Shown here piece after piece: positions 1 through 51,785 of a stretch of 51,785 bases of DNA (within the stretch, counting starts at the first letter, position 1; each line of letters begins with the position of its first letter). Below the pieces are notes generated by a model, which searched no databases, had not been told where the DNA came from, and worked only from the letters and a program-made list of their open reading frames with translations. Both the position numbers and the translations under genes were made by a program. Source of the stretch: Bacillota bacterium (GTDB lineage: Bacteria > Bacillota > Limnochordia > Darwinibacteriales > Darwinibacteriaceae); the NCBI GenBank assembly GCA_012521335.1, contig JAAYMM010000070.1:1-51785 (forward strand). Reading direction: 5' to 3'.

Positions 1-17
1 GGAAGGAGTCCTGGAAC

Positions 18-830
18 GTGAGTAAGGAACGGGGGTTTTGGTACAACGTGGGCAGCGGTTTCCTGCTCGGTCTGGCCATGATTGTGCCCGGCGTGAGCGG
101 TGGCGTCTTGGCCATGGTTTTGGGGCGGTATGAACCCATCGTGGCCGCCATTGCCAAGCCCCTGGAGAATTGGCGGGGGCACCTGCGGTTTTTCCTGCCC
201 CTCGGTTTGGGAGCGGGAGCCTGTGTGCTGTTTTTGAGCAGGGCCCTGCAGTTTCTGATTACCTGCTATCCCCTGCCCACCGTGTACTTTTTCTTTGGTC
301 TAGTGCTAGCCGGGCTGCCTTCTGTCTTCAGGCTAGCTAACGCACAGGGTTTTGGCCTGTCCCATGGGTTAAGCCTTATTGCGGGTACCTGTCTACTCCT
401 GGTTGTGAGCGGGCTCCCGGCCGCCAGCGGGCAGCTTTGGGAGAGCCTGGGGCTGTTCGCTTATGTACTGAAGGGTGCCATAGTGGGCGCAGCCCTGGTT
501 GTTCCCGGTTTGAGCGTATCAATGCTGCTTCTGGCCTTGGGCCTGTATGAAGAGTTGTTGGGGGCGGTTGCCCGTCTTGATCTGGCCATACTGCTTCCTG
601 CGGCCTTGGGTTTCGTTCCAGGCCTGGTGCTGTTGTCTAAGGCTATGAACTGGTTCTTCGAGCGCAGATTCGGACAGATCTACTATGCCATCCTAGGCCT
701 GATGCTGGGTTCCCTGGGAGCAGCCTTCCCGGGTTTTCCCCGGTGGGGCTGGGAGTGGGTGCTTTGCCTAGCCCTCTTTGCCGGCGGGGTGTGGATAGGC
801 TCTTTCTTCAACCGTGAAAACGAGAGTTAG
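18..830 (+). CDS. DUF368 family multi-pass membrane protein (putative undecaprenyl-phosphate transporter family)
   Basis: ORF of 270 aa; N-terminal GFLLGLAMIVPGVSGG motif and a repeated VVPGLSVSMLLL motif typical of DUF368; GTG start. Confidence 0.85.
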   Translation: MSKERGFWYNVGSGFLLGLAMIVPGVSGGVLAMVLGRYEPIVAAIAKPLENWRGHLRFFLPLGLGAGACVLFLSRALQFLITCYPLPTVYFFFGLVLAGLPSVFRLANAQGFGLSHGLSLIAGTCLLLVVSGLPAASGQLWESLGLFAYVLKGAIVGAALVVPGLSVSMLLLALGLYEELLGAVARLDLAILLPAALGFVPGLVLLSKAMNWFFERRFGQIYYAILGLMLGSLGAAFPGFPRWGWEWVLCLALFAGGVWIGSFFNRENES

Positions 831-832
831 GG

Positions 833-1504
833 GTGTTGTCAGTGCTCAAACTAGAGGAGTTTTTCAGTCTAGAAGGTTGTCCCGTCGCTGATCTGTTTAC
901 TGATATCCAGTATCCTTGGGAAGTGATCCCCCGCATCGCTCAGCTCTTAGAAGAGCTTATTGAGGAGAAGCGCTCCACCTACCGGGAGGTCGCGCCTGGA
1001 GTATGGGTTGGTGAAGGTACCACCGTGGCCGCCACGGCCACGCTGCAGGGGCCAGCCCTCTTTGGAAAAAACTGCGAGATCAGACCCAATGCCTTTGTAC
1101 GCGGTAATGTGATTGCCGGCGATGGAGTGGTTCTGGGCAATGCCAGTGAAGTCAAGCAGGCCATTTTGTTCTCCGGTGTGCAGCTGCCCCATTTTAACTA
1201 TGTAGGAGACTCCATTCTGGGACGCGGCGCGCATCTGGGGGCCGGCGCGATCGTCTCCAACTTCAAATCCACGAAAGAGCCGGTGAAGGTGCGCATCGGA
1301 GATGTGGTAATTGAGACCAGTATGCGCAAGTTCGGAGCGATTGTGGGGGACGGAGTAGAAGTGGGCTGCAATGCGGTGCTGAATCCGGGCACCCTGATCG
1401 GAGCAGGCAGCTTGATCTATCCCCTCACGTCCGTGCGTGGCTCCATTCCAGGCGGCATGATCTGCAAAGGCCGGGATGAGCTGGTTCCCTACCGTGCTAA
1501 GTAG
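833..1504 (+). CDS. left-handed beta-helix (hexapeptide repeat) nucleotidyltransferase/acyltransferase-like protein, GlmU C-terminal-like
   Basis: Hexapeptide-type repeats (GEGTTVAATATLQGPALFG..., IGDGVEVGCNAVLNPGTLIGAGS); 3 nt after the upstream gene; TTG start. Confidence 0.75.
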   Translation: MLSVLKLEEFFSLEGCPVADLFTDIQYPWEVIPRIAQLLEELIEEKRSTYREVAPGVWVGEGTTVAATATLQGPALFGKNCEIRPNAFVRGNVIAGDGVVLGNASEVKQAILFSGVQLPHFNYVGDSILGRGAHLGAGAIVSNFKSTKEPVKVRIGDVVIETSMRKFGAIVGDGVEVGCNAVLNPGTLIGAGSLIYPLTSVRGSIPGGMICKGRDELVPYRAK

Positions 1505-2825
1505 CTGGGAGCTGCTCCTGCCTCTGTGCAGGAGGCAGGGCCAATGTAAACACGGTCAAGTCAGGTGAGCTGGTGACGGTAAGTGTGCCGCCCAGCTCTT
1601 CGGCTATGCGGTTGCAGATCACCAGGCCCCAGCCGTGGTTGCCCGAAGGGTCCTGCTTGGAAGTGACCCCGGCTCGGAAGATCCTCCGTCGGTCGAGGGC
1701 GCTGATTTCCGGCCCATTGTTGCTCACTGCGAGCAGACGCCGTCCGTAGGCATCCACTGACCAGGACAGTCTGACCCAGGGCTCTTTTTGCTGCATCACC
1801 GCGGCAAAGGCGTTATCCACCAAGTTCATGATCACCTTGGGCAGCAGGCGCTGTTCGTGGAAATCTTCGGGAGGTTCTGCTTCCACCGCCAAGGAGAACT
1901 CGATCCCCAGGCGCTGTGCTTCAGCTTGCTTGACGCGCAGCACTGTGCTCCAGGCGTCCGCCGGCAGGGTGGAATAGTTGTGGCGATCAGAGAGTTTGGC
2001 TGCGCTGTAGGCGATTGCCTGCAGCGCTTCTTCTGTTTTGCCCAGCTGCACATAGGTGGAAATGAGGGTCAGTTCATTGAGCAGGTCATGCCGCTCTTCC
2101 CGCATGGTCTGCAGAGCTGCTTCCTGAATGCTGCTCCGCCTGAGGTGGAATTGGAGCACCTTTTCGTTCTTGGCTTCGCGCTGAGAAGACTGGTGCAGGA
2201 TGAACACCAAAATGGGGAAGACAACGAGGCGCAGACCGAGAACGCTCAGGTAGTGCCCATCAGGGTGGGTTGCTGACTTAAGAGCTGCCGACGTCTGATA
2301 ACTGGAGATGACCATGCTCAAAAAGATCAAGAACCAGCCAAAGTAACGGGGGCGCCCGGAGTTCTGCACCCCTTGGCCAGTTTCAGATGTTTCAGTAAGG
2401 AGAAAGAAGGCGGCCAAGATGAGACTGGGCAGGTAAGCGGTTAAGTCATCAGATAACCAGCCCGCCCGGGCAGACCAAGGAGTCTCCAACATTTGGGGAA
2501 AGCGGTAGGCGAAGAGAGGTAAGAAGATGGCCCTTCCGATCGCGTGCAGGGAGTGGGGGATGAGGTAACCGAAGAGGGCATCGGGGAACATGCCCACGTT
2601 GAACACCCACATGAAGAAGACGAGGCTGCTTACGGAAAGAAGCAGGAAGCGCAGCTCGACTAAGGGCATCACGTGCGTCAAGACGACTGTAGCGAGGGCC
2701 TGCAGGGCGGCGAAAGAGCCAATCCTCGACCACTGCGTGGGACGGCCCAGGAGGCGTACCGCATCGTAGGTCTGCACGCACTCCATGAGAAAATGCCCTG
2801 CAGCGGCCCCAACCCAATTGGACAA
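1497..2825 (-). CDS. membrane sensor histidine kinase with Spo0B-type dimerisation helix and HATPase domain
   Basis: Several N-terminal TM segments, EERHDLLNELTLISTYVQLGK H-box, KVIMNLVDNAFAAV N-box, NHGWGLVICNRIAEELGG G-box; the start may be further downstream. Confidence 0.8.
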   Translation of the reverse strand: MSNWVGAAAGHFLMECVQTYDAVRLLGRPTQWSRIGSFAALQALATVVLTHVMPLVELRFLLLSVSSLVFFMWVFNVGMFPDALFGYLIPHSLHAIGRAIFLPLFAYRFPQMLETPWSARAGWLSDDLTAYLPSLILAAFFLLTETSETGQGVQNSGRPRYFGWFLIFLSMVISSYQTSAALKSATHPDGHYLSVLGLRLVVFPILVFILHQSSQREAKNEKVLQFHLRRSSIQEAALQTMREERHDLLNELTLISTYVQLGKTEEALQAIAYSAAKLSDRHNYSTLPADAWSTVLRVKQAEAQRLGIEFSLAVEAEPPEDFHEQRLLPKVIMNLVDNAFAAVMQQKEPWVRLSWSVDAYGRRLLAVSNNGPEISALDRRRIFRAGVTSKQDPSGNHGWGLVICNRIAEELGGTLTVTSSPDLTVFTLALPPAQRQEQLPAT

Positions 2826-2928
2826 GAAAACCAGCCCCTTTTGTGCACGAATTCACTAAGGGGCTATTCGACGGATTTTTTACTTTTCCTACCGACAAAG
2901 TTCGTCATGTTGCGTCATTTCTGAAAAT

Positions 2929-4110
2929 TTATACAGACCTGTTGATCCCGACTTCCTCCTCCAGCAGCGCAAGAAAGGCCTGCTGCGCATCGGGATCGGC
3001 GAAGTACACCTGAGCGGCAGTAGGGCTGCCTCCGCCCCGGCCGCCTAGGGGGTGCGCTTTTTCCTTCACCAGCTGTCCCAGGGCAGGCCCATCGGCTAGG
3101 TTGTGGGACAAGATTACCCTTTCACCCAGTTTGATCACAACCATTCCTTGGGTTAGTGCCAGCACCGCCCTGGATAGCTGTTGGGCTTCCTCAACGCTGG
3201 TGTCGGGCAGATCCAAATAGTAGGGACTGGCAGCTGCGCCTACTACTTGCTGAGCTCGGAAGTGGATCAGCTCGGCCTTGAGGTCTTCCAGGCGTTTTTC
3301 CAGCTCCTTCTTGCGCTCCAGCTCGGCGCGGATTTTCTGGCCCAGCTCTGGTTCGGGAGCGGCCAGCAGAGCAACCAGGTCAAAACAGATTTCGTGTTTG
3401 CGGCGATAATCCTCCAGGGCCCTGTTGCCGCAGAGGAAGTATACCCTGGTCATCCCTTTGTACTTCTCAGTCCTGAGGATCTTGAGCAGGCCGATCTGGC
3501 CAGTCCTTTCCACGTGAGTCCCAGAACAGGGGGAGAAGTCGAAGGCCTGGATCTCCACGATGCGCAGGGGTCCTTCCCGGTCTGGGATCTTGCGCAGGGG
3601 CAGATGCTGAAATCTATCGGGCTCGAGCGTGTAGGTGAGGACGGGCAGATCGCCGAGGATCAGTTCGTTGGCCCGCCTTTCCACCTTGACCTGTTCCTTT
3701 GGTGAAATGCTTGCTGCGGTGATGTCGATACTGCAGTACTCAGCGCCGAGGTGGAAGCTTTCTGTTCTGTAGCCGTACTCATCTTGGAAAATGGCCGAGA
3801 GCAGGTGCTGCCCACTGTGCTGCTGCATATGGTCCAGGCGTCTTTCCCAGTCTAGGACTGCGGTGGCACTGGTGCCCGATAGAGGCTCAGGGAGCACATG
3901 GTAGATGGTGCCTTCTGCTTCGAACACGTCCAGTAAGGGCACGCCGTTAATGGTTCCGAGGTCATGGGGCTGGCCGCCGCCGGTGGGGTAGAAAATGGTT
4001 TCAGCGAGCACCACCAGGTAGTGATCCCCCTTCTGCTGTTGGGAGATGATCTCCGTGTTCAGTTCCCGCCGCCAGGGTTGGGTGTAGTAGAGCTTAGAGA
4101 TGGTTATCAC
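2929..4110 (-). CDS. alanyl-tRNA editing protein (AlaX-L type, with DHHA1-like C-terminus)
   Basis: HMQQHSGQHLLSAIFQ (HxxxH) and CSGTHVERTGQIG (CxxxH) zinc motifs; C-terminal GGRGGGSPTAAQV as in DHHA1. Confidence 0.88.
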   Translation of the reverse strand: MITISKLYYTQPWRRELNTEIISQQQKGDHYLVVLAETIFYPTGGGQPHDLGTINGVPLLDVFEAEGTIYHVLPEPLSGTSATAVLDWERRLDHMQQHSGQHLLSAIFQDEYGYRTESFHLGAEYCSIDITAASISPKEQVKVERRANELILGDLPVLTYTLEPDRFQHLPLRKIPDREGPLRIVEIQAFDFSPCSGTHVERTGQIGLLKILRTEKYKGMTRVYFLCGNRALEDYRRKHEICFDLVALLAAPEPELGQKIRAELERKKELEKRLEDLKAELIHFRAQQVVGAAASPYYLDLPDTSVEEAQQLSRAVLALTQGMVVIKLGERVILSHNLADGPALGQLVKEKAHPLGGRGGGSPTAAQVYFADPDAQQAFLALLEEEVGINRSV

Positions 4111-4123
4111 TCGCTTTCTCAGT

Positions 4124-4987
4124 TCAGTTGACCATTGTTACACTGGGCTTTTTATGCCAGCCCAGTTTGGTGAAGACAAAGGGTGCGCCAAGGCTGGCCC
4201 ACAGGCCTAACAGGGCATAGCGCACAACTACGCTCAAGCCGGCGGGCAGCCAGGCCACGAGAGGTTTCAAAGCAATCCGCAGCAGAAAGAGAACGGCCAA
4301 GCCAAGCACAGCTTTGGCCACGTTCTGCAGGGCCGTGGCCTCTTCTTGGAAGCGTACATAGAGGAGCTCCAGCCTGTAACCAAGGAGGGCTCCCAAAAGA
4401 AAACCTGCGGTCATGGGGCCGTCGCCTGCTGGGTGGATAAGGTACAGGATGGCCGCGGCCAAAACGGAGCCTAGCACCCAGGCACGCAGGGGGATCTGGA
4501 GCAGATCTGTTTCGGCCACAAACGAGTAGGCGAAGAGCAGTACCGCGCCAATGACCACTCCCCCCAGCACATCGATGGGCCAGTGTACCGCCAAGTAAAG
4601 GCGGGAAAAACTGATCAAAAAGATCAACACCGCAGCACCAATCCAGGCTAGGCGGGTTTTCAGCTTGAGGGCTAGAAAGCCCCAGAAAGCGGTGCTGCCC
4701 TGAGCGTGGCCGCTGGGGAAGGAGTACCCTTCCTGGGTCACCAGGCGCAGCTCCCGCGGCGGCCGCTCTGTGTGGAAGATGTGTTTCAGTCCTGAGTTGA
4801 CGTAAGCCGAGAAGATGAAGAACACCGAAAAGCGGAAACCGAAATGCTTGTCCACCAGCCAGTAGATGAGGGGTATGGCCAGCATATAGAACTCCAGCGA
4901 CCCCAAATTGGTCACCGCGCGGAAAAAGGCGGTGAGGGCAGGACTGCCGTGTCCCTGCAGCCAGGTAAGGAATTGCAAACCAGCCAT
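4124..4987 (-). CDS. phosphatase PAP2 family membrane protein
   Basis: YSFPSGHAQGS and SRLYLAVHWPIDVLGG signature motifs; multiple TM helices. Confidence 0.88.
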   Translation of the reverse strand: MAGLQFLTWLQGHGSPALTAFFRAVTNLGSLEFYMLAIPLIYWLVDKHFGFRFSVFFIFSAYVNSGLKHIFHTERPPRELRLVTQEGYSFPSGHAQGSTAFWGFLALKLKTRLAWIGAAVLIFLISFSRLYLAVHWPIDVLGGVVIGAVLLFAYSFVAETDLLQIPLRAWVLGSVLAAAILYLIHPAGDGPMTAGFLLGALLGYRLELLYVRFQEEATALQNVAKAVLGLAVLFLLRIALKPLVAWLPAGLSVVVRYALLGLWASLGAPFVFTKLGWHKKPSVTMVN

Positions 4988-5083
4988 GGAGCAAGGCCTC
5001 CTTTGGTTAGTGTTGGATCAATATTCGTAGGCAACGCGCCCATGTCCTCCCCCAGCGGCATTTTTCTTGCCTGAACGCGCCAA

Positions 5084-5106
5084 AGGCTCAGGTCGGGCCT
5101 GAGCCT
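5084..5106 (-). terminator. candidate hairpin between the ABC exporter and PAP2 genes
   Basis: 9-bp perfect inverted repeat AGGCTCAGG/CCTGAGCCT; weak U-tract on the minus strand. Confidence 0.45.
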
Positions 5107-5117
5107 CTGGTCAGCAT

Positions 5118-6890
5118 TCAGTCTGCCAAGAACTGGTTGGTATACAGGCGGTAGTAGTAGCCCCTTGCTTTGAGCAGCTCCTCGTGGGTGCCCTGTTCCA
5201 GCACCCGGCCGTCCCGGATCACCAGGATTAAGTCGGCGAAACGCACGGTCGAAAGCCGGTGGGCGATCACGAAGCTGGTGCGCCCCTTGAGCACTGTTTC
5301 CATGGCTTTTTGGATCAGCTGCTCCGTTTCCGTATCGATGGAGGAGGTGGCTTCATCCAGGATGAAGATGGCCGGATCGGCTAGGATCGCTCGAGCAAAG
5401 GAGATGAGCTGCTTTTGCCCAGTGGAGAGCAGTCCCCCTCCTTCGCCGACCTCCGTGTCGTAGCCCATGGGGAGCCGCATGATGAAATCATGGGCGTTCA
5501 CCAGCTTGGCTGCTCGTTCCACCTCTTCGTCGGTGGCCGTGAGCTTCCCGTAGCGGATGTTCTCCCGGATGGTGCCGGAAAAGAGGTGGGGGTTCTGCAG
5601 TACGCACCCTAGATTGCTCTGCAGCCAGGCCAAGGGCCTTTCTCGGTAATCCACTCCATCGATCAGGATGCGTCCCTGGGTTGGTTCGTAAAAGCGGCAG
5701 ACCAGATTAACGATGGTGCTCTTGCCCGATCCGGTTTCCCCCACCAGGGCCACCACCTGCCCGGGTTGAACCTCCAGGTTGAAGTTCTCCAGAACCGGCT
5801 CCTGAGGGTTGTAGGCAAACGATACGTTCTCAAAGCGGATAGCACCCCGCAGTTTGGGCCAGTCGTTTCTGAGCCCCGGGCGGTCCTGGATTTCCGGCAC
5901 AGTGTTGAGCAGTCCCATCACCCGCTCGGCGGCTGCATGGGCCATCTGCAGCTCCGCAAAGATCCTGGCGATTTCACGCACCGGGTCAAAGAACTGCCCG
6001 GCGTAGGAGATGAAGGCCGCCAGGACCCCGTAGCTGATGGTGCCGAAGGCCACACCTGTACCGCCGCGCCAAAGGGTGAGGGCCGTGCCCACGCTGGACA
6101 GAACCAGAACAATGGGCATGAACAGTGCGGAAAAAGTGGCCGCCCTGATGCTCATGGCCCGGTGGCTGCGGGTCAAGTCGGCAAACTCCTCCAGGTTCTT
6201 TTCCTCCCGGCTGAGGATCTTGGTCGTGGTTGCACCCATGATCCCTTCGCTGAAGGCCCCCGTGATGCGCGAGTTCAGGCGGCGCACTTCCCGGTAGGAA
6301 CGGAGGATCTGCCGTTGGAAGTAGATGCTGGCCACCGCCAAGGGAGGTATGACCGCCATGGTGAGCAGGGCCAGGCGCCAGTTGAGGACGAGCATCGCCA
6401 CAACATACAGCAACATGGCCGCAGCTCCCCAGAGCAGGTCAATCAGACTCCAGGACACGATCTCACCCAGCCTGTTGGCATCGCTGGTCAGCCGGGCCAA
6501 CAGCCACCCCGTAGCCCGCTTGTCATAGAAGGAGAAGGACAGCCTGTGCAGGTGCACAAAACCCTCGTTGCGGATGGTGTAGGTCAGACCCGACTCCACT
6601 TTGCCGGCCATGGAGATGAACAGGTAGATGTTGAAGGACTGAAACACCACCAAGCCGGCATAGGCGGCGGCGAACCAGCCCAGCCCCTGTGTGTTCTGGG
6701 GGATCACGAAACGATCCAGGGCGATCTTGGTCATGTAGGGAAAAGCGGCATCGCCCACTGCCAGGGCGACGGTGCTGACAATAGCCCAGCCGATGTAACG
6801 CCTGTAGGGACGGGCGAGGCGCAGGATCTGGCGCCACAGCCCCACATCTATTTTCTCGGCATAGACTTCTTCTTGCCATTCCGGCTGCAA
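5118..6890 (-). CDS. ABC exporter half-transporter (TMD-NBD), consensus-site subunit
   Basis: Walker A GETGSGKST, signature STGQKQ, Walker B IFILDEATSSID. I place the start at TTG 6890 (1 nt after the upstream stop) rather than at the track start of 7016, which overlaps the neighbouring gene. Confidence 0.88.
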   Translation of the reverse strand: MQPEWQEEVYAEKIDVGLWRQILRLARPYRRYIGWAIVSTVALAVGDAAFPYMTKIALDRFVIPQNTQGLGWFAAAYAGLVVFQSFNIYLFISMAGKVESGLTYTIRNEGFVHLHRLSFSFYDKRATGWLLARLTSDANRLGEIVSWSLIDLLWGAAAMLLYVVAMLVLNWRLALLTMAVIPPLAVASIYFQRQILRSYREVRRLNSRITGAFSEGIMGATTTKILSREEKNLEEFADLTRSHRAMSIRAATFSALFMPIVLVLSSVGTALTLWRGGTGVAFGTISYGVLAAFISYAGQFFDPVREIARIFAELQMAHAAAERVMGLLNTVPEIQDRPGLRNDWPKLRGAIRFENVSFAYNPQEPVLENFNLEVQPGQVVALVGETGSGKSTIVNLVCRFYEPTQGRILIDGVDYRERPLAWLQSNLGCVLQNPHLFSGTIRENIRYGKLTATDEEVERAAKLVNAHDFIMRLPMGYDTEVGEGGGLLSTGQKQLISFARAILADPAIFILDEATSSIDTETEQLIQKAMETVLKGRTSFVIAHRLSTVRFADLILVIRDGRVLEQGTHEELLKARGYYYRLYTNQFLAD

Positions 6891-6891
6891 T

Positions 6892-8682
<1,791 letters not shown>

Positions 8683-8859
8683 GCTCTGATGCCTCCTTTC
8701 CTTTGCATTGTCTTAATATGCCTTTTATCAATATAGCACGGTTACCAGCTGGTGGCAAGCAAAAGTTTACCAACTGTGGAAAGGGATTCTGGTTAAGAAA
8801 CAGTAATTGTCTTAATAAGAACCGAACAAACTCGGCGAACTGGAAGGGAGTGCCAACTG

Positions 8860-10236
8860 ATGTATCAACCGGAACCTTTTAAGATCAAGATGGTCGAACC
8901 GATCAGGCTCTTGGACCGGCAGGAACGGGAACAGCGCATGATTGAGGCGGGGTACAACCCGTTTTTATTGCGCAGTGAACACGTGTACATAGATCTGCTT
9001 ACGGACAGCGGCACAGGTGCCATGAGCGACAGGCAGTGGGCGGGTTTGCTCCTCGGTGATGAATCCTATGCGGGCAGTCGCAACTTTTATCACTTAGAAG
9101 AAACAGTCCAGGAGCTCACCGGCTACCGCTATGTGGTGCCTACCCATCAGGGGCGGGGGGCTGAACAGATCATCATTCCCTATCTGGTGCGCAAAGGTAG
9201 AAAGTACGTTTTGGGCAATATGCACTTTGACACCACCAAAGCCCACATTGAGCTGGCAGGAGCTCTCGCGGTAAACTTCATCACGCCCGAAGCCCTGGAT
9301 ACCAGCACCGAGTATCCCTTTAAGGGCAACTTCGATCTCCAAGCCATGGAGCGGTTCATCCAGGAGCACGGTGCCGAGTCCATTGCCGCCATCATCACCA
9401 CCGTCACCTGCAACAGTGTGGGCGGCCAGCCCGTGTCCATGGCCAATATGCGCGGTGCCTACGCCTTGGGCAAAAAGTACAACATTCCCGTGATCATTGA
9501 CAGCGCTCGATTTGCTGAAAACGCCTATTTCATCAAACAAAGGGAAGCAGGCTACGGACAGCGAAGTATTCCAGAGATTGTGCGGGAGATGTTCTCCTAC
9601 GGCGATGCTCTGACCATGAGCGCCAAGAAGGACGGCTTGGTGAACATCGGAGGGCTCCTGGCAGTGAAAGAGGATGAAGAGCTGTTTAGAGCCTGCCAGG
9701 CCCTGGTAGTTCCCTACGAAGGCTTTCCTACCTATGGCGGGCTGGCCGGCCGGGACATGGAAGCCTTGGCCCTGGGCTTGAAAGAAGTTGTGCAGGAGGA
9801 TTACCTGCGCCAGCGCATCAGCCAAGTGGAGTTTCTGGGCAGACAGCTGCTGGATGCGGGCGTTCCCGTCCAAGCACCCATCGGCGGGCATGCCGTGTTT
9901 GTGGATGTGGGCCGCATCCTGCCGGAGATGCCCAAGACCCAGTATCCCGCCCATGCCTTTGCCGTTGCTTTATACTTAGAAAGCGGCATCAGAGCTGTGG
10001 AGATCGGTTCTTTGCTCTACGGCCGGGATCCGCAGACCGGGGAAGACGGCTTAGCAGATTTGGAACTGCTCCGCTTGACCATCCCCAGGAGGACTTATAC
10101 CGACAATCACATGCGCTACATCGCCGATTCGATGCTCAAGGTGTGCGCCCAGAAGGATAAGATTAAGGGCGTAGCCTTTGAATATGAACCGCCTATCCTG
10201 CGGCACTTTACTGCACGCTTCAGGCTTGTGGACTGA
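8860..10236 (+). CDS. tnaA: tryptophanase (beta-eliminating lyase family)
   Basis: [76 protein letters not shown]; residue pattern closer to TnaA than to tyrosine phenol-lyase. Confidence 0.88.
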
Positions 10237-10250
10237 GAAAGGAGACTAGT

Positions 10251-12029
10251 ATGGACAGCATTCGACCAAATTGGGACCTAGACAGCATATTCCCAGGAGG
10301 CAGCTCCTCTCCTGAACTGCGTACGCACTTAACTGGGGTCAAAGAGCGCATCGCTCAGCTGGCAGCGTGGGCGCCAGGCTTGACACCGGATTTGACGGCG
10401 GAAGAGTTTAAGCGTCTCGTGGAAGAGCTTCAGGAGATTCTCATGCAGTTCAGCCAAGCATCTGCGTTTGTTGGCTGCTTGACGGCCCAGGATGTGCGGG
10501 ATGCCCAGGCCCGCCTCTTGGAAGCGGATCTAGGGCAGATCAGCGCGGCCTTGGCCTCTGTGCAGACCCAGATCGATCATCTTTGGGTGAGCATCCCCGA
10601 TGGCCGCTGGGCGGAACTCCTGCACGATCCTGACCTCTCGGAGCTGGAGTTTTACCTTGTGGAACGGCGCGAGCGAGCCAAGACCAAATTGGATCCGCTG
10701 CGGGAAAATCTGGCCACCGACTTGGCGGTAGATGGCTATCATGCCTGGTCACAGCTCTACTATGCCTTGGTGGGCAGGATGGAGGTTGAAGTGGAAAAGG
10801 ATGGAGAACGGCAGAAGCTCTCCATGGGGCAGGCTGCCAACTTGCTGGCTGATCCCCAGCCTGATTTCCGCCGCCAGGTGTTTGAGCAGTATGAGCAGGC
10901 CTGGGCTCAGGAAGAAGAGCTGTTTGCCAGCACCCTCAATCACCTGGCTGGGTTCCGCCTAAACCTGTATAAGAACAGGGGCTGGGAGGATGTGCTGGCC
11001 GAACCTCTGGTGATCAACCGCATGCAGCGGGAGACTTTAGAGGCCATGTGGTCTGCAGTGGAAGCGGGCAAGCCCCACCTGGTCAAGTACCTGGAACGCA
11101 AAGCGGAGCTTCTGGGCTTAGACCGCATCGCGTGGTATGATCTGAACGCACCTTTGGGCGAGGCGAGCCGGGAGATCCCCTTCCCAGAAGCGGCCCGTTT
11201 CGTGGTGGAGCAGCTGGGCAAGTTCAGCTCGGAAATGGGCGAGTTCACCGAAAAAGCCCTGCGCAGCCACTGGGTCGAATGGGAAAACAGAGGCGGCAAG
11301 CGTCCAGGCGCGTTCTGCACTTCCTTCCCCATGAGCAAGGAATCCCGCGTGTTTATGACCTATTCCGGCACCGTGAAGGGCGTGGGCACGTTAGCCCACG
11401 AATTGGGCCATGCGTATCATGGATTTGTGCTCAAAGATGAGCCCATGTTCCGCCGCCGCTATGCGATGAACGTAGCGGAGACTGCTTCCACCTTCAACGA
11501 ACTGCTGGTGGTAGATGGGGCCATTCAGGCGGCTGCAGCGCCAGAAGGAAAATTGGCCCTCTTGGAGGACAAGATTGGGCGCAGTGTGGCCTTCTTCATG
11601 GATATCCACTCGCGCTTCCTCTTTGAAACCAGGTTCTACGCGGCGCGCAAAGAGGGCATGGTCAGTGCCCGGCAGCTCAATGAACTGATGCTCCAGGCGC
11701 AAAAGGATGCCTTCCTGGACTGCCTGAAGGAGTACCATCCTCACTTCTGGGCCTCGAAACTGCACTTTTACATCACCCGGACCCCGTTTTACAACTTCCC
11801 GTACACCTTCGGCTATCTGTTCAGCTCAGGGGTGTACGCTCGGGCCAAGGCAGAAGGCAGCAGCTTTGCCCAGCGCTACCGGGCCCTGCTGGCGGATACA
11901 GCCTGCATGACCGTGGAGGATCTGGCCAAGAAGCACCTGGGAGTGGACCTGACCAAACCCGATTTCTGGGAAGCGGCTGTGAGCTTAACTGCCTCAGATG
12001 TGGCCGAATTTCTACGTCTGACCGAGTAA
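10251..12029 (+). CDS. M3 family oligoendopeptidase (PepF-like)
   Basis: HELGHAYHG zinc motif; characteristic NVAETASTFNE and FFMDIHSRFLFE segments. Confidence 0.9.
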   Translation: MDSIRPNWDLDSIFPGGSSSPELRTHLTGVKERIAQLAAWAPGLTPDLTAEEFKRLVEELQEILMQFSQASAFVGCLTAQDVRDAQARLLEADLGQISAALASVQTQIDHLWVSIPDGRWAELLHDPDLSELEFYLVERRERAKTKLDPLRENLATDLAVDGYHAWSQLYYALVGRMEVEVEKDGERQKLSMGQAANLLADPQPDFRRQVFEQYEQAWAQEEELFASTLNHLAGFRLNLYKNRGWEDVLAEPLVINRMQRETLEAMWSAVEAGKPHLVKYLERKAELLGLDRIAWYDLNAPLGEASREIPFPEAARFVVEQLGKFSSEMGEFTEKALRSHWVEWENRGGKRPGAFCTSFPMSKESRVFMTYSGTVKGVGTLAHELGHAYHGFVLKDEPMFRRRYAMNVAETASTFNELLVVDGAIQAAAAPEGKLALLEDKIGRSVAFFMDIHSRFLFETRFYAARKEGMVSARQLNELMLQAQKDAFLDCLKEYHPHFWASKLHFYITRTPFYNFPYTFGYLFSSGVYARAKAEGSSFAQRYRALLADTACMTVEDLAKKHLGVDLTKPDFWEAAVSLTASDVAEFLRLTE

Positions 12030-12035
12030 CGGAAA

Positions 12036-12069
12036 AGAGCAGCCCGTGGATGCGGCCACGGGTTGCTCT
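12036..12069 (+). other. 14-bp hairpin between the M3 peptidase and the aro cluster (no U-tract)
   Basis: AGAGCAGCCCGTGG / CCACGGGTTGCTCT with one G.U pair and a 6-nt loop. Confidence 0.6.
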
Positions 12070-12089
12070 AGTAATGGGGAGAATAAGTC

Positions 12090-13460
12090 ATGCGCATGGA
12101 CTATACCAAAGGAGAGACATGGGGGAGCAGGCCTGTGCGCCGCTATGGGTTAATCGGCAGGCCGCTGCAGCACAGCCTTTCGCCCTGGATCCACAAGCGG
12201 ATCATGGAGGCGGCCGGCATTCGCGGGGAGTATAGGTTGTACGAACTGCAGGAAAACGAGCTCGCCAGGGAACTGCCCAGGCTTGTGGACGAGCTGGATG
12301 GTTTCAACTGCACCATCCCGTATAAGCAAAAGGTTATCCCCTTTCTGCGGAGTCTAGCTCCTTCTGCTCAGGTCTACGGAGCTGTGAACACGGTCTACCA
12401 CGGGGTGGGGCACAATACGGACGGAGCAGGTTTACGCAGCTGTGCCGTTCCCCTGTGGGGGAAGCGGGTGTGCATCTTGGGCGCGGGGGGCGTGGCCAGG
12501 GTGTTGGCCGTGGAAGCCGCACAGGCTGGGGCGGAGGAAATCGTGATCCGGGCCCGCAGATTAGAACAGGCCCGGGAGCTCGCTGCTCTTGTTTGTAACC
12601 TGGGGTTTTCTCACGTGCACTGTGCGGACTATCAGGACCAAGTGAGCTGCCATGTGCTGCTCAACGGTACTCCGGTGGGTATGTGGCCCCAGGTGGGGGG
12701 GCTGCCCGTGCCAGCAGAGGAGCTGGCCAACGTCCAGGCTGTATTTGACACCATCTATAATCCCACCGCAACGCGCCTCGTGCTCAAGGCCAAAACCCTA
12801 GGGTTGTGGGCCCAGGGGGGCCTGCGCATGCTCTTGGCCCAGGCCTTAGCTGCGCAGCAGATTTGGAACCCCGATGGGGATTTCACCAGGCTCGAACGGG
12901 AACTTGGGAGCATGGAGCGGGATTTAGCTTGGGAGGTGTTCAGAAGCAGTCCCCTCAAGCTTGTGCTCAGCGGATTTATGGGTGCGGGGAAAACCCATGT
13001 GGGCCGGCTCTTGGCTCAGCGTCTGCAGATGCCCTTCGCGGACCTGGACGAGTGCGTGGTCCGGCGCGCTGGACAGACCATTCCGAATATCTTTGCCGCC
13101 CAGGGAGAGGAAGGTTTCCGGCAGCTAGAACGGACCTGCCTTGAGGAGGAACTCAGCGCAGAAGGGCCGCTGGTGCTGGCGGCAGGAGGAGGCACGGTTC
13201 TGCAGCAAGGGACGGTCGAACTCATCCATAGCCTGGGCGGGCTAGTCATTTACCTGGATGTGCCCTTCGAGACAGCTTGGGAGCGCTGTGCCTCAGGAGG
13301 AGAGCGGCCTCTGCTCAACCGGGGGCGGGAGTCTGCCTGGGCTCTGTACCAACGGCGCCGGCCCCTATATGCAGAAGCAGCCGACTTGCAGGTGGATTCC
13401 GGCGGTGAGGATTCTCAGGTCGTCCGCGCCATTCTGGCCGCCTTTGAACTGGAGGTGTAA
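12090..13460 (+). CDS. bifunctional shikimate dehydrogenase - shikimate kinase fusion
   Basis: AroE motifs GRPLQHSLSPWIHK, NTDGAGL, LGAGGVARV; C-terminal AroK motifs GFMGAGKTHVGRLLAQRL, GEEGFRQLE, AGGGTVL, SGGERPLL. Confidence 0.92.
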   Translation: MRMDYTKGETWGSRPVRRYGLIGRPLQHSLSPWIHKRIMEAAGIRGEYRLYELQENELARELPRLVDELDGFNCTIPYKQKVIPFLRSLAPSAQVYGAVNTVYHGVGHNTDGAGLRSCAVPLWGKRVCILGAGGVARVLAVEAAQAGAEEIVIRARRLEQARELAALVCNLGFSHVHCADYQDQVSCHVLLNGTPVGMWPQVGGLPVPAEELANVQAVFDTIYNPTATRLVLKAKTLGLWAQGGLRMLLAQALAAQQIWNPDGDFTRLERELGSMERDLAWEVFRSSPLKLVLSGFMGAGKTHVGRLLAQRLQMPFADLDECVVRRAGQTIPNIFAAQGEEGFRQLERTCLEEELSAEGPLVLAAGGGTVLQQGTVELIHSLGGLVIYLDVPFETAWERCASGGERPLLNRGRESAWALYQRRRPLYAEAADLQVDSGGEDSQVVRAILAAFELEV

Positions 13461-13462
13461 GT

Positions 13463-14671
13463 GTGCAGGAAGTTTTTGTTGGCCCATCGCGCCTTCAGGG
13501 CAGCGTCACGCCACCGCCCTCCAAAAGCATGGCCCACCGGGTCCTGATCGCCGCGGCTCTTGCCGGCGTCTCGCTTGATAGGGTAGCAGAATGGGGCCTG
13601 GCCGGCGATGTAGGACACGATATTGCCGCCACCAAGGCCTGCCTGCAGGCCTTGTTAGCGCCGGGAGAGGGTCCAGCGCTATTGGACTGTCGGGAGTCCG
13701 GATCTACCCTGCGTTTTCTGCTGCCGGTGGCCGCGGCTTTGGGCCGCACTGCCCTGTTTGTGGGCAGTCCAAGCCTTGCCCGGCGGCCGTTGAGGGAATA
13801 TGCAGATATCTTAGGAGGCAAGGGGGTGAGCGTGGAGTTCCCGGGCACCAGTAATCTTCCGGCCCGGGTGGAAGGCCGGCTGGAGGGAGGAGTCTTCCAC
13901 GTGCCCGGCCACATCAGCTCACAGTACATAACCGGCTTACTGCTGGCCCTGCCTTTAGTGGACAGGGACAGCAGTATTTACCTCACTACACCTCTGCAGT
14001 CTGCACCTTATGTAGAGCTGACCTGCCAAGTGCTAAGCCATTTTGGGGTGGCGGTGGAAACCCTTCCCGGTTTGGGCTGGCGGGTCAGGGGCAGGCAGGC
14101 CTACCTCATTCCACAGGAGCCCCCTCACCTGGAGGCGGACTATTCCCAGGCGGCCTTCTGGCTGGTGGCCAAGTTTTTAGGCCACTCCCTGGTGGTGGAG
14201 GGACTGGCGCCCCACAGCCTGCAGGGGGATCGGGCCATCGTGCCGCTCCTGGAGGAGCTGGCTCAGCTGCCAGTCGGGTCAGAAAAACGCATTGGGGCGG
14301 CGCAGATTCCAGATCTGGTGCCCATTTTAGCGGTTGCCGCCTGTGCGCGGCCAGGGGTGGTCATCATTGAAGAACTGGAACGCCTGCGCCTCAAGGAAAG
14401 CGACCGGCTGCTTTCCACCAGCCTCATGCTGCGGAGCATCGGGGCCGAGGTCTCCGTCTCCGGTAATGCCCTGGTTATCCAGGGGGGCCGGCCCCTCGCG
14501 GGAGGAACGGTTGACTCCTGTGGCGATCACCGCATAGCCATGGCGGCAGCTATCGCGGCTCTCAACAGCCGCCATGGGGTGCTCATTCGGGGTGGCGAGG
14601 CGGTGGCAAAATCCTACCCAACTTTCTTCCAGGAACTGCAGCGCTTAGGAGGGGATGTGCGTGGTATCTAG
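13463..14671 (+). CDS. aroA: 3-phosphoshikimate 1-carboxyvinyltransferase (EPSP synthase)
   Basis: PPSKSMAHRVLIAAALA, ESGSTLRFLLPVAA, RLKESDRL, CGDHRIAMAAAIAAL. Confidence 0.95.
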   Translation: MQEVFVGPSRLQGSVTPPPSKSMAHRVLIAAALAGVSLDRVAEWGLAGDVGHDIAATKACLQALLAPGEGPALLDCRESGSTLRFLLPVAAALGRTALFVGSPSLARRPLREYADILGGKGVSVEFPGTSNLPARVEGRLEGGVFHVPGHISSQYITGLLLALPLVDRDSSIYLTTPLQSAPYVELTCQVLSHFGVAVETLPGLGWRVRGRQAYLIPQEPPHLEADYSQAAFWLVAKFLGHSLVVEGLAPHSLQGDRAIVPLLEELAQLPVGSEKRIGAAQIPDLVPILAVAACARPGVVIIEELERLRLKESDRLLSTSLMLRSIGAEVSVSGNALVIQGGRPLAGGTVDSCGDHRIAMAAAIAALNSRHGVLIRGGEAVAKSYPTFFQELQRLGGDVRGI

Positions 14672-15761
14672 CTGGGGCCAGCATTTGCGAATAACCATCT
14701 TCGGCGAATCACACGGACCTCAGATCGGGGTGGTGCTGGACGGCCTGCCCCCTGGGGAGGAGTTGGATCTAGAGAGTATCCAGGCCTTTCTGCGAAGGCG
14801 CGCTCCAGGCCGGACTCCATGGTCCACGGCGAGGCGGGAAGAGGATTCCTTTTCCATTGTTTCCGGGTTCTATCAAGGGTGCACTACCGGTACGCCGCTC
14901 TGCGCCCTGCTGGCCAACAAAGACGTGCGCTCCGAATCATACACCCAGTTTCAGCAGCTGCCCCGCCCCAGCCACGCCGATTACACGGGCTGGATTCGCT
15001 ACGCCGGGGCCAATGATCCCCGAGGCGGGGGGCATTTTTCCGGCCGGCTGACCGCGCCCCTCTGTTTGGCGGGTGCCATCGCCCTGCAGATCTTGAGCAG
15101 AAGGGGTGTGACCGTCGCGGCCCGCTTGGCTCAGATCGGGCCGGTGCAGGATGTGCCCCTGGACCTAGCGCGGCCAGATCCCCCGCTGCTCCATGCCCTG
15201 ACTAAAAAGGATTTTCCTGTGGTGGATGATACCAAGGGCAGGGAGATGCAGGCTGCCATCGAAGCAGCCCGGGCCGGCGGAGACTCTGTGGGAGGGGTGA
15301 TCCAGGCCTTTGTGCTGGGCCTGCCTCCAGGCTTGGGCGATCCCATCTTCGGCGGCGTGGAAAGCCGGGCGGCGTCCTTACTGTACGGCATTCCTGCGGT
15401 GAAGGGAGTCTCCTTTGGTGCCGGCTTCCAGGTGTGTGCCCGCAGGGGATCTGAGAACAACGACGCCTTCTGCCTCGAGGAGGGGCGGGTGCGTACCCGG
15501 ACCAACAATGATGGCGGTTTGAACGGGGGGATCACCAACGGCATGCCAGTTGTGGTCAATGTGGCGGTGAAACCAACACCTTCCATCGGCCTGCCCCAGC
15601 AGTCGGTGGATGTCCAGGCAGGCCGGGAGGATACCCTATCCATCACCGGGCGCCATGATCCCTGCCTTGTGCCGCGAGCACTGCCTGCAGTAGAGGCGGC
15701 TTTAGGTCTGGTGTTCCTCGACCTGTTTGTGGGAGCATACGGAGTGACGGGTAGACCCTGA
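14655..15761 (+). CDS. aroC: chorismate synthase
   Basis: FGESHGPQIGVVLDGLPPG, RPSHADYTG, GGGHFSGRLTAPL, ENNDAF, NNDGGLNGGITNGMP; overlaps the aroA stop by 17 nt. Confidence 0.95.
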   Translation: MCVVSSWGQHLRITIFGESHGPQIGVVLDGLPPGEELDLESIQAFLRRRAPGRTPWSTARREEDSFSIVSGFYQGCTTGTPLCALLANKDVRSESYTQFQQLPRPSHADYTGWIRYAGANDPRGGGHFSGRLTAPLCLAGAIALQILSRRGVTVAARLAQIGPVQDVPLDLARPDPPLLHALTKKDFPVVDDTKGREMQAAIEAARAGGDSVGGVIQAFVLGLPPGLGDPIFGGVESRAASLLYGIPAVKGVSFGAGFQVCARRGSENNDAFCLEEGRVRTRTNNDGGLNGGITNGMPVVVNVAVKPTPSIGLPQQSVDVQAGREDTLSITGRHDPCLVPRALPAVEAALGLVFLDLFVGAYGVTGRP

Positions 15762-15782
15762 AGAAGCGGAGGATGAGCACAA

Positions 15783-16622
15783 GTGGACCAACTGGAAGCT
15801 TTGCGGAATGAACTGACGGCAATTGACAGCGAGATTTTCCAGCTGTTTGCCCGGCGCTTGGCCGTGGTAGACCAGGTGTCAGAACGCAAGCTGAAGATGG
15901 GCATCCCGGTGTATGTACCGGTGCGGGAAGGAGTGATCTTGGCCCGGGCCCGCAGCAGCATGCCCCAAGGCCAGGAAAGTTATGGCGAGGCGCTGGCCCG
16001 TACTCTGCTGCGCCTGTCCCGGGAGCGCCAGTATGCGCGGGCAGCAGCGCAGGATTCCACGTGGGCACTGGGCCGCACCCTGCAGCAAGCGGAAGGACGC
16101 AGGCCCGCCTGGTACAATCTGGCTGCCGTGGAGGGTGAGGCTGCCGACGGGTGTGGGCAGGTCTTTCCCAAGGCGAGGATCATGGCCTTCGCGAACAGCG
16201 CTACGGTTGCCGCCGCGGTGAGTTCAGGCGAGGTCGATGCGGCCGTGCTGCCATACTGCAAGGCGCTGGAACTCGCGGCTCGGGAGGGATTGTACATCCA
16301 GGCTGGTTTGGATGGAGAGGAGCGCTATCTAGTTGTGGGGAAAGAGTTTGGGATCGCCCCGAGGGCGCGCCAGGTTAGTATCCTGGTAAAACTGGCACCC
16401 GAACCCGACAGCTTGGCGCTGGTGGTGAGCATCTTTGTCGACCTAAATCTGCCCATTAGCAGCCTGCACTGCATGCGTGTCAGCGCGGCCCAGCAGCTCT
16501 ATTATGTGGAGTTCGCCAGTGAACCTGGTCATCCCCAGGCTCTGCAGGCCCTTTACCAGTTGGAACGGGAAGCCGCTCAGCTGAGCCTGTTGGGTTGGTA
16601 TCCCGTGTTCGATCTGGAATAG
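15783..16622 (+). CDS. chorismate mutase fused to a degenerate prephenate dehydratase-like segment and an ACT-like domain (P-protein homologue)
   Basis: N-terminal AroQ-like LRNELTAIDSEIFQLFARRLAVVDQVSERK; a short middle segment ending in EERYLVVGKE where TRF is expected; C-terminal ACT-like region. Confidence 0.75.
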   Translation: MDQLEALRNELTAIDSEIFQLFARRLAVVDQVSERKLKMGIPVYVPVREGVILARARSSMPQGQESYGEALARTLLRLSRERQYARAAAQDSTWALGRTLQQAEGRRPAWYNLAAVEGEAADGCGQVFPKARIMAFANSATVAAAVSSGEVDAAVLPYCKALELAAREGLYIQAGLDGEERYLVVGKEFGIAPRARQVSILVKLAPEPDSLALVVSIFVDLNLPISSLHCMRVSAAQQLYYVEFASEPGHPQALQALYQLEREAAQLSLLGWYPVFDLE

Positions 16623-16838
16623 GCGGCCGAACGGATAAATTTCGCGTGCCGTTTTTGAGGATTACGACTTGCGCGGCGTCGATGGGCTTTTACATTCGTG
16701 AGCGGATTTCTCCACGGGTGCGCAAAGCAGCAGAACCTGTCGGGAACGGGAAAACAGCTTCATGTCCTGAGGCAGGAATTGCTGACGAAAAACGGAAGTA
16801 AATAATTGCATAAGTAATCTTAGAAGGAGTGTTAATCC

Positions 16839-17906
16839 GTGGAGATTACCCTGGTAAAAACCACCACCCCAAAACCCAAGCCGGATCCGTCTAAGCTGGG
16901 CTTTGGACGAGTTTTTACAGATCATATGTTCATCTGGGATTACAACCCGCAACAGGGCTGGCATAATGCACGCATTGTACCATACGGTCCCCTGGAGATG
17001 GACCCGGCCTCAGCAGTTCTGCACTATGGGCAGGCTGTATTCGAAGGAATGAAGGCCTACCGCGGGCCCGCGGGCGAGATCTTGCTGTTCCGCCCGGAGC
17101 AGAACATGGCCCGCCTGAACCGCAGCAATGAGCGTATGAGCATTCCGCCGTTCGACGAAGAGCTCGCCCTGCAGGCTTTGAAAAAGCTGGTTGCCTTGGA
17201 GCAGGATTGGATTCCCACGGCACCGGGAACAGCGCTGTACATTAGGCCCTTTATCATCGCCACCGACACAGTGCTGGGTGTGCGTCCGTCTACCACCTAC
17301 AAGTTCATCATCATCCTCTCCCCAGTGGGAGCCTATTACGAAGAAGGTCTGAACCCTGTGAGCATCTACGTGGAACCCCACTATGTACGCGCCGTTCGGG
17401 GCGGAACAGGGTTTGCCAAGGCCGCGGGCAATTACGCTGGCAGCCTGCTCGCGCAGAAGAACGCCCAAGCCAAGGGGCACGCCCAGGTGCTGTGGCTCGA
17501 TGGCATTGAGCGCAAGTATGTGGAAGAAGTGGGCGCTATGAATGTGTTTTTCAACATTGATGGCGAGCTGATCACGCCTGATTTGGGCGACAGCATCCTG
17601 CCCGGTGTGACCAGGGACTCCATTCTGCAGCTGCTGCGCTCTTGGGGGATCCCCGCTGTGGAGCGGCGGCTGGGGGTGGAAGAGGTTTTCCAGGCCCACG
17701 CCGCTGGCAAGCTGGTGGAAGCCTTTGGCTGCGGGACCGCCGCGGTAGTCAGCCCCATCGGCAGGCTGGAATACCAGGAGCGAGTCATTGAAATTGGCGG
17801 CGGCAAGACCGGCGAACTCACCCAGAAGCTGTACGATACGCTGACGGGCATTCAGACCGGAAGGCTGCCTGATCCCTTTGGTTGGGTTGTCAAGGTGGAG
17901 CCGTAG
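16839..17906 (+). CDS. ilvE: branched-chain amino-acid aminotransferase
   Basis: FGRVFTDHMFIWDYN, LHYGQAVFEGMKAYR, KAAGNYAGSLLAQ, LDGIERKYVEEVGAMNVFF, GITPG-like SILPGVTRDS, EAFGCGTAAVVSPIG. Confidence 0.92.
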   Translation: MEITLVKTTTPKPKPDPSKLGFGRVFTDHMFIWDYNPQQGWHNARIVPYGPLEMDPASAVLHYGQAVFEGMKAYRGPAGEILLFRPEQNMARLNRSNERMSIPPFDEELALQALKKLVALEQDWIPTAPGTALYIRPFIIATDTVLGVRPSTTYKFIIILSPVGAYYEEGLNPVSIYVEPHYVRAVRGGTGFAKAAGNYAGSLLAQKNAQAKGHAQVLWLDGIERKYVEEVGAMNVFFNIDGELITPDLGDSILPGVTRDSILQLLRSWGIPAVERRLGVEEVFQAHAAGKLVEAFGCGTAAVVSPIGRLEYQERVIEIGGGKTGELTQKLYDTLTGIQTGRLPDPFGWVVKVEP

Positions 17907-17927
17907 AGGTTTCCAGCATGCACATCA

Positions 17928-17966
17928 AAGGCTCGCTGAAGGAGGCCCCTCCAGCGAGCCTTTTTT
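17928..17966 (+). terminator. intrinsic terminator after ilvE
   Basis: AAGGCTCGCTG ... CAGCGAGCCTTTTTT. Confidence 0.85.
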
Positions 17967-17985
17967 AGGTGACCTGTCTGTAAGC

Positions 17986-18420
17986 TTAGAAAATCAGGAA
18001 GAGAAGCAGTAGGATCAAGAGCAGTGGCGCCGCCCCCGCAACAATCGCTACCATCACCTTGAGGAAAGCCCAGCCCAGCTTGAAAAAGAGCACAAAGGGT
18101 ATGAACAGCAGCGACAGCAGGAAGAACGGACCCAATACCCCCAGCATGATCAGGGCGACCAAACCCACGATGAACACAATGGGTACAATCACAATGGCCT
18201 GGAACAGGGCGGGAATGCCTTTCACCTCGTAGATCACCTCACCGCTTTCAGTTTCCCTTCTCTTCGGCTGGGTACCGGCCTGATACAGGGCCACCAGCCC
18301 CAAACCGATGAGGAGCAGGGGCCAGATTATGCCTGGACGGGGGATGAATCCCACGTTTTTGCCAAACAAGAATGCACCAAACAGAATTAACGCCAGCGCC
18401 CCCACGTGTTTGCCTTCCAT
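17986..18420 (-). CDS. small membrane protein (LiaF/DUF5668-like hydrophobic protein)
   Basis: Internal ATG at 18420 gives MEGKHVGALALILFGAFLFGKN... with several TM segments; the upstream extension in the track looks non-coding. Confidence 0.6.
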   Translation of the reverse strand: MEGKHVGALALILFGAFLFGKNVGFIPRPGIIWPLLLIGLGLVALYQAGTQPKRRETESGEVIYEVKGIPALFQAIVIVPIVFIVGLVALIMLGVLGPFFLLSLLFIPFVLFFKLGWAFLKVMVAIVAGAAPLLLILLLLFLIF

Positions 18421-18594
18421 ATTCTGTGACCTCCCTTTGCCCTTAGTATAACAAGGTGCGCCCCAGAGGACAATTCGCCCTGGGACCGGAAAAGACTCCG
18501 CCTCTAGGCTGAGTTCCGCAAGAGCGCCGTGAGCTTGACAATGGGCTGGGAGGGAGGATAATAGGGGCAGAGGTACCGGCGAAGGAGGCTGACC

Positions 18595-19659
18595 ATGGAC
18601 GAGCTTTTGCATATTCTCCAGACGCACCAGCAGCGCTACCCACAGTCAACTGTAGTGGATTACGTGAAACTGATCTACCAAAACGAGTTCGGCCCGGGCC
18701 ACCTGGTCACCGATGAACAGGCCAGTTTGGCGCGCTTAGAAGCAGAATGGGGTAGGCTGCAGACTAACCCTAATCTGCAGGATGATCTTTTTGAGCCCAT
18801 CGGCAACGGGCTGGTGCGGCTGCATCTGCGGCCGCTGGGCGATGCCCTGTCTCTGCGTGCTGTGAACAGGTTTTTCGTGCTCACAGCCGAAAAAGTGCGG
18901 GGAAGCAGGGGAGGACTGGAGAGGAAGCTGGAACTGTTGCGAGGGTTTATCCAGGGCGATGCCTCCGTGGTCTCTTTCCTGGAGGAATACAAACAGGCCG
19001 GTTACCCCTTGCTCAGCCACAGTGAGCCCTATAGAGCAGCCTATGCCCCGGCGTATCGGGTGGTGCAGAGCGAGTTCGCCCTCTTTTTCCCCGTGTTCAG
19101 AGAAATAGAAAGGCTGCTCCGAAAGAAGCAGCCTGTTCTGATAGCCATTGACGGCCGCAGCGGATCGGGCAAGAGTTTCTTAGCCGAACTGCTGCAGGCG
19201 GTATACGGCTGCAGCGTGATCTCTATGGATCACTTTTTCCTGCGGCCTGAACAGCGCACCCCGGCCCGGTTCCAGGAGCCGGGAGGCAATGTGGATTATG
19301 AACGCTTTCTGGACGAAGTAGTTTCTAGGCTTCAGGAAGGAATCCCCTTCAGCTACCGCATCCTGAACTGCCGGGATTGGAGCTTCAGCCCCTCGCCAGT
19401 GATCGAACCTGGCCCCTTGACGGTTGTGGAAGGCTCCTACAGCCACCATCCAGCTTTTGCGCACATCTTCGATTTGAAGGTCTTTTTGACCGTTCCTCCT
19501 GAGGTGCAGCGGGAACGGATCCTGAGGCGCAGCGGTGCGCCACTGCTCAAGCGCTTCGTGGAGGAGTGGATCCCCTTAGAAGAACTCTACTTTTCCTGCC
19601 TGAACATTGCCGAACAGAGCCACGTTACCATCTGTACCCACAGCCCTGTGCAGGATTAA
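18595..19659 (+). CDS. uridine kinase-like P-loop protein with an uncharacterised N-terminal domain
   Basis: C-terminal PVLIAIDGRSGSGKSFLAELL, SMDHFFLRPEQR, VEGSYSHHP; N-terminal ~170 aa not assignable. Confidence 0.72.
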   Translation: MDELLHILQTHQQRYPQSTVVDYVKLIYQNEFGPGHLVTDEQASLARLEAEWGRLQTNPNLQDDLFEPIGNGLVRLHLRPLGDALSLRAVNRFFVLTAEKVRGSRGGLERKLELLRGFIQGDASVVSFLEEYKQAGYPLLSHSEPYRAAYAPAYRVVQSEFALFFPVFREIERLLRKKQPVLIAIDGRSGSGKSFLAELLQAVYGCSVISMDHFFLRPEQRTPARFQEPGGNVDYERFLDEVVSRLQEGIPFSYRILNCRDWSFSPSPVIEPGPLTVVEGSYSHHPAFAHIFDLKVFLTVPPEVQRERILRRSGAPLLKRFVEEWIPLEELYFSCLNIAEQSHVTICTHSPVQD

Positions 19660-20240
19660 AGCCTTTTGTGAATCAGCTCGGAGAGGGGGCGCTTGGGCAC
19701 GTAGTGCACATCATCTTCACCGCGCCAGTAGCGGATATCGCCGTCTCGGCCAACACTGGTGAGCTCCACCCGTTCCCCCGGGGTGCCCAAGGCTGCCACC
19801 AGTTCGATCTTCAGCCCTTCAGGAATGCCCAGGATCTCAGCCAGGCGCGGCCGATCTACTGAGGCCAGCAGGCAGGCGCCATAGCCCAGTTCCCGCGCCC
19901 CCAGGATAATGCTCTGGGCGGCCAGCCCCAGGTCGATGAGGGCCATGCTGCTGTGCTCGCTGATGGAGGTATCGTTGAGGAACACGATGTACGCCGTGGG
20001 CCGCTCCGAGGGGCTCGGGCCCGGCCATTCGGTGAGGTAACCTGCCCACTTCAGGCAGGAAAAGACCTCGGGCAGCACTTCGGGATGGCGGACCAAAACG
20101 TACTTTAAGGGCTGTTTATTGGACGCAGAAGGAGCTAAGCGGGCAAGTTCTATGAGACTTTCCAATTCTGCCATGGTGGGGACAGGTTCCTGCCGAAATC
20201 TCCGGTAGCTCCGGGTGCTCTTCATCAGTTCCTTGAGCAT
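19656..20240 (-). CDS. nitroreductase family protein
   Basis: RSYRRFRQEPVP, ARLAPSASNKQPLKYVLV, DLGLAAQSIILGARELGYGACLLASVDR. Confidence 0.88.
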   Translation of the reverse strand: MLKELMKSTRSYRRFRQEPVPTMAELESLIELARLAPSASNKQPLKYVLVRHPEVLPEVFSCLKWAGYLTEWPGPSPSERPTAYIVFLNDTSISEHSSMALIDLGLAAQSIILGARELGYGACLLASVDRPRLAEILGIPEGLKIELVAALGTPGERVELTSVGRDGDIRYWRGEDDVHYVPKRPLSELIHKRL

Positions 20241-20328
20241 GGGTGACCTCCTGTTCTGGAATTGCTTGGGGGATTCTCTTCGCTAAGGGTGCGGTGTTCC
20301 CCTGCTGAGAGAAAACGATGGATAGGTG

Positions 20329-20357
20329 TTGCAAAAAGAATCAGAAAATAGTATAAT
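20329..20357 (+). promoter_or_regulatory. sigma70-type promoter (TTGCAA - 17 nt - TATAAT)
   Basis: -35 20329-20334, -10 20352-20357, exact 17-nt spacer. Confidence 0.85.
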
Positions 20358-20363
20358 ACAGAT

Positions 20364-20622
20364 GAAACATCAGAATCGCTGGGCCTTCCCGGCTGGGGCG
20401 CGGTCCCTGCCGCAGCACCGACTTCGTAGGGAAAGGGGGGAAGCAGTGCGCCGTTTGGCCCATTACGGTGCAGGGAGCCCAGAGAGGGGAACCAAAAGGC
20501 GCAGTGCAGGCAGCGCGGGCGTGCCGCAGTGAAGAAAAAAAAGAAAAGGCGATAGACCCGAACTAGAGCACGTCCGCCGTGAGGAAAAGGGCAGCGAAGG
20601 AGCCAGCAGGCTCCTTTGTCTC
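20364..20622 (+). ncRNA. candidate structured non-coding RNA or long 5' leader, family unidentified
   Basis: Follows the promoter above, no convincing ORF; nested pairings 20379-20384/20477-20482, 20405-20408/20472-20475, 20415-20420/20466-20471; 3' hairpin AAGGAGCC-AGCA-GGCTCCTT at 20597-20616. Confidence 0.5.
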
Positions 20623-20721
20623 TGCCTGGGCCAGACAGCGCAGGAAGTTGGGGAATTGTTTGGTATTAACTAAAGTAGAAGACCCAATGTCACTGAGCAA
20701 GTGGAAAGGCAGGCGAGCGTG

Positions 20722-21540
20722 ATGAAGAACCTTTTTGATCTTAACGGCCGGGTTGCTGTGGTTACCGGCGGCACAGGGGTTTTAGGCAGTGAGCTGGCCA
20801 AGGGCTTGTCCCAAGCCGGTGCGCGAGTGGTAGTGCTCGGCAGGGAAGCGCAGAGGCGAGATGCTGTGGTGGCGGAGATAACCAAGGACGGCGGAGAAGC
20901 CTGGGGGCTCGCCTGCGACGTGCTCGCTCCAGAGCAGGTGCGGGCGGCCAAAGAAGCTGTCTTGGAGAAGTACGGCAGAGTGGATATTCTCATCAACGGA
21001 GCGGGCGGCAACCGGCCGCCGGCCACCACCGGCTCTGATCTGTCGTTCTTTGATCTGCCAGTGGACGAGTTGGATCACGTGGTCAGGCTCAATTTCATGG
21101 GCACTCTGATTCCCAGCCAGATCTTCGGCAGGGTGTTTGCGGAGCAGCGAGAAGGGGTGATCCTGAACATTTCCTCCATGGCTGCCTACAGGCCCATGAC
21201 CAAGGTGGTGGGTTACGCCGCAGCCAAAGCGGCCGTGAGCAACTTTACCCAATGGCTGGCAGTGCACTTCTGCCAGAACTATTCTCCGAACATCCGGGTC
21301 AACGCCATTGCCCCCGGGTTCTTCCTCACCGAGCAGAACCGGTACCTGCTCACTGAGGAGACAACGGGTGAGCTAACGCCGCGGGGCCGCGCCATCCTAG
21401 ACCATACTCCCATGGGCCGCTTTGGCGAGCCCTGTGACCTGGTGGGTACGGTGATCTGGCTGGTAAGTGATGCCAGTAAATTCGTCACGGGAACGGTGAT
21501 CCCAGTGGATGGAGGCTTCTTGGCTTTTTCCGGCGTGTGA
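20722..21540 (+). CDS. SDR family oxidoreductase (D-mannonate oxidoreductase-like)
   Basis: GRVAVVTGGTGVLGSELAKGL, NGAGGN, YAAAKAAVSNFTQWLA, IRVNAIAPGFFLTEQNR; ATG 20722 preferred to GTG 20701. Confidence 0.85.
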   Translation: MKNLFDLNGRVAVVTGGTGVLGSELAKGLSQAGARVVVLGREAQRRDAVVAEITKDGGEAWGLACDVLAPEQVRAAKEAVLEKYGRVDILINGAGGNRPPATTGSDLSFFDLPVDELDHVVRLNFMGTLIPSQIFGRVFAEQREGVILNISSMAAYRPMTKVVGYAAAKAAVSNFTQWLAVHFCQNYSPNIRVNAIAPGFFLTEQNRYLLTEETTGELTPRGRAILDHTPMGRFGEPCDLVGTVIWLVSDASKFVTGTVIPVDGGFLAFSGV

Positions 21541-21566
21541 AAAGCGCAGAGAGTTGAGTCTCTACG

Positions 21567-21600
21567 CCCGCGCTGCCTCGGGAGGCGGCGCGGGTTTTTT
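21567..21600 (+). terminator. intrinsic terminator after the SDR gene
   Basis: CCCGCGC...GCCTC GG GAGGC...GCGCGGG TTTTTT. Confidence 0.85.
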
Positions 21601-21648
21601 CGGTTGGTGCTGGGAAAACTTAAGACGATACACCATTGGAACAGGAGG

Positions 21649-22056
21649 ATGGGCGTGGGCTGGAACGGATGGCCCTTTGAGCGGGTAGCGATCTTGTTTG
21701 CCTCCCTAGGCTTTCTCCTCATCTTTATTCAAGTGACCCTTTTTCACTACCGGCAGAACTTCAGGCATTGGGCCCAATGGGTGCCGGTGATTGCTTTGCC
21801 TGTGCTGGCCGTGGTCGGGTTGGCGGTCACCGCATCCAATGCAGCTTGGCTGCGTCAGGCATTTTTCTGGCTGTGCCTAGCCGATAGCGTGGGCGGTCTG
21901 TACGGGTTCTACCTGCACTTCACGGGCGTAGGGCAGCGGGTAGATGGCTACCGCCTCCAGAACTTCCTAGTGGGCCCGCCGGTGGTGCTGCCCTTAACCA
22001 TTTCCGCCTTGAGCCTGTTGGCTCTGCTGGCCGTGTACTGGAGTGCTGCCCTATGA
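21649..22056 (+). CDS. small multi-TM membrane protein, putative anchor of the GMC dehydrogenase complex
   Basis: ~4 TM segments; overlaps the next CDS by 4 nt; ATG 21649 used rather than the longer track start. Confidence 0.65.
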   Translation: MGVGWNGWPFERVAILFASLGFLLIFIQVTLFHYRQNFRHWAQWVPVIALPVLAVVGLAVTASNAAWLRQAFFWLCLADSVGGLYGFYLHFTGVGQRVDGYRLQNFLVGPPVVLPLTISALSLLALLAVYWSAAL

Positions 22057-22655
22057 TGAGGAGTGAAAGCCTTTATCCCGACTACGATGTCTTGGCGCTG
22101 CAGGATGAATGGGATGCCCACACCCGGCAGATCGTGGGCAAAAGGCTGGGACCCTTTCAGTTCAAACTGCTCACTCCAGAGCAGCAGGACCTGATTAAGG
22201 CCGTGGCGCGCCAGCTCGCCTATGAGCACCGCGAGGAGGTGCTCACCTGGATCGCCGCCCATGTGGATGAGCAGCTCCTGAGCCCCCTGGGTGAAGCCCA
22301 GCGCAGACCGGGAGTTCCGCCCCAGAAAGAACTGATCCTCTCGGGAATCGAGGCTTTGAACAGCTGGGCTAAGGAGAAGTTTTTCAAGGGTTTCCAGAGC
22401 ATCAGGCAAGAACAGCAGCTGGAATTCCTTCAGCTCCTGGAAGTGGGCGGCCTGCCCCAGGACCACGGCTGGACTGTGGAAAAGCAGAAGGAGCTGTTCA
22501 AGAAGCTAACGGGTCTCGTCATCTCCGCCCACTATTCCCATCCCTGGGTGTGGTCGGACATCGGCTATGGGGGCCCGGCCTATCCCCGCGGTTACGTCCG
22601 GGTGGAACTGGGCCTGACAGATCCTTGGGAGCCTAAACAGGTTCCAGGCAGCTGA
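22053..22655 (+). CDS. gluconate 2-dehydrogenase subunit 3-like protein
   Basis: C-terminal segment AHYSHPWVWSDIGYGGPAYPRGYVRVELG typical of the family; precedes a GMC flavoprotein. Confidence 0.82.
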   Translation: MMRSESLYPDYDVLALQDEWDAHTRQIVGKRLGPFQFKLLTPEQQDLIKAVARQLAYEHREEVLTWIAAHVDEQLLSPLGEAQRRPGVPPQKELILSGIEALNSWAKEKFFKGFQSIRQEQQLEFLQLLEVGGLPQDHGWTVEKQKELFKKLTGLVISAHYSHPWVWSDIGYGGPAYPRGYVRVELGLTDPWEPKQVPGS

Positions 22656-22667
22656 GGGGGAGCAGAA

Positions 22668-24290
22668 GTGGCAGAGAGGATTTCTGTGCAGCACAACTGC
22701 GATCATTACAACGCCGAGCGCTATCCCCATTTGAACAAGCGCAAGTTCGGCAACCAAGAAGTGGATGCGGTCATTGTGGGTCTGGGGGCTGCCGGAGGAG
22801 TTCTTCTCTATGAGTTGGCTCAGGCAGGCTTAGATGTGGTGGGCATCGAGGCAGGGCCGTTCTGGGACCCTCAGGCCGATTTTGCCAGCGACGAGCTGCA
22901 CGCCCAGTCCTTGGCCTGGAACGACACCCGCCTCTCCACGGGCAATGACGCCCTGGAGTTCGGAGCCAACAACTCTGGACGGGGAGTGGGTGGCGGCACT
23001 GTGCACTTCACAGGGGTGTTCTACCGCTTCCACGAAAGCGACTTCAGGGTGCGCACCCTGGATGGGGCAGGGGAGGATTGGCCCATCGACTACGCGGATC
23101 TCGCTCCTTATTACTCCAAAATCGAGCAGGAGATCAAGGTAAGTGGTCCCAAAGAGTTCCCGTGGGGCGCCTTCCACGGTCCTTATCCCTATCCCGAACG
23201 CAGTCCGATCAGCGGCAACGCGGAGATCTTCCGGCGGGGCTGTGCCGAGCTGGGCATCCGCAGCACGGTGGCCCCTTTAGCCATCCCATCGGCTCCCTTT
23301 GACGGGAGGCCGCCCTGCATCAACCGGGGCTTCTGCAATCAGGGATGTATGCCCAACGCCAAGTTTTCCACCCTGATTCACCATGTACCGAAGGCCATAG
23401 CCCAGGGAGCCGAGGTGCTCACTGACTGCATGGTGACCCGCATTCTTGTGGATAAACAGGGCAGGGTTACGGGTGTGGAGTTCAACCACGATGGCAAGTA
23501 CTATGAGCAGAAGGCGCAGGTGGTCATCGTTGCAGCCTTCGCCGTAGAGACCCCTCGGCTGCTTTTGAACTCAGCCTGCAGCCAGTTCCCCGATGGGCTC
23601 GCCAACAGCAGCGGTTTGGTGGGGAAGTATCTCATGACCCACAGCGGGCACGATGTGTACGCCCGCTTTGATCAGGAGATCCGGCTGTACAAAGGGACAC
23701 CTGTGCTGGCAGTGAGCCAGGATTTCTACGAGACTGACTTAAGCCGCGGGTTTGTCCGGGGCTATTCCCTCCATGCCCACGGCAGCAGACCCTTGGGCAT
23801 GGCGGTGAAAGCAGCGACGAATGCAGGGATCTGGGGTCAGAAGCTGCGGGAGATTATGCTGCACTGGAACTACTATGCCCGCATCACCCTGGTGGGAGAG
23901 GTTCTGCCGGACATTCAGAACTGCGTCACCTTGAGCGAAGAGAAGGATGAGTACGGGCTGCCCCGGGCCCAGGTACACTTTTCCTACGGAGCAAACGACC
24001 AAAAGCTCATTGCCCACGGCATCGATAAATGCAAAGAGATCCTGGCAGCGGCTGGGGGCAGGGACCCCTTTGTGGTGCCCGACAGTGCCCACCTGATGGG
24101 CGGATGCCGCATGGGCAAGGATCCGCAAAACTCAGTGGTGAACGAGTTCTGCCGCAGTCACGACATACCGAACCTTTACATCTGCGATGCCAGTGTGTTT
24201 GTCACCTCAGGGGCAGCCAACCCCACAGAAACTGTGATGGCCCTCGCAGCGCGTACCGCGGGGCGCATCATCAGGGAAGGGAAGAAGTAA
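22668..24290 (+). CDS. GMC family FAD-dependent dehydrogenase (gluconate 2-dehydrogenase large subunit-like)
   Basis: VDAVIVGLGAAGGVLLYELAQAGLDVVGIEAG FAD fold; DSAHLMGGCRMG and NLYICDASVFVTSGAANPTETVMALAART C-terminal GMC motifs. Confidence 0.9.
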   Translation: MAERISVQHNCDHYNAERYPHLNKRKFGNQEVDAVIVGLGAAGGVLLYELAQAGLDVVGIEAGPFWDPQADFASDELHAQSLAWNDTRLSTGNDALEFGANNSGRGVGGGTVHFTGVFYRFHESDFRVRTLDGAGEDWPIDYADLAPYYSKIEQEIKVSGPKEFPWGAFHGPYPYPERSPISGNAEIFRRGCAELGIRSTVAPLAIPSAPFDGRPPCINRGFCNQGCMPNAKFSTLIHHVPKAIAQGAEVLTDCMVTRILVDKQGRVTGVEFNHDGKYYEQKAQVVIVAAFAVETPRLLLNSACSQFPDGLANSSGLVGKYLMTHSGHDVYARFDQEIRLYKGTPVLAVSQDFYETDLSRGFVRGYSLHAHGSRPLGMAVKAATNAGIWGQKLREIMLHWNYYARITLVGEVLPDIQNCVTLSEEKDEYGLPRAQVHFSYGANDQKLIAHGIDKCKEILAAAGGRDPFVVPDSAHLMGGCRMGKDPQNSVVNEFCRSHDIPNLYICDASVFVTSGAANPTETVMALAARTAGRIIREGKK

Positions 24291-24296
24291 GGGCGA

Positions 24297-24320
24297 GGCC
24301 CACCGTGTGCCGGTGGGCCT
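24297..24320 (+). terminator. hairpin after the GMC gene
   Basis: GGCCCACCG-tgtgc-CGGTGGGCC; U-tract displaced. Confidence 0.5.
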
Positions 24321-24332
24321 GGCGAAGAAAAC

Positions 24333-24614
24333 TCACTTTTTCTTCTTGCGCACCAGGGACAAGCTGCCCCAGCCGCCAACGATGGCCAGGTAGAAGCCGA
24401 AATCGTACCACCAACCCGTATTGGCTACCTCATACACCCGGATGTGCTCCCTGAACAGCCCGAAGATCAGCGAAATAGGAGCTACCCAGCCGTGCCAGAT
24501 GCCCGAGAAAAAGCCGGCGGGATTCTCTGGAGTTCTACTGCCATCTCCAGGCAGACAGCCGGAGAGGGCAAGGCAAAGCCCAATCAGCACTGCCAGCAGA
24601 ACAAGTCTTTTCAT
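24333..24614 (-). CDS. small putative lipoprotein/membrane protein
   Basis: MKRLVLLAVLIGLCLALSGCLPGDG signal/lipobox, then GIWHGWVAPISLIFGLF...YDFGFYLAIVGGWG; internal ATG 24614. Confidence 0.65.
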   Translation of the reverse strand: MKRLVLLAVLIGLCLALSGCLPGDGSRTPENPAGFFSGIWHGWVAPISLIFGLFREHIRVYEVANTGWWYDFGFYLAIVGGWGSLSLVRKKKK

Positions 24615-24726
24615 CTCATCTGTCCCCCCTTCTCTCCGCGAAAAATTGGACAAGTTCAGCTGTACCTCCTTTTTGCTTGGAGGCATCTTTGCCCTGGTGG
24701 AGAAATAAATGCTCCATTGAAGACAG

Positions 24727-25644
24727 GTGGAATGGGTGGCAGACATGCGTCCTTATCTGGCGGCAGCAGGCTCGTCGATAATTTTTGGCTTTTCCTTTTT
24801 ATTCACCAAAAACGCCTTGGACAACTTAGGTGCTTTCGAACTGCTTGGTCTGAGGTTTTTCCTGGCCGCTTTCTTCATGCTGCTGCTGCGCAGACTGCGG
24901 CTGATCGCGATTCAGCTCACCTGGCAGAAGTTGGGGAGCCTCTTGCTGGTGGCTCTGCTCCAGCCCATCCTTTACTTCACCCTAGAGACCCTGGGAGTAC
25001 AGCTCACTTCTGCTTCTGAGGCTGGGGTGATTATTGGGCTGATTCCCGTGGTCGTGGCTGTGCTGGCTGCTCTGCTGCTAAAGGAACGGGTAAGCTTTCG
25101 CCAGTGGATTTCCATCGCGGCCACAGTGGCGGGGGTGATTCTGCTCTCCCTGCCGCAGCTCCAGGGCGGGTTCGGTGGACTATTGGGCATTGGCGCCTTA
25201 CTCGGTGCAGTGGTAGCTGCGGCTCTGTACAACATCGCCTCGCGCCGAGCCTCAAGCAAGGCCACACCAGTGGAAGTGACCTACGTGATGATGTGGGTGG
25301 GGGCTGTGGTCTTCAACGGCGTTGTTCTCGTCCGAACCGCACTGCGCGGCGAGCCCCTGCGCTACCTCGGGGCCTTGGCCAGCCCTGAGCTGGTCCTGGC
25401 CCTGGCTTACCTGGGCCTGCTCTCGTCAGTGGGGGCCTTTTTCCTGATGAATTACGCCTTAGCACAGCTCAGCCCCTCACGAGTGGCTGTGTTTGTCAAC
25501 CTCACGCCGGTGATCTCCATCCTGGCCGGCTGGCTGCTGCGCGGAGAGGTCCTTATCCCCCTGCAGCTCGCTGGAGCAGGGCTGATCTTGGCGGGAGTAT
25601 GGGGTGTGACCAGTTCAGAACATGCAGGGGCCTCCCAGAACTAG
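24727..25644 (+). CDS. DMT superfamily (EamA) transporter
   Basis: Ten-TM hydrophobic pattern, ALLLKERVSFRQW and WLLRGEVLIPLQLAGAGLILAGV duplicated EamA motifs; start may be ATG 24745. Confidence 0.88.
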   Translation: MEWVADMRPYLAAAGSSIIFGFSFLFTKNALDNLGAFELLGLRFFLAAFFMLLLRRLRLIAIQLTWQKLGSLLLVALLQPILYFTLETLGVQLTSASEAGVIIGLIPVVVAVLAALLLKERVSFRQWISIAATVAGVILLSLPQLQGGFGGLLGIGALLGAVVAAALYNIASRRASSKATPVEVTYVMMWVGAVVFNGVVLVRTALRGEPLRYLGALASPELVLALAYLGLLSSVGAFFLMNYALAQLSPSRVAVFVNLTPVISILAGWLLRGEVLIPLQLAGAGLILAGVWGVTSSEHAGASQN

Positions 25645-25660
25645 GGAGGCCCTGTTTTTT
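25625..25660 (+). terminator. intrinsic terminator after the EamA gene
   Basis: CAGGGGCCTCCC AGAACTA GGGAGGCCCTG TTTTTT. Confidence 0.85.
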
Positions 25661-25753
25661 CTTGGGCAGTGATGGCCCTTTTGGTGGACAGTAAAAAATG
25701 ATCATCTTGAGAAGGAATCGCTAAGTGAATGTTGTAATATGATCACAGGAATC

Positions 25754-25771
25754 ATCCGAAACGTTTCGGAT
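25754..25771. promoter_or_regulatory. perfect 18-bp palindrome, LacI-family operator 1
   Basis: ATCCGAAACGTTTCGGAT, identical to its reverse complement. Confidence 0.85.
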
Positions 25772-25805
25772 AGGAGGCAGCAACCCTCATTTCTTTTTGC
25801 TTGCG

Positions 25806-25823
25806 ATCCGAAACGTTTCGGAT
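25806..25823. promoter_or_regulatory. perfect 18-bp palindrome, LacI-family operator 2
   Basis: Second identical copy of ATCCGAAACGTTTCGGAT, 52 bp centre to centre from operator 1. Confidence 0.85.
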
Positions 25824-25839
25824 AAACGGGGGTGAGTCT

Positions 25840-26871
25840 ATGGCAGCCACGATTAAGGATGTGGCTCGCCTATCGGGGTTTTCGGTGACCACCGTATCCC
25901 GGGCCCTGAACGGGCACAGCGATGTGAGTGAAGAAACCAGAAAGAAGATCATGGAGGCGGCGCAGGCGCTCAATTACGTGCCCAATAGAGTCGCCCAGCA
26001 GTTGGTAACCAAGCGCGCCAACGCCATCGGTCTGTACTCCCTGGATCGGGAGACTTTCCAGAATCAGTTTATCACCCTGATGATCGCAGGCATGATGGAC
26101 GAGGTCACCATCCATGATTTCAACCTCCTGCTTTTTGCCACCCAAAGGCTGCAGACGGCTGAAGAGATGATCATGCAGTGCCGGCAGCGGGGTATTGGCG
26201 GAGCCATTATCTCCGGTGTGCGCCTCGATGAAGCCTGGTTGGGGGATCTGCCCAAGGTGGATTTTCCCTTAGTGGTGGTGGACGTTCCCGTGCAGGGGCC
26301 GAGGGCAACGTATGTGTCTGTGGACAACGTGTTGGGGGCTCAGAAGGCCATCGATCACCTGGTGTCCTTAGGACACCGCCAGATCGGCATGATCAACGGA
26401 CACAGCGGGGCCTGGGTCAGCCACCAAAGGTTAGCAGGCTATCAACAAGCAGTGCGCGCCCACGGCCTACCGTGGAAAGAAAGTTATGTGTTCGAAGGTG
26501 ACTTCAGTAAAGAATCGGGCCGCAAAGGCGCCGAGCATCTGCTTAAGGTGAATCCGGAACTGACAGCCCTTTTTGTGGCCAGCGACCTCATGGCGGTTGG
26601 TGCCTTGGAGCAGCTGCAGGCCATGGGTTATGCAGTTCCTGAGCAAATATCAGTGGTGGGCTTCGACGATCAGGATTTTGCTATCCATGTGAGCCCGCCG
26701 CTTACCACCATCAGGCAGGAGATGTACACGTTTGGGAGGTTGGCGGCCAGGGAGCTGATCCAGATGATCGGAGATCCCAGCTATATCCCCCAACATGTGG
26801 ACCTGCCGTGTACTCTGGTGCCGCGGGGTTCCACAGGCCCCGTGGGCCGGACAAGGGGGTGTTCAAGCTAA
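25840..26871 (+). CDS. LacI family transcriptional regulator
   Basis: ATIKDVARLSGFSVTTVSRALNGHSDVSEETRKKI HTH; periplasmic-binding-like effector domain; ATG 25840. Confidence 0.95.
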   Translation: MAATIKDVARLSGFSVTTVSRALNGHSDVSEETRKKIMEAAQALNYVPNRVAQQLVTKRANAIGLYSLDRETFQNQFITLMIAGMMDEVTIHDFNLLLFATQRLQTAEEMIMQCRQRGIGGAIISGVRLDEAWLGDLPKVDFPLVVVDVPVQGPRATYVSVDNVLGAQKAIDHLVSLGHRQIGMINGHSGAWVSHQRLAGYQQAVRAHGLPWKESYVFEGDFSKESGRKGAEHLLKVNPELTALFVASDLMAVGALEQLQAMGYAVPEQISVVGFDDQDFAIHVSPPLTTIRQEMYTFGRLAARELIQMIGDPSYIPQHVDLPCTLVPRGSTGPVGRTRGCSS

Positions 26872-26939
26872 GGGGGTAGCGCGCCGGAAAAGGACAAAGG
26901 TGGAGTGCATTACAGGAGAAAAAACGAGGAGGGTCTAGC

Positions 26940-28181
26940 TTGAAACGACTGAGTATTGCGCTTGTTGTGGTGTTGTTGGTAGCCTGTGCAGCCTCTGCCC
27001 AACACATCAGGATTGGCGGCTTCGGAGGCAATGATACCGTCATCGTTGAGGAAATGATTGAACTGTTCGTCCGCCCAGCTCTGGAAGGCACTGGCATTAC
27101 GGTGCAGTATGAGCCGATTTCCGACGACTTCCAGCGCTACATCGTGAACGCTCTGTCCGCTGGAACTGCGCCTGATCTTTTCTACATGGACATCTTCTGG
27201 GCCGGTTCGCTGATCAGAAGCGGCGTTGTAGAGCCTTTGGACGAGTATTTCGCCAAATCCGAAGTGCTCAAACCCGAATACTTCATCCCGTCCCTGGTGG
27301 AAGCTTTCACCTACGAGGGTAAGATTTACGGCGTTCCCAAAGACTTCAACACTTTAGCTGTGTTCTACAACAAGGACCTCTTTGACTACGCGGGTGTGGA
27401 GTATCCCTCCAACGACGATACGTGGGACACGTTCTATGCCAAGCTGGAGAAGGTAGCCGCGATTGATCCCAACATCTACGGACTGGCGCTGCAGCCTGAA
27501 TTTGCCCGCTTCGGTGCTCTGGCCTATGCGGCAGGCTTTACGCCTTTCAACGCGGACGGCAAGACTGACCTGTTTGACCCCGCTTTCGTGGAGGCTTTCA
27601 AATGGTACACGGGCATGGCTGAAACTGGTGTAGGCGTAATGCCCCAGGATATTTCCCAAGGCTGGGGCGGCGGCGCACTAGCTTCCGAGCAGGTTGCCGT
27701 GGCCCTGGAAGGTGCCTGGATGGTAGGCGCCATCAAGGGTGACGCTCCCAACATGCAGTATGGCACTGCTTTAATGCCCAAGCATCCCCAGACTGGACAG
27801 AGAGGCAACTTGATCTTCACGGTGGCTTGGGGTATGAATGCTGCTTCACCCAATAAGGAAGCTGCCTTCAAGGTCATGGAGATCCTTACCAGTGAAGAAG
27901 TACAGCAGTGGGTATTGGAGAGAGGCTTGGCCATCCCCAGCCGCCAGGCTCTGGCCGACAATCCTTACTTCCAGCAGGACCATGCGGAAGCCCAAGCCAA
28001 CTACACGGTCTTCTTGGGGGCCTCCGACGGTAATGTACTGCCCTTCCACTTCGGCGAGTACGGCGGTGAGTGGATGGATCCCATCAACCAGGCTCTGTCA
28101 GCCGTCATGAGCAAGCAGGCCACTGTGGAAGAAGCTCTGCGTGAAGCCCAGGCTCAGCTGGATGCGCTGATGGGAAGATAA
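26940..28181 (+). CDS. carbohydrate ABC transporter substrate-binding (lipo)protein
   Basis: Signal peptide MKRLSIALVVVLLVACAAS; family 1 SBP pattern (AGTAPDLFYMDIFW, YGVPKDFNTLAVFYNKDLF); TTG start. Confidence 0.92.
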   Translation: MKRLSIALVVVLLVACAASAQHIRIGGFGGNDTVIVEEMIELFVRPALEGTGITVQYEPISDDFQRYIVNALSAGTAPDLFYMDIFWAGSLIRSGVVEPLDEYFAKSEVLKPEYFIPSLVEAFTYEGKIYGVPKDFNTLAVFYNKDLFDYAGVEYPSNDDTWDTFYAKLEKVAAIDPNIYGLALQPEFARFGALAYAAGFTPFNADGKTDLFDPAFVEAFKWYTGMAETGVGVMPQDISQGWGGGALASEQVAVALEGAWMVGAIKGDAPNMQYGTALMPKHPQTGQRGNLIFTVAWGMNAASPNKEAAFKVMEILTSEEVQQWVLERGLAIPSRQALADNPYFQQDHAEAQANYTVFLGASDGNVLPFHFGEYGGEWMDPINQALSAVMSKQATVEEALREAQAQLDALMGR

Positions 28182-28189
28182 AGGCTTAA

Positions 28190-28219
28190 GGGACATTTGG
28201 GGCTTGCCCCAAATGTCCC
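28190..28219 (+). other. 13-bp perfect intercistronic hairpin between SBP and permease genes
   Basis: GGGACATTTGGGG CTTG CCCCAAATGTCCC. Confidence 0.8.
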
Positions 28220-28243
28220 CCCCTTTGCGAGGAGGTAGCGAAA

Positions 28244-29365
28244 ATGCGCAGGGCATCATCCAAGGTGGGAGAAAAGCTGGCCCCATATGTCTTGCTGGCT
28301 CCCTTCCTGTTCACCCTGATAGTCTTTTTTGGCTATGCCTTTGTGCGCGTAGTCTACTTCAGCTTCACCACCTACGACTTGTTCTCCAAGCCCGAGTGGG
28401 TCGGGCTGAAGAACTATGTGAACATCTTCCGTGACCTGGATTTCACCAGGGCCATGAAGAACTCGCTCACGTTCATGGTGGTGGTAACCACGGCCCAGAC
28501 CATTATCGCCCTGCTTTTGGCCCTGCTGCTCAACCAGAAGGTGCGGGGCATCAGGTTTTTCCGGGCGGCCTATTACATGCCTTCTGTGGCCTCGTCCGTT
28601 GTGGTTACCTTGATCTTCATCTGGTTTTTCCAGCGGCGCGGGGTTCTCAATTTCGTGATCACCAAGTTCAAAGAGTATCAAGCAATTATCCTGCTCTTTC
28701 TGTTCGCGGCCGCGGCAATCCACATCGTGCTTGTGGTCTGGGAGAAACTGCGCCGAAGGCCCGTTTCCGTCTTTGAACCGAGCTTTATGTTTCTGGGGGT
28801 CTTGATCGGCTTCATCGTTGCGTTTGGGGCCGTGCGCTTCGGCTTCCTGGTTCCCCGGGAGGTTCCGCCCGTGGACATTATCTGGTTTAACACCACCAAA
28901 ACCTGGCCGGATTTCTTAGGTTCCTTGGCCTTTCCCATCCCCTTGGGGGCTATCATGCTGTTCAACATCTGGACTACAGCGCCCACTTTTATGCTTTTGT
29001 ACCTAGCCGGGCTGCAGGATATCCCCCGGGAACTCTACGAAGCCGCAGCGGTGGATGGGGCGGAAGGCTGGCATATCATCCTGCACATCATCGCCCCCCA
29101 GCTCAAACCCATCACATTCCTGGTGGTGACCATGGGGCTCATCGGTACGCTGCAGATGTTTGATCAGGTGGCTATCTTAGGCAGTCAGGCCCCGCGCAGC
29201 TCGGTGATCACTTTGGCCTATTACATCTATTCCAATCTGTTTCCCAGTTCCGCTGTGCCCCGGGTGGGTATGGCCAGTGCTGCAGCCATGTTTCTGGCGC
29301 TGCTGACCTTTATCATTGTCTACGCGCAGCGGAAGGTGTTGGGAGAGGAGGGAGAGAATGCATAA
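28244..29365 (+). CDS. carbohydrate ABC permease (MalF/UgpA-like) with an extra TM hairpin
   Basis: EAAAVDGAEGWHIILHIIAPQLKP EAA loop; an extra hydrophobic pair between the expected TM3 and TM4 positions. Confidence 0.88.
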   Translation: MRRASSKVGEKLAPYVLLAPFLFTLIVFFGYAFVRVVYFSFTTYDLFSKPEWVGLKNYVNIFRDLDFTRAMKNSLTFMVVVTTAQTIIALLLALLLNQKVRGIRFFRAAYYMPSVASSVVVTLIFIWFFQRRGVLNFVITKFKEYQAIILLFLFAAAAIHIVLVVWEKLRRRPVSVFEPSFMFLGVLIGFIVAFGAVRFGFLVPREVPPVDIIWFNTTKTWPDFLGSLAFPIPLGAIMLFNIWTTAPTFMLLYLAGLQDIPRELYEAAAVDGAEGWHIILHIIAPQLKPITFLVVTMGLIGTLQMFDQVAILGSQAPRSSVITLAYYIYSNLFPSSAVPRVGMASAAAMFLALLTFIIVYAQRKVLGEEGENA

Positions 29366-30706
29366 CCTCCGAGCAAGGCGCTGGGCCAATGTGGCCGCGG
29401 TCTATGCCTTTCTGCTCCTTTTGTCCATTGTGTTCATGGGGCCGTTCGTGTTCGCTTTCCTCTCCAGTCTAAAGGACAACCCCACAGAATGGCCGCCCAG
29501 CCTGCTCATTAACCAGCTGCGTCCAGTAAACTGGGGGGCCAGCTACCGCTTGGCCAAACAAGGGGGAGGAAACGGCTTCTTGGGCGGTATGGGGCCAGGA
29601 GGCAGTATAGAGTTTGAAGTGACCTACTGGACCCCTGAGGGTCAGGAACCAGCTCCTCCCGAGGTGGTTATCCCCCGGAGGGTTCAGGGGGCGCCGCCGC
29701 GGCGCTGGCCGTAGAGCATTGGGCAGCCGATTACGTACAGGTTGTGGATCTGGAGGAAGTGAAGCGTGAACCTGCGGAAGGAGGCTTGACCACCACCTAC
29801 CGTTTCCGGCTGGTGAACACGGGTGAGGTAGCTCTGGATCCTGTACCCATGGACCTGACTGTGCCCATGCGCCAGCAGTTTGTGTCCGCCACCCTGGCGC
29901 CCAACAGGATCGAACGGCTGGGCCGGGCCCAGAGTTGGAACAACGTGAGTGCTGGGCTTTTGCCCTACGTTTTTGGCAACTACGCCCGGGTGTTCCGGGA
30001 GAACTACAGCGCGAGCACGGGCAAGGGGCTATTTCTGCTCTGGATCCGCAACTCCTTTTTCCTGGCGGTGACCAGGGTGATCACTACGCTCATCTTTGCG
30101 TCCATGGCCGGTTACGCCTTAGCCCGTTTGAATTTCAGGGGCAAGCAGGGCATCTTTGCCTTCCTGCTCTTCTCCATGATGATTCCGCAGCAGGTAACCT
30201 TTATTTCCAACTATCTGGTGCTGCGGGACGGCATTTTCGGTCTGTCGCGCCTGTTTGGGGTGCCCACGCTGCTAAACACCTATGCTGGCCTGATCGTTTC
30301 CGGCTTGGTGGGAGCCAGTTCTGTCTTCATCATGAAGCAGTTCTTTGAGAGGCTGCCGGCCAGTCTCGAGGAGTCGGCCCGCATCGACGGTGCCAGCACC
30401 TACACGGTCTTCTTCAGGATCATGCTGCCTCTAGCTAAACCACCTCTAGGGGCCCTGACCATCCTCACCTTCCAGGGTGTGTGGAACGAGTTCTTCTGGC
30501 CGCTAGTGGTGATCACTTCACCAGCAGATAGGTTTCCCCTGACCATCGGCCTGCTTAACCTACAGCGGGCCTACGGGGCAGCTACCTTTGACTGGGGACC
30601 CATTTTGGCGGGCACCTTCATCTCGGCACTGCCTGTAATTATCCTATTCATCGCATTCCAGCAGTACTTCGTGGAAGGAATCAGTTTCTCAGGAACAAAA
30701 GGCTAG
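29358..30706 (+). pseudogene. carbohydrate ABC permease (MalG-like) interrupted by a frameshift; contains a large insert after TM1
   Basis: Frame 3 carries TM1 up to a stop at 29712; frame 2, open from 29639, carries the insert, the remaining TMs and the ESARIDGASTYTVFFRIMLPLAKP EAA loop; one missing nt would restore a single ~450-aa ORF. Confidence 0.7.
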
Positions 30707-30716
30707 GAGGAAAACT

Positions 30717-32996
30717 ATGAAGTTCGATTCCCGCTGGGATTTGGTAGAAGCAAAACTAAGCACAAATGCTGGACATTACGAAAGCCTGTTCACTCTAGCT
30801 AACGGTTACATGGGCACCCGCGGCGCCACAGAGGAAGCCTACAGAGAGAGGACACCAGGCACTTACCTTGCGGGCCTCTTTGATGCGGCGCCCCGAGAAG
30901 TGACGGAGCTTCCCAACCTCCCCGATTGGTTGAGCCTAGAGCTCATGCTCGGCGGGGAACGCTTTGACTTAACCACAGGAGAACTACTAGACTACTACCG
31001 CGTCCTCCATCTGCAAAAGGGGACGCTGGAGCGCTACGTGCGCTGGAGAAGCCCAGAGGGAAGGGTTACCGCGCTGCGTTTTTCCCGCTTTGTGTCGGTA
31101 GCCGATCACCATCTGGCTGGGATCCGCTGTGAAATCAACCCCGAGAACTACTCCGGTCCCATTCGCCTGGTTTCCCGCCTGGACGGCCAGGTGACCAACA
31201 GCGGCACTCAGCATTGCGCTCCTGTGGAAGCGTCCGTCTTTGCCGAGCGCAGCATCTATATGATCAGCGAAACCTATCAGCACAAGCATCTCGTGGTTCA
31301 ATGTGCCGGCCACCGGGTGGTGGGCCCTGTTCTGCGTGAAGGTTATGTGAACGGGCAGAGGCGAATCGACTACTGGGTGGAACTGCCAGCGGAGGCGGGA
31401 CGCAGCTTGGTGTTGGAAAAGCTGGTCACCACCTACAGCTCGCGTGATCTGGAGCTGGAGGATACCCAAAAGAGTCAGGAAATGCTCTTAGCGGTTGCTG
31501 CCGCGAACAACCGCCGGGCCCAAGAGCGGGGCTTCAGCCCGGCCCTTGAGGAGCATGTTGCCGCCTGGCAGCGGCGCTGGGAGCAGGCGGATATTACCAT
31601 TTCTGGCCCGGATTTCGACCAGCTGGCCCTGCGCTTTGCCCTGTTCCATCTCATGCAGATGGCTTCCTGGCACGATCACCGGGTCAGCATTGCCGCCAAG
31701 GGCCTGAGCGGCGAAGGCTATCGGGGGCACGTGTTCTGGGATACGGAGATCTTTATCCAGCCGTTCTTCCTCCATGTCTTCCCAGAACTGGCCCGGCTGC
31801 AGCTGCGCTACCGCCACCATACCCTGCCCGGTGCGCTGCGCAAAGCCAAGGAGAACGGCTACGACGGGGCCATGTATCCTTGGGAAAGCGCGGATACGGG
31901 AGACGAAACCACTCCCCAGGTGGGGGCCATCGATTTTGCCACCAAAAAGCCCATCCCGATTCTCACGGGCCAATACCAGCAGCACATCACCGCGGACATA
32001 GCCTATGCCGTTGCCCGCTACCTTCAGGTCACAGGAGATCGGGAGTTCCTGGAACAGTGCGGAGCAGAGATTGTGCTCCTGGGGGCACGGTTCTGGGCCA
32101 GCCGGGTCGCCTACAACAGCGAGCAGGACTGCTACGAGATTAAGGCAGTCATGGGCCCTGACGAGTATAAGGAAATAGTGGACAACAACTACTACACCAA
32201 CATGCTGGTGCAGAAACACCTGCTCTTTGCGCAAGAAATCCTGGAAGAGCTCGCCCCAAGTGAGCTTCTGGACAAATGGGGCTTCTCCCCGGATGAAGGG
32301 GAGAAGTGGGCGGAGATTGCCCGCAAGCTGCGCTTGCCCAGGCAGGGAGAGCTCCTGGAGCAGTTCGACGGCTTTTTCAAGCTCAAGGAGATCGATGTGC
32401 TGAAGTACAGGGATACCCCGGGTGAGCTGCAGAAGCTGTACAGCTGGCGGGAAATCAACGAAGCCCAGGTGCTTAAGCAGGCTGATGTGGTCATGCTGCT
32501 GCACATGTTCCCAGGGGAGTTCACTCCTGGAGAAAAGCAGGCCAACTGGGAGTTCTATGAGCCCAGGACTATGCACGATTCGTCCCTGAGCGCAGCCATC
32601 CACAGCGCAGTGGCCAGTGACATGGGTCTAACCGCGGAGGCCTATCGCTACTTCGAAAAGGCCAGCCGCATCGATCTTGGCGATGGCCTGCAGAACAGCG
32701 CCCACGGCCTGCATGCCGCATCCCTGGGCGGCCTGTGGCAGGCTGCCGTCCACGGGTTTGCCGGAGCGCGCATCGAGGATGGGACGCTGCACGTGAACCC
32801 ACGGCTGCCTGAGGTCTGGTCAGAGATGCGTTTCAGGCTGCAGGTGAGGGATCTGCTCGTGGAGGTACACATCTCTCGGCAGCAGGTAAGCATCACTCCC
32901 GTGTCTGGTACAGGGAGCCTAGAGGTCCAGGTGGGGTCCCAAGTCCAGACCTTGAGCCTAGACAGCGGTATGCTGATCGTGAGCTATGCCGCCTAG
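30717..32996 (+). CDS. glycoside hydrolase family 65 disaccharide phosphorylase (maltose/kojibiose/nigerose/trehalose type unresolved)
   Basis: NGYMGTRGATEE, GHVFWDTEIFIQPFF, GPDEYKEIVDNNYYTNM, HAASLGGLWQAAVHGFAG. Confidence 0.9.
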   Translation: MKFDSRWDLVEAKLSTNAGHYESLFTLANGYMGTRGATEEAYRERTPGTYLAGLFDAAPREVTELPNLPDWLSLELMLGGERFDLTTGELLDYYRVLHLQKGTLERYVRWRSPEGRVTALRFSRFVSVADHHLAGIRCEINPENYSGPIRLVSRLDGQVTNSGTQHCAPVEASVFAERSIYMISETYQHKHLVVQCAGHRVVGPVLREGYVNGQRRIDYWVELPAEAGRSLVLEKLVTTYSSRDLELEDTQKSQEMLLAVAAANNRRAQERGFSPALEEHVAAWQRRWEQADITISGPDFDQLALRFALFHLMQMASWHDHRVSIAAKGLSGEGYRGHVFWDTEIFIQPFFLHVFPELARLQLRYRHHTLPGALRKAKENGYDGAMYPWESADTGDETTPQVGAIDFATKKPIPILTGQYQQHITADIAYAVARYLQVTGDREFLEQCGAEIVLLGARFWASRVAYNSEQDCYEIKAVMGPDEYKEIVDNNYYTNMLVQKHLLFAQEILEELAPSELLDKWGFSPDEGEKWAEIARKLRLPRQGELLEQFDGFFKLKEIDVLKYRDTPGELQKLYSWREINEAQVLKQADVVMLLHMFPGEFTPGEKQANWEFYEPRTMHDSSLSAAIHSAVASDMGLTAEAYRYFEKASRIDLGDGLQNSAHGLHAASLGGLWQAAVHGFAGARIEDGTLHVNPRLPEVWSEMRFRLQVRDLLVEVHISRQQVSITPVSGTGSLEVQVGSQVQTLSLDSGMLIVSYAA

Positions 32997-33011
32997 ATGA
33001 AGCTGCAAAGC

Positions 33012-33044
33012 CGCCCACAGCCTGCCAGAGTTGGGCGGTTTTGA
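33012..33044 (+). terminator. intrinsic terminator after the GH65 gene
   Basis: CCGCCCA ... TGGGCGGTTTT. Confidence 0.65.
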
Positions 33045-33069
33045 CTTTTCTGCCAGAACGTTGTATAAT
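33041..33069 (+). promoter_or_regulatory. sigma70-type promoter (TTGACT - 17 nt - TATAAT)
   Basis: -35 33041-33046, -10 33064-33069, 17-nt spacer. Confidence 0.85.
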
Positions 33070-33130
33070 GTTAACCACATTCGAGCTGGTGTTGATCAGC
33101 GGCACTTGCAGTACAGAGGTGTGCGGTTAG

Positions 33131-33172
33131 GTGGGGTGGTGGGCATGGTGTTGTCCATCACCCTGCTTTTTT
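33131..33172 (+). terminator. intrinsic terminator inside the leader of the aminomutase gene (candidate attenuator)
   Basis: GTGGGGTGGTGG / CCATCACCCTGC 12-bp stem with G.U pairs, directly followed by TTTTTT. Confidence 0.7.
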
Positions 33173-33233
33173 GCACCCAAAATGCAGAAAAACTACTTTC
33201 GGGGTTCGCTGGAACCTACGGAAAGGAGATGAC

Positions 33234-34490
33234 ATGAAAAAGAGAGAGATAGCACTGAGAAGAGCTCAGCAGCTCAAGGACGCGATCCAAGACTATTTGG
33301 CAGTGAAGGATTCCATTCCCCGCGGCATGGCCCCTGCACAGCGGAAGCAATACGCACAGCAGAAGGCCAAGATCCTAGAACTGCTAGGCGGAACGGAACA
33401 GGATTGGAATGACTATAAATGGCAGCTGAAAAACAGGATTTCTGATGTGGAAACGCTGCGCCAAATTATCAACCTAGAGGATGGGGAAATCGAGGCCATC
33501 CGAGAGGTGGAAAAGCAATTCCGCTGGGCGGTTTCCCCTTATTACCTGGCGCTTATCGATCCCGATGATCGCTATGACCCCGTCAAGCTGCAGGCCATAC
33601 CCACCGGGGCAGAGCTGGCCGGAGGAGGACAGCCCGACCCCATGGGGGAGGAATACACTAATCCCGCGGGGAGTATCACTAGGCGCTATCCCGACCGGGT
33701 GATCATCAATGTGACCAATCAGTGCGCCATGTACTGCCGCCACTGCCAGAGGCGCAGAAACATCGGCAGCAAGGATTTCCACACGACCCGGAAGAAGCTG
33801 GAGGAGTCCATCGCCTATATCCGGGCCAATCCCGAAATCAGAGACGTGTTGATCACCGGCGGCGATGCCTTAATGCTGTCTGATGCCACCCTAGATTGGC
33901 TCTTGGGAGAGCTTCACGCCATCCCCACCGTTGATTATGTGCGCATAGGCACCAGGGTACTGGTGACCATGCCCCAGCGCATTACAGATGAGCTAGTAGA
34001 GGTTCTCAAGAAGTATCCGCCGCTGTTCATCAACACCCAGTTCAATCATGCCAAAGAGATCACGCCTGAAGCAAAAGCGGCCTGCGATAAGCTGGTCAAC
34101 GCCGGCATACCCTTGGGCAACCAGGCGGTTTTGCTCAACGGGGTGAACAACGATAGGTATGTAATGCGCCTGCTGAACCAGGAGCTGTTGAAGCTGAGGG
34201 TGCGCCCGTACTACATCTTCCATGCCAAAGATGTGGTGGGCACCAAGCACTTCAACACGTCCATCGATGATGGAATTGAGATCATGGAATATCTTCGGGG
34301 CTACACGTCGGGCATGGCGATTCCCACCTATATCCTCAACGCGCCCAAGGGCCACGGCAAAACCCCCATCGGGCCGCAGTACCTTGTGTCCCGGGGCAAG
34401 CGTTCCATCAAGTTGAGGACTTGGGAAGGCAAGGTTTTCGATTACCCCAATGAGCCAACGGTGGATCTAAAGGACATTTTAGAGGGATAG
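33234..34490 (+). CDS. eam: glutamate 2,3-aminomutase (KamA-family radical SAM/PLP enzyme)
   Basis: CAMYCRHCQRRR radical SAM motif; YYIFHAKDVVGTKHF and PTYILNAPKGHGKTP carry Lys and Asn at the two positions that are Asp in lysine 2,3-aminomutase; ATG 33234 with AAAGGAG. Confidence 0.85.
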   Translation: MKKREIALRRAQQLKDAIQDYLAVKDSIPRGMAPAQRKQYAQQKAKILELLGGTEQDWNDYKWQLKNRISDVETLRQIINLEDGEIEAIREVEKQFRWAVSPYYLALIDPDDRYDPVKLQAIPTGAELAGGGQPDPMGEEYTNPAGSITRRYPDRVIINVTNQCAMYCRHCQRRRNIGSKDFHTTRKKLEESIAYIRANPEIRDVLITGGDALMLSDATLDWLLGELHAIPTVDYVRIGTRVLVTMPQRITDELVEVLKKYPPLFINTQFNHAKEITPEAKAACDKLVNAGIPLGNQAVLLNGVNNDRYVMRLLNQELLKLRVRPYYIFHAKDVVGTKHFNTSIDDGIEIMEYLRGYTSGMAIPTYILNAPKGHGKTPIGPQYLVSRGKRSIKLRTWEGKVFDYPNEPTVDLKDILEG

Positions 34491-34543
34491 CGAAGTAAGC
34501 CCGGGGATACCCGGGCTTACGTCTTTCAGGAAGGGGGGAGAAG

Positions 34544-35443
34544 ATGGGTAACGGTGCCAGTTATCTGGAGCTAACCGAGGCAGAGTGGCAGGAGAAGATC
34601 AAGCGAGCCCAAGCACATCTCAAAGAATGCAGGCTCTGCCCGCGGGAGTGCGCGGTGGACCGCACCACGGCCAAAGGAGTATGCCGGGCGGGAGCCCAGG
34701 CGGTTGTTGCCAGTTTTGGCCCCCACTTCGGTGAGGAAAGCGTACTGGTGGGGAGCTGGGGCTCAGGAACCATCTTTTTCGCCCACTGCAACCTGCGCTG
34801 CGTGTTCTGCCAAAATTATCAGCTGAGCTTGCTCGGCCAGGGCTCACCGGTGCACAGCGAGCAGTTGGCCACCATTATGCTCATTATTCAGGACCGCTAT
34901 CGCTGTCCCAACATCAACCTCGTTACGCCCATCCATTTCATACCCCAGATCCTGGAGGCCCTGTGGATTGCCGCCCAGCGCGGGCTGCACATCCCTCTGG
35001 TGTATAACTGCGGGGGTTATGAGCGTGTGGAAGTGCTGCGGATTCTGGAGGGGGTCGTGGATATCTATATGCCCGATCTCAAGTATGCATCTGCTGAGCA
35101 GGCTCACCGCTACTCCCAAGCAGCCGACTATTTCCAGCAGGCGCGCCTGGCGCTCAAGGAGATGGACCGCCAGGTGGGCGGTCTCAAGCTGAACCGGGCC
35201 GGGGTGGCCCAGCGGGGCCTGTTGATCCGCCATCTGCTGCTGCCAGGCGGCCTTGAGGACACCAAGCAGGTATTGGAGTTCATCGGGAGCGAGCTCTCCC
35301 CCGACTGCCTAGTCAACCTCATGGATCAGTATTACCCCTGCTACCAGGCCTCGGACTATCCAGAGCTGAGCAGAAGGGTGAGCAGGGAAGAGTTTCGGGC
35401 AGCCGCTGACTACGCGCAACAGTTAGGCCTGAGGTTGGCCTGA
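34544..35443 (+). CDS. radical SAM protein, PflA-like
   Basis: CRLCPRECAVDR N-terminal Cys cluster and CNLRCVFCQN (CX3CX2C) motif. Confidence 0.88.
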   Translation: MGNGASYLELTEAEWQEKIKRAQAHLKECRLCPRECAVDRTTAKGVCRAGAQAVVASFGPHFGEESVLVGSWGSGTIFFAHCNLRCVFCQNYQLSLLGQGSPVHSEQLATIMLIIQDRYRCPNINLVTPIHFIPQILEALWIAAQRGLHIPLVYNCGGYERVEVLRILEGVVDIYMPDLKYASAEQAHRYSQAADYFQQARLALKEMDRQVGGLKLNRAGVAQRGLLIRHLLLPGGLEDTKQVLEFIGSELSPDCLVNLMDQYYPCYQASDYPELSRRVSREEFRAAADYAQQLGLRLA

Positions 35444-35479
35444 TCAAGAGGAGCTGGAGTTTCCTCCAGCTCCTCTGCT

Positions 35480-36715
35480 TTAGTACAGCTTGTGGATAAA
35501 CAAGCCGCTGAGCAATTTGGGTTCGAACCAAGTCGACTTCGGCGGCATCACCTGGTTGCTGTCGGCCACCTCCAGGACTTCCTGGATGGACGTGGGGTAC
35601 ATGGAAAAAGCAACCTGCATATCTTCCTGCACTCGGCGCTCCAGTTCTTGGAGGCCGCGGATCCCGCCTACAAATTCGATGCGCTCATCGCGCCTGGGGT
35701 CTTCGATCTTGAGGATGGGAGCCAGAAGGTGGTCTTGCAGAACTGCCACATCCAGGCTCTTAACCGGGTCACCTGCGGGCACAATCCCTGCCCGGGGCGT
35801 CAGTTTGTACCACTGACCGGCGAGATACATACCGAAGGTTCCTTTTTCCTCCGGGGCATAGGGGGAGGAGGGAGCCTTTTCCACTACAAAGCGTTCGCCA
35901 ATCCGGGCCAAGAAGTCTTCTTGAGTTAATCCCGCCAGATCTTTGACCAGGCGGTTGTAGGGCCAGATTCTCAGGTCAGAAGCGGGGAAGATCACAGACA
36001 AGAAGTAGTTAAACTCAGCTTGGGGATCAGGGTTCTGCTGGCGCAGTTCCATACCCACTCGCACCGCAGCCGCGGAGCGGTGATGCCCGTCCGCGATGTA
36101 CAGGTGGGGGACGCCGGCAAAGAGGAACACGAGCTTCTGAATCGTCTCTGGGCAGTCTACGATCCAGCAGACATGATCCACATTATAGGCGCTGAACTGG
36201 TAGACTGGCTCGTGGGTTTCCACCCAGTCGTGGATGATCCTGCTGATCTCCTCCTGATCTCGGTAGGTCTGGAAGATGGGTCCTGTTTGGGCCTCTAGGG
36301 CTTTGATGTGGTCGATGCGGTCCTGCTCCTTATCGTGCCTGGTGAACTCATGTTTCTTGATGATGTCGCGGTTGTAATCATCAATCGATGTACAGGCCAC
36401 GAGCCCTGTCTGGGCCCTCCCATCCATGATCTGGCGGTAAATGTAGAAGCAGTCCTGGTCGTCTTGGATGAACTGCCCTTTGGCCAGCATTTCTTGGAAA
36501 ATCTCCCGTGCCTTGGCGTAGACTCTCGCATCATGTGGATCGGGGATCTCTGGGAAGTTGATCTCTGCTCGATCGATGCGCAGGAAGGAAAGCTCGTTTC
36601 CTTCCACCATGTCCTTCGCTTCCCTTGAGTTCATCACATCGTAGGGCAGAGCTGCGATCTGGGCTGCCAGCTTGCCGTTGGGCCGCACGGCCCGAAAGGG
36701 TTTGACAACAGCCAT
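35480..36715 (-). CDS. DUF1015 family protein
   Basis: VVKPFRAVRPNGKLAAQIAALPYDVMN N-terminus, YIADGHHRSAAAVRVG motif; adjacent to serA. Confidence 0.9.
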   Translation of the reverse strand: MAVVKPFRAVRPNGKLAAQIAALPYDVMNSREAKDMVEGNELSFLRIDRAEINFPEIPDPHDARVYAKAREIFQEMLAKGQFIQDDQDCFYIYRQIMDGRAQTGLVACTSIDDYNRDIIKKHEFTRHDKEQDRIDHIKALEAQTGPIFQTYRDQEEISRIIHDWVETHEPVYQFSAYNVDHVCWIVDCPETIQKLVFLFAGVPHLYIADGHHRSAAAVRVGMELRQQNPDPQAEFNYFLSVIFPASDLRIWPYNRLVKDLAGLTQEDFLARIGERFVVEKAPSSPYAPEEKGTFGMYLAGQWYKLTPRAGIVPAGDPVKSLDVAVLQDHLLAPILKIEDPRRDERIEFVGGIRGLQELERRVQEDMQVAFSMYPTSIQEVLEVADSNQVMPPKSTWFEPKLLSGLFIHKLY

Positions 36716-36735
36716 GGTTCAGCCTCCTTTAGTGC

Positions 36736-37665
36736 TTAGTTCACCCGGTTCTTCACGGGCCTGCCCAGCGCGCAGTTGAGGACTTCTTCCGCCACAACCT
36801 GCGCTACCTTGAGCTGTGCCTCTTTTGTGGAGGCGGCAATGTGGGGAGTGGCCGTTACCTGCTCCATCTGCATGAGCTCGTAGTTGGCCGGCGGCTCCTG
36901 CACAAAGACATCCAGGGCTGCTGCGGCCACATGACCGCTGTCCAGGAAGCGCTTGAGAGCCTCCTCGTCCACAATTCCGCCTCGGGCGGCGTTGATAATC
37001 ATCACTCCTGGCTTGGTCTTCTTGAGGTTCTCTTCGCCCAGCATCCCCTTGGTTTCTGCCGTGGCGGGGGTGTGCACCGTGATGATATCTGCCTTGGCCA
37101 GGATCTCTTCCAGGGTACTGGCTTGAGCTCCCGCTGCGGCCGCCTTTTCAGGTGTGATCGAGCGGCTGTAGGCCAGAACGTTCATCTCAAAAGCTTTGGC
37201 CCGTCTGGCCACTTCTTGGCCGATGCGGCCGAAACCGATCACACCGAGGGTTTTGCCGTATAACTCACTGCCCATGAACGCGGAGCGGTTCCACTCGCCC
37301 CGCCTGATAGAGGCGTTGGCCAGGCAGAGCTTGCGGACCATGGCCAGCATCAGCGCGAAGGTGTGCTCCGCGGTTGCAATGGTGTTGCCATCGGGGGCAT
37401 TGACCACCACAATGCCGCGCTCCGTGGCCGCGGGCACATCGATGTTGTCCACCCCTACTCCGGCGCGGCCGATGATCTTCAGCTGGGGCATTTTGCTCAT
37501 TACTTCAGCAGTTACTTTGGTAGCACTGCGTACCAGGAGAGCATGGTAGGAGTCCAGATCATCAACTTCGCTCACGTTCTTTTCCACCACAGTGATCTGA
37601 TCGCTCTCCAAAAGGGGCGCCAGTCCTTCTTTAGCGATTTTGTCCGAGACGAGCACACGGAACAT
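36736..37665 (-). CDS. serA: D-3-phosphoglycerate dehydrogenase (short form)
   Basis: GRAGVGVDNIDVPAATERGIVVVNAPDGNTIATAEH, GVIGFGRIGQEVARRA, NAARGGIVDEEAL; ATG 37665 has better SD spacing than 37671. Confidence 0.92.
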   Translation of the reverse strand: MFRVLVSDKIAKEGLAPLLESDQITVVEKNVSEVDDLDSYHALLVRSATKVTAEVMSKMPQLKIIGRAGVGVDNIDVPAATERGIVVVNAPDGNTIATAEHTFALMLAMVRKLCLANASIRRGEWNRSAFMGSELYGKTLGVIGFGRIGQEVARRAKAFEMNVLAYSRSITPEKAAAAGAQASTLEEILAKADIITVHTPATAETKGMLGEENLKKTKPGVMIINAARGGIVDEEALKRFLDSGHVAAAALDVFVQEPPANYELMQMEQVTATPHIAASTKEAQLKVAQVVAEEVLNCALGRPVKNRVN

Positions 37666-37788
37666 GGGCATTCTCCTTTACAGCAAGATTTTCCTAAGGT
37701 TTTACTATTATATCACATGTTGTTCAAAAACTGGAAGGGGCAGCGCGGTCCGGATGTAAACATAGTGTAAAGGCCGGCGGGTGATTAG

Positions 37789-37816
37789 TTGTCATTTTAT
37801 GAAATTATGGTAGTAT
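37789..37816 (+). promoter_or_regulatory. candidate sigma70 promoter for serC (TTGTCA - 16 nt - TAGTAT)
   Basis: Near-consensus hexamers upstream of ATG 37849. Confidence 0.6.
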
Positions 37817-37848
37817 GAAAGTAAACGTTGCAGGTTAGGAGGAGTGGC

Positions 37849-38931
37849 ATGAAAAGAGCTTACAACTTCAACGCTGGTCCGGCGGCATTGCCTTTCGAGG
37901 TGCTGCAGGAGGCCCAGGCGGAGCTGCTAGATTTCAGGGGTACCGGTATGTCCGTGATGGAGCTCAGTCACCGCAGCAAGGATTATGATGCGGTGCATGA
38001 AGAGGCCGGGCAGCTTCTGCGCAAGTTGATGGGTATTCCCGAAGACTACGAGGTCTTGTTCCTGCAGGGAGGAGCCAGCCTGCAGTTCGCAATGGTGCCC
38101 CTAAACCTTCTGAACGAAGGCCAGACAGCTAACTACATCCTCACCGGTTCCTGGTCCGAAAAAGCATTGGATGAAGCGGTCAAAGTGGGCAGCACTAAGA
38201 TCGGGGCCAGCACCAAAGAGGAAAAATACAGGCGCATTCCCGCCTTGAGCGAACTGGAGATCGACGGCGCTGAGGCCTATGTGCACATTACCTCCAACAA
38301 CACCATTTACGGCACCCAGTGGAAGGAGTTCCCTGATACTAAAGGGGTGCCCCTGGTTGCCGACATGTCCAGCGATATTCTCTCTCGGCCCGTTGAGGTG
38401 CGCCAGTTCGGTCTGATCTACGCCGGCGCCCAGAAGAACCTGGGGCCCTCAGGTGTGACCGTGGTGATCATCCGCAAAGATCTGCTCAGCAGGTCTAAAG
38501 GGGAGCTGCCCACCATGCTCAACTATAACACCCATGCCAAGAGCAGATCCCTGTACAACACTCCGCCCACCTTTGGCATCTACCTGTTGGGGAAAGTGCT
38601 GCGCTGGGTAGAAAGCCAAGGCGGTGTGGCCGCCATGGCGGAGCACAACGAGCTCAAAGCCAAGATCCTCTACGACGCCATAGACCAGAGCAATGGTTTC
38701 TACCGCGGGCATGCAGAACCGGCCAGCCGCTCGACCATGAACGTCACCTTCAATCTGGCCACAGAAGAGCTGGAGAAGGAGTTCCTGGCGGAAGCTAAGG
38801 AGGCTGGCTTTGTGGGTCTGGCGGGCCACCGCTCCATCGGCGGCTGCCGCGCTTCCATCTACAACGCGGTGCCCAGGGAAGCTTGTGAGGCTCTGCGTGA
38901 CTTCATGCTCGCTTTCAAAGCCAAACACTAA
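37849..38931 (+). CDS. serC: phosphoserine aminotransferase
   Basis: YNFNAGPAALPFEVL, GTGMSVMELSHRSKDYD, GGASLQFAMVPLNLL, AGAQKNLGPSGVTVVII. Confidence 0.95.
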   Translation: MKRAYNFNAGPAALPFEVLQEAQAELLDFRGTGMSVMELSHRSKDYDAVHEEAGQLLRKLMGIPEDYEVLFLQGGASLQFAMVPLNLLNEGQTANYILTGSWSEKALDEAVKVGSTKIGASTKEEKYRRIPALSELEIDGAEAYVHITSNNTIYGTQWKEFPDTKGVPLVADMSSDILSRPVEVRQFGLIYAGAQKNLGPSGVTVVIIRKDLLSRSKGELPTMLNYNTHAKSRSLYNTPPTFGIYLLGKVLRWVESQGGVAAMAEHNELKAKILYDAIDQSNGFYRGHAEPASRSTMNVTFNLATEELEKEFLAEAKEAGFVGLAGHRSIGGCRASIYNAVPREACEALRDFMLAFKAKH

Positions 38932-38950
38932 AGCGCTCAATCCAGAGAAA

Positions 38951-38980
38951 ATGGGCTGTCCCCCAGGGAGACGGCCCTTT
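38951..38980 (+). terminator. candidate terminator after serC
   Basis: GGGCTGTC CCCCAGGGA GACGGCCC TTTTC. Confidence 0.6.
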
Positions 38981-39016
38981 TCTTGGCCCTGTTTTCCTCT
39001 AAAACCAGGATTCTCC

Positions 39017-39045
39017 TTGAACCCCGCTTGTTATTTTGTTAAAAT
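39017..39045 (+). promoter_or_regulatory. sigma70-type promoter (TTGAAC - 17 nt - TAAAAT)
   Basis: Correct spacing upstream of the cDPGS-like gene. Confidence 0.65.
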
Positions 39046-39133
39046 AAAACTACGATTCAGTGGTTTGGAGTAAAAATATTTATTTTTATGCAAACGCGGG
39101 TTGTAAATACTCAATTCCAAGAGGAGGTAGCAT

Positions 39134-40477
39134 ATGTCCAGGACAAAGGTAATCATTATGGGCGCTGCGGGACGGGATTTCCACAACTTCAACACCTACT
39201 ACAGGGATGATGAGCGTTATGAAGTGGTGGCCTTTACCGCCACGCAGATTCCCGATATCCACGGACGCCGCTACCCGGCGGAACTGGCCGGCCGGCTCTA
39301 TCCCGAGGGCATTCCCATCTATGATCAGAGTGAACTGGTGGACCTGATCAAACTGTACGATGTGGATGAATGCGTCCTGTCCTACAGCGACGTACCCTAT
39401 GAGTATGTGATGAACCTGAGTGCCATGGTCAACGCCGCCGGTGCAAACTTCGCTCTGCTGGGTCCCAAGCGCACCATGCTCCAGAGCAGCAAACCAGTGA
39501 TCGCCGTGTGCGCGACCCGCACCGGAACGGGCAAGAGCCAGACATCCCGCAAGGTGGCGGAGATTCTGCTCAGCCGCGGTATCCGGGTGGTGGCGGTGCG
39601 CCATCCCATGCCCTATGGCGATCTGGCTGCCCAAAAGGTGCAGCGCTTTTCCACCATCGATGACCTGGCTAAGCATAAATGCACCATTGAGGAAATGGAA
39701 GAATATGAACCCCATATCGTGCGGGGCAATGTGGTGTACGCCGGGGTTGATTACGAGGCTATCTTAAGGGAAGCGGAAAACGATCCCGAGGGCTGCGATG
39801 TAATCCTCTGGGATGGCGGCAACAACGACTTCCCCTTCTACAAACCCGATCTGCATATCACGGTAGCGGATCCACACCGGCCGGGGCATGAGCTTACTTA
39901 CTATCCCGGCGAAGTGAACCTGCGCATGGCTGATGTGGTGGTGATCAACAAGATCGACAGCGCGCACCCGGAGAATATCGAAACGGTGCGGCGCAACATC
40001 CGCAAAGTGAACCCCACAGCCTTGATCGTTGATGCCGCTTCGCCCATCAGGGTGGAGAAACCAGAACTGATCCAGGGCAAACGGGTGCTCATCGTGGAAG
40101 ATGGGCCCACCCTGACCCACGGCGAGATGAAGCTGGGGGCTGGTACCATCGCCGCACAGAAATACGGAGCCGCGGAGATCGTGGATCCCAGGAGCGCTGT
40201 GGTGGGTAAACTGGAGGAGACCTTTGCGGTTTATCCCCACATCGGGGCCCTGCTGCCGGCCATGGGTTACAGCGATGAGCAGAGGGCAGATCTGGAAGCC
40301 ACCATCGCCAACGTAGACTGTGATGCGGTGATCATCGGCACCCCCATTGATCTCAACCGCGTAGTGAAAATCAAACAGCCCAACACCAGAGTGTTCTACG
40401 ATCTGCAGGAGATTGGCAGCCCCAACCTGGAAGAAATTCTGGAAGATTTCATCCAGCGGCATAGGCTGAGTAAGTAA
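39134..40477 (+). CDS. cyclic 2,3-diphosphoglycerate synthetase family protein
   Basis: KVIIMGAAGRDFHNFN N-terminus, ATRTGTGKSQTSRK P-loop-like motif, VILWDGGNNDFPFYKPDLHITVADPHRPGHE, VVINKIDSA (GTPase-like NKxD). Confidence 0.85.
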   Translation: MSRTKVIIMGAAGRDFHNFNTYYRDDERYEVVAFTATQIPDIHGRRYPAELAGRLYPEGIPIYDQSELVDLIKLYDVDECVLSYSDVPYEYVMNLSAMVNAAGANFALLGPKRTMLQSSKPVIAVCATRTGTGKSQTSRKVAEILLSRGIRVVAVRHPMPYGDLAAQKVQRFSTIDDLAKHKCTIEEMEEYEPHIVRGNVVYAGVDYEAILREAENDPEGCDVILWDGGNNDFPFYKPDLHITVADPHRPGHELTYYPGEVNLRMADVVVINKIDSAHPENIETVRRNIRKVNPTALIVDAASPIRVEKPELIQGKRVLIVEDGPTLTHGEMKLGAGTIAAQKYGAAEIVDPRSAVVGKLEETFAVYPHIGALLPAMGYSDEQRADLEATIANVDCDAVIIGTPIDLNRVVKIKQPNTRVFYDLQEIGSPNLEEILEDFIQRHRLSK

Positions 40478-40484
40478 GAAGGAG

Positions 40485-41696
40485 TTGGTGTTTTTGGCCA
40501 GGACGGAAGCGTTCATCCGCGAGGTGGAAGAGTACAGTGCACGCAACTACAACCCTCTGCCTGTGGTGATTGAGCGGGGGGAAGGGGTGTGGGTGTACGA
40601 TGTGGAGGGCCGCGAGTACCTGGATATGCTCTCCGCCTACTCCGCGCTGAACCAGGGGCACAGGCATCCCAAGATCATCCAGGCCCTGCTGGAGCAGGCC
40701 TCGAAGATAACTCTCACCTCCCGGGCTTTTCACAACGAGACTATGGGGCCGTTTTTGCACAAGCTCTGTGAGGTAACCGGGTACGAGAAGGCGCTGCCCA
40801 TGAACACAGGGGCAGAGGCGGTGGAGACTGCCCTTAAGGCGGCCCGCAAATGGGGGCTGCTCAAAAAGGGAGTCCCAGAGAACCAAGGGGAGATCATCGT
40901 CTGCGAGAACAACTTCCACGGGCGTACTGTGACCATCGTCAGCTTTTCCAGTGAGGAACAGTACCGCCATGGCTTCGGGCCTTTCACTCCTGGCTTTGTG
41001 CTCGTGCCCTTCGGCGACGCGGAAGCCCTGGAACAAGCGATAACGCCCAATACCGTAGCTGTCCTGGCCGAACCCATTCAAGGCGAAGGAGGAGTGTTAG
41101 TTCCTCCCCAGGGCTATTTAGCTCAGATGCGCGAGCTGACCCGCAAGCACAACGTGCTCATGATGCTGGATGAGATCCAGACCGGTCTGGGCAGAACGGG
41201 CAGGCTCTTTGCTTACGAGTACGAGGAGGCGAAACCAGATGTGCTCATCCTGGGCAAGGCCCTAGGCGGTGGAGTGTACCCCGTCTCGGCGGTGCTGGCC
41301 AGTGAGGAAGTAATGGGCGTGTTTGGGCCTGGTGACCACGGTTCCACCTTTGGCGGCAATCCCTTGGGTGCCGCCGTGGCCAAAGCGGCGCTGGAGGTGC
41401 TGCTGGAGGAAGATCTACCTGCTCGGGCGCAGGAGCTGGGGAGTTACTTCAGGGAACGCCTGCAGACCATGAACAGCCCCTACGTTCAGGAGATCAGGGG
41501 CAAGGGGCTGCTCATCGGCGTAGAGGTTAAGCGCGCTTACGGTTCAGCCCGGCCTTTCTGCGAGCGGCTGATGGCGGAAGGACTGCTCTGCAAAGAGACC
41601 CATGAACAGACCATCCGCTTCGCTCCTCCCCTAGTGATCACCCGGGAGGAGATCGACTGGGCCTTAGAGCGCATCCAGAAGGTGCTGGGGGCCTAG
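40485..41696 (+). CDS. rocD: ornithine aminotransferase (class III PLP)
   Basis: EEYSARNYNPLPVVIERGEGVWVYDVEGREYLDMLSAYSALNQGHRHP, MNTGAEAVETALKAARKWG, LDEIQTGLGRTG, GKALGGGVYPVSAVL. Confidence 0.9.
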   Translation: MVFLARTEAFIREVEEYSARNYNPLPVVIERGEGVWVYDVEGREYLDMLSAYSALNQGHRHPKIIQALLEQASKITLTSRAFHNETMGPFLHKLCEVTGYEKALPMNTGAEAVETALKAARKWGLLKKGVPENQGEIIVCENNFHGRTVTIVSFSSEEQYRHGFGPFTPGFVLVPFGDAEALEQAITPNTVAVLAEPIQGEGGVLVPPQGYLAQMRELTRKHNVLMMLDEIQTGLGRTGRLFAYEYEEAKPDVLILGKALGGGVYPVSAVLASEEVMGVFGPGDHGSTFGGNPLGAAVAKAALEVLLEEDLPARAQELGSYFRERLQTMNSPYVQEIRGKGLLIGVEVKRAYGSARPFCERLMAEGLLCKETHEQTIRFAPPLVITREEIDWALERIQKVLGA

Positions 41697-42598
41697 AGGA
41701 ACAGGAGTAATACTCCGCAGATGGAGATCAGTGCTCCCGCGATTTCTTTGGGGAGCACTTTTTCTTTCAAGATCAGTACCGCAAACGGGATGATCAGCAC
41801 GGGCGACAGGGAAGTAAGCGAAGACACAATACCCGCTGCTGTGTGCTGGAGAGCAAACAAGGCCGCGGCCACGCCCAAAAAGGGACCCAATACTGCGCCA
41901 AGGGCAATAAAGCGCAGGGCTTTGGGGTCACGCACCGCGGCAGCCATCGCAGGCCACTTTTTCCTGAGGGTGATGATCGCGCTAAAGGCCAGAAATGCCG
42001 CCAGGAGCCGAATCTGGGTTGCAGCCAGGGCATCATAGCTGCCCATGCCCAGCTTGCTGAAAACCATCCCCAAGGCATCGCCCAAGGCGCCTAAGACCGC
42101 GAACAGCACACCCCGCAGGGGGCGGTTGAGCTTGACCTTTCTTTCCTCAGGATTGCGGCTGAGGATGACCAGGGAAATGCCCAGCATAACCAGGAAGATG
42201 CCCAAGACACCCACGGATGAGATCTTTTCTCTCAAAATTAAAAAGCTCAGCAGGCCGGTGATGGGCGGGCCCATGGACTTAAACAGCAGGGAGATGCGGG
42301 CCCCAATTTCCACAAAGGCTTGGAAGAGAAAGATATCCCCGAGCCCAAAGCCCAACAAGCCCGAGATGGTGAGCCAGAACCAAGCCGCGGGCGGGGCATC
42401 CAGGGGCAGGGCTGTTCCCCTTATGAGCCAGGCGGTAAGCGTTAAGAGGGGAAAGGCCACAAAGATCCGGAAGTAGTTCACGGCCAAAGACCCCACCCGT
42501 TTGCCCGCTGCCTCAAAAGCCAAGGAGTTGAAACACCAACAAAGGGCGGCCGCCAGTGCCGCCAGTTCTCCTAGATGTGCTGTTACCGCTGCCTGCAT
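41693..42598 (-). CDS. DMT superfamily (EamA) transporter
   Basis: Ten-TM pattern, FLILREKISSVGVLGIFLVMLGI and ILKEKVLPKEIAGALISICGVLLL; ATG 42598 preferred. Confidence 0.85.
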   Translation of the reverse strand: MQAAVTAHLGELAALAAALCWCFNSLAFEAAGKRVGSLAVNYFRIFVAFPLLTLTAWLIRGTALPLDAPPAAWFWLTISGLLGFGLGDIFLFQAFVEIGARISLLFKSMGPPITGLLSFLILREKISSVGVLGIFLVMLGISLVILSRNPEERKVKLNRPLRGVLFAVLGALGDALGMVFSKLGMGSYDALAATQIRLLAAFLAFSAIITLRKKWPAMAAAVRDPKALRFIALGAVLGPFLGVAAALFALQHTAAGIVSSLTSLSPVLIIPFAVLILKEKVLPKEIAGALISICGVLLLFL

Positions 42599-42693
42599 GC
42601 GTGTCCATCCCCTGTACCAGAATACTGCGCTGTGCTTACAGCACAATTATAGTCCTGAGCAGACGGGATGGGAAGGGTGAGGCGCGGGTACAG

Positions 42694-42709
42694 CAGGGAA
42701 TATTCCCTG
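42694..42709. promoter_or_regulatory. perfect 16-bp palindrome upstream of the GH13 gene
   Basis: CAGGGAATATTCCCTG, flanked by AG..GTTGCT. Confidence 0.5.
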
Positions 42710-42759
42710 GTTGCTAGAAACTAAACATAAATTGCGTAAAGAGCAAGGGGGCAGGGTCT

Positions 42760-44367
42760 ATGCTTAAGTGGTGGCAGGAGCGGGTGGTCTATCAAATCTG
42801 GCCCCGCAGCTTCCAAGACAGCAACGGTGATGGAATTGGCGACCTGCAGGGGATCATCTCCCGCCTGGATGAGCTCAAGGATCTGGGAGTGGGCATTATC
42901 TGGCTTAGCCCCGTCTATCCATCGCCCAACGTGGACTATGGCTACGACATCAGTGATTACAAAGCCATCAATCCCGAGTTCGGCACCATGGAAGATTTCG
43001 ACGAGCTGCTCGCGGAGGCGGAAAAGCGGGACATCAAAATCGTAATGGATCTGGTGATCAACCACACCTCGGATCAGCATTTCTGGTTCCAGCAGAGCAG
43101 GGACAAAAACAGCCCCTATCGCGACTATTATATCTGGCGCTCCGGAAAAGGCGGCCGTCCGCCCAACAACTGGGGCAGCTTCTTCGGCGGTCCTGCTTGG
43201 ACGTACGATGAGCAGAGCGGCGAGTATTACCTCCATCTTTTTGCCAAGAATCAACCTGACCTGAACTACCGCAACCCGAAGGTGTTGGCCGAGGTCAAAG
43301 ACATCATCCGCTTCTGGCTGGATAAGGGTGTAGCCGGATTTCGCTGTGATGTGATCAACATCATCTGGAAGTCCAGCCTGGAAAACGGCAAGTGGCGGCC
43401 AGCCCTCAAGGGGCTGGAGCATTATCTCTCCCAGGAGGGCTGCCATGAGATCCTGCAGGAGCTGCGGCGGGAGGTGCTGGACCAATACGACTGCTTCACC
43501 GTGGGCGAAACGGTGTTTGTCACCACCAAAATGGCCAATGAGTTCATGCAGCCCAGAGAGATGGATATGGTCTTTTCCTTTGAACATATGGGGGCTGATG
43601 AGTTTCTGCTGAAGTGGTTCAAGACCAAGTTCAAACCGGAGCGTCTGGCCCGGGCCCTCACCAAGTGGCAGCTGGAGGTGCCCTGGAACGCCAACTACCT
43701 GGAGAACCATGATCAGCCCCGCTGCGTTTCCCGGTTCGGCGATGAAGGGGAGTATTGGGAAAAGTCCGCCAAGCTGCTGGCGGTGCTGCTTTTGACCCTC
43801 AAAGGCACTCCGTTTATCTACCAGGGCCAGGAGATTGGCATGACCAATTTCGATTTCACCAGCATGGAGCAGATTAAGGACATCGAATCCCACAATGTGT
43901 ACCATCTAGCCAAAAAACTAGGCTTTCCCGCGAGGTTGAGGTGGAAGATGATCAAAGCTTCATCCCGGGATAACGCCCGCACGCCCGTGCAGTGGAGCGC
44001 CGGCCCCAACGCAGGGTTTACTACGGGTACACCTTGGATCGGGGTGAACAGGAACTACAAACGCATCAATATGGAATCCCAACTCAATGATCCCAACTCC
44101 ATCCGCAGCTTCTACAAGCGCCTGATCGCCCTGCGCGCCGGAAGCGATCTGCTCAAGGCAGGAGATTTCGAGGCGGTGCAGATCACCAAGAACCTGTTTG
44201 TGTACCGGCGCGAGCTGGGCGGTAAGTCTATGCTCATTCTGCTCAACTTCTCCAGGGAAACGGTCGCGGCACCTTATCGCGGGGAGGTTGTGATTGCCAA
44301 CTACGAACGCACCGGCTACGACGGGAGGCTGCAGCCTTTCGAGGCCGTGGTCTTAAGCGAAAACTAG
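42760..44367 (+). CDS. GH13 alpha-glucosidase / oligo-1,6-glucosidase-like
   Basis: VYQIWPRSFQDSNGDGIGDLQGI, DLVINHTSDQHFWF, GFRCDVINII, VGETVF, ENHDQPRCVSRFG. Confidence 0.92.
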   Translation: MLKWWQERVVYQIWPRSFQDSNGDGIGDLQGIISRLDELKDLGVGIIWLSPVYPSPNVDYGYDISDYKAINPEFGTMEDFDELLAEAEKRDIKIVMDLVINHTSDQHFWFQQSRDKNSPYRDYYIWRSGKGGRPPNNWGSFFGGPAWTYDEQSGEYYLHLFAKNQPDLNYRNPKVLAEVKDIIRFWLDKGVAGFRCDVINIIWKSSLENGKWRPALKGLEHYLSQEGCHEILQELRREVLDQYDCFTVGETVFVTTKMANEFMQPREMDMVFSFEHMGADEFLLKWFKTKFKPERLARALTKWQLEVPWNANYLENHDQPRCVSRFGDEGEYWEKSAKLLAVLLLTLKGTPFIYQGQEIGMTNFDFTSMEQIKDIESHNVYHLAKKLGFPARLRWKMIKASSRDNARTPVQWSAGPNAGFTTGTPWIGVNRNYKRINMESQLNDPNSIRSFYKRLIALRAGSDLLKAGDFEAVQITKNLFVYRRELGGKSMLILLNFSRETVAAPYRGEVVIANYERTGYDGRLQPFEAVVLSEN

Positions 44368-44377
44368 GAGGATAGTC

Positions 44378-45763
44378 ATGCAAACAGCAGCGAAGCGCAA
44401 TATCTACGCCTTTGGTTTGGGCACCGTCGGGCGGGACATGGTCTATGCCATGGTGAGCATGTATCTGATCTTCTACCTTACGGATATCCTCAACGTCTCC
44501 AGTGCTACGCTGTGGTCGTTGAACGTGATCCTGCTCATCGGGCGTGTCTTCGACGCCCTCAACGACCCCATCATGGGGGTAATCGTGGACAACACCAACA
44601 CCAGGTACGGGAAGTTCAAGCCCTGGATCGTGTTTGGAGCCATCAGTTCAGGGATCATTACCATCCTCTTGTTCACCGATTTTGGCCTCAGGGGTACCAG
44701 CTTCCTGGTGGTCTTCGGGATCTTGTTTGTCCTCTGGGATCTGGCCTACACCACCAACGATATCTCCTACTGGTCCATGCTGCCGGCGCTGAGTACCGAT
44801 CAGCACCAGCGGGAGAAGATGGGCTCCTTTGCCAAGATCTGTGCTGATATCGGGCTCTTTGCCGTGGTGGTGGGGCTCGTGCCCATCACCACCATGCTGG
44901 GGGAGAGGCTGGGGAGCATGGTCACGGCCTACCAGGTGTTCACCATCATCCTCGTGGTGATCATGTGGATCGGGCAAGCCATCACCGTGTTCGGGGTGAA
45001 GGAGAACAGAGAGGCCTTTAAGCAGGAAGAGGCCACGACCTTACGGGGGATGGTCAAGGCCATCGCTGAGAACGATCAGCTGCTCTGGGCCGCGGTTTCC
45101 ATGTCTCTGTTTTTGATCGGTTACGTGACCACCACCAGTTTCGGGATCTATTTCTTCAAATATGCCTATGGCGACGAGGGGATGTACTCCGTTTTTGCCC
45201 TGATTCTGGGACTGTGCCAGTTGGGGGCCCTGTCTGTTTTTCCCTTGTTCAGCAGACGGTTTAGCCGCAAGGCCCTGTACACGGCCGCAACGGTGCTGGT
45301 GGTCCTGGGCTACCTGCTCTTCTTCTTTGCTCCCATGACCATGCTCGTGATTGGTCCGGCCGGCATCCTGATCTTCCTGGGCGAGGCGTTTATCCAGATC
45401 CTCATGCTCATGTTCTTCACCGATACGGTGGAATACGGCCAGTGGAAACTGGGCAAGCGCAATGAGAGCGTGACATTTTCTATCCAACCGGTGATCTTCA
45501 AACTAGCTGCCGCCATAGCCAACGGCATAGTGGGCGTAACCGTAATCGTCGCCGGCATTGCCGATGCGCTCACCCCTGAAGAGGTGACTGCAGGGGGGCT
45601 GGTGATTTTGAAGTTTGCCATGCTCATTCTGCCCCTGCTGTTCATCCTGTTGGGTTACTGGGTCTACCGACGCAAGTACATTATTGACAGCGCCATGTAT
45701 CAGCGCATCCTGGACGACCTTAAGGCGCGCGGCCATCTCAAGACTGTCTCCACAAGTTCCTAG
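44378..45763 (+). CDS. GPH-family (glycoside/pentoside/hexuronide:cation) symporter
   Basis: 12-TM pattern, DILNVSSATLWSLNVILLIGRVFDALNDPIMGVIVDNTNTRYGKFKPWI, DTVEYGQWKLGKRNES. Confidence 0.92.
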   Translation: MQTAAKRNIYAFGLGTVGRDMVYAMVSMYLIFYLTDILNVSSATLWSLNVILLIGRVFDALNDPIMGVIVDNTNTRYGKFKPWIVFGAISSGIITILLFTDFGLRGTSFLVVFGILFVLWDLAYTTNDISYWSMLPALSTDQHQREKMGSFAKICADIGLFAVVVGLVPITTMLGERLGSMVTAYQVFTIILVVIMWIGQAITVFGVKENREAFKQEEATTLRGMVKAIAENDQLLWAAVSMSLFLIGYVTTTSFGIYFFKYAYGDEGMYSVFALILGLCQLGALSVFPLFSRRFSRKALYTAATVLVVLGYLLFFFAPMTMLVIGPAGILIFLGEAFIQILMLMFFTDTVEYGQWKLGKRNESVTFSIQPVIFKLAAAIANGIVGVTVIVAGIADALTPEEVTAGGLVILKFAMLILPLLFILLGYWVYRRKYIIDSAMYQRILDDLKARGHLKTVSTSS

Positions 45764-45805
45764 ATTTAGTTGCAGGGACTAGCTCCCCGTTCTCGAAGTG
45801 AAAAA

Positions 45806-46435
45806 ATGAAAGCGCCGTGTGGAGAGGAGAGAAGTCTGGGAGTGAGTCGGACAAGCGCTTTGCAGCTGGTGAGGGAGCTTTACGGGACGCAGCGCCGCGA
45901 GGGGCTGGAAAAGTACAGTGCGCAGCACCCCTTGGATGTGGTGCAGTACTGTTTTCTGCATCTGGAACCGGACAACCTGCGCGTCATGCGCATGCTCAAT
46001 GTAGCCCTGCTCCATGATGTAGTGGAAGATTATCTGCAGGAGGGCTACACCCTGGAAAAGGTGCAGGCTGTAGTGGGCTTGAGGCCCCAGGAGGCCATGC
46101 TTTTGAACCTGCTCACTAGGAAAAAGGACCAAGAAGAAGGGTATCTGCCAGGCATCTTCGCCGTGGAGGAGGCGGCCCGCATTAAGCTCGCGGACCGCAT
46201 CGCCAACTGCCGCGACCTGCTGGCTTGGGTGCGGCAGGCTCAGGGGTTCCCTGAAAAGGCCCGGCACATCTATGAGAAGTACCGGCGAGAGAACGAGCTC
46301 ATCTTTGACCTCGTGCAGGAGCACTACAGCGAGCAGATGGTGGATCCGTCCCATCCCATCTGCCAGCAGATCCAGCTGCTCAAAGAGGATACGGCCGAAT
46401 TGGAGAGGCTGTATGCCCAGTACGTTGGGGTGTAA
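45806..46435 (+). CDS. HD-domain protein resembling the (p)ppGpp hydrolase domain of Rel/SpoT
   Basis: ALLHDVVEDYLQEG, LLNLLTRKKD, RIKLADRIANCRDLL; no synthetase domain; the start is ambiguous (45770/45806/45842). Confidence 0.68.
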   Translation: MKAPCGEERSLGVSRTSALQLVRELYGTQRREGLEKYSAQHPLDVVQYCFLHLEPDNLRVMRMLNVALLHDVVEDYLQEGYTLEKVQAVVGLRPQEAMLLNLLTRKKDQEEGYLPGIFAVEEAARIKLADRIANCRDLLAWVRQAQGFPEKARHIYEKYRRENELIFDLVQEHYSEQMVDPSHPICQQIQLLKEDTAELERLYAQYVGV

Positions 46436-46450
46436 CCCCAGAAAAAAGCA

Positions 46451-46479
46451 ATCCGCACCAGTGGTGCGGATCTTTTTTT
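46451..46479 (+). terminator. intrinsic terminator after the HD gene
   Basis: ATCCGCACC AGT GGTGCGGAT then TTTTTTT. Confidence 0.85.
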
Positions 46480-46483
46480 CTGG

Positions 46484-47608
46484 TTAAGCCGACCCACAGC
46501 AGTGGCCGAAGTCGCGGCTGCTGCCGCAGGGACAGGGCGCTTCTGGGCTCATGGGCCTCTTGGTGGCAAAGTCGTACACAACTGTCTTGTGGGGGCGTTG
46601 AGCCCCCTTGTTGGGCTCGGGTCCCTCCCTGTCCATGATCTCCTCCGGTGAGTAGCCTTTCAGCACCCAGTGGGGAATGCTGTGGTAAAAGTCGAACACT
46701 ACCAGGGCCAGCTCAGTGATGTCGTCGTCAGAAGCCATGTCAATATGCTCCAGCAGGGCATAGACGATTTCTGGAGGGGGCAGGTCTGTCTGCACCAAGC
46801 TGAACAGGAGGTCGAGGAAGTAGGGAGCAGACTCGGTGAGGAGATTGCGCCGCAGGAAGCTGCGCAGCTCCCTTATCTGTTTCCCTTTCCTGTGGTAAAA
46901 GCCTTCCTGTCCTGCCTGCCAGGCCTCGTGATAGGTCAGGGGGCGGTATTCCAAGGCCTGCCTGGACTTAAGTTCACGGAGGATGTAGTCCAGGTCTGTG
47001 AGGCGTCCGTCGCAGAAATAACCTCCCTCCAAGACGATATTCCAGTTGTAGAAACCTACCTCGTGCAGCACTTCTTCGATCCGGATCCGCTCCATGGGCC
47101 GAGGCAGCAGCCTGTTCAGCATCTGGCAGAGCACCTCCGCGGGCAGGCAGCCGTAGTAGTGGAGCAGGCCCCTGCTGAGCCGGGCGATCTCCGTGTTCTC
47201 CCGCACTTTTTCCCGAAATACAGGCCCGTCGAAGGCAAAAAACAGTTCCTGGAACTCCAGGGGTATGATCAGAAAAGCCGTGTGCTCATCATCCGTTTCC
47301 AGAAAGGCCAGGTACTCCTCGAGCAGGTAGTCTTCGGCGGATAAGCTGCTGGCCGTGCCCAGGCGGTGTGCTTGGCTGAATGTGGTTATGTCCAGCACTA
47401 GGCTGTAAATGGACTGATCCCAGAGCAGCATTTTACCAGCCGCGACCAGAGGCAGGCGCTGGCAGAGAAAGCCGATCAGCTTTGATTTCCGCAACCCGCT
47501 GGCTCCCTTGAGCTGGAGCTTGCGGCAGAGCTGCAAGAGCTCGGCTTTGGTCTGCCGCGCCAAGAGCGACTCCAAAAGAAAAGCGCTGTTAGCGGCAGAC
47601 TTGGACAT
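46484..47608 (-). CDS. SEC-C motif protein with a Rho-N/SAP-like N-terminal segment
   Basis: C-terminal CPCGSSRDFGHCCG; N-terminal TKAELLQLCRKLQLKGASGLRKSKLIGFLCQ; ATG 47608 preferred. Confidence 0.75.
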   Translation of the reverse strand: MSKSAANSAFLLESLLARQTKAELLQLCRKLQLKGASGLRKSKLIGFLCQRLPLVAAGKMLLWDQSIYSLVLDITTFSQAHRLGTASSLSAEDYLLEEYLAFLETDDEHTAFLIIPLEFQELFFAFDGPVFREKVRENTEIARLSRGLLHYYGCLPAEVLCQMLNRLLPRPMERIRIEEVLHEVGFYNWNIVLEGGYFCDGRLTDLDYILRELKSRQALEYRPLTYHEAWQAGQEGFYHRKGKQIRELRSFLRRNLLTESAPYFLDLLFSLVQTDLPPPEIVYALLEHIDMASDDDITELALVVFDFYHSIPHWVLKGYSPEEIMDREGPEPNKGAQRPHKTVVYDFATKRPMSPEAPCPCGSSRDFGHCCGSA

Positions 47609-47624
47609 TTGACTCACCGTCCCT

Positions 47625-48383
47625 CTATTCAAGCCGGAGTCTCAGTTCCACCGGGCAGTGGTCACTGCCCAGCACCTGATCGTGGATGGCGGCATCCACC
47701 AGGTGCTCTTTAAAATCTGCGGACACCAGGAAGTAGTCGATTCTCCACCCGATGTTCCGCTCCCGCGCCTTGGCGAAATAGGCCCACCAGGTGTAGGCAT
47801 CGCGCCTGTCGGGATAGAAGTAGCGAAAGGTATCGATGAACCCTGCCTCAAGGAGCTCGCTGAACTTGGCGCGCTCTTCAGCTGTAAAGCCGGCGTTTTT
47901 GCGGTTGGAGTCGGGGTTCTTGAGATCGATCTCTTGATGGGCCACATTGAGATCCCCGCAGATGATCACAGGCTTTTCTTGGTTCAGCTCCCGCACGAAG
48001 GAGCGGAAGGCATCGTCCCAGACCATCCTGTAATCCAGGCGGGTCAGGCCCCGCTGGGAGTTGGGAGTGTACACATTGGTCAGGAAAAACTGGTCAAACT
48101 CCACAGTGAGCACCCGCCCTTCCCGATCATGCTCCTCCACACCCAGCCCACGGCGCACCTCAATCGGCTTGTGCTTGGTGAACACCGCAGTGCCTGAATA
48201 GCCCTTCTTTTCAGCGTGGTTCCAGTACTGCTCGTAGCCTGGCAGTTCCAACTCCAGCTGGCCTTCCTGCAGCCTGGTTTCCTGTACGCAGAAGATGTCC
48301 GCATCTATCTCTCGGAAGAAGTCCAAGAAGCCCTTGTTGAGGCAGGCTCTGAGACCGTTGACATTCCAGGATATGAGCTTCAT
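47625..48383 (-). CDS. exodeoxyribonuclease III
   Basis: MKLISWNVNGLRACLNKGF, DIFCVQETRLQEGQ, GDLNVAHQEIDLKNP, RNIGWRIDYFLVS, GSDHCPVEL; ATG 48383. Confidence 0.94.
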   Translation of the reverse strand: MKLISWNVNGLRACLNKGFLDFFREIDADIFCVQETRLQEGQLELELPGYEQYWNHAEKKGYSGTAVFTKHKPIEVRRGLGVEEHDREGRVLTVEFDQFFLTNVYTPNSQRGLTRLDYRMVWDDAFRSFVRELNQEKPVIICGDLNVAHQEIDLKNPDSNRKNAGFTAEERAKFSELLEAGFIDTFRYFYPDRRDAYTWWAYFAKARERNIGWRIDYFLVSADFKEHLVDAAIHDQVLGSDHCPVELRLRLE

Positions 48384-48556
48384 GCAATAACCTCCCACTG
48401 GCACAATTCTCTAGCGGTTACTAGGTTCCTGCCTGTTTCCCGAAAACAGGAGCGGAGAGGGAGGTGCCAGGGCACAAAAGAAGGAATAATGTCGTGGCAG
48501 GCAGAATTGACTTATCTTACACCTTAAGGAGATTTCTGGAGGAGGCAAGCAGGAAC

Positions 48557-49549
48557 ATGCTGATTTTAGTCACGGGGGGAACGGGCTACATCGGCAGCCA
48601 CACCTGTGTGGAACTGCTCAACAACGGCTGCGATGTCATTATCCTCGATAATCTGGTGAACAGCGAGCGGGAGGTTGTGGACCGCATCGCCAAAATCACG
48701 GGCAAGCGCCCCCTCTTTTACCAAGTGGACGCCACAGAGGCCGCCGCTGTGGACGCCGTTTTCTCAGCCCATCCCATCGACGGGGTGATTCACTTCGCCG
48801 GCCTGAAAGCGGTGGGCGAATCAGTGGAAAAGCCGCTAGCCTATTACAAAAACAACCTGCTGAGCACCATGGTGATCCTAGAGCACTGTGTGAAGTACGG
48901 CGTGCCGCGCTTTGTGTTCAGCTCTTCCGCTACCGTGTACGGGGAGAACGAAGTGCCCTTTGTGGAGACAATGGAGCTGAAGCCCCGCTCCAACCCCTAC
49001 GGTGAAACCAAGGCCATGTGTGAAAAGATCCTCAGCGATACCGCCAGCCGTAATCCAGAGATGTCTGTGGCCCTGCTGCGCTATTTCAACCCCGTAGGTG
49101 CCCACGAGAGCGGGCTGATTGGGGAAAAACCCCGGGGTGTGCCCAACAACCTCATGCCCTACGTGACCCAAGTGGCTAAAGGCCTGCTGCCGGAGCTGAG
49201 GGTGTTCGGCAGTGACTATCCCACGCCGGATGGAACTGGAGTCAGGGACTACATTCACGTTATGGATCTGGCGGAAGGCCATCTGGCGGCTCTGGAGAAG
49301 ATGGGCCGCGGAGTACACATTTACAACCTGGGTACCGGCCGGGGGACTTCGGTTCTGGAGCTGATCACCACCTTTGAACAAGTGAACAAGGTCAAGATCC
49401 CCTACAGAATAGTGGACCGGCGTCCAGGGGACGTAGCCGAGTGCTGGGCCGACGTGAGCAAAGCGAGGAGAGAACTGGGCTGGACAGCCAAGCGGGGCAT
49501 CGCCGAGATGTGCCGGGACGCCTGGCGCTTTGAGCAACTGCACGGTTAG
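48557..49549 (+). CDS. galE: UDP-glucose 4-epimerase
   Basis: MLILVTGGTGYIGSHTCVELLNNG, HFAGLKAVGESVEKPLAYYKNNL, SSSATVYGENE, NPYGETKAMCE; ATG 48557. Confidence 0.95.
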   Translation: MLILVTGGTGYIGSHTCVELLNNGCDVIILDNLVNSEREVVDRIAKITGKRPLFYQVDATEAAAVDAVFSAHPIDGVIHFAGLKAVGESVEKPLAYYKNNLLSTMVILEHCVKYGVPRFVFSSSATVYGENEVPFVETMELKPRSNPYGETKAMCEKILSDTASRNPEMSVALLRYFNPVGAHESGLIGEKPRGVPNNLMPYVTQVAKGLLPELRVFGSDYPTPDGTGVRDYIHVMDLAEGHLAALEKMGRGVHIYNLGTGRGTSVLELITTFEQVNKVKIPYRIVDRRPGDVAECWADVSKARRELGWTAKRGIAEMCRDAWRFEQLHG

Positions 49550-49597
49550 GGCGACGAGCAGATAGGGAACCGTTCATTTCATGGAGGTACAGCTGTG

Positions 49598-51304
49598 ATG
49601 AAAAGACGCCATTCCATACGCATGAAAGTCGTCGTGTTCCCCTTGGTCCTGGTCTTTCTGGCGGTCCTGCTTCTGAGCGTGATCAGCAACTACACGGCCT
49701 ACACCAGGACCATCGAGCAGAAACGCCTCGGGGGGTTGGCTGTGGCCCAGCAGATCCGCAAACGGCTGGTGGAAAACGCCAAGGCCTTACGGGCCCTGGA
49801 GGGCCTGCTGGAGGAAACGTCCCGCAGCACCGCCGATTTGGTGCAGGTACCAGGCGGAGAAGCTGGTGATCCGCACCTAGCCGATGTGGCGCAGAGACTT
49901 GTGGAGGTCCACGTCAACCAGGTTCAGGCTCTGCAGGAAGAGTATAGCTCCCAGCAACTGGTGGTGGATGCCACCAGCGGAGCGACTCTAAGCTATGCCT
50001 ATGTGTTTAACCCCCAAGGCGAGCTGGAGGCAGCCAGCCGAGTCGTGGAGCCCGGGCGTCTGCTCCAGGATGAGGCCAAGCGCAGTGCCTTGGAGAAACG
50101 GAGCAACTACCTTTCCCTGACCAACGATCCCCTCACGGGGGAACTTGTGTGGGATATCATGCTCCCTGCTTTTGTGGATGAAGAGTACGCGGGGGCAGTG
50201 AATGTGGGCGTCAACTTGGAGATTGTCAGCCGCACCATGCGCACTTCCATCGCGCTGACGGTGGCGGTGGCGGGAGCGACCTATGTGGTGCTGGCCTTAA
50301 CGCTCACCCTTACCGCTTCGCGTTTAGTGCGCTCCATCGAGGGAGTGGGTAGGCACATCAACCTGATCGGAGGGAAGGTTCTGCATCAGCAGGTGCCCGG
50401 AGCCTTACAGGGCAGGCAGGATGAAGTCGGCCTCATTGCCAGGGGGATCCAGGCTATGCAGGATGCCTTAAGCAGCGTTTTGACCCGGGTGCACGAGGCG
50501 GCCGCGGCTACTGCCCAGGCCAGCCAGGAGCTCTCCGCTTCCACCAACCAGGCCAGTGCCTCCATTGAAGAAGTGGCCGGGACGGCCAATCAGTTTGCCT
50601 CCACGGTGCAGTCCATGGGCAGCAATGTGGCAGATATGGTGCGGGCTGCGGAAGGGATTCACAAGTCGGCCAGTGAAGGCCAGGAGGTAGTGGGCAGGGC
50701 AGTCGCCCTGGCGGATCAACTGAGCGACGACATGGCCGAGCTGTCCCAGGCCGTGGCGCGGTTTGGCGAGCGTTCTCGGGAGATCGGCCAGATCGTGGAG
50801 GTGATCACTGCCATTGCCGACCAGACTAACCTTTTGGCCCTCAACGCAGCTATTGAGGCGGCGCGGGCCGGCGAGTACGGCCGCGGTTTTGCGGTGGTGG
50901 CGGAAGAAGTGCGCGAGCTGGCCGAGGAGGCCGCTGCCTCCAGCAAGCAGATTACAGAGCTGGTGCGTGCTATCCAGGGCGAAACGGAGCACACCGTGGC
51001 CGGGATCAAACGCACAGCTGCTGATGCGGAAGCGAGCGCGGGCGCGGTGGCGAGAAGCGGCGAACTGATGAGTTCCATTCTGGAGCAGATCGGGTCCATC
51101 ACCGGCACGATCAGGGAAGTATCCAAAGGGTTGGAGCTGATCAACGCTGGCAGCGAAGAGCTGGCCGCGGCCACGGAAGAGCAGTCGGCTTCCATGGCGA
51201 ACATCGCCTCGGCCGCGCAGGAGTTGAGCTTGATGTCTGAGCGCCTCCAGGAGTTGGTGCGGGAGTTTGAACTGAACGAACAGGATACCCAAGGAGAGAG
51301 TTGA
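49598..51304 (+). CDS. methyl-accepting chemotaxis protein
   Basis: N-terminal TM + extracytoplasmic domain + TM + HAMP-like region; signalling hairpin EVITAIADQTNLLALNAAIEAARAGEYGRGFAVVAEEVRELAEEA. Confidence 0.95.
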   Translation: MKRRHSIRMKVVVFPLVLVFLAVLLLSVISNYTAYTRTIEQKRLGGLAVAQQIRKRLVENAKALRALEGLLEETSRSTADLVQVPGGEAGDPHLADVAQRLVEVHVNQVQALQEEYSSQQLVVDATSGATLSYAYVFNPQGELEAASRVVEPGRLLQDEAKRSALEKRSNYLSLTNDPLTGELVWDIMLPAFVDEEYAGAVNVGVNLEIVSRTMRTSIALTVAVAGATYVVLALTLTLTASRLVRSIEGVGRHINLIGGKVLHQQVPGALQGRQDEVGLIARGIQAMQDALSSVLTRVHEAAAATAQASQELSASTNQASASIEEVAGTANQFASTVQSMGSNVADMVRAAEGIHKSASEGQEVVGRAVALADQLSDDMAELSQAVARFGERSREIGQIVEVITAIADQTNLLALNAAIEAARAGEYGRGFAVVAEEVRELAEEAAASSKQITELVRAIQGETEHTVAGIKRTAADAEASAGAVARSGELMSSILEQIGSITGTIREVSKGLELINAGSEELAAATEEQSASMANIASAAQELSLMSERLQELVREFELNEQDTQGES

Positions 51305-51475
51305 GGACGAAACGCCTGCTCCTTTACGAGGCCCCGGCGGATTACGCTCAGTATTGGCGTAGCCGCCCTCACAGGCCGGGAAGATGGGCGCGCTTATTAC
51401 AGCAGAGCCGACCGAGCTCTGTACCAAGCCAAAGAACTGGGGCGCAACCGGGTGGTTGTCGCCCGGAAAACCTGA
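51305..51475 (+). pseudogene. C-terminal remnant of a GGDEF (diguanylate cyclase) domain
   Basis: Frame-2 translation ITLSIGVAALTGREDGRAYYSRADRALYQAKELGRNRVVVARKT* from 51341; no upstream GGDEF core; not in the ORF track. Confidence 0.75.
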
Positions 51476-51489
51476 GCTGAAAAAACGAG

Positions 51490-51518
51490 CAGGTTCCGCA
51501 GGTGCACTGCGGAACCTG
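51490..51518. terminator. bidirectional hairpin terminator
   Basis: CAGGTTCCGCAG gtgca CTGCGGAACCTG, 12-bp perfect stem followed by TTTT. Confidence 0.8.
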
Positions 51519-51525
51519 TTTTCCG

Positions 51526-51747
51526 TTACTCCTCCGCCGAGGAGAGCCAGTCTTGTATGCTGCCCAGGTCTCTATAAGCAGAAGTCAGCAGTTCCACCAC
51601 CTCTGGATCCAGTCCCTGGGCCCGGAGCCCCTGGGCAAAGATGCCCACGGCTTTCCTGCGCTGCCAAAGCAGCCCAGGCCCCACCGAGACGGCCCTGCCC
51701 AGGGTCTTGCCGATCCCAGTGATCACCGAGAACGCCCCGCTCAGCAT
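51526..51747 (-). CDS. small hypothetical protein (73 aa)
   Basis: MLSGAFSVITGIGKTLGRAVSVGPGLLWQRRKAVGIF...; plausible composition, terminator after the stop. Confidence 0.5.
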   Translation of the reverse strand: MLSGAFSVITGIGKTLGRAVSVGPGLLWQRRKAVGIFAQGLRAQGLDPEVVELLTSAYRDLGSIQDWLSSAEE

Positions 51748-51785
51748 ATTCTTCCCTAGGAGTTGCTAAACTGCCTAGTCAGGGA

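What the first reader, a model, noticed from the sequence alone, without database searches (positions are those of the whole stretch)
20329..20622. Unidentified long structured RNA behind a near-consensus sigma70 promoter
Seen: TTGCAA-17-TATAAT at 20329-20357, then ~360 nt before the SDR start (20722) with no plausible ORF. The 5' part folds on paper as a nested stem: CTGGGC 20379-20384 with GCCCAG 20477-20482, CCCT 20405-20408 with AGGG 20472-20475, GCACCG 20415-20420 with CGGTGC 20466-20471. An 8-bp tetraloop hairpin plus a short U-rich run closes the region (20597-20622). Fragments such as GGGGAACCAAAA and GACCCGAAC recall pieces of ydaO/yuaA (c-di-AMP) leaders, but I cannot find the canonical GACAGCTAAC core. 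I also do not recognise 6S, tmRNA, SRP, RNase P, T-box, TPP, FMN, SAM or cobalamin signatures. It is either a divergent member of a known class or a new leader/sRNA.
Basis: partly seen in the sequence, partly recalled or inferred. Interest (0 to 1): 0.66.

Follow-up and report, generated by a model that had tools for sequence, protein, structure and literature searches.

The report
Small RNA matching a distant mRNA
The unexplained RNA is a real small RNA found only in one family of uncultured Bacillota; a loop near its end is the exact complement of the first bases of the messenger for a small exported protein elsewhere in the genome, and when one sequence changes in a relative the other changes with it, so the RNA very probably controls that gene by base pairing.

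Summary
The nested 5' stem is not supported. The functional part lies further 3': a hairpin (20515-20524 / 20568-20577) presenting an A-rich loop with GAUAGACCC (20551-20559), then a terminator-type hairpin (20594-20619). This module recurs in 13 of 23 genomes of the family and nowhere else found. The stem covaries (8/8 pairs change on both sides; score 0.424, 0/500 shuffles). Downstream genes differ and no ORF is shared, so it is a stand-alone sRNA, not a leader. Searching eight genomes for the loop's complement gave one recurrent gene: a 150-residue exported protein behind metK, with the site at the mRNA 5' end, between -10 box and Shine-Dalgarno. All 11 genomes where both were found keep 11-13 contiguous Watson-Crick pairs. 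One species' changed loop (GCGAUAGGCCC) predicted its target (GGGCCUAUCGC) before it was read; this was confirmed. [quoted passage not shown] Whether it stabilises or represses is undetermined; expression is untested. In the window a neighbouring gene is deleted and the sRNA now uses that gene's promoter.

The parts
20329..20357 (+). sigma70/sigmaA promoter TTGCAA-17-TATAAT; homologous to the promoter in front of the unknown ~220-aa gene in G001/G003, which is deleted here
20364..20625 (+). approximate sRNA transcript (ends inferred from promoter and terminator-type hairpin, not measured)
   Evidence: inference for the ends
20428..20443 (+). purine-rich, SD-like tract AGGGAAAGGGGGGAAG, present in some form in every copy; role unknown
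20515..20524 (+). 5' arm of the conserved covarying stem (GCGGGCGUGC)
20548..20560 (+). seed: GGCGAUAGACCCG, complementary over 13 nt to the 5' end of the target mRNA at G000:C71 (about 6935-6948); invariant core GAUAGACCC 20551-20559
20568..20577 (+). 3' arm of the conserved covarying stem (GCACGUCCGC)
20594..20619 (+). terminator-type hairpin GCGAAGGAGCC-AGCA-GGCUCCUUUGU, followed by a weak U-run UCUCUG

Best explanation
The element is a stand-alone, trans-acting small regulatory RNA of about 260 nt. Its 3' module is a stem with a long A-rich loop that presents GAUAGACCC, followed by a terminator-type hairpin. The loop pairs over 11-13 contiguous bases with the first bases of one mRNA encoded elsewhere in the genome. 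That mRNA is the first cistron behind metK and encodes a 150-residue protein with a signal-peptide-like start. The site runs from about +1 of the mRNA to a few nt before the Shine-Dalgarno sequence. Supported by sequence evidence here: the family-wide RNA, the covarying stem, the conserved and co-varying complementarity, and independence from the downstream gene. Inferred: that the RNA is transcribed, that pairing happens in cells, and its effect. My choice for the effect is stabilisation by masking the mRNA 5' end with the SD left free, as for RoxS on yflS (about 50%); repression by a clash with the 30S subunit is nearly as likely (about 45%).
For: 13 of 23 family genomes carry the RNA. Stem: all 8 modelled pairs change on both sides, covariation score 0.424 against 0.206 shuffled, 0/500, and at most 0.171 when slid; duplex around the motif better than shuffled flanks in 13/13 genomes, p <= 0.033. 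Own consensus promoter in 10 of 13 copies. Downstream genes differ between clades and several have own -10-like boxes. Complement search: in 7 of 8 genomes the hit at a start region is the same orthologous gene, 26-27 nt before the start codon. Prediction noted and confirmed: G005 loop GCGAUAGGCCC, target GGGCCTATCGC. All 11 genomes with both partners keep 11-13 contiguous Watson-Crick pairs, matched mean 11.9 against 9.6 mismatched, permutation p 7e-5. 4 of 12 pair positions change on both sides, one with C-G, G-C and A-U states in three genera; score 0.200 against 0.072, 0/500. Loop prefers its target over 50 other start regions in 10 of 11 genomes. Of six target orthologues in genomes with no detected sRNA, five lack the site. 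Precedent for pairing at an extreme mRNA 5' end: RoxS-yflS (PMC5419742).
Against: No expression data. The species are related, so shuffle and permutation figures overstate independence; about four independent matched changes carry the case. The helix contains no G-U pair, so sequence alone cannot fully exclude a shared DNA site. G022 keeps the target site but no sRNA was found (assembly 88% complete, about 330 contigs). G014 and G021 have the sRNA but no target was found. G001/G003 lack a visible promoter for the RNA. The sign of regulation is undetermined, and RNase J was not looked for.
Confidence: 0.85

Rival explanations
1. Cis-acting leader (riboswitch or attenuator) of the downstream gene, here the D-mannonate oxidoreductase-like SDR, ending in a regulated terminator.
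For: In the copies with context the next gene lies on the same strand, and a terminator-type hairpin separates it from the RNA.
Against: The first downstream gene differs (SDR, aldo-keto reductase, UPF0597-like, isomerase-like and others), several with own -10-like boxes. Pairing of the 5' domain with the terminator arm shows no excess and no co-evolution (p 0.65). It does not explain the matched changes with a distant mRNA.
Confidence: 0.06
2. The shared string is the binding site of a DNA-binding regulator that occurs both at the start of the target gene and inside the RNA gene, so the two sites evolve together through the protein.
For: At the target the site lies just after the -10 box, a usual operator position. 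Complementarity on paper equals identity of double-stranded DNA, and no G-U pair occurs in the helix.
Against: The string is not a palindrome. In the RNA gene it lies roughly 80-190 bp downstream of the promoter, always in the loop of a stem that covaries as RNA.
Confidence: 0.07
3. Remnant of the 3' end of a decayed protein-coding gene.
For: In G001 and G003 the ORF of the neighbouring unknown gene runs on into the RNA, and that gene is deleted in the window.
Against: Matches of that protein to other genera end at about residue 220, before the RNA; in G006, G013 and G019 the gene stops and a consensus promoter for the RNA follows. The window copy keeps a 10-bp stem, the exact loop core and 13 nt of complementarity to its own target, including an extra G-C pair not seen in the others.
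Confidence: 0.02

Closest known systems
RoxS (RsaE) sRNA and its yflS target in Bacillus subtilis (PMC5419742)
   Same: Bacillota sRNA; [quoted passage not shown] SD left free
   Different: No sequence relation was found by Rfam; RoxS uses C-rich regions and has several targets, whereas here one A-rich loop with GAUAGACCC and one evident target; leader about 28 nt instead of 38-39; effect not measured
ydaO/yuaA c-di-AMP riboswitch
   Same: Short strings such as GACCCGAAC only
   Different: No Rfam match, no conserved downstream gene, different architecture
6S RNA and SRP RNA
   Same: Single-copy non-coding RNA with own promoter
   Different: Rfam-matched 6S and small SRP RNAs lie elsewhere in the same genome (G000:C42 and G000:C9)

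Membership tests
trans-encoded base-pairing sRNA | Own transcription unit: promoter and terminator, no conserved ORF | tested here: met
   Consensus promoter in 10 of 13 copies, terminator-type hairpin in all; 5' tract followed by no shared start codon or reading frame; not visible promoter in G001/G003 and gap in G016
trans-encoded base-pairing sRNA | Conserved secondary structure | tested here: met
trans-encoded base-pairing sRNA | Conserved complementarity to an mRNA from another locus | tested here: met
   11 of 11 genomes with both partners, matched changes
trans-encoded base-pairing sRNA | Expressed and changes target level or translation | not testable with these tools
   No RNA data for this lineage
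RoxS/RsaE | Match to a described RNA family of that name in Rfam | tested here: not met
   No Rfam match in the window or in six relatives
[quoted passage not shown]
   Position fits the predicted start (6-7 nt after the -10 box); transcription start and RNase J effect not testable here
ydaO c-di-AMP riboswitch | Rfam model match and leader position before a conserved type of gene | tested here: not met
6S RNA | Match to RF00013 | tested here: not met
   The genome's only RF00013 match is at C42:682-861

The most novel reading that the evidence does not exclude
A lineage-specific sRNA whose one evident target is read at the first nucleotides of its mRNA, so that the pairing site makes up nearly all of the leader ahead of the Shine-Dalgarno.
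Probability: 0.4. Interest if true: 0.75.

Novelty: new member of a known kind. Interest (0 to 1): 0.66.

Why it matters
It gives an uncultured family of Bacillota a new sRNA together with a specific target, found only by comparing genomes and with a prediction that came true. sRNA-target pairs are seldom supported by matched changes on both sides. It adds a likely case of sRNA pairing at the extreme mRNA 5' end, a mechanism described for RoxS. It also suggests how an sRNA can outlive deletions of its promoter or its neighbour by using another transcription start.

Tried and rejected
Known class: Rfam at gathering and relaxed thresholds, window and six relatives: none. Pseudogene idea (suggested): rejected once other members of the family showed the RNA behind its own promoter. 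Nested 5' stem and a hairpin around the G-run: no better than shuffles in most copies. Antiterminator pairing of the 5' domain with the terminator arm: no excess and no co-evolution (matched mean -16.2 against -16.4 kcal/mol, permutation p 0.65). A loop-loop contact between GGG and ACCC was considered only by eye. Small ORF after the SD-like tract: none shared (by eye). AlphaFold of the neighbouring unknown protein was useless (pLDDT 40). The target protein has no Pfam, NCBIfam or convincing PDB relative. Literature: the loop string occurs in no relevant held paper.

Full report
What is in the window. The promoter TTGCAA-17-TATAAT at 20329-20357 is real and the only promoter-like site in 20200-21620. 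Rfam has no match anywhere in the window, nor in six loci that hold relatives of the RNA. The RNA as a whole is not unusually stable (z -1.0).

Relatives. A DNA search of 61 genomes found two close relatives of the region. Their flanks led to the same kind of RNA in further members of the family. Covariance models built on the 3' part found it in 13 of 23 family genomes: G000, 001, 003, 004, 005, 006, 013, 014, 016, 018, 019, 020 and 021 (G014 is a weak hit and was accepted because its stem, loop, promoter and position fit). Hits in other families are terminators without the loop. NCBI taxonomy lists the one looked up as unclassified Bacillota.

Anatomy. The order is: promoter (TTGACA or TTGCAW, 17 nt, TANAAT; not visible in G001 and G003, assembly gap in G016), a variable 5' domain with a purine-rich SD-like tract, a hairpin whose long A-rich loop holds GAUAGACCC, and a terminator-type hairpin. 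The loop core is exact in 11 of 13 copies; G005 has GAUAGGCCC and G014 ACUAGACCC. The stem differs in sequence between genera but is always formed. On the 12-genome alignment every one of its 8 modelled pairs has changes on both sides, and the covariation score is 0.424 against 0.206 in shuffles (0/500) and at most 0.171 when slid. Independently of that alignment, the duplex around the motif beats shuffled flanks in each of 13 genomes (p <= 0.033, mean z -3.25).

Not a leader, not a remnant. The upstream neighbours are largely constant (aminotransferase, small membrane protein, kinase-like protein, nitroreductase; names read by eye), whereas the first gene after the RNA differs between clades and often carries a -10-like box after the terminator. 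Five genomes have a gene for an unknown protein of about 220 residues just before the RNA. A piece of it remains in G018 and none was seen in G000, 004, 005, 014 and 020, while the RNA stays. In G006, G013 and G019 the RNA has its own promoter after that gene. In G001 and G003 the ORF runs into the RNA. In the window, G004 and G005 the gene is gone, and the promoter that stands before the gene in G001 and G003 now stands directly before the RNA. The junction in the window is at about 20375-20382 (inference).

The target. I searched eight genomes for the exact complement of the loop core, GGGTCTATC. It is rare: 6 places in the window genome, one of them the sRNA gene itself. Among the 50 loci examined, one orthologous gene recurs in seven genomes with the site at a fixed place, 26-27 nt before the start codon. 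In the window genome it reads TTGACA-17-TATAAT-GAACCC-GGGTCTATCGCC-GTAAGGAGG-AAGACA-ATG. So the site begins where transcription should start and ends just before the Shine-Dalgarno. The gene lies behind metK (named by eye) and encodes a 150-residue protein with a signal-peptide-like N-terminus. Two further proteins with signal-like starts follow, and no family matches any of the three.

Test of the pairing. From the loops I wrote down what the targets of the deviating species should look like (note), then fetched the orthologues. G005, loop UGCGAUAGGCCC, has AGGGCCTATCGCA. G006, loop AAAGAUAGACCCUG, has CAGGGTCTATCTT. In all 11 genomes where both partners were found, 11-13 contiguous Watson-Crick pairs are kept; matched partners give 11.9 on average against 9.6 for mismatched ones (permutation p 7e-5). 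Of 12 pair positions, 4 have changes on both sides; the one before GAUAG is C-G in the window's genus, G-C in a second and A-U in a third. The loop prefers its target to 50 other start regions in 10 of 11 genomes (in G016 it ranks third). Of six target orthologues from genomes with no detected sRNA, five lack the site (G002, 007, 010, 011, 015). The sixth, G022, keeps it; its assembly is 88% complete in about 330 contigs, so its sRNA may be missing from the assembly. Related genomes are not independent, so these p values are guides; about four independent matched changes carry the argument.

Mechanism. Shown by sequence: a conserved RNA, a covarying stem, matched change with one mRNA. Inferred: transcription, pairing in the cell, effect. 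The site is at the very 5' end of the mRNA and leaves the Shine-Dalgarno free. This is the geometry of RoxS on yflS in Bacillus subtilis, where pairing at the extreme 5' end blocks RNase J1 and raises ribosome binding (PMC5419742). The leader here is about 10 nt shorter, so a clash with the 30S subunit, hence repression, is almost as likely. A shared DNA-binding site is the rival that sequence alone cannot fully exclude, since the helix contains no G-U pair; its place in the loop of a covarying RNA stem speaks against it.

Verdict. A new sRNA family, restricted to one family of uncultured Bacillota as far as searched, with one well-supported mRNA target. It is a new member of a known kind (trans-acting base-pairing sRNA) and not a member of any described RNA family tested here.

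Noticed in passing
L086 5152-5994 (-), L087 2871-3539 (+), L093 4979-5782 (-): Unknown helical-looking protein of about 220 residues encoded just before the RNA in five genomes, without Pfam or NCBIfam match; deleted in the window genome. All five genomes that have it also have the RNA.
   Followed up: partly
window 20722-21540 (+): Downstream SDR gene is a D-mannonate oxidoreductase-type SDR (NF006132, 379.9 bits against a cut-off of 281), followed by a strong terminator-like hairpin at 21566-21595.
   Followed up: partly
window 20626-20720 (+) and homologous stretches in L003, L004, L035: Block CGCAGGAAGT..GGA.TTGTTTGG.ATTA between the sRNA terminator and the SDR start is partly conserved in the genus; perhaps the SDR promoter or an operator.
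   Followed up: no
L183 2967-6132 (+); L184 2266-5863 (+): The target operon: three proteins with signal-like starts (about 150, 230 and 680-820 residues) behind metK, no known family; function unknown, probably cell envelope.
   Followed up: partly
G000 whole genome: No RNase P RNA of type B was found in the 95%-complete genome; type A was not tested.
   Followed up: no
window 21604-24290 (+): Genes after the SDR look by eye like a membrane protein, a small subunit and a large GMC-type (gluconate 2-dehydrogenase-like) oxidoreductase; the order is kept in G001, G003 and G004.
   Followed up: no
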